Source: Polytrichum commune
Lineage: Eukaryota; Streptophyta; Polytrichopsida; Polytrichales; Polytrichaceae
Length of the DNA: 64,000 nt
Assembly: GCA_950295325.1 (NCBI GenBank)
Contig: OX485807.1
Location: 46,036,440-46,100,439 of the forward strand
Reading direction: 5' to 3'
Position numbers and translations under genes: made by a program. Below are positions 1 to 64,000 of this stretch, piece after piece. The notes below the pieces were generated by a model. The model saw only the letters and a program-made list of their open reading frames with translations, did no database searches and was not told the origin of the DNA. Every line of letters begins with the position of its first letter. Within the stretch, counting starts at the first letter, position 1.

Positions 1-3000
1 AAGAGAACACATCCTTTAACCCTAGCAGGATAGAAAAGGTTAAACTATGTGTGAAGATAAAGGATGAGAACATCAATGAAACCCTCGTCGCTCCAAAAAC
101 AATGAGAGTCCAAAAAATCTTGATACATTAGAAGACATGGACACAAAATATATAGTCATTCTCAACTTCCACCTATTTTGCTATACAAGATTCGACCCCA
201 TACAAAATGCCAAAATAATGAGAATGGAAATAGGAGCTTACATGAATCATGAGGCTAACGAAACTTGGGATGTTTGGCGTCGGATCGCCGTGAGCATATC
301 TACAACTTGATGCAACAAAAAGCTCTCAATAGACTTGCAAATCCCACACTCCCAACCTCTCCAAATCCTCCACATCTAGATCATCTTGCTCTTGAGAAAA
401 GTCATAACCGTTTGCCTCCGCCAACCTAGGTGTTGAGGCCCGACATGAAAGTCAAAGTGCAATGGAATCCATCAATGTCCGATAAGTTGGAGACGGCGGG
501 GAGGAGCTCACTTTACAGCAGCTAGAAGACGCAGGTGCAAGTTTGGGCGGAGCCTCACACATTAGGTTCAGCATGCCAGCTTCAGCGGTGCATCAGTTTT
601 GGACAAAGAGATTAAGTGAGACTAAACTTAAGAAGTTGATCTGTCACTTAAGTTTAGTTGAAACTTGGTAAATAGGGCCACCACATATATGCATCTTCAT
701 CATTCACATGTGCCGCTCTTTCCTCCTCACAAACCCTAAAGTTTGTCACCTCTATTCCCACAACTAATATAATGGTAGGTGTACCAATTTCACTTGCTAG
801 ATACTTCAAAACATCTGCATAAATCGGGATTAAATTAAACCCAACTTGCATCCCTTACACCAAAATGAACCTCATCTAACCACCTTAACCGAACTGCCCA
901 CCCTAATGCTCTCAATGGCAGGATCAAACTTCAAGAGATTGCTAGTTTAACACGAAATGATGCAACATCACCATGTACAACAACTAAGCGTTTTGAAACC
1001 TTCAGGCATGTCCCAACTTCATCACCATAGATTGCACCATACTCAAGTTGCACCCAAAACTTATAAAATCATCAATGTTGGTTGCATAGTCAAGATCTTG
1101 AATCAATACAACAAGCATCACATTTCCTCAAACGTTGTCCAATGTCCGAGTATAAAAATAGGTGTTCCATCCAATGGATCATGTGTCTGCTCAACAACAA
1201 GCAACATGGATGCATGTTCTCATGCTCAAGATCCTGTGAGACACATTTCTAGTGAATCAGATCGTACTCCATACCCACAAAATTCAAAGGCTTGATAATT
1301 TCCTATTACTTATGAGAATAGTGCAAATATCCTAACTTGTTTGATATTCCTCTAGTTGCAATATAAGAACTACTTGGTTCTCCGACTTGCACACTAAAAG
1401 GAAGGCCATCTTAGTAATAATAAGGTCTCCAGCAATCACTACTATATTGTTGGTGTATCAAAAATTTGTTTCTTGGGTTATTTTCGAGGTCACATGCTTA
1501 TCTCACCAACGCAAACCAAATAGTTTCCAAAACCTTAGTGCCCATCAAAATTTGAGAGTGAGGCACCTTCTATACAGTAGCACCATAGCTTGTTAGTGCA
1601 CAAATAATTCTCAAATAAAAAACCGAAAAAAGATGGGAAATTATGAACCCAATCAAACGAATAAGTGAAATTTTATATTAGGAAAAACTAATTAATGGAA
1701 ATTTTGGACTCTTCTAAGCTCCAACCACGTCAACGCGCCATAAGTGGTTGCACGCCAACATGTTAATGGCTTGGCGCCCTGCTCACTCAAAGCAGCAAAC
1801 TCTCTTTCTATATCCACCTCCCTCTCATCCTTGCTAATAGGGATAAAAGCAAAATCAATCCGTCGTTGTTTTGGTGCCATTTCTAATGCTCTTCTCACAC
1901 ATGTCAAATTGCAAATACATACAAAAGACCTAACACATACACTGTGCAAAGACAAACAAGATGCCACACTAAGTAAGATAAAGGTTAATACTTAGGTTTA
2001 AGGCCAAGAAGCCGCCACGAATGAATCAAAAAAACAACAACCTATTTCCAGTACTGGTGGAGCTTACCCAAATAAATAAATAATTAAATTAATTAAATCA
2101 TAAGATTGAAATTTTTTTATAAATCATATTTTAAGTTGACAAACCTCATTTTTCAAATATTAAATAAATATTCGTTTTGAGGTGCACGAGCCAGCTATGG
2201 TGCTACGGTACCCCTTCCCGCCCTCAAAAATCAAGTGGCCGCAAACTCTAGAAGGTTAAATCTCTTTCCCTATAATCGGTGGCCAATGAATATATATTAT
2301 AAACATTTGAAGACTTCATGGGTGCGATGAGCACATGGAATGGGCCAAAAACTTTGAAAGCCGGTTCCTTATTGATTGAAACATTTAATGGTCATTGTTC
2401 GCTTGCTCTAGATCGTGTGTCAAGCTACACTATTTGAATTTTCAAAGGAGTGTGAGCAAAAATCCACACCTAGTTGGTCCTACCATGGTCACGACAAGGT
2501 TGAAATTTGTGTAGTCAAGTAACGATTGTGGCAAGTTGGGGTTTGCGAGGAGATATGTCCAAATCTAACCAAAATTCAGACAATGAGGAAGCCGCAAAAT
2601 CCAAGGTCAAAATGTTGAGCTACTTACATTAAACATTTCACGCTTCCAGGTTACAAGTGGCCTGCGCTAATACAAATCAAAATTATCTAGACTCTACCCT
2701 CTCCATTAGAACTTGCAAAAACACCCAAATGAGTTTGTTAACCTATATTGGAAGGGTTCAACCCATCAATAACTATCGCAACTGGAGTGCGATGAGACAT
2801 ACACCAACACTCAATCACAAAACTCAACGACCCTTATCTCTAAACCCACCACCAAAAACCTAATGAAATCCACATACATAATGACGTAAAATACCGCACA
2901 TGTCTGATTCTAAACAAAAGAAAGCTAGACCACCAATGACCAAAGCGTTCAACTTATAAGGCTCCGCTAGTTAAGATCCAACACTTGATTTCCACAACCG

Positions 3001-3600
3001 TCATTAACATTCAAGTCCAACTCATAAGCACTAGATTCGAAATACGAGAACTAAACAGACGGCGATTCACTACGTCTCCTCCAACATGTTTACGGTAGAG
3101 GAGCATGGCTAGGGCTCTATTCCACCTTTGAAGGTACTCTATTACCATTGCCCGATCGCAAAGGTCGCCTCATTCCTCAACAAAACCCGTAAGTAGTCCA
3201 AAATTGCAACTACAACATCAAGTTTGTCAGTATGCTCTATGCCACTGCAACGGACTGTGTAAATTGCACAAGTACTTGAACAACGACAGGTCTCGTCTAT
3301 CATTCGGCACAACACGTCAACAAGCTTGTCTCACACATGAAACCCTCCCACCCACGAGCACAAAGATAGATCCAGGGCAGAAGGCAGAACCTGTGTTCTC
3401 TGTGAAGCTTCAGTTGTAAGTGCTCACTTAAGTTGCACAAGATGGATCCCGCAATGTGCACAGCAGGCACTTGGAAGTTGGAAGTTTAGATAATTACAAC
3501 ATCATCACTTGGGAAGGAGAGCGCACTCCACCACACGCAGTGTCTGGAAAGTGATTCGCAAGCCATTAGGGAGGAGTTCTAACTTAAGTACAGTAGCAAT
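1..3600. other. AT-rich intergenic sequence, no gene recognised
   Basis: The open frames here are short, lack recognisable domains and overlap each other on both strands. I see no intact transposon end, RNA gene or conserved coding block. A degenerate repeat origin is likely but not demonstrated. Confidence 0.5.
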
Positions 3601-3619
3601 GCTCACTTCCCGACACAAC

Positions 3620-3722
3620 TACACTACTAAATATGATATTTAGCACTACACTGCAGTTTACAATTGTTATTGAGCAAGACGATTAGAATTGATGACACTA
3701 AATCTTGTATTCAGTGTGGCAG
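3620..3722 (-). repeat. Short dispersed repeat, copy 1 (reverse orientation)
   Basis: This block contains the palindromic core ACTAAATATGATATTTAG and a body around GTCTTGCTCAATA when read on the minus strand. The same body recurs in forward orientation near 10.53-10.78 kb and 29.65-29.88 kb. The three copies share spaced blocks rather than perfect identity, as expected of an old non-autonomous element. Family not identified. Confidence 0.55.
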
Positions 3723-3819
3723 TCGGAGGATGGCAGATGCAACTAGGCTTGCATAGAACTGTTCCCCCACGCGGTGCCTTGGGACATGAACAGTAAGCTC
3801 CAAATTTCTAAGAGCTTTT

Positions 3820-4320
3820 GGCGGCCCTCCTTGCACGGCAACCACAATTCATGCATTGACATGATCAAATATGTAAAAGTTACGCAATCACGTAGTTCAC
3901 AACATTACTCAATCACGTGGGTCGGTTCCATGACCCCGGACTATGTTAATTGAATTCCATGACCCCGGACTATGTCGATTGAATTCCATGACCCTAGACT
4001 ATCTCAATTGAATACCATGACCCTAGACTATCCCAATTGAATACCATGACCCCGGACTATGTCAATTGGATTCCATGGGCCCTCGAACAAAGTGGGAATA
4101 CTCGTTTTTTTTTCTCACATTTAGGATGAACTTCAAAATTTGGGTGGAGTTATACTCTTGTCACTATGCGCAAGGTTCACTATTCATCCTAGTAATATTC
4201 ACAAGAAACGTTGTTCATCTCTATATTATTCCCTAAAATTACTATTCATAGCAGAAATATCATTGACATTATTGACATTATTCATAATATTCATAATATT
4301 TATATTGGCACTATTCATGG
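3820..4320 (+). repeat. Dispersed repeat family X, copy with internal 29-bp tandem array
   Basis: The copy opens with GGCGGCCCTCCTTGCACGG. It then carries a 29-bp unit (core TTCCATGACCCCGGACTATG) whose starts fall at 3926, 3955, 3984, 4013, 4042 and 4071, an exact 29-bp period. The same leader and a single 29-bp-like unit occur in the three tandem copies at 7988-8473. Its right flank, rich in CACTATTCA motifs, is found again in reverse orientation at the end of the window. The superfamily is unknown, as I see no clear terminal inverted repeats. Confidence 0.75.
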
Positions 4321-5353
4321 GTGCAAGCATGGGCTGCATGGTAAAGTGGACAGCTCCTGATCCATGCCTAGTGTTAAGTGAAAGTGATTCAATTTTATGT
4401 ACTAACTTTGAATTTTGTGAAGAGAAAAATCATAGACATTTTAAAAACATATTGATCTACAAAGCCAAGCAATTTATGATGACAAAAAAAATTCCAAGAA
4501 AAGTCTACTTATTTTAGAAGACGGTGCAAGTGGTGGGCAAGTAGGTGATATTGAATAAGTGATTGTCTAATTTTTTTTAATATGATAAAATTGCATTAAA
4601 TTGATGGTTTTTTACAAAGTTTTGTGGTGATGCCCTCAAGTAGATAATGGATTCATGGAATATAAAAAAAAACTCTAACTTCAAAATAGTTAAGGTCATG
4701 AAATCTACATCCAAAACTAGACTCAACCATTTGCTTTTGAGCATCACTTTTGACGCTAAGTATTGAAGATCTCAACTTGATATTCTACATTTGAGTATTT
4801 AACACAACAATAGAGGTCATCATAAAAAAATTCCAATTTAAATAACTCTTTGCTACTACTTTTAGGCCTTTGACCAAAAAAATTATGGTTTTAGTATACC
4901 GGAGCACTTTTTTGGTCTACTTTACCATGCTTGCACCCTCATGTTGACACTATTCATTATATGTTCCGGCGCTAGTTTCTTCCTAATTTTTTAAGTTTCT
5001 TCCCGTTAACGTAAGATAGTGGAGGTCCATTGTTAGATGATAAATATAGAATGAAACACAACCATGTAGCTTGAATAATGGGCAATTAGAAGTTTTTGCA
5101 CGGTCTAATTTTGACCCAAGAAATTTTACATCGGTAAAGAGGCAACCTTTTTGAACATATCGGTGTGCACAAAATAATCCTACTAGAGTGGGTGGAGAAT
5201 TAGAGTGGAAATAATTAGTATGCGCCACCCTAATTGCCTACCGGGGTTGGAAATAATGTTGGTCCACCTCCGCCACACCAGGAATCACTACTAACTAAAG
5301 GTGGGGCAAGGGGACACTGGAATGACATTTAGACGACACCGTTCTACCCAATC
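4321..5353. other. AT-rich intergenic sequence, nothing recognised
   Basis: No recognisable gene or element end. The region is AT-rich with short homopolymer runs. Confidence 0.4.
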
Positions 5354-5356
5354 TAA

Positions 5357-5876
5357 TGCCCCCTCCCCACCTCACTTTAGCTAAGCCTAACAATATGTTC
5401 TTAAATCACAGCCTTCAGACCATCGACGTTATCTAGTGCCGAGCCTTGTTGGCAAATGATGTGGCATGGTTTGAAAGTGGAGGTTTTAAGCCCCAAGCAC
5501 CGACCCTCCCATAGGTACCTAGACATGAGGCAAGAATGTAGGACCTTTAAAAGCGTCGCCTCCCGCCCTTGTGATTGGTTGCCTTTAGTCTCAGCTATGA
5601 AGGCACAAGGAGCTTCATTAACAAAAACCCATGGTAAGATAGATGAGTAGTAAGGCATTTGGGGATAGGACAAAAACTATCCAACATTCATTGCTTGGTA
5701 GATAAAACAATGACCATGTGTGAAAGCTACTCAACTAGAACCTACTCGACAATCTCCGGAGCAAGTTCTTGTAGATGCATTGGGATAGCCGGACGCCTCC
5801 GCTATAACCGAGGGAGCTTTACCCGGTTTTTAGGAAAGACTTTGGTTATTTGGTAAAGTTGGGTGGGGAGGGGGCA
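5357..5876. mobile_element. PIF/Harbinger-type (Tourist-like) MITE, family A copy 1
   Basis: Terminal inverted repeats start TGCCCCCTCCCCACCT at the left and end with the complement at the right. The element is flanked on both sides by TAA (5354-5356 and 5877-5879), the TWA target duplication typical of PIF/Harbinger elements. The 520-bp interior has no transposase, so it is non-autonomous. A second copy lies at 47194-47600 with a TTA duplication. This copy has about 110 bp internally that the other lacks. The short open frames inside are not coding. Confidence 0.85.
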
Positions 5877-6611
5877 TAACAAATATTAGATTTGAAGTGG
5901 GGGTTATCCATGGCCATGTCAAACCCATGTCGTCTTGGATGCCAAGGTGGGGATAAGTTTACGCTTAAATCATGGTGCATATATCATCTAGGAGGACTAC
6001 AAGGCCGATAAGTGTCAAAGTCTTTGCACATTCTTCCGAGCACTATTCCGGGCCTTCGCTTTTCCATTCACTGTGGGCAAACCAATTTCTACCAACAAGT
6101 ATTCTTCTAAACTCACAGTTACCTTTGACAGTAACTTGCATGAAGTTCAAAAAAATTGACGGCTCATCAGGTAACACGATCGTGTGTTAATAATACATGT
6201 CTCCCTTGGGTAAAAACATTCACTATATATGATATTTATTGTCACTTGTTGTTTGGAATTATGCAATGCTATATCTTTCCATTGCTAATGTAACTTTCTA
6301 CCAAGTAAAGTTGTTAACGTTCTGTAATGTCCAAACCACCAATTTGACATTTGTTGGTAAAGTATGGAATATACAGTATATAGATATAGCATCGCATGAT
6401 TCCAAATAGTAAGTGACACCAAACATCATATTTAGTGCAGTAATCGCTTGCATCCTGTATTGAGGGTCGTCATTCCCTTCTTTGCAAGGGCTAGCCCGAC
6501 CATTCACATCAAGTCATGCAGAAAACGGAGCCACACTGCATTTACACATGGATATTGTACTTATAAGTGGCTGTATCCAGGTATTAAACACAGGGAACAT
6601 GTAATTCCTTT

Positions 6612-6643
6612 CATCCATCCATCCATCCATCCATCCATCCATG
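6612..6643. repeat. (ATCC)n microsatellite
   Basis: About seven to eight uninterrupted CATC/ATCC tetranucleotide units are seen directly. Confidence 0.9.
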
Positions 6644-6693
6644 CAACAGACCGAATCCGCAATATACAGCATGGACTATAAGTTAAGCACATA

Positions 6694-7115
6694 AGGTAGA
6701 AATACATTAACCCGTGAAAATAAGGTGATTCGCATCGAAGATCTGGTCTGACAGTCATGAGATAATTTTCCAAGATAGACGAGAAGGATTCATGAAGAAT
6801 GCACGTTGTTTCATATTTTTCTGCCTTGTATAAAAAATTCCATAATTTTTCAAAGTGGAAAGTTTGTCCAACCCCCTACTCGTTCACTACATTCTCCCTA
6901 CACCGAACACGGTACTTCGCATTTTCATACATAACATCGTCTAAATTGGTTACCTCATGAGTACTTTAACACTTGACTCCCATTGGCTACACTAAGTGTA
7001 CACACATTGAAGTTGCTGCTAAACCATGATCGGTTTAAAAAATGGCACTTCACCATTATGATGGAGGTCTAGTGTATGGCTAGAGGGTGGTTAAGCGCTT
7101 ATGGTGTTTCTACCT
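6694..7115. mobile_element. MITE family C, copy 1 (TA duplication)
   Basis: The ends are AGGTAGAAATAC at the left and GTGTTTCTACCT at the right. They are flanked by TA at 6692-6693 and 7116-7117. The interior matches the element at 20885-21339 over several blocks, including AACCCGTGAAAATAAGGTGA just inside the left end. TIRs plus a TA duplication fit a Tc1/mariner-type non-autonomous element, but superfamily assignment is tentative. Confidence 0.7.
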
Positions 7116-7987
7116 TATATAGTTCACATAGATAATGCAATCCATGTAGGGGTGATGGATGTAGGTTATAAAGGTCCATGATGGCCTCCAGACCATGGGC
7201 ATAAGATGATGACGAGGACAACCGACAAACTCCCAAAAGGCATATTATCTCTTTCAATCCGATCCGAATAAATTCAACATTCTCGACTGAAATATTTGAT
7301 GGGCATTTATATGTGGCATCGTACGCATGGTTTTTATTTACTAGCATGGTGAACAAGTTTTGTGCCCTAATTACGTAGAAGTGTTCCTAAGCTTGACCAC
7401 TAAAGAACACAAGTGCTTAGGATCTTTAAAATGAACCACAACGCACATAGTTTTCTTGGTGAAATGTTGAATACATATTTCACATGTCAATTTCGACAAG
7501 CTAGTTGCATGCTAGAACCAAGTCTGCTCTATTAGGTAGGGATCTATTATGATTTTGAACCTAACAGTGAAGTTTTTGCATTTTTTAGTTTATGGCTTAC
7601 TATTATATATTAAGAACCAGTTATTTCTTCGTTATGGAGATTCTAGTTCATTTTCCGCATGAAATTGATCTTACCACTTCTTACTATTTGCAAAATCTTG
7701 TGGATTAGGGGGCATGTTGAATCGATAAGTTATTGCACCTATAGAATGTGAAATACTTCCACACAAAATAGTTGTGGGTGAATGAAGCATCACTGACTTA
7801 GACATGTGGGCCATGTTGAATGTCCTTATTGTTTGATTAATGCTAGAAACTCCAACTCATTTTTTCTTCATTGTAGAGACCCACATGGAGACATGGACAG
7901 TGAAGAAGGCCAACATAATGAAGCGGAACATAAGAAGAATTCCAACAAAAACGTAGTCCAATAAAGTTGTACATCGAGGTAATTTTA

Positions 7988-8473
7988 GGCAGCCCTCCTT
8001 GCACGGCAACCACGATTGCAGCATTGACCTAATCAAGTATGTATAAGGTATTCAATCACGTAGTTAAATAACATTATTTAGCCATGTGGGTCGGTTCCAT
8101 GACCACTATGTCAATTATATTCCATGGGCCCTTGAACAAAGTGAGAGGCGGCCCTCCTTGCACGGTAACCACGATTGTAGCATTGACATGATCAAGTATG
8201 TATAAGGTATTCAATCATGTAGTCAAATAACATTATTTAGCCATGTGGGTCGGTTCCATGACTACTATGTCAATTATATTCCATGGACCCTTGAACAAAG
8301 TGAGAGGCGGCCCTCCTTGCACAGTAACCAGGATGGTAGCATTGAAATGATCAAGTATGTATAAGGTATTCAATCACGTAGTCAAATAACATTATTTAGC
8401 CATGTGGGTCAGTTCCATGACCATAGACTATGTCAATTAAATTTCATGGGTTCTTGAACACAGTGGGAATATT
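7988..8473 (+). repeat. Dispersed repeat family X, three tandem 159-bp units
   Basis: Units begin at 7988, 8147 and 8306 with GGC(A/G)GCCCTCCTTGCAC, an exact period of 159 bp. Each unit corresponds to the leader plus a single 29-bp block of the 3.82-kb copy. The whole unit has therefore been amplified here, whereas only the 29-bp subunit was amplified at 3.93-4.10 kb. Confidence 0.85.
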
Positions 8474-10520
8474 CATTTATTATTCACATACCGTAGTTTA
8501 CTAGCAGGTTCGGCAACTTGCTACCTAATATTTAATTAAAGTTCAAAAAGTAGGTTCGACATCTAAAAATATTACATTCATATTTTCGACAATTTTCTCT
8601 TTTAAGGGCGTAGGATGATTTATGAGTGAATCGAATAGATATTTTATTACAAAATGTGAACTTTCATTACAAAATGTTTGGCTCTATAGGTCTCCGAAAT
8701 TTGGGGCACTTCCTCAACAAAACCAAGCCTCTTTAATAATGTATAGGCCAAGAATGGATGTAGTAAAAGTAAGTGACATTCCCATAAGTATAGGTCTCAC
8801 ATCAAACAAAGTTTTGCCTCCAAAATGTATAAGATATGTCTTTGAAATTCTAACTAGGAATTATCTAGAGCCTCTTATGGAACATCATAGGATAACAACT
8901 CACATTCTTTTTATTTTTTCTTGTTGTCTTAACATTTAGATGATTATTAACACCAATTTTCTATCTATAAAGAGAAACTTATCATACAAAGATGTTCTCC
9001 CCCACTTGAATGGTTATCATCCAATGCACTCATTTGACTCAAAAAAATTTAGCTAGTTGATAATAAGCGAGGCTTTGTATTCTTGTGTGTCACATGTATT
9101 TTTTTCTCCTTGCGTAGACTAACCCGGGTGGTCTGTAGAAACCCAAAAGGATACGAGGGCTCCTAGAATCACCTGCGAAGCATTGGAAATAATGTGTGTC
9201 CAAGACCCCGGTTTGTCCCCTCTGTCTTTCTTGAGACTTCCGACCAACACCTCACATAAAAGAAAATACTCATTTTACATCAAAAGTAATATCATAAAAT
9301 AAAATATTCATCCCACCTATTTGCTACAAAACCAATTACTATGGCCCCACACTAATTTTTCATTATACTTTTGACGTGGGTTGAAAGTTGACATGGCCCA
9401 CATTAAATTTTATTATGAGATTTAATGTGGGCTCTAAAGGAATTATTGTGGTCCACATTAATAGGACTATATAGTGTACTTTGTCCACAATCACTTGGGG
9501 CTCATACATGATGCATATACAACATGAATGAAAAGGATATCCACTTCATGCAACGATTAGAAATTACTTGCTTGGCAATCAAAGAGAAATTAAATATCAA
9601 GACTAAAATGGAAAAAAAACTACTAAAATTACCCTAAGTCCCTATGGTAGAGACTAGTAACTCGTATTTACGTAAATTTGGACATATTTTCAAATTACGG
9701 ACTTGTTCTTTGCTTCAACTCAACGGCTAGGGCCATTGATATCCTTATGATATACCTAACTTTTATAAGAGATGTGTGAATCCTTAGTGATTACTTGAAC
9801 GTTGGGCTTTCAAATACAGTGGAAATTTCAAATATATATATTTCATCAATTATTTTTCAATGCATATTATTAAATGTTGAATATTGAAAATAACATCAAA
9901 ACAACTGCTATAACATTTTCATTATTGACTCTACAAATTCTATTGAAGGATCCTACCATACATTCCTATCATAGGATCATATCATAGAATTTAGAATGTT
10001 ATAATTATGGACTTGGACTTAATCCAATTCTACTTAAATACCAATTTAATAAAGAAAAAAATATCAAGAGTTAGTTAAAATCTAAGATTCACACACTAAT
10101 TTTATTGTTGGTTGGCAAGTAAACCATGCCCAGGGGGTGGACTTCCCATTGGAAACCCAAATGACATGCATGGGTCACTATGAGATCAAAGCCCCTATAC
10201 ACAAATGTTTTTATAAAGAAGAACAATTGCATACATAGTAACGGCTAGAAAATGCTTCATTACATACAGTACATATACATCATGAAACAAAAAACCATTT
10301 ATTACATATGCAATCCACTTTCACCTTCCAATGAAAATGTCATTAGCAATTGTTTCACGAATAGGATGTAACTCAATGATTGCCAAAGGCACATATATAC
10401 GTTCTATGGTCTAGGCAATCATTTTTATGACCCCCCCCCCCTCCAATAAGTATCAAATAATACACCACAATCTACTTCAAAAAGGAAGTGATAACATGAT
10501 CAAATGCGACAACGGCAACA
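8474..10520. other. AT-rich sequence with one unrecognised open frame
   Basis: An open frame at 8622-8939 (+, 105 codons) has a fairly coding-like composition but no motif I recognise and no visible splice partner. I do not call it a gene. A poly-C run occurs near 10431-10441. Nothing else stands out. Confidence 0.35.
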
Positions 10521-10527
10521 AGATTTA

Positions 10528-10775
10528 AGTCCACTAAATATGATATTTAGTTTAGTGCCACCAATTCTAATTGTCTTGCTCAATACTAATTGTAAACCTC
10601 AGTGTAAGTGTCACCGACACTAAATGTCAACCCAACAGTATTAGTCATTCCTTGTATTTCTTAGGGGATTATAGATTTACAATGTTGCAATTATTGTCAC
10701 TTACCAAGTGAGTTTTCATCCAATTTTTCAATCATACATGGCAATATTTCATCACAAGTTGCTGACAAGAGAAGG
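10528..10775 (+). repeat. Short dispersed repeat, copy 2
   Basis: This block shares the ACTAAATATGATATTTAG core and the GTCTTGCTCAATACTA body with 3620-3722 (inverted). It shares a longer body with 29648-29875, including the TCACTTAC and TTTTCATCCAA blocks. No coding content. Confidence 0.6.
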
Positions 10776-11958
10776 TAGGGTTTTGGCCAATGAATGAACT
10801 CATCCATCATCCATGACAATACTTATTCACTTATTCATAAAAAGGATCATCCAAAAAGTCACCAAAGTGACATAAAATATCAAATGACACTCAAAGTTAT
10901 ATTTAGTGTAGTACTTAGATAACTTTAATTTTTTTGGCTGATTCTCGAATAAACTGTAGCCACACCCTGGCATTAATATCTTCACTATGATGTCAAATGT
11001 CCACCCACATGATATATGTGGTCTTTTTGTATATAATCATGTCACAGTGGCTGCATGGCAAGTTAAAAAAAACTACACCTGAAGCATGAGTGTTCACATT
11101 TTCAAAGATTGCTTGCTTATTATCAAACTCATCAAAATTATGAAACCACCTGAATATCAGTTATTTGCACCTAATTTACATGGTATGTATTTCAATATAG
11201 GTCATTTATATATGGTCCCGACTCTCCAAATCACATTTAATGAAATACTTGTTGAGATGAGCGTACAATACACTACATGAAATCTCAATACATGTAAATT
11301 ACCACATCACACTAGCAATGTCTTGCATTCAAATGATTCGCATGGTATCAATTGCCATTCACATATGTTCATCATGTCCAAAGCTTCAAGATCATGTATA
11401 CGGTGTTGAAAGAATAGAAAAATTTCCCAAGTGTTCAAACACACAAATAGCCTAAATGAGATATCTAAGTCGATCACAATTCAGGAAATAATTGCATGGC
11501 AAAAGTTTCTCTAGTAATATGTTTCAGGTATTGACTCTTTTTTACATAGAGCCTAAAAATGAATGCCCTTTCAACTTTGAAGTCGACATAAACACCAATT
11601 CACTTAAGGAGAAGCTTTCAACATAGTAGACTTTTGGTAGGGTCTATGTGAGATTTGGGCAAACCAACCCATACACTCATTCCTTATTGGATGCCTAAAC
11701 CCTTGCCTCCAAGAAACAAGTGTATGGGTTGTTTCGCCCCAGCTGTCTATGTGATCATTTAAAGAGAAAAATGATCTTCACTTTGACCTCTTATAACTTT
11801 CCCATCTCAACTAGAACCTAGAATGGTGTCTATAATATCTTGAGCACTCAGTCCAATCTCATTGTAATATGTGCCTTTTAATGTCCATGCTCAATATAAC
11901 GCACACGTCTTCCGAGAGTCCATTCTTGATAACAACAAGCTTTGTGATAACACATATA

Positions 11959-12000
11959 AAGTCTCACCTCAATAATACAACACCTCAATTATACAACGCA
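11959..12000 (+). repeat. Possible left terminal repeat of the Tigger-like element
   Basis: AGTCTCACCTCAATAATACA resembles the left end CAGTCCCACCTCTTTAATAC of the element at 44602, and follows a TATA-rich flank. It lies about 400 bp upstream of the transposase remnant. No matching right end was found beyond 16.4 kb. Confidence 0.35.
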
Positions 12001-12419
12001 TTTCCCATCGACCAAAGTTTCTAGTGTTGATTCACCCCGATATTACGACTACAACACTCGTACAATTTTAAGCCTAATTTGTCATATAATAGACGTAATT
12101 GATGTGCATGAGTGATGGGACCCACACTAAAACAGTTTGTTTTGGGATTGGGGAGATGTTATAGTTCAAGCTACTAACCTACACTTGAAGAGACTCAAGC
12201 AAATATCTTTGTCGGATTTCATGAAATCCATTATCTTAGAATACAAAAAATCCTCACTATCGGGATACACTAAAACCCATATTGTCTTCAATGCCAGCTT
12301 ATTGGCATCCTTGTCGAGGACGGCGGAAAATAGGGGGTTGGGGCCCTTAGCTTCAAGCACGATTGCGTGTGTGGTGGTTTGCAAACAGAATGGTATGGAT
12401 GGCATTAGAGCCATTTTAT

Positions 12420-12632
12420 AGTTGGATGATGGACAATTTTGCTACTAGTTCCCTTAAGCATGTTGGTAGTGATGAATCGTATGGTTATTCCACCTTACAA
12501 TTTAGCAATATTACTATTGCTTTCTTATCACCTAGTGTTACAAGGATGGTACAACCCTTGGATCAAGTATTAATTGCCAAAGTATTTGGCGTTTTTCCTA
12601 TACACACGGGTTATTCACAAGTGAATACACAA
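12420..12632 (+). pseudogene. Tigger/pogo-type DDE transposase remnant, middle part
   Basis: The + frame 12363-12680 encodes an MDNF segment and then the block NITIAFLSPSVTRMVQPLDQ followed by VLIAKVF. This corresponds to the pogo/Tigger (DDE_1) signature in which an aspartate-containing strand precedes a PLDQG-V-I-A motif. Here the glycine after PLDQ is replaced by valine, and the N-terminal DNA-binding region is missing. The frame stops shortly after the motif, where AGTCATA-rich DNA begins. The downstream part of the same transposase appears to resume at about 15.8 kb. I read this as a dead transposase split by a later insertion. Confidence 0.65.
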
Positions 12633-15600
12633 CCACTAGTGATGACTAACTACACAACTAGCCGTAGTAACGTTTTCTAGAATAATGACATAATTAATCA
12701 TACCTATGACTTAGATGACTAGTCTTAGTCACATATTCTATAGAAATGACTAGTCATAATCATGTTTTTTAAAATAATACTTAGTCTTAGTCATATTGTT
12801 TAAACTAATAACTAGTCTTAGTCATATTCTCTAAGGATTTTGGGTTTAGGGTTACGTACCTTTACTGCAGGTTGTTGACTCAACGGCGGTGTGCGCTCTT
12901 CGCCCCACTTTGTCATCTCGTTGTTGTCGTCACCCACACTGCTTTTAGTGCGCATGTCCTCCTTTCTTAGTCTAACACTGGATCAAACATGGAACATCAA
13001 TTAGAAGAAGGTCCACACCCTGATTTGGAACAACCACTATGAGGAGTTGACCTTCTCTTGCCTAGAATAGGAACGTCCCTAGAGTCCTCAAACATGTTAG
13101 ACAACAACCTTGACATTCAATCCAAAACAACACTCGATATCTATGGTATTCTAGTAATTCCTTGGAGTACTTCTTCCACATGCTCACCCAATAAATTGGC
13201 TATGGACCTCAATATCACATCATGTACAAAGGAAGACGCCAAGAGTGGAGGTATTTGAGCCATTTTCTTTGGAGTGGAAGATCAATATTGAGACAACAAT
13301 TGTTTCAAAGGTTAGAGACACCTAGAAGCAAGCCTCACACCTCAATGTAACAATAAGACTTCAAGTAAAGAGAGAAAGGAGAGGACAAAGCACGCTGGAC
13401 CAAAAGAAAGAACGCCAAAGAACAAATGAAGGTCGAAGAACAACACACTGGGGCAAAAAGAGAAGCGGCCACGGAAATAGGTACTCGGCCATGGAATTAC
13501 AAGGAAATCGCGCGGCAATAGGATAGGTAACCCACGTTAATAGGGTATACATGTCATTTACGTTGCATGTAGGTTTTAGATTTTTTTTTTTTTAAATCTT
13601 GATGACTACATGTAGTCATTGGTTTACAAAGAGAATGATTACATTTAGTCATGGTTGTCCTACATGTATGACTAGTCTTAGTCACAAATCCTCTGTTAGG
13701 TTTAGGTCTTTCTTCATTGCTTACTACATTGATGACTATTGGTAGTCATTTATTTGTTTTATTGAACACTACAACTAGTCATAAGTTGACTAGGCATAGA
13801 CGTGATCGACTTCAATCATAGTGAAATTCTAAATAATCCAACCGTCATTCATGGATTTGTATATGTCCTTCGCATGACTATCATGTACAAGAAATGAATT
13901 GGATCCCCTTTAATTGCATAAAAACATTTGGAAATGGATCCGAGAACACGAGAGGATCTTCTGCAGTTGTAATTGTGGAACATAGAGGAGAAGGAAGCAT
14001 ATAGACAACAACTCACAAGTTACGCATGCCTATATAAAAAAATGCATGGGTGCAAAATGTTATCAAAGAAAACCATTCGCAAACATCTTCGAGAGTACAA
14101 GCGAGATCTTGAATTCAAGAAATTAATCATGATATGCTTGCTAGATGTTGTTGATGTTTTTTTCTTCTTCTAAGCAATATCTAGGTGGGATGGCGTATAG
14201 TTTACTATGTTGCATTCAAACCTGTAGGAAATGCAGAGACCTTATGTGCAAGCCGCAACAATTGTTGTTTTAAAGTCTATAATTTCAGCTACTCTACTAC
14301 TTCAAAGGGAGAGAGAGCCTACTTCATTTAGCGACCAACAAAAGTTGGCGTGTAATTTTGGGACAGATACTTTCCATGGGTGATGGGGCTTATGAGCAAT
14401 TCTGAAGTTCACTCATTTTATATATTGGAATAGGAAGTGGGAGGTTAGAGTGTCAGCACATCCATACATGGGATGGGGTGTATTTGCATAACAAGCAACA
14501 AAGGCCATGAATGAATTATTGTCATTTGTAAGGCAATTGCTTTTGAAAATGGAGTTCAAAAGTATGTGCAAAGCAAACCCATGGTTTATAAAATATGTGC
14601 TACAACAACAATCCTACCATAATTAATGATGGACTCGAGGATGACAAAGATGCCACTACCATGGAAGAAGAGGAGTTCAAGGAGGTAGAGCTCACAAAGG
14701 TCCCAAAGGAATAAATTAATCCACTATACCAAGGTTCTTGAATAACGCGTTTAATTACAATGTTTCTCCTCTTAAATTGCTTCACAATTTTTGGAGTATC
14801 AAATACATGTGTAAATGATTCACACTCTTCAAATTTGATCAATTGATCCCTTATTCAGTAGACTCATTTGCGTTTCCCCTTCATGTGCAACAATTATTTT
14901 TTCTTAAATGACAAGAGAAAAGATGGGTGGAAGATTATTTTACGAAGAGAGTCACGAAGCTCAAAAGTATCATCAAAGATAGACAGAAGACCTGAAATGC
15001 ATAGTCTGTAGTAAGGCGAGGACGAAGAACATCATGGCCCAAGGCCCATATTCACTTCCATTGACATGGCATATGGTACCCATGTATTGAGGGGATGCAG
15101 GGCTCTAACTATGGAAGACGTTGAACCGGGGGTTGGACATTGTGGAAGAAGATTTAGATTTGGAAGATGATGTTGTTTGACATTAGGAAGGGAGGTCGCA
15201 TGTCAAAGATAGTAGCTATATGCACATATCATTTTTTGGGGATTGTATGGACTATGTTATTGCATATTGCAAAGCCAAGAAATAAACTATGATGTTGCAT
15301 AAAATTAATCGAACTCAAAAGCATTGCAAATAAGTAAAAAATGGTTGTATTCTAAATATTCAATATACAACCAGCAAAAATGCCATTGCCATAAAACATT
15401 TGCTGAAATGATCAAAGACTGGGGACTCACAACATAAATAAGTACGAAGAAAGTCCAAGTGCAATATAAAAACCATTCACTATTATGACCTGGAAATCGT
15501 AGTCAGCTAAGTACTAATTTTAGTCATATGGTTCATTATGACTATCATGAAAATAAAAATTATTGAGAGAACATGTTCCCCCACACGTTCTCTACACAAT

Positions 15601-15757
15601 TCCCATCTAGGTCATGTCCGATACGACTAAAAACCTAGTCATATGATGACTAAAGTCACTTCTAGTCATCACTTTGGTTCAACATGACTACCCTAAAACC
15701 GATAGTCATATCCGGTCATATGGCCGTAGTCATTTTTTCGTGTTTTCCTTGTAGTGA
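12633..15757. mobile_element. Probable CACTA (En/Spm-type) element inserted in the Tigger remnant
   Basis: The right end reads CCTTGTAGTG, complementary to the plant CACTA terminus CACTACAAG. The proposed left end is CACTAGTGATGAC at 12633. Both ends, and a block at 13590-13800, are crowded with AGTCATA/TATGACT motifs in both orientations, matching the subterminal repeats of CACTA elements. A + frame at 13973-14173 contains CLYKKMHGCKMLSKKTIRKH, which looks like a Cys/His-containing CACTA-associated segment. No clean 3-bp target duplication was found and the exact left end is uncertain. The interior is otherwise degenerate. Confidence 0.55.
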
Positions 15758-15779
15758 GAAGAAGCTTTTGTAATGGGAT

Positions 15780-16440
15780 TTCTCACAACTTGATTCTTCT
15801 ACAAGTCATGAAGACTTGAGGAAAATAGTGCCTATTGTAAGGCATGCTATTATCTGGACCTCTCAAGTGTGGAGAGATATATATCTCCAAATGATACAAA
15901 ACAATTGGAGGATGTCCAAAAACTTACCTGCAAATTGGAGTGTCGATTTTGTCATGGATGATGGACGTGAAAAATCGAGAATAAAAGAATCAGAAAATCA
16001 ATTGGCAAGTCTAATTTCATCTTCGTATCTTGGAAGCGCAGAAATGCCTATTAAAGAATATGTGTAGTTCATAGGGGAGGAAATTGTTGATGCAGAGTAC
16101 AATATGGTTGAGTTGATGGATTTGGTATGGGGTAGAGAAGTCCATTTGGATTTATATTTGAATGAAGAGTCAATGGAGGTAAATGATGTGGATGACCATC
16201 CAACATCAATAGTCAAGTTTCCTCAAGCCCATGAGTATGCCCAATTAATATTGATTTTGCAGTGGAGCAGTCTTTGGAGTTTTAGTTGCACATGTGATGA
16301 ACATGCAATCTTTTATGGATAATTTGAAAAAAAAAATTCAATTTCCAACATTAACAAACATCATAAGAAGACAATGGAGTGGAGCACATTTGAGAGATTG
16401 CTCACTGTCATTCGGTTACTGGACTTTTCAAGAACATTCT
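15780..16440 (+). pseudogene. Tigger/pogo-type transposase remnant, C-terminal part
   Basis: The + frames here read TSQVWRDIYLQMIQNNWR, then an acidic segment, then a block like VEQSLEF and NIIRRQWSGAHLRDC. The W-x(3)-I-x(5)-NNW pattern is what follows the DDE domain in Tigger/pogo transposases. It is the natural continuation of the remnant ending at about 12.63 kb. An in-frame TAG near 16065 and a frame change near 16260 show it is not functional. Confidence 0.55.
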
Positions 16441-16847
16441 CTCTATGTTGATTGTGCGCACTGCTGATTTTTTAAGTTTTTGTGTGTTTTAATGGATCTG
16501 TGGCAGTATGAGCCCAAAATGAGTGCTCATATTTGTTTTATGTTTAGAATTTATTTAGAATTGCATTTGGAGTGTTATTGAAACAATCAAAAGTATAAAA
16601 AGAGTGAGGCTTGGTGTGGTTTATGTTTTAGGCCTTAAGCCTATTTTGTGTGGTTAATTGAAGCTTAGTGGCATTAGGAATTGTTTTGGGTAAGTGAGTA
16701 GTGTTTGATGAAGCAAGGGGAAGGGCCTTGGATTTAAATGTTTGAATTAGAACATGTTCTTGTTGGTTTAGAGGGTGAAGACTTAGTGGATAGGATAAGG
16801 TCCTACTAAGTAGGAAAAGGTCAAGGGGGTTGTGGTTGTGGGATGCC

Positions 16848-16932
16848 CTCTCTCATTCCTTCCTCCTCTCTCATTTTCTCTCTCTCTTTTTCTCTTGTGG
16901 GTGTGGGGGTGCGTGTGTGTGTGTGTTGTGGA
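16848..16932. repeat. Pyrimidine tract plus (GT)n microsatellite
   Basis: A CT-rich tract (TCTCTC runs) passes into GTGTGTGTGTG. The minisatellite block follows directly. Confidence 0.85.
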
Positions 16933-16941
16933 GTGTGGTAG

Positions 16942-17043
16942 AGAATAGAGTTGATTAGAGGGAACTTACATAATAGAGTTGATTAGAGGGAACTTAGAGA
17001 ACATAGTGATTAGAGGGAGCTTAGAAAATTAGCTGATTAGAAG
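16942..17043 (+). repeat. Degenerate 30-bp tandem repeat
   Basis: About four decaying units are built around GTTGATTAGAGGGAACTTA, immediately upstream of the 23-bp array. Confidence 0.7.
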
Positions 17044-17525
17044 GGCCAAGACAAAAGCTTACTAAGGCCGAGACAACAACTTACTTAGGCCGAGACCAGC
17101 AACTTACTAAGGCCGAGGACAGAAGCTCACTAAGGCCGAGGACAACAGCTTACTAAGGCCGAGGACAGAAGCTCACTAAGGCCGAGGACAGCAGCTTACT
17201 AAGGCCGAGGACAGAAGCTCACTAAGGCCGAGGACAGCAGCTTACTAAGGCCGAGGACAGAAGCTTACTAGGGCCGAGACCAGCAGCTTACTAAGGCCGA
17301 GACCAGCAGCTTACTAAGGCCGAGGACAGCAGCTTACTAAGGCCGAGGACAGAAGCTCACTAAGGCCGAGGACAACAACTTACTAAGGCCGAGGACAGAA
17401 GCTTACTAAGGCCGAGACCAACAGCCTACTAAGGCCAAGACAACAACTTACTTAGGCCGAGACCAACAACTTACTAAGGCCGAGACCAACAGCTTACTAA
17501 GGGCTGAGACAGAAGCTTTACTAAG
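17044..17525 (+). repeat. 23-bp minisatellite, 21 units
   Basis: The unit is AAGGCCGAGGACAGCAGCTT plus ACT, about 21 copies by count. Copies 4-10 largely alternate between CAGAAGCTCACT and CAGCAGCTTACT forms, a 46-bp higher-order dimer. A block of CCAAGACAA plus CTTAGGCCGAGACC variants occurs at both ends of the array. The period is not a multiple of three, and every frame is rapidly interrupted, so it is non-coding. Confidence 0.9.
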
Positions 17526-19690
17526 GAGCAGCTGGACTAAGGGACAGTTAGAATGAGGGGTTAGTTAGGTCTAGTACCTTACGTTAAGATGGATGGGTTA
17601 ACTAGGTAGTTAGCTCTCCGTGTAATCGGGGGTGCAATTGTGTGGGAAGTTGATAGAGGATGTGGAGATAGTCCAATAGAGAAAAGCGTTTATCAACGCT
17701 TGTACTCATAATATGGAATAAATTGGTGTGACCCAAGGTATGTGTGATGTCATGGGGATGAATGGCGGAGGAAGGGTAAACTAGGATAAATATGAATGTG
17801 ATCACCATACCCTCACCCGGACTAGGACGCTTAAGGGTGGGCGGTTTGGCCTCACAGGCAGGTTGGCAAGAGCCTATGGCAAAGACAAATGTGGTAAGAA
17901 CTAGTGTCGGACTGGTACCAGCTTTTATTGATACCACATGGCTATATATAATGAGGATTTTACAATTTGGATTCTAGAGAGTCTGCAGTGTGGATCAACA
18001 AGCATGATGACATTCTTGATTCCAATATCTATTTGCAAGTGTATTGAATTTGCGGATCCTCAATCTTATGACTTGTAATGCTAATAAACCCTAAAACTCA
18101 TATAGATGTTGATTTGAGGACTTCCCTCTTTTTACCCTTCTCCACTCAATTTTCTTCGACAATATTTTGATTCAACCCCAATCAGCCGTGTAAAAACCTT
18201 CCTAACAAAACCCTAAGATGGTGATGTTGTAAACCCTTTTAACCATGAGGTGACTCCAAAACTATTGGAGGGGAAGATAAGGCCTTGCCTTATTCAAGAT
18301 CAGTTCCGTTCATTTCGAACTTCCAACATGTAAACAAGGGTACGTTTGTAGGGTCGACACTGCCTTGAGGCAACTCCTCATTTTCAATTCATCCAAATTC
18401 CAGACCGGTGGGGCACTTTGGCACTAAACTCACTTTTAGGGCATCCATTTTGCAATTCAGTGCAGCTATCAGTGGCCTTGCTCTCAAAATAGAGGAGTCC
18501 ATTTAGGATGAGGCATTGAATTGAGCACATCTACATTGATATGTGCAATTCGGTTGCCCAATGCTACTTTATCAACATTCCACATTATTTTGAATATTTT
18601 TTGAACACAAATTTTGAATATTTTTGAACCTTCAAAAGAACACGTTTCATTTGTTCTCCTCATCTAATTGTGCTCATAATTGAATCTCCCTAATGTATGT
18701 AGTGCAAGTGAGGGATTTGTGTTGGAGTTAACTTCATGAGTCTTTCACAAGGTTGAATTCTTCTTCAAGACGAATTATCAAGCTCAGCTAGAAGCCTGAC
18801 GACCATGAACATCAGGGTACAGTTTGCTCCTCTCTCTCGACATTATGAGAGTAGAGGTGTAATTTGATTATCGCCTTGGGTTCTTACAAACCTTGGAACC
18901 GTTATTTTGCAGTTGCAATGAGGTCTGCAGAAGCTGGAGTTGGTTCTTTGATGCATCGTGCTTTGATTATTGCCAATTCATCAGCGTAGCAACAACTCAA
19001 TTCGACTCTTAATCCCTCTAAATTGCACCTCCCACTGTAGCGAGACTCTGATCTAGAATTGGCTAGGTGTTGCCAACATGCTATGGTGGTAGGTCGGTAG
19101 ATCGCCTGGCCTATTCTCCACATCTATCAAACCATGACCACTTTACAGTAACTCTTTAAAAGGCAGGTACATGTGCTCAAATTTGTGTTTCATCCGTTTT
19201 ACTTTGTGAATAACTCTGTTAAGTTATGTATCAAAATTTCATATCTCCAGTTGATGACTTAAAGTTCCTGCATCTCCATTCCAATCATCACAACCGAAGT
19301 GTATTGATATCATCTGATGCACCACTTTATTGGTGCAATGTCGACTCGGCCAGAAGAGACCAATGTAAAGGTGTTTAATGCATTGCAAGTGCATAATTTT
19401 TGAAGTTCCATCACCGCCGTGGGCTACATTTAAGTAAGGAGGTTGTAGATTAATAAGCAGGGATGCATTACTTAGGGGTTGTAGATTAAGCAATTCCGGA
19501 AGCTCCCCCACCTACCTATGCGTGTGATGGCTGCAACACAAAATTATGAATCCACAAGACTGGGTACCTAACTTATGCAAGGCATGAAGTCCCTACTTCT
19601 CTCACATTAGCTCTTCTAGCCAACATGTTGCATGAGAAAGACAAGGAGAAAGAGCTAGGTGTATCATGCAATCCAATGCAATTTCAGCCT
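17526..19690. other. Intergenic sequence, no gene recognised
   Basis: Several short open frames occur on both strands and none has a recognisable domain. A short open stretch after a TTTTGCAG at about 18910 could be an exon, but I cannot connect it to anything. Confidence 0.35.
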
Positions 19691-20864
19691 CCCTCAAGCT
19701 TCACAGCACCAAAAAATAATCAGAGCTCTGAAATGGACACACACACAGACAGAAAGAAGAAAGAAACTCCTCAACAAAACAAGAAAATGGAACAGAGGCA
19801 CTAACCAAAACATCCTCATCAACACAACCAAACCCAACGAATCGCATGAAAGCACGAGAATCAATCCATACACCACATGACACCTCGGAATCAACGACGA
19901 TGCCAGAGACATTTATTAGGCATAAGGCCCACATGCATTGATGGAAAACATTTGAAAATGAATGTATCCAAAATTTAAGTAGGTGCACGGGAAGAATTTC
20001 AGTTATGAGGTTCCAAGATTCTCCAATGAACTTTACCACTTTCCACTGCTGCTCGTAGTTTTTATGAAACACCTCCCACAAACAAGCCTTCAAATTAATA
20101 CCCCTATCCAAATCCAGCGGATCGACGTAAGAATCCCCTCGACAAGCTGCCTCAAGTTTTGCGCCAACCAAGCAATCGTAACTGGGTCAAGCGCACTCAA
20201 GAGCTCCTTCAACTTCCCCAATGTCTGGAGGGAAAGCTGAGTACACACTCAACAACGCTCCGTGGACCAGTGATCGGGGAGATTTTTGGGCATAATCGGT
20301 TGAGATCCTAGTGTTTGCAAGTCCAACTGCTTACATGTTGACATCCTCCGGTGTTCCTTTATAGAATTGGGGTATATTCTATAAATTCCTCTAAACTGAT
20401 CGGTAATTTTCCTGCAGTCTTGAACTTCAACCAGTTATTTCTCAAACTCAACCGGTTCATCTGTAACTAACTGCCGGTTCTCCCCGATCATAGCCGTGGA
20501 CGTCTCATTGCACAAGAGATGACACATCGCCATACTTCACATCGAACTCGAAACGGCGAGGTCGGGTACTTGCGCCTCGCCTACTTCCTTCCCCGTTTTC
20601 CAAATCCTCTCCTACCTCCGCAAAAGAGAATTTGCGGCCGTTAGGGTTCAAGAAACGAAACGCGGGTTTAGAGCTTCCGGGTTGTTCTTGTTCTTGTTCT
20701 TGTTCTTGTTCTTGTTCTTGTTTTGTGGAAAGCTCGAGAAGGAACGTCAACAAGGACTTTGTCCTGTCATAAACCATCACATAAACCAAAGGGGACAGAG
20801 CCAACACATGTAAATTAGAAAAGAACCAGGCACTAGTTCCCCTAGAGTAGTGTGCCCTACCCAA
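19690..20864 (-). CDS. Unrecognised minus-strand gene or gene fragment with a Glu-Gln repeat
   Basis: The minus frame 20505-20864 has a repeated Glu-Gln run, (EQ) about six to seven times, encoded by the CTTGTT hexanucleotide at about 20683-20722. A hydrophilic tail, PAFRFLNPNGRKFSFAEVGE, follows and ends in FEFDVKYGDVSSL. Further downstream, after a possible acceptor TACTCAG at about 20241, a segment reads LKELLSALDPVTIAWLAQNL. A different frame then continues with ACLWEVFHKNYEQQW (ORF 19701-20171). The composition is coding-like, but the frames change and the splice sites are not convincing. I do not recognise the family. It may be a multi-exon gene, a pseudogene or a transposon protein. 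Confidence 0.3.
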
Positions 20865-20884
20865 AGGTCCACTTGTTACAAGTA

Positions 20885-21339
20885 AGGTAAGAATACCATA
20901 ACCCGTGAAAATAAGGTGATTCGGCTAGAAAGAGTGGCTTGAAATTTTGTGCAATATTTTTCAGAGATGGAGAAGAGGAAATGATGAGGAAATGCAAGTT
21001 GTTTCGTAATGTCATTCCTTGGAAATAATTAGTTGTATTTTTTCAAAGAGGCTAGTAATTCAAACCCCCTACTTGTACAATAGTCTCCCTAATCTCAACA
21101 TCAAAATATTCTACTCCGCATACAAAGACATGCAAAACGGTTAACTTAATGGCACCCAAAAGTGAACACGAGTGGTGTCAAACAACACCTATCCAGCCAA
21201 TCATTGCATCCCATCTAGCAATGCGTCCTTTTCGGGCCACCACTTTTCCAACTAGCCATTTTGGGTCCGCACAAGAACCACTCTGCCCCTAGTCTAGTGC
21301 ACCACCAGTGGTCATTAATGGGTTATGGTATTCCTACCT
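20885..21339. mobile_element. MITE family C, copy 2 (TA duplication)
   Basis: The left end is AGGTAAGAATACCATAACCC and the right end is GGGTTATGGTATTCCTACCT, an inverted repeat of about 20 bp with one mismatch. TA flanks both sides (20883-20884 and 21340-21341). It matches the element at 6694-7115 at its ends and over internal blocks such as CCCCCTACT and ATTCTCCCTA-like segments. Confidence 0.75.
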
Positions 21340-21815
21340 TAGGCAATAAGACACCCCTGTGCCCCTTACTGCATATGGAAATGGACATGGAATGGTGAAT
21401 GGACATTCCACGTTGGCATAACGAACCACTAAAGTTTTTCCTTCTTCATGCATCTCAAAGAATCACACATGCATGGTCATGATTACAACTAGTATTTTCA
21501 ATCCTCCCTTAATGAAATTAGAAGTATTTTTTCAAAAAGAAAATAAAAAATGCAAACCTTGTTATCAATGCAAAAAGTGATTTGATTGACTAGAATTAGG
21601 AAAAATAGAAATGCAAGCACGTGATCTTGACATGATTTGATCTCAAAGTAATCAAATTATCAAACTTGCTTGAGTTGTGAACACATCGTGCAATTGATAA
21701 AATAAATATTCGTAAAAAGATTAGAATCGCGCTATCTAAATCTTGAGTTGATAATCATTTCAATAGCTATGTAAGGAGATGTTAGAGTTATTTGTCGAGG
21801 GGAAGGCTCTGAGAA

Positions 21816-23043
21816 GGGGGACGTTAAGTACCCCCACGAACTAATAGGGATTCCATATTCGGGCGGGGGCAGCCCTCCCACGAAATTTCTGGCCCCGCCC
21901 GGATTTTTTCCAAACCCGCCCGAAAATAGCTGCCCGCCCCGCCCGAAAACGAAAAAAACATTGCTCTTCCATTCTTGAAGGCCGCTTGACTACAAATCCC
22001 ATATTGAGTGCACTTCACCTTCAAGGTCTCAAATCCAATATATATGTGCACTTCCACCTAGTAAATAAGGCATTAAATGGGATTTCATTCCGGAAGTGAA
22101 ACCATCAACCAAGAATGTAATTAACTTGGAAGTCAAAAAATTAGAAAATCCTCATCAACATTGAGGTTATAATTTTTATGACTTGCCATTTGAAATTGTC
22201 TTCGTCATTCTTAAATGACACTTAAATTTAGTGTGCTGATGTGGTATGTATATTTTATAATATTTTAGATAATTCTGGCTACTTTCAAGAATATTCATAC
22301 GCACTTATTCTAATTAAGTGTGATTTAATGTAATTATATCTGATTAATTCTGATTAATCCTAATTAATCCTAAAATTTAATTACTGGAATTAACTCCAAT
22401 TAAGTCCAATCAATTTCAGTAATTACAATACTCAATTTTTATATCCAGTAAGCCTAATTAACCCTAAAATTTAATTAATGGAATTAACTCCAATTAAATC
22501 CGGTAATTAAAATAATTGATTAATTAGTTCCATTAAGTATATTTTATAAATAAGTGCGTATGAATATTCTTGAAAGTAGCCAGAATTATCTAAAATATTA
22601 TAAAATATACATACCACATCAGCACACTAAATTTAAGTGTCATTTAAGAATGACGAAGACAATTTCAAATGGCAAGTCATAAAAATTATAACCTCAATGT
22701 TGATGAGGATTTTCTAATTTTTTGACTTCCAAGTTAATTACATTCTTAGTTAATGGTTTCACTTCCGGAATGAAATCCCATTTAATGCCTTATTTACTAG
22801 GTGGAAGTGCACATATATATTGGATTTGAGACCTTGAAGGTGAAGTGCACTCAATATGGGATTTGTAGTCAAGCGGCCTTCAAGAATGGAAGAACAATGT
22901 TTTTTTCGTTTTCGGGCGGGGCGGGCAGCTATTTTCGGGCGGGTTTGGAAAAAATCCGGGCGGGGCCAGAAATTTCGTGGGAGGGCTGCCCCCGCCCGAA
23001 TATGGAATCCCTATTAGTTCGTGGGGGGTACTTAACGTCCCCC
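21816..23043. mobile_element. Non-autonomous Mutator-like element, long-armed palindrome
   Basis: The 494-bp left arm (21816-22309) is repeated almost perfectly in inverted orientation at 22550-23043, around a 240-bp AT-rich core. Both ends start GGGGGACGTTAAGTACCCCC or its complement. A perfect 9-bp direct repeat, CTCTGAGAA, flanks the element (21807-21815 and 23044-23052). Long TIRs with a 9-bp duplication are the standard mark of Mutator-like elements. The core holds repeated TAATTAA-type motifs and no transposase. Few arm mismatches imply recent insertion. The mirrored open frames in the two arms are not genes. Confidence 0.9.
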
Positions 23044-23052
23044 CTCTGAGAA

Positions 23053-24960
23053 CGCTACAGGAATAGCGCCCTCTCAGCCGGCCACGTCCCCCTGGATGAA
23101 ATACATCCTGGTTAGGGCCCGGGACCTGTGGATGCCACGCCGGGTACACCCGAGCTTTTTCCCGAAACCCGTGATGGAGGTTTTCGGCTATGGCGAAGGA
23201 GGAGCTGCTTTGCACCATACGACGTTGGCATTGGAAAAAATGTGGAACATTTGATAAATTTTTGGTTTCTTAAAGGTTAAAAAAAGTGGCTGGGGTGTAA
23301 ATTGTGCTGGATTCTGGGGAAATTTGAAGGTTTCTTTATGTGATAGCTTGGGAGGTTTTTTGTGTGGAGTACGGAGATTGTCTGTACCAGAGGTGTGAAT
23401 CGTAAAATTGTTGAAGTTTTGTTGAATTTTTTGATGTTCCAGGTGCGAATTTTTCTGTTACTGTATGATATTGTGCAATTTTCTTCGTATGATAGCTCTG
23501 CAGGTTTTTGTGTGGACTACAGAGATGTGCATTTAAGAAGTGGTTGAAATTTTTTTAAAGTTTTGGATGTTCAAGATATAAATTGCAGTTGGAGTGAGAG
23601 TTGCGCTGAATTCTAAAATTATTTGAAGATACCTTTGTGTGAATTCTTCGGAGGGTTTTCCTGTGTGGACTACAGAGGCTGTTCAAGTGAGGAAGAGTGG
23701 CGATGGCTACTCTCTCTCTTTCACAACTTTGGTTGTAGTAGGGAGAATTGTTGAGGTGGAAGGTTCCAGCGGTCAGGTATGGCGTTACCTTACCCCTCCT
23801 TGGAATTTCGTAGTGGTGAATGTGCATGAGATGGGTCGTGAAATTTGTGAAGCAAAAAAAATTTCAATGTAGCACTGGCCCGACGATGTCAAATAGCTCA
23901 ATGTGGAGCAAGGGAGTGGGAGAATATCAAATAGTTTCGGAAGTCTGAGGGATGATGTTGCATAATTTCCAAAACATTGAACTTTGAAATAAGCTCCTGT
24001 TGTGAGAGTTGGTAATTCATGCTCCCAATGAGAGCTCTTACACTAAAATTGTCTTTGCCTTATGGAGCTTGTTGAAGGTTGATCCACCTTGAATTTTAGG
24101 TTTTAGATTCTATTTTTTTTGTACATTATACTTGAATCAAGAAGAAGGAGGAGGTGGGGCACTGAGAAGTGGGGGATGGGGAAGGCATGGAGCAGGCCAA
24201 AATGTGGATTGGGTGCTTGTGGTTTTGGGCTACGATTTCTGGCCCCAATCTCTGGCGTCTCTATCTCCAGGTTTGGTGGACATTCTATGATTGTTGTCTC
24301 ACTTAACTGGGCAATCTACTCATTGTGAATTTGAGAACAAGAATCCTTGCATTCATGCATTTTTTTGTTTACCATCAAAGCCTTCTATATGAAAGATTAC
24401 CATCACAAATCTGGCATAATTACCTCAATCTGGAATATGTGTTGTCAACTAATTATCTGGTGTTAATTCTCAATGGAATACCAGGATGGTTTCGGGAGGT
24501 TTAGCAGGAAGCCGATGTTGCACATTGCAGCAAGTTTTGGCGCTGAAACCGAGAGAGCATTCAAAAAGACTATATAGATCGATCACCTTATTGACAACCT
24601 ACGAGAAACCGAATATTCAAAATGTGAATGCCACACAGGAAACCTGGGATTGCACATCGCCTTTGGCAGGTTTAACAGCAAAAAAACTGTGCCCATCAAG
24701 AAGCAGTAGGAAGACATGTTGCATCATCTTCTAGGGCTAACTCTCTGTTTTATGTGTTATTTTGGGGTCACAGATGGCACAGGTAGTGGCTGAGAACGTC
24801 TTAGCTTTCAATGCTCCATTTTGGCTGCGTCTCGCTGCGAGGGCGGGCCAATGCTCTTCGCATGAGGAGAGAATGAGTTCACCTTCTGATCATACTGTAT
24901 TGAACTTGACAATAAAGCAATAAAAGAAATGAAAGAAAGACAACTCCAATGTTGCCACCG
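23053..24960. other. Region with possible unassigned exons
   Basis: Just right of the Mutator-like element is a GC-richer stretch (23060-23230) ending in a short frame MAKEELLCTIRRWHWKKC. Repeated TGTGTGGA-TACAGAG blocks occur at about 23360, 23510 and 23660, a loose 150-bp repeat. A frame at 24486-24734 encodes 82 unrecognised residues. This could be an untranslated or non-coding transcript, but no gene model can be supported. Confidence 0.3.
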
Positions 24961-24965
24961 GCGTG

Positions 24966-25298
24966 AATTATGGTGTTGCTTCATCTTCAAGTTGATCTAA
25001 GTCTATATGTAATCCTGAAACGGGCATCACGAGAATTAGAGGGCCCCAAAGACTTCTGCCTCCTTCGAATTGTGAACGCCTTGAACAGGTGAGGATTAGA
25101 CGGCCTGCACCTATCTCCCTCAAGATCAAGCCCCTAAATTTCTACACTCCTACTATGATTGGGTGGACTATAGATGGTAGGGTGCACTGGAAATGAAGTG
25201 CTTGGAAGGTCACCCATCCGAGCACTACTCCCGCCTTAGGCAGCTTCATCTCAGAGTTCCCATGGGATCCAGGTTAAGGCCTTAGGTTTAAGCCACCC
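24966..25298 (-). mobile_element. 5S-rRNA-derived SINE, copy 1
   Basis: Read on the minus strand, the first 120 bases follow plant 5S rRNA. They contain GGATCCCATGGGAACTC, GGCGGGAGTAGTGCTCGGAT and GGGTGACCTTCC, which match the 5S segments GGATCCCATCAGAACTC, GGGCGAGAGTAGTACTAGGAT and GGGTGACCTCC. These cover the internal Pol III promoter region. A non-5S body of about 210 bp follows and ends at AGCAACACCATAATT. The same head-plus-body arrangement is found at 30111-30890, so this is a dispersed retroposon and not a lone 5S pseudogene. No clear target duplication was found. Confidence 0.8.
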
Positions 25299-25929
25299 TT
25301 TGAACTTACAAATTCTGTTACTTGAAGGTGATTTCAGTCCCCATCATCACGTAGTCATTGAGTGAACAAATGATCGTTGATGTTTTGAAATGCTGTCATC
25401 TCTTTGGATTAGATGGAATTGATATCCATCTCGAAAGAAAGGGATTAATAGTTATTGGCAGCTGAAGGTTTTTTCCAGCTGGGAATGGTGCTGCCACTGA
25501 ATCAAAAGCAGTTAGTGTGATCCGGATTCTCCGCATTGATCTCAGGGAGACTCTGGAAGTATGAGGAACATCGTCCACTGGAACTCTGATGCAGAAGTAC
25601 ATGCTACCAAAAGTGAACCTCCAATATAAACAGAAATACTCACATTTATAAACTTTGGTTGATGAGAAGTCACATGTGTTTGTTGCTATTTCTGACAGCC
25701 CTTATGGCATGCTTTGATGCAGAAAGAGCACGAGGAGCTTGCTAATCAAATTATAACAGGACCATATGATCCATCATCTCAGTTATCTACTTATCTTCAT
25801 GCACTTCCCTTAGCATATCATTACATAACTTCACAATCACTGCAGTCGTACTCCGACTGTTGTATATAACGATAAAATATTATCCACCCTCTCACTTATC
25901 CACTTCTTGTCATCCACGCTCGTTAACAC

Positions 25930-25950
25930 ACCTCACACATATATAAATGC
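25930..25950 (+). promoter_or_regulatory. TATA-like element upstream of the GIY-YIG gene
   Basis: CACATATATAAATGC lies about 130 bp upstream of the ATG at 26071. It is a plausible TATA box in an AT-rich context and therefore weak evidence alone. Confidence 0.3.
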
Positions 25951-26070
25951 ATACATCTTTCTATTCTTCATCCCACAACCTTCAATTCCTCACTATTTTC
26001 ATTTCTTTATCTCTCTCCTACATAATTTTCGCTCGTGTTCGTAATAGCTGCGAATTCGGAAAGAAGTGTT

Positions 26071-26602
26071 ATGGATTTATCTAGCCGCCTCACAAATGGC
26101 ACTGTGGACTACACAACTCTACTTGCTAGGCTGAAGAATGAAATGCCACGTACTAAGAAGTTGAAGGTCGAACAACAACCACAGGTAAATCATTCTCTCA
26201 TTGCATATGTTTCCCACATTATATATTCGCAAATTCATGCATCATATGTTTTAACTCCTCTCATTTCGTATTTCACATTTTTCACATTCTTTCTCCATGT
26301 CTTACAGGATCACAGGCAAGGTTTACATTGGACAATCCATTAGGCCTAAGCTTCGATACAAACAATATGCACAATCTTCACCTGTAAGGATGCGTAAAGA
26401 TGTGCTCCAATATGGCCCGTCTGAATCCAACTTCAAACTAGATATAGTTCATACAACCGACCAACAATACCATGCAGATCGTATGGAGAAAACTTTAATA
26501 AAAAAATATCAAAGTCAACCAGGTTTAAGTTATAATATTTTGGCTAGACGTCCTTCCTCAGATCCGTTGTATTGGATCCTTAGAAGAAGCAAACGCCTCT
26601 AG
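26071..26602 (+). CDS. Small GIY-YIG endonuclease-like protein
   Basis: The second part (26309-26602) encodes RITGKVYIGQS, the YIG half of a GIY-YIG nuclease fold. It is followed by conserved-looking R-YKQYAQSS, a YGPSESNFKLDIV strand and an E-x-LIKKYQSQPG helix, about 97 residues in all. An upstream frame from the ATG at 26071 ends at a good donor (CAG|GTAAAT, 26184/26185). A good acceptor is at TCTTACAG|GATC (26307/26308). Joining these keeps the reading frame at DHRQG, not ITGK, so the two parts are out of frame by one base. Either the upstream exon is frameshifted, another exon is used, or translation starts at ATG 26297. AATAAA follows at about 26623. DNA cleavage is a family inference. 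Confidence 0.5.
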
Positions 26603-26623
26603 CATTGCGAATATATGTTCTAT

Positions 26624-26632
26624 GCAATAAAG
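26624..26632 (+). terminator. Polyadenylation signal-like AATAAA
   Basis: GCAATAAAG lies about 20 bp after the stop of the GIY-YIG frame, before a T-rich stretch. It is consistent with a 3' end of that transcript. Confidence 0.4.
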
Positions 26633-26639
26633 TTTTTTT

Positions 26640-27460
26640 CCCCTATTTTCCATTGATGGTCCATTGTGGCAAAGGTTTTATTCAACATATCATTAATTCA
26701 CAATAATCAAACCTTTTTTTTTTTTTTTTGATTTCTTTTTGTTTTTCATTTCGTATGTTCTAGAATGCCTTTTGTCTTCAGTCACAAAAATTCATGGGGT
26801 TGAAATTCTAATAGATTCTAATGTGTAGCACCGCTAGTTCAAACCATGTGATGTAAGACTGCAGGGATTGTTTATGTGTAATGAGATTTTATGCGACCTC
26901 CTTTAAGTATGAGAAAGATTGATTTTATTATTATGTCAATGTAGTTAAACTTGTCATATGCATTTTTAATATGATTATAAGAATTATATTTATATCTCAA
27001 GTGGTAACACCTGAGCTTAAAGAAGAAAGACCCAAGAACATGCATTTTCTACATTAATAATCACTACTAAGTTCGTAAATGGTGTAGTTAACTTGTTTTC
27101 ATGATCAATTTTGAATGTGACTACTCTCTTCTAGCACATATTCCTTCAGTTGGTTGCTTCCATTTAGCCGTCTTGAAATTCTATTTGCTTCTTATGTGAA
27201 GCAACAACAATTCAATCCACTTGATGGAAGAATGTAGGGGTCGTTTCTTCGTTATGAGATTTTATGCCACCCCCTCATTTGTTTGTAAATGGTGCAGTAA
27301 ACCTATTTTCATGAATTAATCATGAATGTATCTTTTGTCTTACATCATTTGGGTTGTGTGTATGACTATAGTCGTTCCACCATTCTCTTGTTTTTTTGTG
27401 AAGCGACTCCACTTCCATTCACAAGCCTTTCAATAACTCACCATCATGAGGAGTTGGTGT
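26640..27460. other. AT-rich intergenic sequence with a poly-T run
   Basis: A run of about 18 T at 26710-26730 is the only marked feature. No gene is recognised. Confidence 0.4.
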
Positions 27461-27464
27461 TTTA

Positions 27465-27837
27465 GGGTTGGTTCACTCGGGGTCTCAAGTCCTAAGTCCC
27501 AACTCACTAGAGGTCAATCCCTGCAATCTAGTTGTTGAGAGCATGGGACTTGGGACTTACCACTTCACACGGGGTTCCAAGTCCTAACTCCCAAGTATGA
27601 CATGGATGCCTACATGGCAACACTTTTTGGAGGTGAGACTTGGGACTTCTATTGAGAGTTGGGTCGAGCAAAAAGTTGGACCCAACCCTCAACACAAGTC
27701 CCGTCAATATTTTGCATAAAATAACCAAGATCCGCCTTTAATGATAATTAAGCATACTTTAATGGTTTCTTGTCTCCATGTTGGCACTTGCTGACAAGAG
27801 TGTGACTTGGCGCTTGGGACCCCATGTGAACTGGCCC
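27465..27837. mobile_element. PIF/Harbinger-type MITE, family B copy 1
   Basis: The left end is GGGTTGGTTCACTCGGGGTC and the right end, complemented, is GGGCCAGTTCACATGGGGTC. Both sides are flanked by TTA (27462-27464 and 27838-27840). The 373-bp interior has repeated GACTTGGGACTT motifs and no coding potential. The termini resemble the elements at 42609 and 46534. Confidence 0.8.
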
Positions 27838-28898
27838 TTAATGAATAATTTATGATGTGCTTGTTGTCTTCAATCACAAAATCCTTTGGCCATTAGCATC
27901 CTTGTGGCTGCGATTCTTAGATTAGTTTCTTATGGGAAGCAACAACATTTCATACATGAAAGTTGGTTCTTAATCATACCTATATATATACATTGTTCAA
28001 ATTATTCTAAATTTGAAACTAGGTCTATTCACCCTAACATTCATGTTTATCAAAATATTGTACATTCCTATACCAATACCAATCCTCACATACATGCATG
28101 AATAATTTTCGTTCTTTGGTGATTATAGCTATATCAAGTGAATTTAACATGTACTCAATCCCTACATTGTAATTGCTTTCTTTTATTTCATTTACATTCA
28201 TTAAAATTAGGTAGAAAATCGTGAGCCTTCCCCTCCCACCAACGTAGGGCCCCTGGCCCTAGTGGCTCGTTTGTAAGGGAGATGAAACCATGGGTTTGGT
28301 CACAAACCTAGAGTTTATGAGGATTAACACAAAGTCACCCAAGTTTCTTAACACTTACATTACCCTACACAAAGAGTGGTGTCAGGTTTTTAACAACCAA
28401 CTTTTTAGCTTGTCCTACTAGGATGGGTGGGCCAAGCCAGCCTTACATAGGTTGATCTGGGATTTAGGACAACGGGTCCCATTCACACACCCTGTTTTAG
28501 ATCTCAAAATTCTTTCAAAATTCGAGAGATAAAAAAAAAAGGTCTCAAAAGTTTCACCCAACTTTCAAAATAGGCTCTGATGTATGACATGGTAACAAGC
28601 TCTTAATAGATAGTCTTCTCAAAGAAGGATCAATCCCACAGTCCCATCCCTCTTTGAGGAACTTAACGGATAACTCTATTCTTGTTAAAATATTACTAAT
28701 TTACGAATGACATACAATCGTTTGAAATTAGGAGTCCCATTTGGGAATGTTTAGGCCAAAAGGGGAAAGCACTCATGAAAAAAGGAAACTTTTGCACAAC
28801 AAACAACCTTTTGCAAGCCCCCATCACATGGCCGGATCATGACCATACAAAAGAACAAAAGCACTTAAAACAAACAACGGCTACACTTACACCTTCTA

Positions 28899-29347
28899 CA
28901 GTCTACCCTCTATAAATGTTAAGCCTCGGGAGTGGATCAAAGTTAACATTTATAGAGGTGTTAACAATTAACAATTATAAAATTACTTTTTTGAGCAATA
29001 TACAAATCTTAACATTTATAAATATAAGCAATTGTGAAGAGTCCTTGTGAGAGAATACCATTCATAAAATTGCAAACCCAATCAAAACTTTATTCAATAT
29101 CAAGTTTACAAATCACGGGTGAGAGAGAGAGAGGAATGTAACTGGATGTGTAGTTTTTATCATCCATATTATAGTTGTATTTCATTCGTTAACATTTATA
29201 GAGTCAAATTTACAAAGAAGGGAGTACCATTTTGTTAACAGTTAACACGTTTAAAATTTATAGTGTGCAATATGTGGGGAGTAGAAGAAAGTTAACATTT
29301 AGAGAAGGTTAACACTTATAGGTGTAACATTTATAGAGGGTGGACTG
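28899..29347. mobile_element. Pogo-like MITE (Emigrant/Lemi1 type)
   Basis: The left end is CAGTCTACCCTCTATAAATG and the complemented right end is CAGTCCACCCTCTATAAATG. TA flanks both sides (28897-28898 and 29348-29349). The CAGT-x(4)-CCTCTATAAAT terminus closely resembles the Emigrant/Lemi1 pogo-like family described in Arabidopsis. Internal GTTAACATTTATA motifs repeat several times. It has no transposase and is about 449 bp long. Confidence 0.8.
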
Positions 29348-29647
29348 TACTTAGATAACGTCTTTTGACACCTCTAGGTGCTTTTGGACTAAGGCTTAGA
29401 ATGATCATTGCTTTGTGGATGGACACGAGGCTTAGGCCACATGTCCTTAGTTTTTTTTTGTTTCAATTTTAAAACATCATCCATCTTTATTGGTTGTCAG
29501 CAAATTCTCCTTAACACGTATATGTCTAAGACCTTCCAAAAGCACATTGAATGATAAGTCTAGTAAGTGCGGGTTATCATTTGGTGTTACATGTTGCTAT
29601 ATTTTTTTAACCGAGATTGTCATCTTTCATTCATACAGGAAAAACAA

Positions 29648-29875
29648 CTACACTAAAGTTTGTATTTAGTGTCATCACTTCTATTTGTCTTGCTCAATAC
29701 TATTTGTAAATTGCCCGTGTAGTGTCACCAACACTAATTGCAAACCTAAAAGTATTTGTCATCCCTTGCGAAAAAACAAATGGGCATTATAGATTTATTG
29801 TCACTTACTAATTGATTTTTCATCCAAATTTCAATCATCCATGGCAATATATTTTATTACAAGATTGTTAGGATG
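29648..29875 (+). repeat. Short dispersed repeat, copy 3
   Basis: This block is homologous to 10528-10775 over GTCTTGCTCAATACTA, a TCACCAACACTAA-type block, TCACTTAC and TTTTCATCCAA. It lacks the perfect palindromic core seen at 10.53 kb. Confidence 0.6.
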
Positions 29876-30110
29876 CAAAACATATCAAACTTCCGTTTGT
29901 ATAATTGACATTTGGATGAACTTAAGGTAAGTTGGGATGGTAATACTTGTAAATCTATTCATAAGAAGTGTCACTAGGAAAGTTACAATAGTGACATAAA
30001 ATACCATATGACATAAAAAAAAAAAGAATAGTATGTGTAGTTTGTATGTCAAGAGTATGAAATAATTTACTTGGTAAATTTTATTAAAATAATTATTTAA
30101 TTTAGGAATA

Positions 30111-30890
30111 AATTATGGTGTTGCTTTATTTTCAAGTTGGTCTAAGTCTACATTTAATCTCGAAATGGACATTGGGAGATTATGAAGGCCTTCAAGATTA
30201 TTGTCTCCTTTCAAAGGTGAACACCTTGAATGAGCATGGACAAGCTGGTCAACACATGTCTCCCCCAAGGGCAAGTCCCTACGTTTCCACATGGTTGGTT
30301 GAAAATAAATGGTGCACTCGGATACTCCCACTATGACTGGTTGGATCATATGTGGTAGGGTGAACTAGGAATCAACACTACAAGAGGAAAATGGGGGTCA
30401 AATAGGCATCGGAGGGGCCTCAACTAGTGGATGAAAATGAAGCGTTTCTTACTAATTTGATTATCACCCATGGGCCCAGGCAACCAAGAATCTCTCATGA
30501 GTAAATCTCATTAGAGCATGAAATCGAAAGATCGGACCTTAAGATAGGCATTCTAGACTATTAGGAAGAGTAGGTTCTCCCTGTTCATTGGTTTGGCTAG
30601 GCATGCCGTATATTTGGTGTCGATTATCTGAATAATGATGATCTTGTGTCAATTTTATGCGTAACACGTCATGTGCCACAAAAGACAAGAAAGAATTTAT
30701 AGTCATGCAATTTTCTTGGGGGGAGGGGCATTTCATTGAAATTCTCCCAAACTCGAGGCATGCTACTATAACAGTTTCTCCTTTAGTGGTGCTAGAAGAG
30801 GTCACTCATTTGAGTACTGATCTAACCTTAGGCAGCTTAACCTCAAAGTTCTTACGGGATCCAGGTTAAAGCCTTTAGTTTAAGCCACCC
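30111..30890 (-). mobile_element. 5S-rRNA-derived SINE, copy 2, interrupted
   Basis: The body (30111-30375) and the 5S head (about 30789-30890) match copy 1 at 24966-25298. On the plus strand the head shows GGTCACTCATTTGAGTACT and CTTAGGCAGCTTAACCTCA, diverged from 5S but clearly homologous. A 413-bp sequence beginning CACTA and ending TAGTG separates the halves, so the second element is a nested insertion. Confidence 0.7.
30376..30788. mobile_element. Candidate short CACTA-type element inside the SINE
   Basis: The insertion starts CACTACAAGAGGAAAA and ends TTCTCCTTTAGTG, whose complement is CACTAAAGGAGAA. Comparison with the uninterrupted SINE at 25.2 kb fixes both junctions. The expected 3-bp target duplication is not obvious (CAA against GTG), so classification is provisional. 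Confidence 0.5.
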
Positions 30891-30999
30891 ATGGCCTAAT
30901 AAAAAGTTGAGCAACGTGTAACTCCACATGTTAACCCACATTAATAGGACTAATTGGTGTAGTTGCAAGCGTTATTAAAGAGATTCTTTTTAGCTCAAT

Positions 31000-31890
31000 A
31001 GGCATGTATGTATGTATGTATATTTGGAATTAAAAAATATATACACCACCTTAAGCAAGCGGATTGATATCATCTTTCAACAAATAAACAACAAATTAGT
31101 GAACCTTTAAGTGATTGTAACTCTTAATTTTTCTTGGTTACACTACGTGGTTTATGCTCGGAAAGTAGCAAGCTTGATTTACCATTATTTATATCTTCTT
31201 TATATTTTCCAGCAAGTTAAGTAACTTGGAATTCTAGCCAATTAAAGCAAATGTCAAGTTACATTATTTTATCTTGAAGTTCTAATAATTTTCTAAAAGA
31301 GGACGATTCTAAATGGACTTGGTTGGAGAACATTGATAAGGGTGAGTTTCCATGTAGGTTGTTCATTCACCATATTCTAGTGGGAATAAGGACAATTTTG
31401 TTCAAATATAGATGGAATATGATGGGGTAGGGTTTGTGTGTGCCAACTAGCTACTCTCATCTTCTCAAATTTGGCACCTCTTTCATGTTACCAAGGATGG
31501 ACTTCTAGACCATTGGTTTTCAAATCTTCAATGATCAGCACTTGTAAGTTAAAAGAGTTCAGACCTTGGACAAATGATAACTATAGTTAACTAGAAAATT
31601 TTCAAACAACTATAACTATGTAACTTACTATAATTAACTATAATTAATTAATTTTCAATAAAAACTATAGTCAATTGTAGTTATTAAATATGAACGTTAA
31701 GCCTCGTATTCATCATCTACCTCGATGTCGTTGTTGTCTTCATCGTTGGTGTTGTATTCCAGCATAGTTTGTCGCTTGGGAATAAAAGACTTCCATTGCG
31801 AGTTAAGCTTGACTACCTCAAATACGTCAGAATTGAGTAAATGCTTCTTCATCTTCAGGAACATGTTGACCTCAATAACACACTAGTGGC
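31000..31890. other. AT-rich intergenic sequence with ACTATAGTTA motifs
   Basis: A (TATG)n tract lies at about 31003-31022. At 31570-31690, AACTATAGTTAACTAG-type motifs recur in both orientations and resemble those inside 31891-32120. No gene is seen. Confidence 0.4.
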
Positions 31891-32120
31891 ACTACAACAC
31901 TATAAGAAAATTCCGTGAACATGTTGCACTCAACTTTAGTTACCTAGATATAACTAAAGTTAACTAGAATTTTTGGTAGACCGAATTCAAAACAACTATA
32001 ATTAACCACATTTTTTTTGGCAGGTTAAATTGCGAACAACTATAGTTATGAAAGGCAACTAGTTAACTAAAAGTTGAATTAGTTGGTTAGTTGTATGAAG
32101 TTTGAAAGTGTTGTAGTGGG
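31891..32120. mobile_element. Small CACTA-like MITE
   Basis: The left end is CACTACAACACTATAAG and the right end is GAAAGTGTTGTAGTG, an inverted repeat of about 14 bp. Subterminal TAACTATAGTT motifs occur in both orientations. The flanks do not show an exact 3-bp duplication. Confidence 0.45.
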
Positions 32121-32982
32121 CACATGGAAGTCTAGTGGTCCATGTCCAAGGCCCTCCACATTCTAGTAGGCCAACATAATGTGGTTATTGGTGGCTTGTG
32201 CTTATCTACATGAGAACACCTCCAACCCATTATTATCTAGAATCTAGTGGACGAGCAACCTTCATGGAAACTACCCCTAATTATCCTTTCTCAAATTGCC
32301 ATATGTAGTCTAGAATACTCACTTTACTATTTTTGTTGTATGTCAACTTTAAACAAATCTCCAATTCATATTAGAGTTAATGGAAAATGGCGGGGATGTA
32401 TTGGGCTCGAATTGCTTTAATAGTCCCCTGTTTGACTCTAACTAGAAAAACTTGGAGGACATCATTGAGTTTTAGATGCCAACATGTTTTATCTTAATAA
32501 AACTAAGAATCTTCTCATTTTCTTTGCCATCTACGGTGCACATGCACTTCTTTGCTCCTCTCACCAGCGAATTTTTTTTCACTTTTTACTAGGGGGTGAA
32601 ATGGCTATTATAATGGTTGTTTACATTGCAGTTTCGGCTATGTGAACATGTAAGGAAATTGTAAACATTGCGATGAAATGTGTGGTAGAATGAAATTGCC
32701 GCTATCTAAAATGGACAGTAGAGAAATGCAAATGCGATACTTGTTGTGATGCCTTTTGGAAGTTTAGCTAAGTGAAAAATAAAAAATACTGCAAGGCCAC
32801 TATTGGAACAAGGAAATGCAGCAGTAAATATGCGAAATTACATCCCACAAATTACGTCACAAAAAATTTAGGAGGAAACCACCTCTTTAATTACAATGGC
32901 ATGCATCGCCAATAAGCCGTATTCTAAATAGTTATGAAGAAGTGGGAAAAACCCCCTAAATGTCTCATTCATTCTATGCAAA

Positions 32983-35900
32983 TCAAACACCAAGTGCATA
33001 TCGGCCGCGCTTCGGCTTGCAAGCTCTCCAATCTAAAACGACATCCTTGTACGGGAATGATGTCAATGTGTAATGTTTTTGTGCAAACATTGTTGTAGCA
33101 AGAGGTAAATGTTCAGTTAAGCGGTTGCGGAGTTTGTTCTTCAAGAAAGAAACATTGGAAAATGTTCTTTCGTCTTCTACGCTCCCAAGAACCTACAAAA
33201 TGGATGCAAAGAGACAAAGTCAATAAGAAGCCAACTTGCATTCAAGAACATGAATACAAAAAGCATGAGAAAGTTTAATGAAGTAACATATTTTCAAAAT
33301 ATAACCCCGTACCTGGATCATCGCAATTTCTGCGAGCTTAAAGAACTCGGGAAACATACCCTTCAAAGGGACAGATTGTACCAAGGCACGCCATAGTTTG
33401 GTTAAGGGATAAATGTGGGTGTCCATGGCCCTCATTGCATGAGGAGAATTATTTGCCATAGCCACAGCAAACCAATGCAACTGCCGATCAAGTATCATAG
33501 CACTCAACACTGCTGGACATGTATCACAAACATTTGTAGCGCTAGAGAAATCCTTGGTGTGAGCATATGTTTGCTTCAAAGTGTTCATGTACCCTGTGAG
33601 TTTGTCCTCATGCCCTGGCTCAAGCCAAAATTGAGGATATACAATGGACAGTGCATCATTACCTCACTAGGGGGAAACCTACTTCCCAATTCCATCACCA
33701 TCATGGCTGCAGCATCTGCAATAAAAAACCAACACATTAGATCCATGCTTATGGATGCAAAACCTTGATATAATCAAAAGATGCAAAAACATAAACAAAC
33801 AAACAAAACTAAAAACAAACACATACCTGCAACCTCGACCTTCACCTCCGATATCGTTCTATCAAATAATTCTCTTGTCACAAAACTCCTCAAGTGTGTG
33901 AAATGATCACGCAATTTGCATTGAGGTGGGAACCGGCTGAAGTTGACAAATGGGCCTCAAAAACCAAGTGCTCAACACAATCATTCACATCTGGATGCCA
34001 CCTTAGGCGGATGCTCTCATGCGAAAGGTCACATATCTTTTTGAAGCATGAAAATGCATCTGAAATGAATGCATTGTTTGTGCAATACAAGTCATTTACA
34101 TCTGAGATACAAAGGCTCAATGCCCTTGTGAAATCACACACATATACACTGGGGGATTGTGCAAAGACAACCAAGGCTTTCACAGCCTCTAGAAGAGGTA
34201 GCATTGCAGCCAAGGTCAGTAAAGACTTGATATTAGCCATGAGTTCATAATTTACCTTGGCTGTCGGGATTGTTGGTTTTATAAGATGATCAGAGTACAT
34301 CTTCACCAAAAGGGTGCGGTACTCTGACAAAACACGTTTTAATGGATTTAACATTGAAATCCACCTTGTTTTTACATTTTGAAGAATTTTTCTGCCCTTA
34401 GACTCAAGCAATTCAGCAAGTTTTTGGAGCTCCAAATGACGTTTTGGGGACTTACTAAAATACTTGTGCAAAGCAGCTAGTAGGGTTTCAATCCTAGCCA
34501 CCATCTCCAGATCTGATAGACATTGCACTGCAAGGTTGCTTCGATGTGCCACACAATGCATGCCTTGCATATGTGGCGCATGAGAAACCTGCAGCTTGTT
34601 AGTGACACCATTCCTCTTCCCTTGCAAAACCGATGCACCATCTGCCCCAAATGCCATGAATCGGTCTCTAATCTGATGTGGGGTTAACCCACCTTCATTA
34701 GTGAGTGCACCAAGAATCATCTTGGTTATATTATCGGCACCATCACCCTCAGTCACACGCTGCAAGCACAACAACATTGGCACTTTCTCCCAATCTTGAA
34801 TTGTATAAACATGCATGCTAATCCAAGATTGGTTGTCCAACGTTGTGACTTCATCGCAAGTGATAGAGAAGTAAGGGGCTGTACTTACTACTTCTTTTAT
34901 CCTTGTTTGCACAACGTTAAACAAACTCTCAGCCATTTCCCAACCCGACCCCTCGGTCCAATGCTTCAATGGAACGTGCACATACATTCAAGTGCCATTA
35001 CTAACCAACACAATGTTTCAAAACAAAATTAATAACATAAGCAACTGAAACTGAAAAGAAATGAAGGATTCTGACCTTAGGAACGCCCAGGAATTGTAAC
35101 AGCTCCTTCATGGGTGGATATTCTGTCATAGGTCTTCCAAATTGTAACAAGTGGAAGATGACTGCCATTTGTACTTCCTTGCGTTTTGGAGGAGCCCCAG
35201 CTGTAACTAGGGTTCCAATATCATTAACAGATAGTGTTGCAAATGTCCTCTCAGCACGCTTGTAGACGGAATTCTGGTCCCAATACCATTCACCTTTCTT
35301 CACCTTCAAAGAAGGTAAGTCGCTGAGTGCTCTCTTCCATCCTCGGTGTTTTTTAAGGTTGTCATCTTTTGCATCCAGTATTTTGTCTCTGCCATTTACT
35401 TTAGAACAGATGATACATCGAACTTTGTCAAATGTACCATCCCCTTCAGGGTCCTGTTGAGAGCATGGGTATTTTGCTGCCCAATTTTCTTGAAATCTGC
35501 ACCAAAACCACCTTAAACCAGTGAGAAACAAGACATCATCAAAAACATATTCTCAAAATGCCAACAAAAATCCCCATAGGAAGTGGCCCCTAAACCCATA
35601 ATGTTTGGGGAGACACGTGCGTGGCGGGTTTGGGTCGGGTATAAACCCCCCCCGGTGTAGAGGAGGTGGAGCGGGGCCTTCCGGTAGAGCTCACATTTAG
35701 GCCTTCCGGCAGAGGCCACGTTTAGGCCCTTCCGGTATAGGCCAAGAATAAAAAGTTTCACAAGTTTTTCAAAAAAAAAGTGGCCTCAACCAGTATGGCC
35801 TAATCATTTTTTTCTTCTTGTGAAACTTTTTATTCTTGGCCTATACCGGAGGGGCCTAATCGTGGCCCCTGCCGGAAGGCCTAAATGTGAGCTCTACCGG

Positions 35901-36579
35901 AAGGCCCCGCTCCACCTCCTCTACACCGGGGGGGGGGGGGGGGTGGGGGGGGTTTATACCCGACCCAAACCCGCCACGCACGTGTCTCCCCAAACATTAT
36001 GGGTTTAGGGGCCACTTCCTATGCTGAGGCCCTCAAGAATGCGTACACGTCAAAACTTGAGAAAGAAAAAAACTTGGGAAAGAGAAAATATCACACATCA
36101 ATTGACATGTTAGAAATTGAAATGACACATGCTTAGAAATCGGAAATTGAGACGACATTTTAGAATAATCTTAGCCCTCAGCCCTCAGCCAATGCATTAC
36201 TCCCCAAAAAATACAGCCATGGTTTAGGGTTTAGGAGGTACCTTCTTTTTGGAATTTTTCGCTTCTTTGTTGGAGGTTCATGTGAGGTTGGTAGCAATTG
36301 GGTGTCTGATTGCTCATGGAAGCCATCTAAGCTGTTGCTACCACCACTTGAAGGAGCATCGACAGTGAATGGGGAGCCACTGATGTCCAATGCATTAGCC
36401 TCAAATGGAGCAGGTACATGCAGTGGGGTGGGAGAAAAAATGGTTGCAGACGCGGTTGAAGAGATCTGGACAACCTCTTGCATTGCGGCAGTTGATAATT
36501 CTCCCCCAGGGGTGATCATCAACACCCTCTGCTTGAAGGAGGGACGTTTTCCAGAACCAGATGCAGAAGCCATTGTCAT
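32983..36579 (-). pseudogene. hAT-family transposase gene, five exons, frameshifted
   Basis: Exon 1 (36579-36242) encodes a low-complexity N-terminus ending in a nuclear-localisation-like PPTKKRKIPKR. It splices at AAG|GTACCT to exon 2 (35496-35076), which has a BED-like zinc finger (FQENWAAKYP, then CIIC and a KKHRGW segment). Exon 3 (about 34987-33837) carries the DDE core, with WTEGSGWEMAESL, FSITCDEVT, FGADGASVLQGKRNGV and HCVAHRSNL. Exon 4 (33715-33313) and exon 5 (33192-32983) complete the C-terminal dimerisation domain, including LGSVEDERTFSNV. Frame is lost near 33910 and again near 33652, and the exon 3 acceptor is preceded by in-frame stops. It appears non-functional. No terminal repeats or 8-bp duplication were found, so it could be a decayed domesticated gene. 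Confidence 0.8.
35579..36019. mobile_element. Foldback MITE in intron 1 of the hAT gene
   Basis: The ends are GGAAGTGGCCCCTAAACCC and its complement. TA, extendable to ATA and TAT as part of the palindrome, flanks both sides. Arms of about 190 bp (35579 to about 35766, and about 35816 to 36019) pair through GGCGGGTTTGGGTCGGGTAT and TAGAGGAGGTGGAGCGGGGC. The right arm has an expanded G run at about 35928-35950 that the left arm lacks. The element lies wholly between donor 36241 and acceptor 35497. Confidence 0.8.
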
Positions 36580-36702
36580 GGTAGAGCAACTACCACCTAC
36601 ACTCACTGCAACTGCCGGAGCAGGGGATCGCAGATCCACAGGCGACCACACAAAACCAACTCCCAGGTAGTCAGGCGATGTGAAGTGGCGCTGCGAGGCG
36701 AA

Positions 36703-36835
36703 CACCAAGAGATCACACAAAACCAGATCGGGCAAAGGCGATGACGCCAATGCACACACAACAGGCGATCACACAAAACCAGATCGGGCAAAGGCGACGC
36801 CAATGCACACACAATGCACCAATGCACACACAACA
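36703..36835. repeat. Tandem duplication upstream of the hAT gene
   Basis: A unit of about 57 bp containing GATCACACAAAACCAGATCG and GCCAATGCACACACAA occurs twice, with an extra partial CAATGCACACACAA copy. It lies within the presumed 5' region of the transposase gene. Confidence 0.75.
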
Positions 36836-37429
36836 ATTGCACATACCACTTCGCAAAACAACAATGCACATACCTGTTGATTGCAGATTCCATAAATAAG
36901 ATGTCGCCACTCCCAGCTCTGTAACGCCCACTCCCTATAGCCACACCCATCCTCATCCTCATTAGTGAATGCAGTGAGAATTGTGCACAAACCCTACCTA
37001 AAAAATGCCCAGACTTCAATGTGGCTCCAAGCCTCCAACTCTGACGGCCTCAACAGAACAACTATGCACAGCATTGTCTATCAGATCTGGAGTCTGGACT
37101 CTGGAGAGAGTGGACAATGCACAAGTTCACCGCGAATGGAACCAGCGGATGAATGTGCCAGTCTGCGAAAGGGCTTCATCCATACGAACAGGCGGCCGCG
37201 AATGGCCAGGAGCGACGTGGAGAATCCGGCGACATAAGGTGGCGGAGTGGAGGGATGGGCTGCCGATGTGTAGGGTTGGCGAGGTGACCCAACGGCGACG
37301 TGACGGAATGGGCAGGAGGTGGGGGCAGCATGGAGGAGCTTTACTGCTTCTACTCATGGTAGATTTGGGCGATTTGGGGACACCTAGATTTGATTATTCT
37401 AATAGGGAATTTTGTGGCATCATTTAGAA

Positions 37430-39750
37430 TATAGCATTAAATGCGAATAATCGCCCAAATAAAATTCGCTGCCTCTCACCACTTGTGTACTCCTCAAATA
37501 GAATCAAACTTAATAAAGAACTCAAATTTGTTTAAAATTTAGTGTTGTGGCAAATATGGAAAATTCTATCAAAGAACTTGAGTCGATCCCCACTTTTGGT
37601 GACTTTTCATTTAACTTTTATGTATTATACATGTTAGTTTCAAATTCGACCTCCCAACTATCCACCCAACCATTTAGGGGTTGAATTTCAAGAGGTTTTC
37701 GGTCAATAATGGGGCAAATTGAAGGACTATTTTTGTGGTTTAAAATAAGGCAAGATCCAGTAATTCAGTGGGTCTTGTACTCTATGAAATGTGAAGAGAA
37801 TTGACTGTAGAGATTTCCTTACTTTTCTCAACCTTTATGTTTCAAGAGCATATAAAAAGTTATCATAGAGGCAGGTAATTGTAGTGAACAACATCGTAGA
37901 GTAATGTATGGTTCACCACTTCAAGTGCTAAAAGGTACTTTCATATAGGTTACAATAAGACATTGGCCAATGCGAAGATGACACGTTTCAAACTTATTCA
38001 AAATAAAAGTCAAATGTTGAAGTAGATCACACTCTACGGTAGTATGGAATGTGTGTTTTGGGATGAAGAAATATGATGAGTTGCACATGAAAGCAAAAAA
38101 AGTGGGTAAGAAACACAAAGGGTCCCATCTTCAGCATATTACCAATCCATTGCCAAGAAGAAAGGAAAAAAAGCCATGTTAGTTTGATGATATATTTTTC
38201 CAAAACTACCAGTGTTGTAGTTCTAGACAATGCCAAAAGTAAATAAAAATACACATTTAAATCACGGGGGATTACTCAAAATTCCACATTGTAGACTCTA
38301 AACTGAAAATACTTTCAAAAATGTACTTGAGGACACATGTGTCCATGTTTTGAATTGGTTTGCCACATATGAAAGGATTGCAATTGCTTAACGAAGAAAC
38401 CCTAGTTGCAGGCACAATAATTGCTAAGGAACAACCAAATTGCTTCAATGAGCAATCATTTCTTTAGGTGTCAAAGTTATCCAAGATGATTTGTTGGGCA
38501 ATTGGAGGGGATTTGTTGCATTCTTCAAATATAGCTATTTGCCACTTTGCATGGCCATAATCGAGCAAAGCTTGTCAAACTGCTTGGTGGACTTCTAGCA
38601 CATGCCATTGAATGTGGTTGAAGACCGAATATTTTAATTTACATCAATTTATTCACATAATGATTTTTCCCCAAGTAGAATCAATTCTTGCTAAAATTGC
38701 TTAAGATTACGCAATCCAAACTCACACTTAGTTTAAAGGTTGACCATTATGTAACAATAGCAGCCACCAACTAGGACTCAATGGATTTCCGATGCCACCA
38801 ACTCTGCACAACCAAGGCCACGCACGAGTTAGCATGTTTTCTTAGGTAAGCTTAAGTGCAAAGTGCATGGCATATTACGTCTCCCTACAAGATACCCTAG
38901 AGCCCAGTTTTAATAGGGTTTAGAGTTAGGAGTCACCCCGACTCACGGTCTTAGGGACATTCCTCGAAATCCCCACAAGCTACTGTTATCACTCACTAGC
39001 CTCGAGACTCTATTCATGAGTTTGGGACATGCCCTTTCCGGTGCAAGTTGCTAAGGAGCCCAAATGGTTCAACTAAGTTTAGTCACACTACAGTAATTAT
39101 CCCCATTAGTGAGGGAGGGCTAAGTGAGTGTGGGAAATCAATGAAGGTGATATTAAGTTTTTCCACTATATGAAATTAGTGCCACCAAAAGATCTAGGAA
39201 GCTTTGTTCATCATGGCACTATTCACTAAAAATATGATTCATAGCTCAACACTATTCATCTTGAAACTATTACTTTATGCATATAAATTTTGTTTATCAA
39301 TCTACAAACACCTTAGAGCACCCACTAATTTTCTTGAAATGTGTGGCAAATGAGCATGTATTCTTGAATTTAGTATCACTCAGTAAAAAGTTCAACCCTC
39401 ACTCATTTTGAGACTTGGCAAAATAGTGTGCGTTTTGGGAATTAGTACCACGTGCACTAATTGGGATAATCAATATAGTCCCAAGAGTGTTAGGAGTATG
39501 TACATGATACCTACTCATGGCCAAAATTGTGGTTCCAACTCCACACACATTTTTGGCCATTGGATTGGATTAAGAACTTCATGTCCACTTAGCAATTGTG
39601 AATCATAAAGACTATATTCCAATTTCAGAGTTGGAGTTGAGAAAGTAAATTGATAACATGTCAAGGTGGATAAATAAACTCATTCTTAAACCTTTCCTTT
39701 GTCCTATAGACACCCATGGGTGTTTTTTTTTCTCCAAAAAAATGCCATGT
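37430..39750. other. AT-rich intergenic sequence, nothing recognised
   Basis: No coding block, RNA gene or element terminus could be identified. The open frames are short and overlap on both strands. Confidence 0.4.
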
Positions 39751-39759
39751 CATGGCCTC

Positions 39760-40500
39760 TTCATGCTACCAATGCGACACCCTCTTCACAAACACATTCC
39801 TTTCGAGTTCCAACAACATATTTTCATAAAGTTTCATGTGACCTAACTTTGAATATAAGGCAAATGATCATGCAATGCGTGGTTGGAGGTTGAAGGAAGT
39901 CACCAATGCTTGAGGGCAAAAGCAATATTGTTTGCATGTGGTCTAAGGACGTTGTATGGATAAAGTTGGGCAACATCTCAAACCAAAACATGCCTCAAAT
40001 ATGGCACTCAAGCCTACACATAGATTGATCAACAAACTTAGACATGCTCTAGAATAGGCAATTGAAACCAAATGTAGGGACCCAAAGTTTCACATGTACA
40101 TATCAAATTTTCAAATGATTCTATGTATATGTGAACAAGAGCAAATGCTATCCCTACATCCAAAACTAGCAACAACCTTATTTTCACTACCTACCCCTAC
40201 ATGAAAACTTTGACGTTGCAACTGTTAAACCTTCTCAAATCTAATCAAATTTGTGAAATTCTTGTGTCTAATAAATGTAGATGAAGCTCCACCAAATGAA
40301 ATGTAGGTAGTGACCCCCTCCTCCATTCTCAAAATTGCGGGCTTTTGAATGTTTGTGGCCAACAAATGTTTGTCACAATTTTTTCTTGTCTTTTTTTTTT
40401 ATATCAAAGATGCTACAACATGGCCAAAAAAATTGGTAGCAAGTGAGATAAAAGGCCCTCATTGTCAATGGCCATCTAAATGTACAAAATAAAGTGCCTA

Positions 40501-40537
<37 letters not shown>

Positions 40538-40880
40538 ATGTATGTATGTATGTATGTATGTATATCATACAATTCCTTTTTCAATGAGCACATGTAAGTC
40601 AAGTTTGCCTTCTCTCCATGATAACAAATATTCTCTCAAAATTTCTTAGCATTAATTAAAATAATAACCTTGACAACGTGACTTGTCAAGCTGAGTCTCA
40701 AAATACTAGACTTAGAACATCAAATCTCCAGGGCTTAAAGGAGAATCCAACGATGACCATTGGTCGAACATTATAGTGTTACAATGTTTAGAGAGGTTAT
40801 ACAAGGAACTTACATGGGAATGAATTGTATAGTGCATTCTTATCAAGAATGCATACAATGCATTATCCAACAATGAAAGG
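39760..40880 (+). repeat. Dispersed or segmental duplication, copy 1
   Basis: Blocks here recur in the same order at 41790-44520. These are GTTCCAACAACAT, CACCAATGCTTGAGG, AGTTTCACATGTAC, ATCCAAAACTAGCAA, TTCTCAAATCTAATCAA and GCATTCTTATCAAGAATGCAT. It is probably a retroposed or segmentally duplicated unit. I could not assign a class. Confidence 0.6.
40500..40563. repeat. (TA)n/(TATG)n compound microsatellite
   Basis: A run of TA dinucleotides passes into TATG tetranucleotides. Confidence 0.95.
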
Positions 40881-42608
40881 CAATTCCATTCCGGAAATAA
40901 CATAGGATCTTGGTAAATTCTAGACATGGTAATAGTATGAGACAATAGAGAAAATTGGTGGGCCAATATTTAATTGGGTTGGTCACTACCACTAAGTAAA
41001 TGCTAACCCATAAGTGACTACCTAAATAGCAAAGGTCTCAATATCAAATTGAGCTACAAGAAATTGCCCAACCTTGCATGCCTCATAATATGCCATCAAT
41101 GATGGTCGAATGCATTGAAATACTTAAATATTATTAACCGAGCAACAACAAAATAGTGATCACCAGTTGGCACATGGGTCATGATCCCAATGTCTTGGTG
41201 GACAACCTAAACTAGGTCCTACCTACCCATGAACATTGGACCCGTCCAATTGGAGACATGCTATGTATTGGCTACTTAAGGTAGATGGGGCGGGGCTAGA
41301 GGCATGTAGCTCCCAACTGTTGGTTAATTTCGCCCATCAAAGTAAGAGTAGTTCAAGTTGAATCCACAAAGCAAAGAATCCCAAATGCATTATTTGGGTA
41401 CTTAACCTGACATATTCATTGTTATGGAAATCGTATAAAAAGAAAACCTATACAACATGAGCTCATTCTTCTAGAAAACTAAATTTTCGAATTGGTTGAA
41501 TACCTTAATGTTATTGTAGATTTGGAAAAAAATTTACAATCTAGGTGCGCTTGGATGGAACTACATACTTAGTAATTTGAGCATTTAAGTCACATGTGAG
41601 TGCAATTTTATTTTCTCCTTGACTTAAGATGATACACAAGATAAAGAGCAAACCTTTAAAGTATAAAAATGGTGGTTTTAAGACTTGGTGAGGCTTGCAT
41701 AGAGCATGTCTTTGGTTGTATGTGTAGCCCCTTGGTCCTTTAAGGATTAAATGCATGTAAGACTTTCTTCTTCTTCATCTTCTTCTTCTTTCCTCAACGC
41801 CTCGTCATGCGGCCAAGGTGGCACACTCTAAGTTCCAACAACTTCATTTCAAGTTTCAAGGGATTTGACTTTGCATAACTTATAAGGAGAACAATCCTCC
41901 AATGTGGGACTTGAGCTCATAGGAGGTCACTAAGGCTTGAGGACGCAACCAACATTGCTTGCATGTTGTCGTGTAAATAGCGATCGTGTGTAACTGCAAC
42001 TCGAGTACTAACCACCACTAACAAATACCACTAAAACATAGCAAAGGCACACATAAACAACACACCTCCACAGTGAGAAGGAAGAGAGTCGAACCCTTGC
42101 AAAAGCTCTAATCCTCTCTTTAAATGCACACAATGAGTCAAGTTATCTCTCACTCCACCACGGGAGAATCCAAGAGTGTAAGTATGAGGAGAAGAACTCA
42201 AGATTTATTGCAAAAACATGCAATCTTCACCTCACACAAGCTTTCTCCAACTTTTAAGATTCATCCATCCAAATCTAAATGCACGAAATCCCACGGATAA
42301 GGTGAGGCCGCCGACGCCACATACCGTAACAATGTGATCAATGCATGTTGTATAAACAATATAGTTGGAATAATTTGGGCAAGACCCCAAACCAAACACA
42401 CCCCAAACATCACTCACGGGCATTCACACCCACACGAAAGACACCTACAACATGATCAATGAACTTCACGCACTCTAAAATGAGCAATTGGACACCAAAT
42501 TTAGAGATTTAAGGTTTCACATGTACGTATCTGAGGTTTAAACAATTCTAACTATTTGCGAACAAGAACATATTCCATCCCAACATCCAACACTAGCAAA
42601 GGGCCTTA

Positions 42609-43999
42609 GGGCGGCTTTATACACGGCCTGGGGCCGGCCGGAGCACCAGCCCGATTAAGCCCTCAATCCGGCTCCACTTTACGAACTTTTTTGGGGCCCA
42701 ACCTTGTCACATGGAAAGTGGTGAGGCCCAATTCTAGGGCCTTATGGTCTTGAGGGTTAAGTTTCATAGAACTTACCGTGGTCAATACCCGGTGTTCTCG
42801 ACAATTAAGTTTCACGACACTTAATACTACGAGGGATGACATCTATAGGGTTGTGGTTAGCGAATCGAAATTGGGTTCCACTAGACTAAATTGGGGCCTT
42901 TGAATCTATTATGGCGTCAAAATGCTCCTACAAATTTATCTACCATGTTCAATGGATTGACCAATGGGTGTGGTTTAGAAGGCACACCATATTCTTGATT
43001 AACGGCTTAAATGTTTCATTTTTGTCTTAAGTGCATAATTAACATATTAATTGTTGTGTTATTACCCTGATGCTATCATATTTACACTAATTGTTATCTT
43101 ACTAGACTAATCCATAGCCTAAGCCATACCATATGCTTGATTAAATGCTTAAATGTTTCATTTCTATCTTAAGTGTGTGATTAGCACCCTAATTGTTGTG
43201 TAATTAGCCTAATGCTACCATCTGTGTGCTAATTATTGTGTTAATGGACTAACCTATTGAATAATGCACGCCAAATTCTTGATTGACAACTTAAAATGTA
43301 TCAATTTTATCTTAAGTGAATGATTAGCGTCTTAATTGTTGTGTTATTACCCTATTGCTAACATACTTATACTAATTGTTGCCTTATTAGACTAACCCAT
43401 AACCTAAGTCATACCATGTGCTTGATTAAATGCTACAATGTTTCATTTTTATCTTAAGTGTGTGATTAGCACCCTAATTGTTGTATTATTAGCCTAATGC
43501 TATCATATTTTAGCTAATTGATGCATTATTAGACTACCCAATAGCCTAAGCCATACCACATGCTTGATCAAATGCTTGAATGTTTCACTTTTTATCTTAA
43601 GTGTGTGATTAACGCCCTAATTGTGGCCTTATTAGTCTAATGCAATCATATTTATGCTAATTGTTGTGTTATTAGAAGAGTGGAGTGAAGAGGAGAGGAA
43701 AATAATTTACCCCGGTAGTGATTGACGGACAAGATGAGCTTAATCTAACGGAGGAGCCCAATCGGGCCCTAGATGGGAGTTCAGGATGAGGAAAAGCTCG
43801 TCCCGAACTCTCATCTAGGGCCCGATGGTTTGGCGCCAAAATTGTGCCACCTAAGACGCCACATGGGATGAGTGAGTGTTTGGACCAGCCCCAAGTATAA
43901 AGCCCTTGGGCCCGATTTGATGAAATCGAGCAATCCTATTGGCCCAAATTTTGAGAGTTCCGGCCGGCCCTCAATCCGGCCCCAAGTATAAAGTGGCCC
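42609..43999. mobile_element. PIF/Harbinger-type MITE, family B copy 2, carrying a tandem array
   Basis: The left end is GGGCGGCTTTATAC and the complemented right end is GGGCCACTTTATAC. Both sides are flanked by TTA (42606-42608 and 44000-44002). GGCCGGCC-rich subterminal sequence occurs at both ends. At 1391 bp it is large for a MITE because of an internal five-unit tandem repeat. No transposase. Confidence 0.75.
42985..43680 (+). repeat. Five tandem 142-bp repeats inside the MITE
   Basis: Unit starts, keyed on a (A/T)TTCTTGATT or TGCTTGATT block, fall near 42986, 43127, 43269, 43414 and 43554. Units 1 and 3 share TTCTTGATT and GTTATTACCCT. Units 2, 4 and 5 share GCTTGAT-AAATGCT and GTGTGATTA. 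The array therefore looks like alternating A and B subtypes. Confidence 0.8.
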
Positions 44000-44601
44000 T
44001 TAGTTTCTCTACATGCACATACTACACGAGAACAACTACTTTACGATTCCTAGATCTTCTCGAATGTGATCAAGTTTGTCAAATTCATGTTCCCATGCAC
44101 GTGTAAAGAATATACTAGTTGCAACATGGCCGATGAAAGAAAATACGGTAGAAAGAGGGATGAAAGTCCCTCGAGGTGTTGAATGACGGTGGTCTCAAAC
44201 GTCATTCACCCCTCAATGAACATAACAATAATCAACCTCGTCTACCTACTCTCTATGGTAGACTCACATGCTCTCAATTTGGAGCATCAATCAATGAACA
44301 ACCTTGACAACATAACGCTCCATGTTGAACCTCAAAATGTAATGCTCACCTAGAAAGTCTCCAAGGTTCAAAAGAGTACGATTCAACAATGACCAATGAT
44401 CGTACAACACTACAACTTTTTGAAAAGACTATATTGGGTTTAGCAACTTGGTATGAATAGTGAGTGCATTCTTATCGAGAATGCATATGAAATGCACTTT
44501 TAATTCCTTATGTCCTATGCGACGAGGATCTCACTACTGGCATTTCTATTATATTATGCTACATAACAAAACTTTGTGTTTAAGATTTTGGACTACGAGT
44601 A

Positions 44602-46412
44602 CAGTCCCACCTCTTTAATACGACACTCGATAATATGACAACCTTGATGTAATAACACGATTGTACCATACTTTCTAGTTGGAATCTACCTCTATAATAT
44701 GATTGTGACATTGTTGATATGACACTCTTGGACCCCCAAAAATGTCGTATTATAGAGGTAATCAATGCATATATGGTGGGTCCCCCACATGTATAAGTAC
44801 ATAGTTAATATGAACTTTATGTAACTTTCACACATGAAATGTGGATAAAAGAAAATTTGAATGTAAAATGATGTTAAAACATGGGAACTAAGGGAAGTAG
44901 GTTCTCTATTTCAAAACCTAATGAAAGGGACTCATTAGCTTTGGTACGTTTCGCAACAATTTTTCACTTAAACCTTAAACCAAGGTGCACACTTTGTTTT
45001 TGAGCATTTGGAACTTAATATTTATCATATTTCTTGAATATATATGGTTGGAACGCTATTGGAATTGTGCTTATTTTGGTGGTAATTTTACTCAATTGTG
45101 AGTTGTGTTGGCAGAGTTATGACCGTTTGAAGGCTAGTTGGGTTTTAGAAGTTGATTTCAAGACAATGACGTTCTTTAACACATTATGAGGTTAGTTTTG
45201 ATCCGATCATTCTGATTTGCATATTGTTGGAAAGCTATTGAAATTACACTATTTTTGGTGGTAGTTTTGCTCAATTATGAATTGCATTGTTAGAGTTATG
45301 ACCGTTTGAGGGCTTGTTGAGTTTTAGAAGTTGATTGACCTCCACCTATTGTAAGTTTGGCATACGTCAACATCATGCTCAAGTGTTAGCTACATTTTTT
45401 TTATGGACAACCCATTAGATTTTGCTCTTGCATACATATTGAAATTGCAAGCCATATTGGAGAAGCTCAATATGATAGATGTTGCTAATTTGATGTGGCA
45501 ACATCAATGGATTGTTGATTCCTTCTTTAAGTCCGTGTAGATTTCATGAGAGAAATTTGCACATTTGTAAAGACATTTGAATTAGTACTTATTTTATATA
45601 TGTGGCCAAATATCTAATGTGTGTTTTCATGAAGTCACCGGGGGATGACTCCTTAGGGAGGGTTGTATATGACGCTAGACTGAGGGGTATTAATGCAGGG
45701 GGTATTTTGATGGCATGGACTAATTAAATGGACTATTCAATTACCTACCTATCTATGTCATGGTGATGAAGGGTCCATATAATTACTTACAAATCATTTA
45801 GGGGGAAGTTTTTTTAGCCCCTTAATATATTACAACGAATTGAAGTAAAGTAGAAAAATGAAATATAGAGATTAAAGACAAAGATATTTCTAACAATTTG
45901 AGTACCAAAACTAAGGCTAAGCTATCAAGGAATGGCATCAAGAAACATTGAGTTCCAAATGGTAGTGCTTTTGTAATGGTGCCCATAAATTCTAACTTCA
46001 ACAACTCAAGTTTGAAAAACAATGCCATTACACACTCAATGGCACAACCAACACACAAGTTCTCCATTATCAACATGAAGATAAGTTGTACCACATTGTA
46101 TATTACATCTAAAAAACTAGATTGGATATGTTATATAGACACTTATATTAGTTATAACCCAATATGGCATATTTTATCCATCATATATCACCTCTAAAAA
46201 CATATTCAAATTTATATGTATAAATAATGAACTACACCATATTGTTGGTCGCGCCATTCCAACTCATTTTATGAAGCCATCCTCCCTAGGCACGAAGTCT
46301 ATCATTATTATGACAAAGAAGTCTAGTTTGTCATATTATTGAATTCGTGACACCTTGATAATACAACAATTTTCTCGTTCCCCAAACGTGTCATATCAAA
46401 GAGGTAGGACTA
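44602..46412. mobile_element. Candidate non-autonomous Tigger/pogo-like element
   Basis: The left end is CAGTCCCACCTCTTTAATAC and the complemented right end is TAGTCCTACCTCTTTGATAT. TA flanks both sides (44600-44601 and 46413-46414). An inner inverted copy of the terminus, GTCGTATTATAGAGGTAATC, occurs at about 44745, so a shorter element 44602-44764 is an alternative reading. The interior has no recognisable transposase. Confidence 0.5.
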
Positions 46413-46533
46413 TAGTCACCTTTAACCTGCAATTATGTTAAAACTTTAGATTTTTAGCTACAATCACTGAAATTGAGGTCACATTTTATGGGTAGATTTG
46501 AAGGAACATGGGCGTGGGAAGATAGAGATTAAG

Positions 46534-47123
46534 GGCCACTTCACACATGAGCCAAGAGCCGTGACCTTGTAATGGTGAGGACCCTTGACTCTCATCCAAA
46601 GGCCATACCATGGGTGTTGGGAAATCCACTTTATGTAGTCTTGGGCCCTCAAGCATAGTGTGAAGTGAGAATGAACCATGTTGCGGGACCATTGCATATT
46701 TTGTTGGCGGAAAAGAGGGGGAGATTTGGTTTAATATAATATGTCTCAAACTTTATCAATTTAAGAGAATTACTTGGTGGTGTTTGTCTATCTTGGAATC
46801 TGTCCTAGAATATGTTCTAGAATCTACCATGTAGTCTGTCTTGAAATCTCTTATGCTGGAAAAAAACATAAAAAAGTCATGGTCTCCCGGAGGCCCACCT
46901 CTTGGAAGTGGGTCTGACACAAATTCTAGTAGACCATGCATTCTTATCCACAACCTGCCATGTAGGGCTCCATGTAGACTTTTCATTCATGAACTTTTCT
47001 TTGGACCTTTAGGCCTTCACCTCCTAGTGTGAAGTGAACTTGGATGGTCTCCGCCTTTTCGACCTATGAGAGCTCTTACATTGCCATGGTCAAGGGCCTT
47101 CAGCCTTGTGTGTGAAGTGGCCC
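46534..47123. mobile_element. PIF/Harbinger-type MITE, family B copy 3
   Basis: Both ends read GGGCCACTTCACAC or its complement, flanked by TAA on each side (46531-46533 and 47124-47126). The 590-bp interior is non-coding. It lies 71 bp from the family A element at 47194. Confidence 0.8.
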
Positions 47124-47193
47124 TAAGATAAGAAAAAGAAGAAAAAGGGTGAGTGGTCACATAAAGGTAGGCCCTCCCCAATATGTTAACTTA

Positions 47194-47600
47194 TGCCCCC
47201 TCCCCACCTGACTTTAGCGAAGCCTAAAAGTTGGTTCTAAAAACACGGCCTCCACACCATCGACATTATCTAGTGTTGAGCCTAGTTGGCAAATGATGTG
47301 GCATGGCTAAGAAGTGGAGGGTTTAAGCCCCAAGCACCGACCCTCCCATCGGTACCTAGACATGAGGCAAGAATATAAAACTTTTAAAAGTGTCACCTCC
47401 CGCCCTTGTGATTGGTTACTTTTTAGTCTTAGCTATGAGGGCACGAAGAGCTTCATTAACAAAAACTGATGGTAAGATCGATGAGCAGTAAAGGATTTGG
47501 GGATGGGACAAAAACTATCCAACATTCCCAACTAAGGGAGCTTTACCTGGGCTTTAGGAAAGACTTTGGTTATTTGGTAAAGTCAGGTGGGGAGGGGGCA
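47194..47600. mobile_element. PIF/Harbinger-type MITE, family A copy 2
   Basis: The ends are TGCCCCCTCCCCACCT and its complement, flanked by TTA (47191-47193 and 47601-47603). It is 407 bp long and colinear with 5357-5876, apart from about 110 bp missing near the right end. Confidence 0.85.
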
Positions 47601-47603
47601 TTA

Positions 47604-49017
47604 GTTTAACTACCGAACCCAGACTCAACAACTGTTTCTATTATGCGCATATGGTCCAATCTCATTGTCCTGCGTGTGAATCGTGACCCTTTGTAAACGA
47701 TGAGTCCTGCCAAATCAAATCCGAGGCGTTCAATCAAGATAAATGAGCACACAAGACCCCAGACACTTCCCTGCATGAAAGATGTACAGGTGAAGTGGAT
47801 TTATGGAGAGGACACGTGGCATTTCCCCATTGATGGGGACCCGTCTACGCATGTGCACAGTAGGCAGACCGGAGCCGACGTGACCTGACCAGGGTCACGA
47901 AGAGACCCAAAAGCCCGGCAAGCGAAAAAGGGTTCAAGAAAGGCGGCCTTTCTGTTCCAGTCAGTCAGCCAGCCTCCATGCGCTTTGTCCTTTCCAATTT
48001 CAATCCCCATTTCTTCTGTCTTCCTCCGTCAATTATGATGCTCTCACACAACTTCTTATGGGAATTTTACTCAATCAAACTCTCACTCATTGAAGCAACA
48101 ATGCTAAAGTACATAGTAGTGTTGGACAACAGACAACGGGCTAAGCTAATAACTCCCCAAGCCATTCGTCTTCATCTTTCAAGTTAGAACTTATCAACAT
48201 CATCATCATCATCATCATCTTCGAAGCTTGCCTCACTCACTCACTCACTCTGTGAAGTTGCAAAGGTGAATAATCCTCTATGATTAAAGTGGATGCAAAA
48301 TAAATAGCGTGAAGTTTGCGAGAGCCATGTCAGCTTCACCATCGTCATCATCATATGGAGGATTTTGTTTTCTATATTGTTGTCGATGTTCTCATTGTGT
48401 ACATATTTGCCTCGAGGGCAGCTCTTTCTGCAGCTGTGCTGCTCCAGAGTGAATTCTTGCAGTTTCTCGTGGTTTTGATTTAAACTTGTGTGTATGTATG
48501 TATGTATACCGATTCTGAGTCTTCATGTTAGGCTGGAGGTTTTAGTGGTCCTGTGATTTGTTCATGTTGGCGGCAGCCTTTTCTGACTCTCCTGCTGCTG
48601 CTCAGAAGGTACCGGCCGGACGCTACCCAATGCTGGGGCCTTTTGTGGTGGATGCTTTATTAGTTGGCGGGTGTTGGTGAAGGTTGAGGCGAAGGGTTGG
48701 GGGTTTAAGGGTAGGGTGGCATTTTTGGGAGGTGAGATCGGCAGGTGGATTTTGCGTTGCTGGGGTTGTGGATTGAATGTGAAAGATTTTCTGGGTGAAG
48801 GTTTTGGTGGAGGGTGGAATCTGGCGTGCGGCGGGGGAGTTGTTAGTTGTTGATGTTGATGAGGAGGGTTTATTGTTGCATGAGGCTTCATTCGTCGCAT
48901 TCCATTGCGGCTTTGGTGTAGTTTAGGAGAGGGAGAGGAGGAAATAGAAATAGAAGTGGAGAGGTGGGTGTGGCCAAGAGAAGTTTGAAGGGATTTCTGG
49001 ATTGTGAGTGAGGCGCT
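47604..49017 (+). promoter_or_regulatory. Upstream region of the shikimate kinase gene
   Basis: This 1.4-kb interval has no called gene. It contains (CAT)n at about 48198-48221, (CACT)n at about 48235-48250 and (TATG)n at about 48491-48507. A GC-richer tract precedes the ATG. The promoter and any 5' untranslated exon probably lie here, but no core promoter can be fixed. The long antisense frame across 48562-49377 is low-complexity and is not called. Confidence 0.4.
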
Positions 49018-52000
49018 ATGGCTGTGGCGATAAGTGAATTGAGTACGGGGATATTTGTATCCACCAAAGGATTCACACACAAGAGTAAGAATGCGACATG
49101 CTGGGAGTCTCATGTGCGGGTGTCTGTGCAAAGAGGAGCGCCATTGTCGTCGCGGAAATCTATTTTGTTGCGGGTTGCAGCAGGAAGACCTAACTTCCGC
49201 GCGGGTGTCGTGAGCAGGAACGGCGCCGCCAAGCAGCTGTTCACCGAGGGCGATGACCAAGATGCGGTAAGGATACTTTCCTCTTTGGGGTTCGGAGACT
49301 GAATTTTGATTTCTTGTGGTGCATTTACAAAGAGAAAGTGCACAAAGATAGAGAAGTCGAGGAGTGATGGGTAACAAATGCGAGTCACATCAGGAACTAT
49401 TTAGGTTACAAGGATTACGGCGTCCCAATGCTTCCTGCGAATGGAGGCGCCGGTGCTGCAATTTGCAACTAAGGAAACTGGAGATCTGTAAAGAGGATGC
49501 CGGATAGAAATTCATACATGTCAAAATGCAAGTGACCAGCGGTTAATCTTGAGTTAGTGTTGATACATATGTCCCCATCAGGATATATGTCTGTCCAGTG
49601 CAAACTCAACGTGTAGCTAATCACTCATTCAATATTGATTCAACTCATAATTCAACCTTTTGGGTCTTGCAACTATAAAATTAAGAAGCAGTTCGTCACC
49701 GAGGGTGACGACCAGAGATGCGGTAACGATACTCCTCTTTGGGTTCGGCAAGTGAATTTTGATCTCGTCGTGCATTTACAAGAAATTGTACAAAGAGAGA
49801 GGTCGAGGAGTGATGTGTATCAGGCATCAGGTATCAATGAGAAATTATTGTTGGTATGTAACTTTTGAGGTTTGTGATGTAATGACGGAACACATTCATA
49901 ATCTCTGGGTCTCCAAAGCACTCCAGATTAAGTAGCAACGAAAACAAAAGAGAAGATGTATAAGTGCATCTGCAATTCCGATACACAGATAGGCAACAGT
50001 TTGATGGTCTGCGCTAAACCCTAATGATTTTTCACACTTTTATGGACATAGTGGCAGATATTATTTTAATGAACAATCTGTGGCATTGATTTTCTTTAGT
50101 ATGACGAAACCTTAGCCAGATGTTATCAAGGATCAATTGAGCAACGATCAACAATCCCCTACCAAATTTATCGGTAGGTGTGGACCCCATACTAGATTTT
50201 GACATCAACTGGTGTTGATACCCCTGCGTTGGATTGAAGAAAGGGGAATGAGTACTTTCTTAGGAACTGGGTTTCCAGTGTACCGCATGCAATAATACAT
50301 CAACCCTTTATCAAGCAGTTTATGCAATATTCTTGATCAGCTTGTCGATTGCAACTCTTTTGCACGGTTTAGGTGTTCTTAAGGCTGCGGGTTGAGTTTC
50401 CCATAGTGGCATAAGTTATTCTAAAACATCTGAAAACTTGTGGATGACAGCTGCAAGGGAAAAACAGCCCAGTGCAGTTTCTTGATCTGGAGAGAGAGTC
50501 TTCTGGCAACGGTATGCAACCATTTCTCAGTAGAGTGCTATGGGCTCCACTGCTTAAAGATGGGACTTGTTTGAGTGAAATTCAGACATTCTAGATTTGG
50601 TTGTGTGTTATCAGTAATTGTCTCACTGTCAAGTTGCCATAGTCACCATAGGACTAAGATGCATCTTTGTGACTTAGCTGTCTGATGCTTTGTATTGTTG
50701 AACTTCAAGGTTTTGTAGAGCATTTTCAAAGTGGTGATAGTAAGCTCTAATTGTTATTCTTGTTATGCAGCTATTGTTCCGGAAGCAGTAAGAGAATTTG
50801 AGAACCAATTGGAGGACAAAGCAAAGGCGGTGCTGGAGTTCAATAACGACACTTCAATCTTCCTCATTGGTATGATGGCTTCAGGCAAGTCCACTGTGGG
50901 CCGAATCGTTGCAGACGCTCTGTCCTACCAATTTTCTGACAGGTATGAAGTTATTTTGGTTGTCTGTAGTGTGATGCAGGATAAATCAAAATGCCATAGC
51001 TATTACATGGATTTGACAATTTATGTGTTCCATGTCTACTCTCCACAGGGAGGTGATGCAATATGCATTTTTTATGTCATAACTTCAATTTCGACACATC
51101 AGTGACCATGCTTTTGTATTTTGAGTCTGGCGGGTTCTGTGCCCAACAGGGCTCTGTTATTTGTGAAAAGACTTATATCTTAGGTGTTGTACCTACCAAC
51201 AACCTGAAGATCTATTTTGTGGTAGCATCTTGTGATGCTGTCAATGGTCTTCTTATCTGTTTCTTGGTGCTTGTTTTGATGAACAGCGACCATGTAATTG
51301 AACAGTATGTTGGTGGGCTTCCTGTGAAAGATATCTTTAGGGAAAGGAGTGAGGCAGGATTCAGAGAACTTGAGGTTTGTCGCTGAACCTGTTGGAAAAT
51401 CCAGTGTATTTATGCATACATTGTGCAGATTCAAGGGTCAATCAGGATTTTTTTAGAAAATCAACTGCAAAAGTTTGACGTCATTCTAGGAATCAGGGTT
51501 TTGGAGATCAAACAAAACTTTCTTGATAAATGTGTTGAGGGTGTCCAGGGTATGAATCTTCACATCTACAGCAGACCCTCTCTTTTTGATCATTCCAATC
51601 CGTTCTGAAGGCTTACAGCTCTAAATGGTATATGCTTTTGCAATGGGATAAAATGCAATAAAATGGGAGAACAGAGGGCTGTTTATGGATTATAATCTCC
51701 AGGTTGTCTGACCTCTTCTTGCAGACACGTGCTTTACGGGAACTAACATCAATCACCTCATTGGTGGTTGCCACTGGTGGTGGTGCTGTCGTTCGTCGTG
51801 AAAACTGGTAAACATTGATTTATGTTGTGGCCGTAACCTTGCTCTTTACATCGGTGGTTTCTAGTTGTAGCTGGAGAAAGTGTCTTTGTTGTTTCTAGCA
51901 TTCTGAAGGTGTCTATCCTAGCTGATAGTTTGAGCTAGCATATTATTCTGCTTGTGCTTGTACTATAAAACCAATTGAGCTCATTGAATTTGAGAACGTA

Positions 52001-53517
52001 CTCTTGAAAGTCATGGTTGTCAATTGGAGGTTTTTGATATTGAAATGATAATAATCTGAAACTGGAAAATTGGGTTTTACCACCCGTCCATTCCACACGA
52101 TCTAAAAACATGTGGGTTTATTTTATGCAGGGCGTATCTGCAGGCTGGAATCACAGTGTGGCTGGATGTTCCAATTGAGGATCTTGCAAAACGTGTCACT
52201 GCAGTTGGCACTGACTCGAGGCCCGTATTGGGGGGAGAGTGCGGTGCCTACGATCAAGCACTTTCTCGCCTTTCAAAACTTATGGTTGACAGAGGTCCCC
52301 ATTACAAACAGGCGAATTGCAGGCTATCTTTACAGGGTATGCTGTTTCTTCACACCTGACCCTCTTTTTGGACCTTACTGCATGGGTATATACATACAGT
52401 GGGAAGGTGGTGGTTATCGCCTGTGGTTCATGGTATTGTTTTTGTGAGTATATGCAATTCTGTACAAGAGAGTGTAACTGGTCCTTCCATAAAGAGATGA
52501 ATTGTGGAGCTTTCGCCAGTGAGAAGTTTTGCATTTCACCTATTTGAAATCGTGTTTCTCAGACCTACTATGGTTCATTGGTTTTTTAACCCAACTCTTA
52601 TCAAGTAAAGTATTGGCAGAGAGATCTCAACAAAGGCAAGGGAAGAATCAAGAACTGTTACTAGCACTTTAATATTTCTCTCTGCATATCCTGAACTAAC
52701 AATTTTTTATGTGGGTGCAGAATTGGCCTACATGTTGAAGCTGGAAAATGTATCTGAGCTTACACCTACTGCTATTGCAGTTCAGGTAAGAGCTTTCACA
52801 ATTGTTTTGAACATGTGTGGCATGTATTTCTGTAAATGTCAATGCTTCTAACACCATTCAGGAAGTTAATAAAAGTGACATCTACAGAAACACCCAATAT
52901 TCTATTAAAGGAGTAACCTCACTCCTCAAAACCATTCATCCATAAATGACTATCCTCAGCACTTAATAGGGGCATTTGTGAGATAGGAGTCATCATAGTC
53001 TACTGTAGTAAAAAGTTTTTTCTCTGGAGTATTTTCAGGTATGACAGCATTTTTGTCCCTTCAACTAAAATCAAAATTACTCATTGTCCACTTGATTATG
53101 TTATAGAGGGCCTCTCTTTGGAGGTGTTGGCTGGGTGAATGCTCTTATATATGCCTGGCCATGGCCTCCAAAGAGAGACCCTCTTTACCATAATTTTTGT
53201 GCTATGAGGAATTTTTCTTACAAATAGTCAGACAAGCATGACACCTTACCTTACAAAGCTCAAATATCCTTATAGAAGGAAGAGACTATGCCCGGTCTGG
53301 TGGGCACAATCTAATAATCGTTCTACTGGTATGTTTTATACGAATAATGAATGTTCTAACTCTCATAAATAAAATTCTGTTGTCCGCTGTGAAACCTGGC
53401 TGTTTGTAAAGATTCAAGAGGAACTGATAACTTGGATTCAAATTATTTCAGGTATTGGAAGAGATCAGGAAGTACTTAGAGGGGAGGGGTGTATTCGTGC
53501 AACCTGTTGGCTACTGA
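49018..53517 (+). CDS. SK: Shikimate kinase, plastid-targeted, eight exons
   Basis: Shikimate kinase (EC 2.7.1.71) phosphorylates shikimate with ATP in the plastid pathway to chorismate and aromatic amino acids. I model exons 49018-49266, 50451-50511, 50771-50942, 51287-51374, 51725-51807, 52131-52336, 52721-52785 and 53452-53517. All introns are GT-AG, all phases agree, and the product is 329 aa. Residues 1 to about 75 are Ser/Arg-rich and acid-poor, like a transit peptide. GMMASGKST (137-145) is the Walker A loop, SDSD (159-162) holds the Mg/shikimate aspartates, FRELE (186-190) a substrate arginine, ATGGGAVV (206-213) the Gly loop, and VGTDSRP (243-249) the lid. RGPHYKQA (272-279) carries the second shikimate arginine. 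The length is normal for plants and the core looks intact. Exon 2 (61 nt) is supported mainly by phase. Confidence 0.93.
49686..49831 (+). pseudogene. Duplicated end of shikimate kinase exon 1 inside intron 1
   Basis: This block repeats 49231-49393, the last 36 nt of exon 1 plus the start of intron 1, about 455 bp downstream in direct orientation. The donor is preserved as GATGCG|GTAACG (49722/49723). The coding part has one extra base, so it would shift frame if used as an exon. It has diverged by scattered substitutions and looks like an old tandem duplication. Confidence 0.75.
53105..53195 (+). ncRNA. Intronic hairpin (miRNA-like or small MITE)
   Basis: In intron 7 of the shikimate kinase gene, AGAGGGCCTCTCTTTGGAGG pairs with CCTCCAAAGAGAGACCCTCT further along with about one mismatch. 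A second paired block (GGCTGGG with CCTGGCC) lies nearer a loop of about 16 nt. The geometry is that of a compact miRNA precursor or a very small foldback transposon. Expression is unknown. Confidence 0.4.
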
Positions 53518-53519
53518 TA

Positions 53520-56130
53520 CAGTCATGCAACAATTTCCTAGAATCCTTCTAGCCTTGAAATCGGAAGAGGTGTAAATAGAAGGTTGGGATGCATTCCAGC
53601 ATGAACCACTATGAGCCCTGGTTTGCAAAATGATTTGACACTAAATATTTCTCAAAGTAAAGTCATAGTTCATAAAATTTAGAGCCTACAAATGTTCCTT
53701 CTCAACTGCCAGACAATTCAGAGTTTCAGATACCCCTTATTTGAGAAATTGACTATATGCGGGACTTGCCTTCATATTGGAGGAAAGCATTGAAGAGGTG
53801 ACTAGATTGATCAACTACTCTTGATATTCACTGAGGAGACCTTAATTAGACGACAAAATGACCGTCTGATTAGTGTTCAGATTCAGCAACCACACCGGTG
53901 GCCTTGTTGGGTACACACATTCCCATTTGCATGGGCATAGATTGCACAAAGTTGACATGATAGAGATCATTGGGGTTGTTTCTTCAAATTAAGTCTATAA
54001 TTCGCCCTGTTCTCTTCTTATATTTGGGACCCTTTTGAGGTCATTCCTAGCTCTGATTATGAGGATCGTGTGTTGGTATCACTTCCAAGTGATTCTTTTC
54101 AGTCATTAAAAGGATACCCTATACACATGTCCCTGTTACGTATAGTAAAATTTTAAGGTGTACTCAACTTGAAACTACTATTTCTACCTTATAATCAATT
54201 ACAGTAAGTATATCCTAGAATGTACATGTGACTACTTATTTGCCCAACTTGTCAAAATATAAGCAGGTGGTGTAAGTTAAGGGGCAGTTTATACTAGGGT
54301 GATCAATGTAACTGCAAATTGAGCTAGCCTATTGGTTGAGACTTGAAATTTGACTTGATTGGAAAAATTGGACTTGCATCTGAACTTGGACTTGGACTCT
54401 GCAGGTTCAAATCCAAAGTAAGTCACAATGAAGTGTCCATGCACCATTTTGTCTTCATTTTGTTCACATATCAGTGTAGAATCCCAACTGTCCTATTTCA
54501 AAGAACTTCTACACTGATATGTGATATGTGCAATTAGTTGCCTTCATGAATAGGTTGCTTCTTTACCCATGCAACCCTAAATCAGATCACAAAAACTTCC
54601 AATTTTGTTCATTTATCTATATAGCAACCACCATAAAAGAAATCCTGTATTTTGTTCCTGTGGTCACAAATGTTCAAAGTGGTGGGATAGTTGATAGATT
54701 AGAGGAGCAACTTAATTGCACATATCAGCGTAGAGGTATCCCCACTAAAGCAAGAGTCTGTTATGACTTGTGGGATGTAGATGTTATGTAATTTACTCAT
54801 CATCAGTCAATCATAGATTCCCAACTAGTGAAGTATGTATGATGAAGTGTAAACTAGGAGGGATCATTATCAGGCTATTGGGTTCAACCGTAACACGTTT
54901 CTCAAAAAAGCTGGATGCAAAGTTATTCCTGCAGTAACGGTGCTCCATTTATCAGAATTGCACAACACAACAGACCTTTTTGTTAATTGACGATGAATGG
55001 GGATCATTTTGGAAGATATGATATTTTCCAAACTCCAACAGCTTTCTACCAGATATTTAACACCAATAGGCTAGTAGCCTAAGAGACCGGTACTACAAAT
55101 TGGCAGAAGTTAGCAATGAGCATGCTTCCTTATGAACTCCAAACTGTGATCAATACATAACATTATCAAGCAGTGTGCATTTGTTCACGTGGGCCCTGAG
55201 AATATAACCATAGGATGTCCATACTAACATCATAGAACCAATTCAACACAAATACTCACAAATACTCACAAATTGACTGACTAACATGAACCAAAGGCCA
55301 CTAGTCACAATTTGATTATTGACTAACCATCATTCCATTCAAATTGGAAAGTTGGGGGTGTAACATTGCAATGTATCATGCTCAGAATGTTTTTACTCTT
55401 TTACGTAACTCAACACTAGGGTCTCTACGCAAAAGCTATCATGTTTTCACCCTAATTGCTATAAGTCTATTCTGTAGAGGACATGGGAAAAGAACCGAAT
55501 AGTACCCGAATAACGTGTTTCAAAATCTGACCAGCATTCGAATGAAATCTGGGCTGCATCACATTCGGCAGCCTATTTCTACACCATTTAATCGGCCTGA
55601 ACTTGAAATGTTACTTGCAACAAACCGACCTTTAGTCATCTTACACTGGATATTTAATTAGCAAAAGCTAGCACAAATTCAAAAGTATCGTAAAAAAATC
55701 GGTAACATAAATAGTTGATTTTGAGCCTCAAGGCCCACAAAATACACGCCAACAAACTGGCCTTCTAGATATGTCAGGGTCAATTCGGTCCGCCAATACT
55801 GCAGCCGCGACATTCACTCATAAGCTACAATGTGATCAACAAATGACCAGTATTCGAAGTTCCAATCATCACGTGCATGCGGGCTCCATTCCATCCAGAG
55901 TCCACGTGATCTTCTCTAGCTGAGAACTCACCATTCTAGCGAAGGGGTTCACGTGTGGGCCGCTTCTTCCGTGGCCTCAACATTGACATAGCTACCAGAT
56001 AACCAAACTACATGAATTTCTACCTAATGTGTCTAATATGAGTGTGGGCTGCATGCAGCGCAGCCTCAAACATACCCTTCCCTCAACTAATGCATGTAAA
56101 AGTACAAGATCAATCAAACTCCCTGCGGCG
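53520..56130. other. Intergenic region between shikimate kinase and pectate lyase
   Basis: The two genes converge here. The region presumably contains both 3' untranslated regions. ORFs at 54343-54791 have no recognisable domain. I see no transposon ends. Confidence 0.4.
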
Positions 56131-56136
56131 CTATAA

Positions 56137-57651
56137 TCAACATCTCGAGCCTGCTGAGCAAGAGAGAGGGCCAGCACTGCTGGTCATCCTCGAGACTAGG
56201 GACGCTGGCCGGGCGGCGCAGCTGGTTGCCTTTGCATACGCTTGGGCAGATGTCTGAACTCCCGACCCAGTGAAGTAAGCCCCCGACATGAAACTGTCAC
56301 CCACAGATTTCCAGTTCCACTTGAGAGGACCGCCGTAAGAGTTGCCCCTATCGTTGATACGCTTCGTCACCTGCCTGGGTCCGCTACCAGGGTTGAATAT
56401 GTTGCCCTCCGACAGAATGGTGGGATTTTCACTGCCGCCGACGGCGTATATTCCCCACCCGGCTGTGTAATCGTTGTTCACGATGTGTACACTCCCGTGG
56501 CGAATCCTAGGGAGCCTCTGGGTGAGTTTCGGTCCGAAGGTGTTGTAGGCGACCGTCACTTGCATGTTCCTGTCTTCCATGTCGTTCGGGTGGGCACCCA
56601 GAAGCATTACCTTGTCGTGTTGGGTGAAGTAGTTGTTGGAAATTGTCACTCCGGTTGAGCCCTTGATCACGTCGACGAGGCCGTCGGCGGCCCTCGCAAG
56701 GTAGCAATGGTCGACCCAGATATTCTTCGACGAGTAGATGGAAATCGCATCCCCGTCCGCCCTTCCTCGGTTTCCCACATGGGAGGTAGAGCTCATGATC
56801 CTCGCCGGGCCTGTCGCTTGAATGTCGTGAATGGAAATTCCGTGAACAATGACATTGGTGACGTACTGAAGCGTCAGACCAGCGCCTCCAGCGATCTGCA
56901 CGTTCACGCCCCGCCCGTCGATAGTCTTGAAGCTGGTGATGATCAGCTCATTCTTCAGCCGGATGGTCATGCTGCGCGCAAACGTGATCCACAGAGGCTC
57001 AGCGCGGGTGACGGCGTACCGCAGAGTCCCGGGGGAAGGATTCGCGGGGTTGTTGTCAGCGGCGGACGTCACCACGTAGATTCTGCCGTTCTTCCCACCG
57101 ATAGCGTTCCGTCCAAACCCGATGGCACAGTTCGCAAGGTTCTGACGATGGGAAGCCCAGTTGGGATCACACCTCCAGCAATCGTCCACCGGGTTCCCTG
57201 TGGCACACCCACCCGACTTCGTCGCCAGGGAAGTACTTGAATCCGTCGCCCCCGACGTACTATACCTATCGTCCACAGTCTCCACCATGTCGAAACCATC
57301 ACCAGAGCTGGTCGGAGATCCCGGCTTTACATTCGCAAGGTCACCAGTGGCATAGCTGTCCGCGGCTTGGAAGCTATCGACAGCTTGAAAGTTACCCTCC
57401 AAACCTCCTTCCGGCTTGGTAGCGTCATACACATAGTCAGGGTCAGACGACCTGGTAGTGAAGCTTGCATCGGTAGTACTGTCCGCAGCGAGGGAGAAGA
57501 CTGCTCCATTGGCCCCATTCGAGAATGATATGGGCTCAGTCTTCGCAGATGACGAATCCCACTCTTCCTGGGACTGGACCAGGTCGGCAACCACCAAACC
57601 CATCACCATGGTCATCACCACCCATGACCGCATTCCGAACAATGCCGCCAT
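56137..57651 (-). CDS. Pectate lyase, polysaccharide lyase family 1, secreted, intronless
   Basis: Pectate lyases cleave de-esterified homogalacturonan by Ca-dependent beta-elimination in the cell wall. From ATG 57651 the product is 504 aa. An ATG 105 bases upstream in the same frame is possible, but only this start places a hydrophobic signal (RSWVVMTMVMGLVVADLV, 8-25) at the N-terminus. An acidic Ser/Thr-rich spacer covers 28-148. The parallel beta-helix core starts at NPVDDCWRCDPNW (153-165). Signatures include GTLRYAVTRAEPLWI (208-222), FKTIDGRGVNVQI (241-253), ADGDAISIYSS (298-308), WVDHCYLARAADGLVDVIKG (312-331) with Ca-binding Asp residues, NNYFTQHDKVMLLG (339-352), RLPRIRHG (379-386) with the catalytic arginine, and VNNDYTAGWGIYAVGGS (391-407). 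The gene is markedly GC-richer than its surroundings. The long frames antisense to it are shadows. Confidence 0.95.
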   Translation of the reverse strand: MAALFGMRSWVVMTMVMGLVVADLVQSQEEWDSSSAKTEPISFSNGANGAVFSLAADSTTDASFTTRSSDPDYVYDATKPEGGLEGNFQAVDSFQAADSYATGDLANVKPGSPTSSGDGFDMVETVDDRYSTSGATDSSTSLATKSGGCATGNPVDDCWRCDPNWASHRQNLANCAIGFGRNAIGGKNGRIYVVTSAADNNPANPSPGTLRYAVTRAEPLWITFARSMTIRLKNELIITSFKTIDGRGVNVQIAGGAGLTLQYVTNVIVHGISIHDIQATGPARIMSSTSHVGNRGRADGDAISIYSSKNIWVDHCYLARAADGLVDVIKGSTGVTISNNYFTQHDKVMLLGAHPNDMEDRNMQVTVAYNTFGPKLTQRLPRIRHGSVHIVNNDYTAGWGIYAVGGSENPTILSEGNIFNPGSGPRQVTKRINDRGNSYGGPLKWNWKSVGDSFMSGAYFTGSGVQTSAQAYAKATSCAARPASLVSRMTSSAGPLSCSAGSRC

Positions 57652-58517
57652 ATCCACAATGCCAGAATTTCCTGAACACCTTAAAATTGGAGTCAGTGTA
57701 CCTTTCTCTGTACTCCTCACATGCACCTCGGAGGCATATGCTCCAAACAAACCCAACAGTGGTCTCCCTTCAGTTCCTACAGGCGAGTCGATGAGAGAAG
57801 TCCCTCAAGAGACACTTGCAGAACTGATGAATCTGGGGCGTATGTGGGGGCTTAAGTATATGTTCCGATCGGCTGCGAGAAGTGCCGAGAGAATCGGCAA
57901 TGTGCGCGGGCCAATGTGCGGGGACGGCAACGTGCTCGGAGAGGAATTAGCCGGAGTGATCGCGCTGAAGTTAATTAGTTGATTTTTCTGACATGATCGA
58001 TCCGCGGTAGAAGTTCAAAAGTTATGAATCAAACAGTGTAATTGTTTGCCTCATTTATTAGACAAGAATTGAATGCTTGGAGGTAGGAAGGAGACCCACT
58101 GCTGAATCAGCGCTCGATTAATTGCAACCATGAGCATGTGGGGAAAAATTAACCCATCTTGGAATTTAGTTTGCAGATTTCCTCCAATTGCAGGGGAGGT
58201 TTTGTAACCCTCCATTTTGCCTTCCATAAACTCAATCACATCCAGCATAACATTACTCAGCTGATGAGCCTGTGTTCATTGGCCCATCATTGTGTTCGAG
58301 AATAAAGACTCCAAATTTCCAAATTCTACTGTTTCAAATTGAATCTAAAGTTAGGATAGATAAACACAAATCATCAGTTGAGAAATGAAGAATACACTTA
58401 TAAGTTTGATAATGTTGATTTATGTGTTTTCTTCTAGGAGTAGTGGTCACATCTCCTCCTAGAATTGTTGTTTCTTTGGTTTTGATGTATTAATAACATG
58501 ATGGATTCTCACACCAT

Positions 58518-58666
58518 GCCCACACTTACTAGTGTGAGCCACCAACGAACAACTCTTACCAACATGGGTCATTTTTAGCTCCAATTCGGTCAACGAGAGG
58601 CACTAGATGTAACCATTATTGGTAGAAATTGTTCGCTGGTGGCCCACACTAATAAGTGTTGTGGGT
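58518..58666. repeat. Short inverted repeat (foldback)
   Basis: CCCACACTTACTAGTGTGAG and GCCACCAACGAACAACT on the left pair with AATTGTTCGCTGGTGGC and CCCACACTAATAAGTGTTGT on the right, around a loop of about 55 bp. It is probably a small MITE. No clear target duplication was identified. Confidence 0.6.
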
Positions 58667-58699
58667 TGTCACTAGAAAACAAAATCTCCTTTGACAATT

Positions 58700-60480
58700 A
58701 GGTAGATTTATGCTAGATTATTGTTTTGACAATGCAAGAGGTAAATACAACTCAAATTTTGAGGTCATTATCATTGTGGGGGAGCCTTATAAAAATGTAG
58801 ATATTAAATATTAGCGACCAATGTGAAGAAGAGACAATGAGAGGTTTGTAAATTAGGGTGTTGAGTTGTGGAGTAGATTAGATTATGTGCACTATATTTC
58901 TATCTAGACAGGCACGGCCTTTGACATTAAATTGAAGGGGTGTATTGGACAATGGGGGCCGTTGATGTCGTATTTCTTGTGTTATTTCTTAGTTGGATGT
59001 CTTTTATTTTTCTTGGTTAAGTTCTCACTCATTTTGTGTTGTGCCTTGAAACACACAGTTGATAACACAACCTTGGAACTTATGAGCTTACTTGAACATG
59101 ATGTACATAATGACAAGGAAATACCTAAGGACTCCATGAGATAGGAAGGAGGAGGACTCAAAGATAGTGGACTCGTCCAAGAATTGTAAGGAAGGAGGAG
59201 GGAACAAAAGAAAATGAAATAAGGAAGGATGACATGGAGGGAGGCAATGGTACTATGTCATGGTAAGTTTTACTTTAATGTAGTCATCTTTTGAATGATC
59301 TAGCAAGTATTTCTCCACGGAATAATTTGAAGAGGTATCCACAATTAGAGAAGATATGAACAATAATATTTTATACTATATATTGTTGTGCAATTACGCA
59401 GATAGCTTAAGAACTGACTTAGGACTCAACATAGTATAATGAAATAAATTGTAATTGGAACAAATAAATATGTATGTTAATGTTCACTCTAGTACGGTCT
59501 TTCATATTTTCCTCATTCCTTTGCACTACACTGATTATCCCACTTAGTGTGTGTTACTATTTGGGGGTTACACAGTGCCAACAATCTATCAACAACATTC
59601 CACAAGAATGTGACTGGAACAATTATAGTTGATTTAGGTTCAGTTGCCCAAAAAAGTTTAACCGACATAGTAGAGTAGAATTGATGAAGAGGTTAGTTAT
59701 TCTTGAGTTATTGTCCACCTAAATGAACCTTTCTTTAGGACCATATGACATTATTGTATACGAGCATAGTACCTCTCATCCATCCAACATAAATTTTGAC
59801 CTCTTGTAGGTTTGTCACTTCATTGGAAAGATTAATTTAGGATCTTCGAAACTAATTTCAATGTCAATTCAACTTAAAATTGTCAATCTTCAAGTTGCAT
59901 ACTACCTCATAAGTTTAAGTTGGATGAATAAAAGGCACACTTGTACGCCATAATCCCCTCTCTCCTTTTCTTCGCCCTTGCTACCACATAACGACTAGGG
60001 CTACACGCCCATCTTTTTAAGTTGGACACTTACCACTATTACCCAAGATGAGAACTTGGACGAATATTATAGCATATATATATATATATAGATATATATA
60101 TATGTCTGTGTGTGTGTGTGTGTGTGTGTGTGAGTGAAAATGTGACTCTTGAAGTAAATATCAAACGTTGAGAATTGACCTAGAGGAACCCACTTGAGAT
60201 GAGAAGACCACAAACCTTTGTGGATTATGTTTTTACTCAGCTCTCTTTACCTTGGCAATAGTGGCGGGCCCAGCTCAAAGTGGTAGGTGGGCGTCTAACT
60301 TTGGCCCTAATAGTATTGGGAATGATGGCTTCTGACATAAAGTATCCATTGCACCCTAGCTACCTCGGCGTTGAAGACCCAGCTGATCCATATCCAGGGT
60401 GCGCTATTCCGGCACTGACAGCCAAGTAGTGGTTATTGTGATTGACTTACCTGATTTCCTCATCACAACATCGCAATGGA
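58700..60480. other. AT-rich intergenic sequence
   Basis: No gene recognised. A (TA)n then (TG)n compound microsatellite lies at about 60071-60133. A short coding-like stretch at about 60330-60430 reads LGVEDPADPYPGCAIPAL but has no start or splice context. Confidence 0.4.
60071..60133. repeat. (TA)n(TG)n compound microsatellite
   Basis: TATATA runs are followed by about 14 TG units. Confidence 0.95.
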
Positions 60481-61152
60481 TTCCTTGACGCCTCAATCAG
60501 CAAGCTTAAAATTCACTCTCTGCCATTGTTTGAATTCGTTCGATTCGTGCAAGAAATAGATAATGAAAAATTAGTGTTGTCCTTTTAATGGTGGAAATGA
60601 AGTTTTCATCACCGAAAGTAACAAGCCAAGACAAGGAGGGAGGGGACACCAAGGAGGATGGAAGAGAGAACCCCAAAACCAGAGCCGGAGAGGGAGGAAA
60701 TCCCGATCCCGATGTGAAAATGTTCATGGAGATGCATGGGGTTATGGTAGCAATATGTGTTTTTGATCCCAGGAATGCGCTTAATGCAACCTGGATAGGA
60801 GTAGTTAACAGAGGAAGTTTTGGGATTACAGGAAATGAAAAGAACACGGAGATACACACGTCAAAACATAGCTTGGAGCAAGCAAGAGAGAAAACAAACA
60901 AGTTTTGATGCAACAAATAAAGCCAGGAGTGAATCCAGTAAACATGGATTCGGATCTGCGGGGGATTGTGAATGTGTGGTTTAAGTGCACTACAATGACA
61001 TACATGTTACAACAGCGGAAGGGCGGAGCACTGGAGAGCAGATCAGGCCAAGGAGTACGACAATGATCATGGAGTCTTTTGCGGATTGAGTTTGAACTTT
61101 GAAGTGGACCTAGACCAGCACAATTTGACCTGCTTGTGGGCAAGACTGGAGG

Positions 61153-61386
61153 ATGGATCCACAAACCAACAACACAACACAATGTGATGCGGAAATGGAA
61201 GATGCGAATCCCGAGGCCATCGCCAACATCAAGGATGATTTGGGCGAACCAACCCATCCACTCGTTCCTTGCTGGATGCCTAAACCCTTGACTTCAAGGT
61301 TTAAACATAATTTTAGCGATTTCTTGGTCAAAACGGTAGCCACATTTGTATCCATTTCATTCGTGACATATGTTTTGTATATGTAG
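61153..61386 (+). CDS. Hypothetical 77-aa protein with C-terminal membrane segment
   Basis: The frame encodes an acidic N-terminus, then DLGEPTHPLVPCWMPKPLTS, then a C-terminal hydrophobic segment (about 56-76, LVKTVATFVSISFVTYVLYM). This is the layout of a tail-anchored or single-pass protein. A related DNA stretch at 11655-11710 could encode a similar motif (PTHTLIPYWMPKPL) in a broken context. I do not recognise the family. It may be a small gene, the last exon of a larger gene, or part of a repeat. Confidence 0.3.
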   Translation: MDPQTNNTTQCDAEMEDANPEAIANIKDDLGEPTHPLVPCWMPKPLTSRFKHNFSDFLVKTVATFVSISFVTYVLYM

Positions 61387-61559
61387 TGGAGGCATTTATT
61401 ACATTAAATTGAAAAGCTTAGTATAAATACATGAGTTCATTTTCTAGCATGTTGTTAGTGCGCATACATTTGTCTTTCTTTATAAACTTTTTGTATATAG
61501 GGGGTTTAATTACATAGTGACCCACGCACGTCATTTAGGTTTTCAATGAAGAGTCCACC

Positions 61560-62720
61560 CCCGGGTACTAGGGGGGCTTAAGAAGGTTGAAAAGGAGGAA
61601 GTCCCTTTCTTTTACGGCAAAGAGGCCACACTTGGGTGGGACCCGGACCGTTGGGGGTGGGTTGAAGGCTACGGCTTCCTTAACTATACCACAAAATTTG
61701 GTAGAGGCTCAATTGTCAATAAGATCATGGGCATGACTAGGGTGGTGGACAAATGACAATGTTACCTCTTGGGCAACTACAAGTTTTACTAGTCCTAGGT
61801 GCGTGTGGGATTTGGCATACTTTGGCAAAGAAACTGCATTTATGTGGTCTATTTGGCACAAGGTGGTAGCTATTAATGAATAGAATGCACGTATTGCACC
61901 AACATCCATATCTAAGCAATGTGTGTTTTGCCTTCCTAACACAAGCGAATTGGTTGTACATAAGTTTTGGAATTGCATTCAAGGCAAAAGAAATTGGCAA
62001 TGGGCCACCTTTATCATGCCCAAATTTTGTGGGGTTCGTACCAATAATTACGATAGCTTTCATTGGAAACAAACCTTTTGGGTGGGGGGGCGGGGGACAT
62101 GATTCCTAAGAAGTTTGTCAAGAAAATGAAAATTTGGCACCTTCTTTAGGGCATTTTTCTTTGGACTATCTTGATTGAGCAAAAACACCTGGTGTTCAAC
62201 CAAGAACAATGGCATGACTCCAAGGTCAAACACCTCATTTGGAATGACCTTTGTATGTATGCCAAGGTTGCTTGGTAGAGGGTGGTTATGTTAGGATTAG
62301 TGCTTATTTGACCAAAACCATCTTCAAAGGCTTCGCCAAAACTTGGGGTGCTAGGAATATCCTTTGTAGATGTGACAATTTGAGAATCACCTGGAATTGG
62401 AAACCTTAGCATATGTAGGTAGTTTGGCACTTTGATTAGCTACATGGTGGCTCGAGGGTTGTTCTTGGCTAGTTGGGTAGGGGTGGTCCTATGTTAGGTG
62501 ACTTGGTGGGTTGTCCATGGTGGGGTCAATGTTACTTGGGTTGTTTGTTACTCTTTACATGGCGATGTGGTGCATCCGATGGGCTCCACCCCCCCTTGAA
62601 GTGAACGTATCTTTCCTTAGTTCTTAATGCATTTGGTGTTGGCTTTTGGCCTTCTGTCTCTTATTTTATTATATACATTAAGATTTAAATAAAGAAAAGG
62701 ATCAAAAAAAGAAAAGAAAA
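61560..62720 (+). pseudogene. LINE (non-LTR retrotransposon) remnant
   Basis: The plus frames read WDPDRWGWVEGYGFLNYTTK, then WSIWHKVVAINEWNARIAP, then QCVFCLPNTSE and VHKFWNCIQGKRNWQW. The C-x(2)-C, H, C arrangement with trailing tryptophans is the zinc-binding domain (zf-RVT) found after plant LINE reverse transcriptases. A further block, FLWTILIEQKHLVFN plus QWHDSKVKHLIW, resembles the terminal LINE segment. Several stops and frame changes show it is dead. An A-rich tail at about 62690-62725 is a likely 3' end. The reverse transcriptase itself is absent, so this is a 5'-truncated copy. Confidence 0.7.
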
Positions 62721-62729
62721 GGACTCGTG

Positions 62730-63740
62730 ACATACTCTCAAAGGAACAAGTCTGAAATTCATCAAAGAACAAAGCAATCAATCATCACGTACTCCCGGTG
62801 CCACTACAAATTTCTTTGTAAGAAGGGTGGGAACATAGCCAGTGATACACCCTAGCAGGTAAATAAAATACACCATGTACCCATATTTTATCAAATTGTC
62901 CAAGATATGACTAGGAGTATCATAGAATCAGCAACGGTGCATTTTCAAGCAATCGTGGCATATTCAAGGAGATCCCCCTCACATTTGTTTCTATCACTTC
63001 AACTGTACAACTATCATCAATGAAGATGTGATCATTCTAGCTTCTCCAATTACCCAAACCACAATGTCTTGCATAAAGTGCCCAACTTTTATGATTATTC
63101 TGAATGCTTAATGGCACATTCTTCCCAAAAGTAGACATTGTTGATGAGGCAAGTGTTCCTAAGAGCAAGGCTTTTCCTTGAGGATTTAGAGGCCACCTTG
63201 TGGACAATGTGAATCACCCACAACCACACATTGTGAGTTTGTGGGCAGAGTCAAAAACATGTAGAACTTCCATCTTCTTCACACCCATAATCACACAAAT
63301 GGCTTGCATGGAATTAATGGTTGCTTGGGCATGAGGTGAGCACAAACATGGCATAATGCTTCTGCATATGGTAGGTCCATTCGCCTCTACCTTATAAACA
63401 CCCATTTGGGGATGTCTAAATTGCATGTGAAAATTGGACTCCAATCCATTGGTTTAATAACATGGACTAGCTTCCAATTAATGAACCTTGGAAGCTCACT
63501 CTCAATGCACATGGTGGGCATTTGCCAAGCACAAAATTCATTAGTTTTAATGCCAAACTTGTATTGCCCTCCTTTGAAGCTAATACATCTACCTTATGGA
63601 AGGGGTCAGTACTGGACCGGATACTATACAAGCCTTTGTCATAAAGAATAGTAGTTATTCGTTTTGAGAAACCCACTGCATGGTTGTGTTCCATTCTATA
63701 TTTAGAAACTGACATGGGCCTCCACTATCTTACCTTCATG
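62730..63740. other. Intergenic sequence, possible decayed element
   Basis: Minus-strand open stretches at 63214-63715 have a coding-like composition and may be another transposon protein remnant. No domain could be assigned. Confidence 0.3.
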
Positions 63741-63769
63741 GGAAGAAACTTAGAAATAGGAAGAAATCG

Positions 63770-64000
63770 ACGCTAGTACAAATAATGAATAGTAAGAATA
63801 TTGTGAATAGTGTATGTATTTTCAATGGTAGGGCTATTATAGATAGTATTTTCAAGGAATAATAATGGGATGAACAATGATTCTTGTGCAGAATGTTGGG
63901 ATTATAACTCCACTCAAATTTCCAAGTTCAGCATGAATGTATGAATAGTAAATGGATGTTCCCACTTTCTTCAAGAATATAATTGACATAGTCAAGGGTC
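63770..64000 (-). repeat. Dispersed repeat family X, copy cut by the window edge
   Basis: On the minus strand the end of the window reads GACTATGTCAATTATATTC, then AAAGTGGGAACAT, GAGTGGAGTTATAAT, TTGTTCATCCCATTATTATT and CACTATTCAC. These match 4050-4320 in order, so this is a reverse-oriented third locus. The tandem leader would lie beyond 64000. Confidence 0.7.

Follow-up and report, generated by a model that had tools for sequence, protein, structure and literature searches.

A dispersed repeat family of Polytrichum commune with the features of a SINE headed by 5S rRNA-derived sequence

The window, a 64,000-nucleotide stretch of Polytrichum commune DNA analysed as a whole (contig OX485807.1, positions 46,036,440 to 46,100,439 of the forward strand), harbours two minus-strand loci, copy A and copy B, which share a 5S-like head (92 nt without gaps, 80% identity) and a common body (181 nt at 72% and 52 nt at 79% identity), the head giving an E-value of 9.5e-19 and the body one of 1.2e-28 when the 64-kb window was searched. 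Both shared parts had been pointed out in a preliminary description of this DNA, and the interval given there, 24966–30890, needs widening, the extents being 25300–24913 for copy A with its tail and 30890–30111 for copy B, as detailed in Table 1. No tRNA was found within the 64-kb window by ARAGORN.

In copy A, the 5' end of which lies at base 25300, the head part spans the equivalents of box A, the intermediate element and box C, with 84 of 84 positions aligned to the family consensus at 89% identity, and the body carries an internal deletion of consensus 173–194. The duplication flanking copy A scored 9.0, which is the value of the 99th percentile in the control, with a match of 12 nt and one inserted base, and base 25300 may belong either to the element or to the upstream duplication. 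Copy B is without the last ~29 nt of the consensus and without the tail, displays an exact 22-mer body match at 30209–30230, and is split by an insert with inverted ends that we take to be of CACTA type; the insert is a later transposon insertion and does not belong to the SINE.

Table 1. Coordinates of the two copies and their parts within the window.
Feature	Position	Strand	Basis or remark
Copy A, whole element	25300 down to 24937, T-rich tail to 24913	-	consensus alignment
Copy A, 5S rRNA-like head part	25204..25286	-	consensus 15-97, equivalents of 5S 14-96
Copy A, body outside the 5S part, with conserved 3' end	24937..25203	-	consensus 98-395
Copy A, T/C-rich 3' tail	24913..24936	-	TTTC-type tail beyond core
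Copy A, upstream target-site duplication	25300..25311	.	flank-match test
Copy A, downstream target-site duplication	24900..24912	.	flank-match test
Copy B, whole	30890 down to 30111	-	split by insert; consensus comparison
Copy B, 5S-like head	30789..30890	-	consensus 3-103
413-bp insert within copy B	30376..30788	.	CACTA-type (assumed class) inverted ends CACTACAAGAGGAAA / CACTAAAGGAGAAA, direct reading of sequence
Copy B, body	30111..30375	-	reaches consensus 366

The family element measures approximately 395–400 nt in its consensus and opens with a 5S-like head at the extreme 5' end, continues with a body unrelated to 5S up to a fixed 3' end, and terminates in a T/C-rich tail. The 3' box is conserved across copies and is followed by a TTTC/T-rich tail of variable length; the common 3' end that the preliminary description proposed to look for is present, and at all 20 sampled places with the exact 3' end the element extends over 85 nt or more. 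Pairwise identity among 50 copies reaches a maximum of 86%, so the family looks old, and it is probably inactive now. An internal TTTT at consensus 171–174, intact in 20 of 36 copies of set A and in 24 of 40 copies of set B, the latter being picked independently of the head, could act as an early polymerase III stop. Another mobility route, for instance that of a MITE (DNA transposon derivative) which has captured part of 5S, found no support, although copy B itself contains the CACTA-type insert; the consensus ends are without an inverted repeat by eye, the variable T/C tail occurs at one end only and the duplication length varies, and this route is considered very unlikely.

The genome DNA search returned 44 matches from the best 40 scored of 2140 first-look candidates, located on all seven large contigs, which account for about 406 of 408 Mb (Polytrichales have n = 7). 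The rbcL gene, on contig 8, has 9chz, a hornwort enzyme, as its best match among solved structures. With up to three mismatches, the body 22-mer occurs at 1301 genomic places against 7 for the reversed control, which is far more than the handful of copies that the preliminary description had set as a minimum, and the 3'-end 22-mer at 926 places against 1 in the control; as the recall of these 22-mers is imperfect (27/36 for the body and 26/36 for the 3' end in set A, 13/40 for the 3' end in set B), the genomic copies are estimated at roughly 1,300–2,900. The spread of 5S pseudogenes by segmental or tandem duplication alone finds some ground in the kilobase flanks that copy A (L001) has in common with its closest relatives L002, L003 and L004, and likewise in those common to L018 and L019, and for these loci the larger non-retroposed duplication considered beforehand does apply, whereas in the remaining 24 of 30 loci entered in the comparison (L035–L044 lying outside it) alignments cover approximately the element itself, the longest having 497 columns. 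The copies also bear their own target duplications and the common body is foreign to the 5S gene, and duplication alone is accordingly given very little probability; copy A goes back to a single insertion, with chromosome-5 duplicates as its three closest relatives.

The mean flank match of set A (n = 36) was 7.90, compared with 5.30 in 1260 mismatched pairs, with 0 of 20,000 permutations as high and 11 of the 36 copies exceeding the control's 99th percentile, and set B (n = 20) gave 7.28 against 5.18, again with 0 of 20,000 permutations as high and with 7 copies exceeding the 99th percentile. The target duplications that had been proposed for inspection are therefore present as a group in two samples, and individually clear ones (above the control's 99th percentile) were observed at the element ends in a minority of the pooled copies (20 of 55), mostly 9–14 bp long and variable in length. 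Among the 40 copies of set B, 23 have complete 5' ends and 17 start at consensus 49–220, one of the latter (L071) being cut by the edge of the retrieved stretch, and an all-against-all comparison upstream of these 17 short copies disclosed no alternative head, the one match being of 18 nt between L069 and L080. In the truncated copies the duplications are weak (n = 14, p = 0.048), with one copy exceeding the 99th percentile, so some of the truncation may be later decay, and 5' truncation by the insertion process is demonstrated in part. Exons mimicking 5S rRNA exist in the TFIIIA genes of land plants and such an exon was weighed for the present loci, but the more than 1000 places, the body located 3' of the head and the duplications leave it a practically negligible probability.

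Consensus 15–97 matches the host 5S rRNA at 5S positions 14–96 with a score of 49, the best of 1000 shuffles reaching 19, and the alignment of the head to the species' own 5S rRNA hence agrees with what had been proposed. The agreement amounts to 15/15 at 5S 65–79 and 15/19 at box C (80–98), and is poor outside the core (7/13 at 1–13, 22/35 at 14–48, 10/16 at box A and 11/21 at 99–119). The promoter stretch is thus there in the sequence, while the published Cassandra patterns of box A and box C are matched by 0/36 and 3/36 copies, respectively. Single copies scored above all 300 mononucleotide shuffles in 36/36 cases of set A and 21/40 of set B, the latter being consistent with the 17/40 copies that fall short of the head. 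The Rfam 5S model at E up to 0.05 detected none of 20 set-B loci, 12 of which extend into the head, and within the window it matched copy A only, at a weak 26.1 bits (E 0.41) where the cut-off is 38, the head retaining the promoter stretch but not the 5S fold. The 5S relation comes from aligning the elements to the 5S genes of the host, where the family consensus gives a strong match; single copies stay below the Rfam cut-off. Fifteen further loci came from the 5S search, of which 11 resemble 5S genes or pseudogenes and 4 represent a small separate family.

The LTRs of Cassandra, the best-known 5S-bearing plant repeat, were absent from the alternatives of the preliminary description. Cassandra is a plant TRIM retrotransposon with 5S sequence inside its LTRs and a target duplication of 5 bp. 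Its solo LTRs would suit the present loci as a known 5S-bearing plant repeat with a fitting LTR length of ~200–400 bp, as described in PMC10853983, but the Cassandra primer-binding site TGGTATCAGAGC (pattern from PMC7215508), sought with at most 2 mismatches across the element and as much as 250 nt beyond it, was found in 0 of 36 copies (the flank being shorter in some of 10 short loci), and a paired near-complete second copy in the flank likewise in 0 of 36 (flanks of 1.5 kb for 26 copies and ~0.1–0.3 kb for 10), with element pieces, none of them near-complete, in the flank of 3 of the 36. A TG start is displayed by 2/36 copies, the clear duplications of mostly 9–14 bp differ from the 5 bp given for the plant TRIM Helenus in PMC10886601, and the location of the 5S part at the very 5' end with a T/C tail at the 3' end is unlike a Cassandra LTR. 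Paired LTRs, a primer-binding site for methionine tRNA close to the 5S part and a 5-bp duplication, which characterize Cassandra, were none of them found; its solo LTRs were dropped on the ends, the tails, the duplications and the lack of a primer site and of an LTR pair, and we give them hardly any credence. Cassandra was also not encountered among the 15 5S-like loci examined beyond the SINE family (best 47 of 15,430 candidates scored).

The composite structure, the dispersal, the fixed ends, the tail and the duplications were all observed for this family, which combines a short length (within 100–700 bp) and many dispersed copies with a fixed 3' end carrying a simple-repeat tail, flanking target-site duplications that vary in length, and a 5S rRNA-homologous head including the internal control region, as in SINE3 elements. 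The retroposition reading put forward earlier is thereby borne out by the dispersed copies, the fixed 3' end, the target-site duplications and the 5S-aligned head, and the two window loci are very probably decayed copies of one dispersed family of SINEs (non-autonomous retroposons) whose head derives from the 5S rRNA gene of the host lineage.

In the proposed cycle, the family would be transcribed by RNA polymerase III, with box A, the intermediate element and box C of its 5S-type internal control region recruiting TFIIIA, TFIIIC, TFIIIB and the polymerase, and with a start close to the element's first bases that would yield an RNA of ~400 nt. The family would presumably depend on a LINE, the reverse transcriptase of which may bind the fixed 3' end and the TTTC-type tail and copy the RNA into a nicked target by target-primed reverse transcription, giving rise to duplications of mostly 9–14 bp and to some 5'-truncated copies. 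Comparison of the SINE 3' end with 10 LINE-like 3' regions, drawn from the best 150 of 2620 reverse-transcriptase candidates and classed by match length and open frames, revealed no tail similarity above shuffles, the retrieved stretch of L125, L127 and L129 ending within the frame and so before the 3' end. Many SINEs, though not all, have their 3' end in common with a partner LINE. Four of the 20 3'-end places (L103, L110, L114 and L121), which start at consensus 274–311, were rejected as LINE ends, their upstream parts being without common sequence.

Judging from this family, retroposons of plants can spread past 1000 copies on a promoter of the 5S type, and for annotators it means that 5S-like repeats of plants may be neither Cassandra nor 5S pseudogenes. 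As for the earlier statement that a 5S-derived SINE is rare in plants, no plant example was found in the literature among the matches listed, subscription journals and Repbase lying outside reach. For the 5S promoter of Cassandra, recent plant work has turned to the arrays of 5S rDNA as its immediate origin (as set out in PMC10853983), and another published idea has a 5S SINE landing in an LTR (as set out in PMC10886601); a clear plant 5S SINE family makes this SINE-into-LTR origin testable by comparison of the promoter stretches. That 5S-headed SINEs have existed in land plants since before the divergence of vascular plants, that one of them landed in an LTR and so gave Cassandra its 5S promoter, and that the present family is a survivor or relative of them, is a scenario we regard as unlikely.

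Among known systems, the LTR elements Cassandra and Ajax (TRIMp3), whose LTRs contain a 5S sequence, likewise borrow the 5S internal promoter; their paired LTRs and primer-binding site were not found in the 36 copies of the present family, and the target duplications of Ajax are given as 5 bp in PMC10886601. The three land-plant SINEs of Table 1 in PMC3747384 have tRNA promoters, unlike the present 5S-headed family, whereas the plant T-tail SINEs Au, p-SINE1-3 and ZmSINE2, the LINE partner of which is often entered as 'Nd' in Table 2 of PMC3747384, are similarly short, likewise end in a 3' T-run and are non-coding, as the present family probably is. The 5S-derived SINEs, or SINE3 class, are described from animals, namely zebrafish SINE3, AmnSINE1, OS-SINE1, springhare Ped-1 and lepidopteran HaSE3 with its relatives (PMC3747384, PMC10886601), and a 5S-derived SINE is also reported from the fungus Aspergillus fumigatus (PMC5063351). 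From these elements of animals and one fungus the family differs in its plant host and T/C-rich tail, and it resembles the SINE3 class, as described, in having a 5S-derived head joined to a non-5S body, its 5S-type internal promoter blocks, its dispersal and its target-site duplications, the last being a general SINE feature.

The two copies of the repeat in the window (C5:46036440-46100439, within a 408-Mb assembly) are one repeat with a common head and body of 72–80% identity in the window comparison, and their coordinates are listed in the table. The insert within copy B carries CACTA-like inverted ends and is probably a small non-autonomous DNA transposon. A genome search with copy A yielded at least 44 matches across all seven large contigs (40 scored of 2140 first-look candidates). 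A body 22-mer (≤3 mismatches) was observed at 675 + 626 = 1301 genomic places, compared with 3 + 4 = 7 for the reversed control, well beyond the handful of copies that the preliminary description had set as the lower bound for a family, and a 3'-end 22-mer at 468 + 458 = 926 places, compared with 1 in the control.

Coordinates of the repeat copies and of other features (window positions, or positions on assembly contigs C1–C7)
Feature	Position	Strand	Remarks
Copy A	window 25300 down to 24937	reverse	head and body like copy B
Copy B	window 30890 down to 30111	reverse	head and body like copy A
Target-site duplications of copy A	window 25300-25311 and 24900-24912		score at the 99th percentile of the control
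Insert within copy B	window 30376-30788		413 bp; ends CACTACAAGAGGAAA / CACTAAAGGAGAAA
GIY-YIG nuclease domain frame	window 26071-26600	+	small, two pieces; ~0.8 kb from copy A
Three neighbouring long open frames	window 33220-35552	-	like hAT/BED-type transposase pieces by eye
Pectate lyase frame	window 56137-57804	-	long, unbroken; nearest solved structure pollen allergen Jun a 1
Three host 5S genes	C3:24.07-24.11 Mb		~14 and 30 kb apart
L031 (host 5S)	C3:24068742-24068860 and neighbourhood		
L045 (separate 5S-like repeat)	C2:59433559-59433942		not SINE
L046 (separate 5S-like repeat)	C7:14288081-14288456		not SINE
L054 (separate 5S-like repeat)	C4:54347735-54348118		not SINE
L055 (separate 5S-like repeat)	C1:23658904-23659050		not SINE
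L120 (head-to-tail SINE 3'-half pieces)	C6:29463623-29464054		four copies of ~95 nt

Three sets of loci were utilized. Set A comprised 40 loci from the copy-A search (L001-L030 with 1.5-kb flanks, L035-L044 with ~0.1–0.3 kb), with statistics on 36 after L002, L003 and L004 (flanks as in copy A, L001) and L019 (flanks as in L018) were dropped; set B comprised 40 loci picked by hand at intervals from the top 100 entries in the list of exact body-22-mer places, a list that ends on C5, the head playing no part in the choice; and the third set drew 20 loci from the 28 exact 3'-end places that were listed. The body and 3'-end 22-mers recovered 27/36 and 26/36 set-A copies, respectively, and the 3'-end 22-mer only 13/40 in set B, so the family very roughly numbers 1,300–2,900 copies, fragments and duplicates counted, depending on the recall applied.

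The consensus, built from 33 set-A copies, is ~395–400 nt long, starts with AAGGGTGG, exhibits a 5S-like stretch at positions 15–97 followed by the body, and closes with the fixed 3' box GTGGCAACATCGGAGTCATC and a tail, either TTTC or T-rich, whose length varies among copies, while flanks beyond the element ends look unrelated, duplicates excepted. Somewhere within consensus 110–220, 15–36 nt are absent in 20/36 set-A copies, including copy A. An internal TTTT (171–174), which could end polymerase III transcription early, is intact in 20/36 set-A and 24/40 set-B copies, and its region is wholly or partly gone in 14/36 and 3/40, respectively. At L120 and, in shorter form, at L005 and L026, pieces of the 3' half recur in head-to-tail order; these are SINE-derived tandem arrays in formation.

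Aligned to a host 5S gene, the consensus gave a local score of 49 over 5S positions 14–96, whereas 1000 dinucleotide-preserving shuffles of 5S averaged 11 and never exceeded 19. Global alignment showed agreement at 15/15 bases of 5S positions 65–79 and 15/19 of box C, with weaker agreement in box A (10/16), 14–48 (22/35), 1–13 (7/13) and 99–119 (11/21). The run GGCCGGAATAGTACT is present in the consensus and in all four host 5S genes compared, whereas flowering-plant 5S differs at the matching place, which would mean that the head came from, or kept in step with, the 5S of this lineage. The Rfam 5S model gave copy A only 26 bits, which was not accepted, and, with E ≤ 0.05 required, matched none of 20 set-B loci, 12 of which include the head; the head retains the promoter stretch and not the 5S fold. 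All 36 set-A and 21/40 set-B copies beat all 300 mononucleotide shuffles against 5S, the set-B shortfall fitting the 17/40 copies that stop short of the head.

Further full-scoring host 5S genes lie on other contigs, some of them single; one of the host 5S genes has a C/D-box snoRNA match at a distance of 0.4 kb, and no 35S rRNA was detected at the Rfam cut-off in the 1.5-kb flanks of L031, L033 and L034. The separate 5S-like repeat, for which the genome search yielded seven matches spread over four loci, harbors two tandem units ~184 nt apart in each of three loci and one in the fourth; the three two-unit loci are 94–97% alike over 0.8–1.2 kb, and the repeat looks recent.

The analysis started from the hypothesis that the copies represent Cassandra, a known 5S-bearing plant repeat whose hallmarks, according to passages of PMC7215508 and PMC10853983, are LTRs and the methionine-tRNA primer site TGGTATCAGAGC. 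This site was found in 0/36 copies at ≤2 mismatches, and a second near-complete copy in the flank, as an LTR pair would give, in 0/36, ten short-flank copies being a poor test; element pieces lie in the flank of 3/36. The Cassandra box A pattern occurred in 0/36 copies, a pattern from which the host's own 5S genes also deviate by eye, and the box C pattern in 3/36. Cassandra identity was rejected on these counts.

Retroposition is indicated by the flanks, since left and right flanks of one copy match far better than those from different copies. In set A the mean flank match was 7.90, compared with 5.30 for 1260 mismatched pairs (n = 36; 0/20,000 permutations as high), with 15 copies above the control's 95th percentile and 11 above its 99th; in set B, where 6/40 were left out (3' end absent or flank too short), copies with both ends by strict definition gave 7.28 against 5.18 (n = 20; 0/20,000 permutations as high), 7 exceeding the 99th percentile. 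When pooled, 20 of 55 copies exceed the 99th percentile (one more excluded for a short flank). The clear duplications are mostly 9–14 bp, with a few longer imperfect matches (L016, L066), one adjoining the element's first bases and the other following the tail; the remaining copies show no clear duplication, which fits decay of old sites. In set B, 23/40 copies extend to the head and 17/40 begin at consensus 49–220 (L071 being cut by the edge of the sequence compared), with no replacement head common to these 17. Fourteen of them gave 5.82 against 5.24 (p = 0.048), and L085 alone among these carries a perfect 12-base duplication, so at least one headless copy is genuinely 5' truncated; others may represent later damage.

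L002 (94% identity) and L004 (91%) carry the element of copy A within the same flanks, indicating one insertion duplicated later along with its surroundings, and L003 is a further duplicate broken up by extra DNA; all four are on C5. The larger non-retroposed duplication envisaged in the preliminary description thus holds for copy A and L002-L004 and fails for the family, the remaining loci lacking long shared alignments (longest 497 columns among 24 of 30 loci compared, the copy-A group and L018/L019 excluded). The SINE reading itself was borne out by the 5S head, confirmed against the species' own 5S rRNA, on a non-5S body, by dispersed copies, by the shared 3' end and by the group signal of target duplications in both sets.

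Pairwise identity among 50 independent copies (36 from set A and 14 near-complete ones picked from set B; 1225 pairs) has a median of 0.756 and nowhere exceeds 0.858, and the consensus base is kept at 61% of CpG positions compared with 90% elsewhere, as expected for methylated, long-resident DNA. No young copy was seen in this sample of less than one-tenth of the genomic places. In the favored mechanism, a 5S-type polymerase III promoter would produce the element RNA, which LINE machinery would insert; none of 10 LINE-like 3' regions compared, three of which do not reach the real 3' end, resembled the SINE 3' end. Elsewhere in the window, the GIY-YIG domain scored 27.3 bits in Pfam (cut-off 22.6), its pieces joined by eye, and no Pfam family matched the three long open frames with E ≤ 0.01. 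Contig C8 harbors an open rbcL frame whose best match among solved structures is 9chz, a hornwort enzyme; together with the seven large contigs and the 5S sequence, this suggests a bryophyte host, perhaps a moss of the Polytrichales.

No plant 5S SINE was found among the papers listed by the literature searches, subscription journals and Repbase lying outside their reach. Table 1 of PMC3747384, on SINE/LINE pairs, gives 5S promoters in animals only and lists tRNA promoters for all three of its land-plant entries, unlike the 5S head of the present family; a passage of PMC10853983 likewise cites borrowed SINE promoters for animals, and one of PMC10886601 reports the speculation that Cassandra originated when a SINE3 inserted into an LTR. 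SINE3 is a described class of 5S-headed SINEs, to which the present family, likewise 5S-headed, belongs, in a kingdom for which none was found described. Its T tail is shared with known plant SINEs, as listed in Table 2 of PMC3747384.
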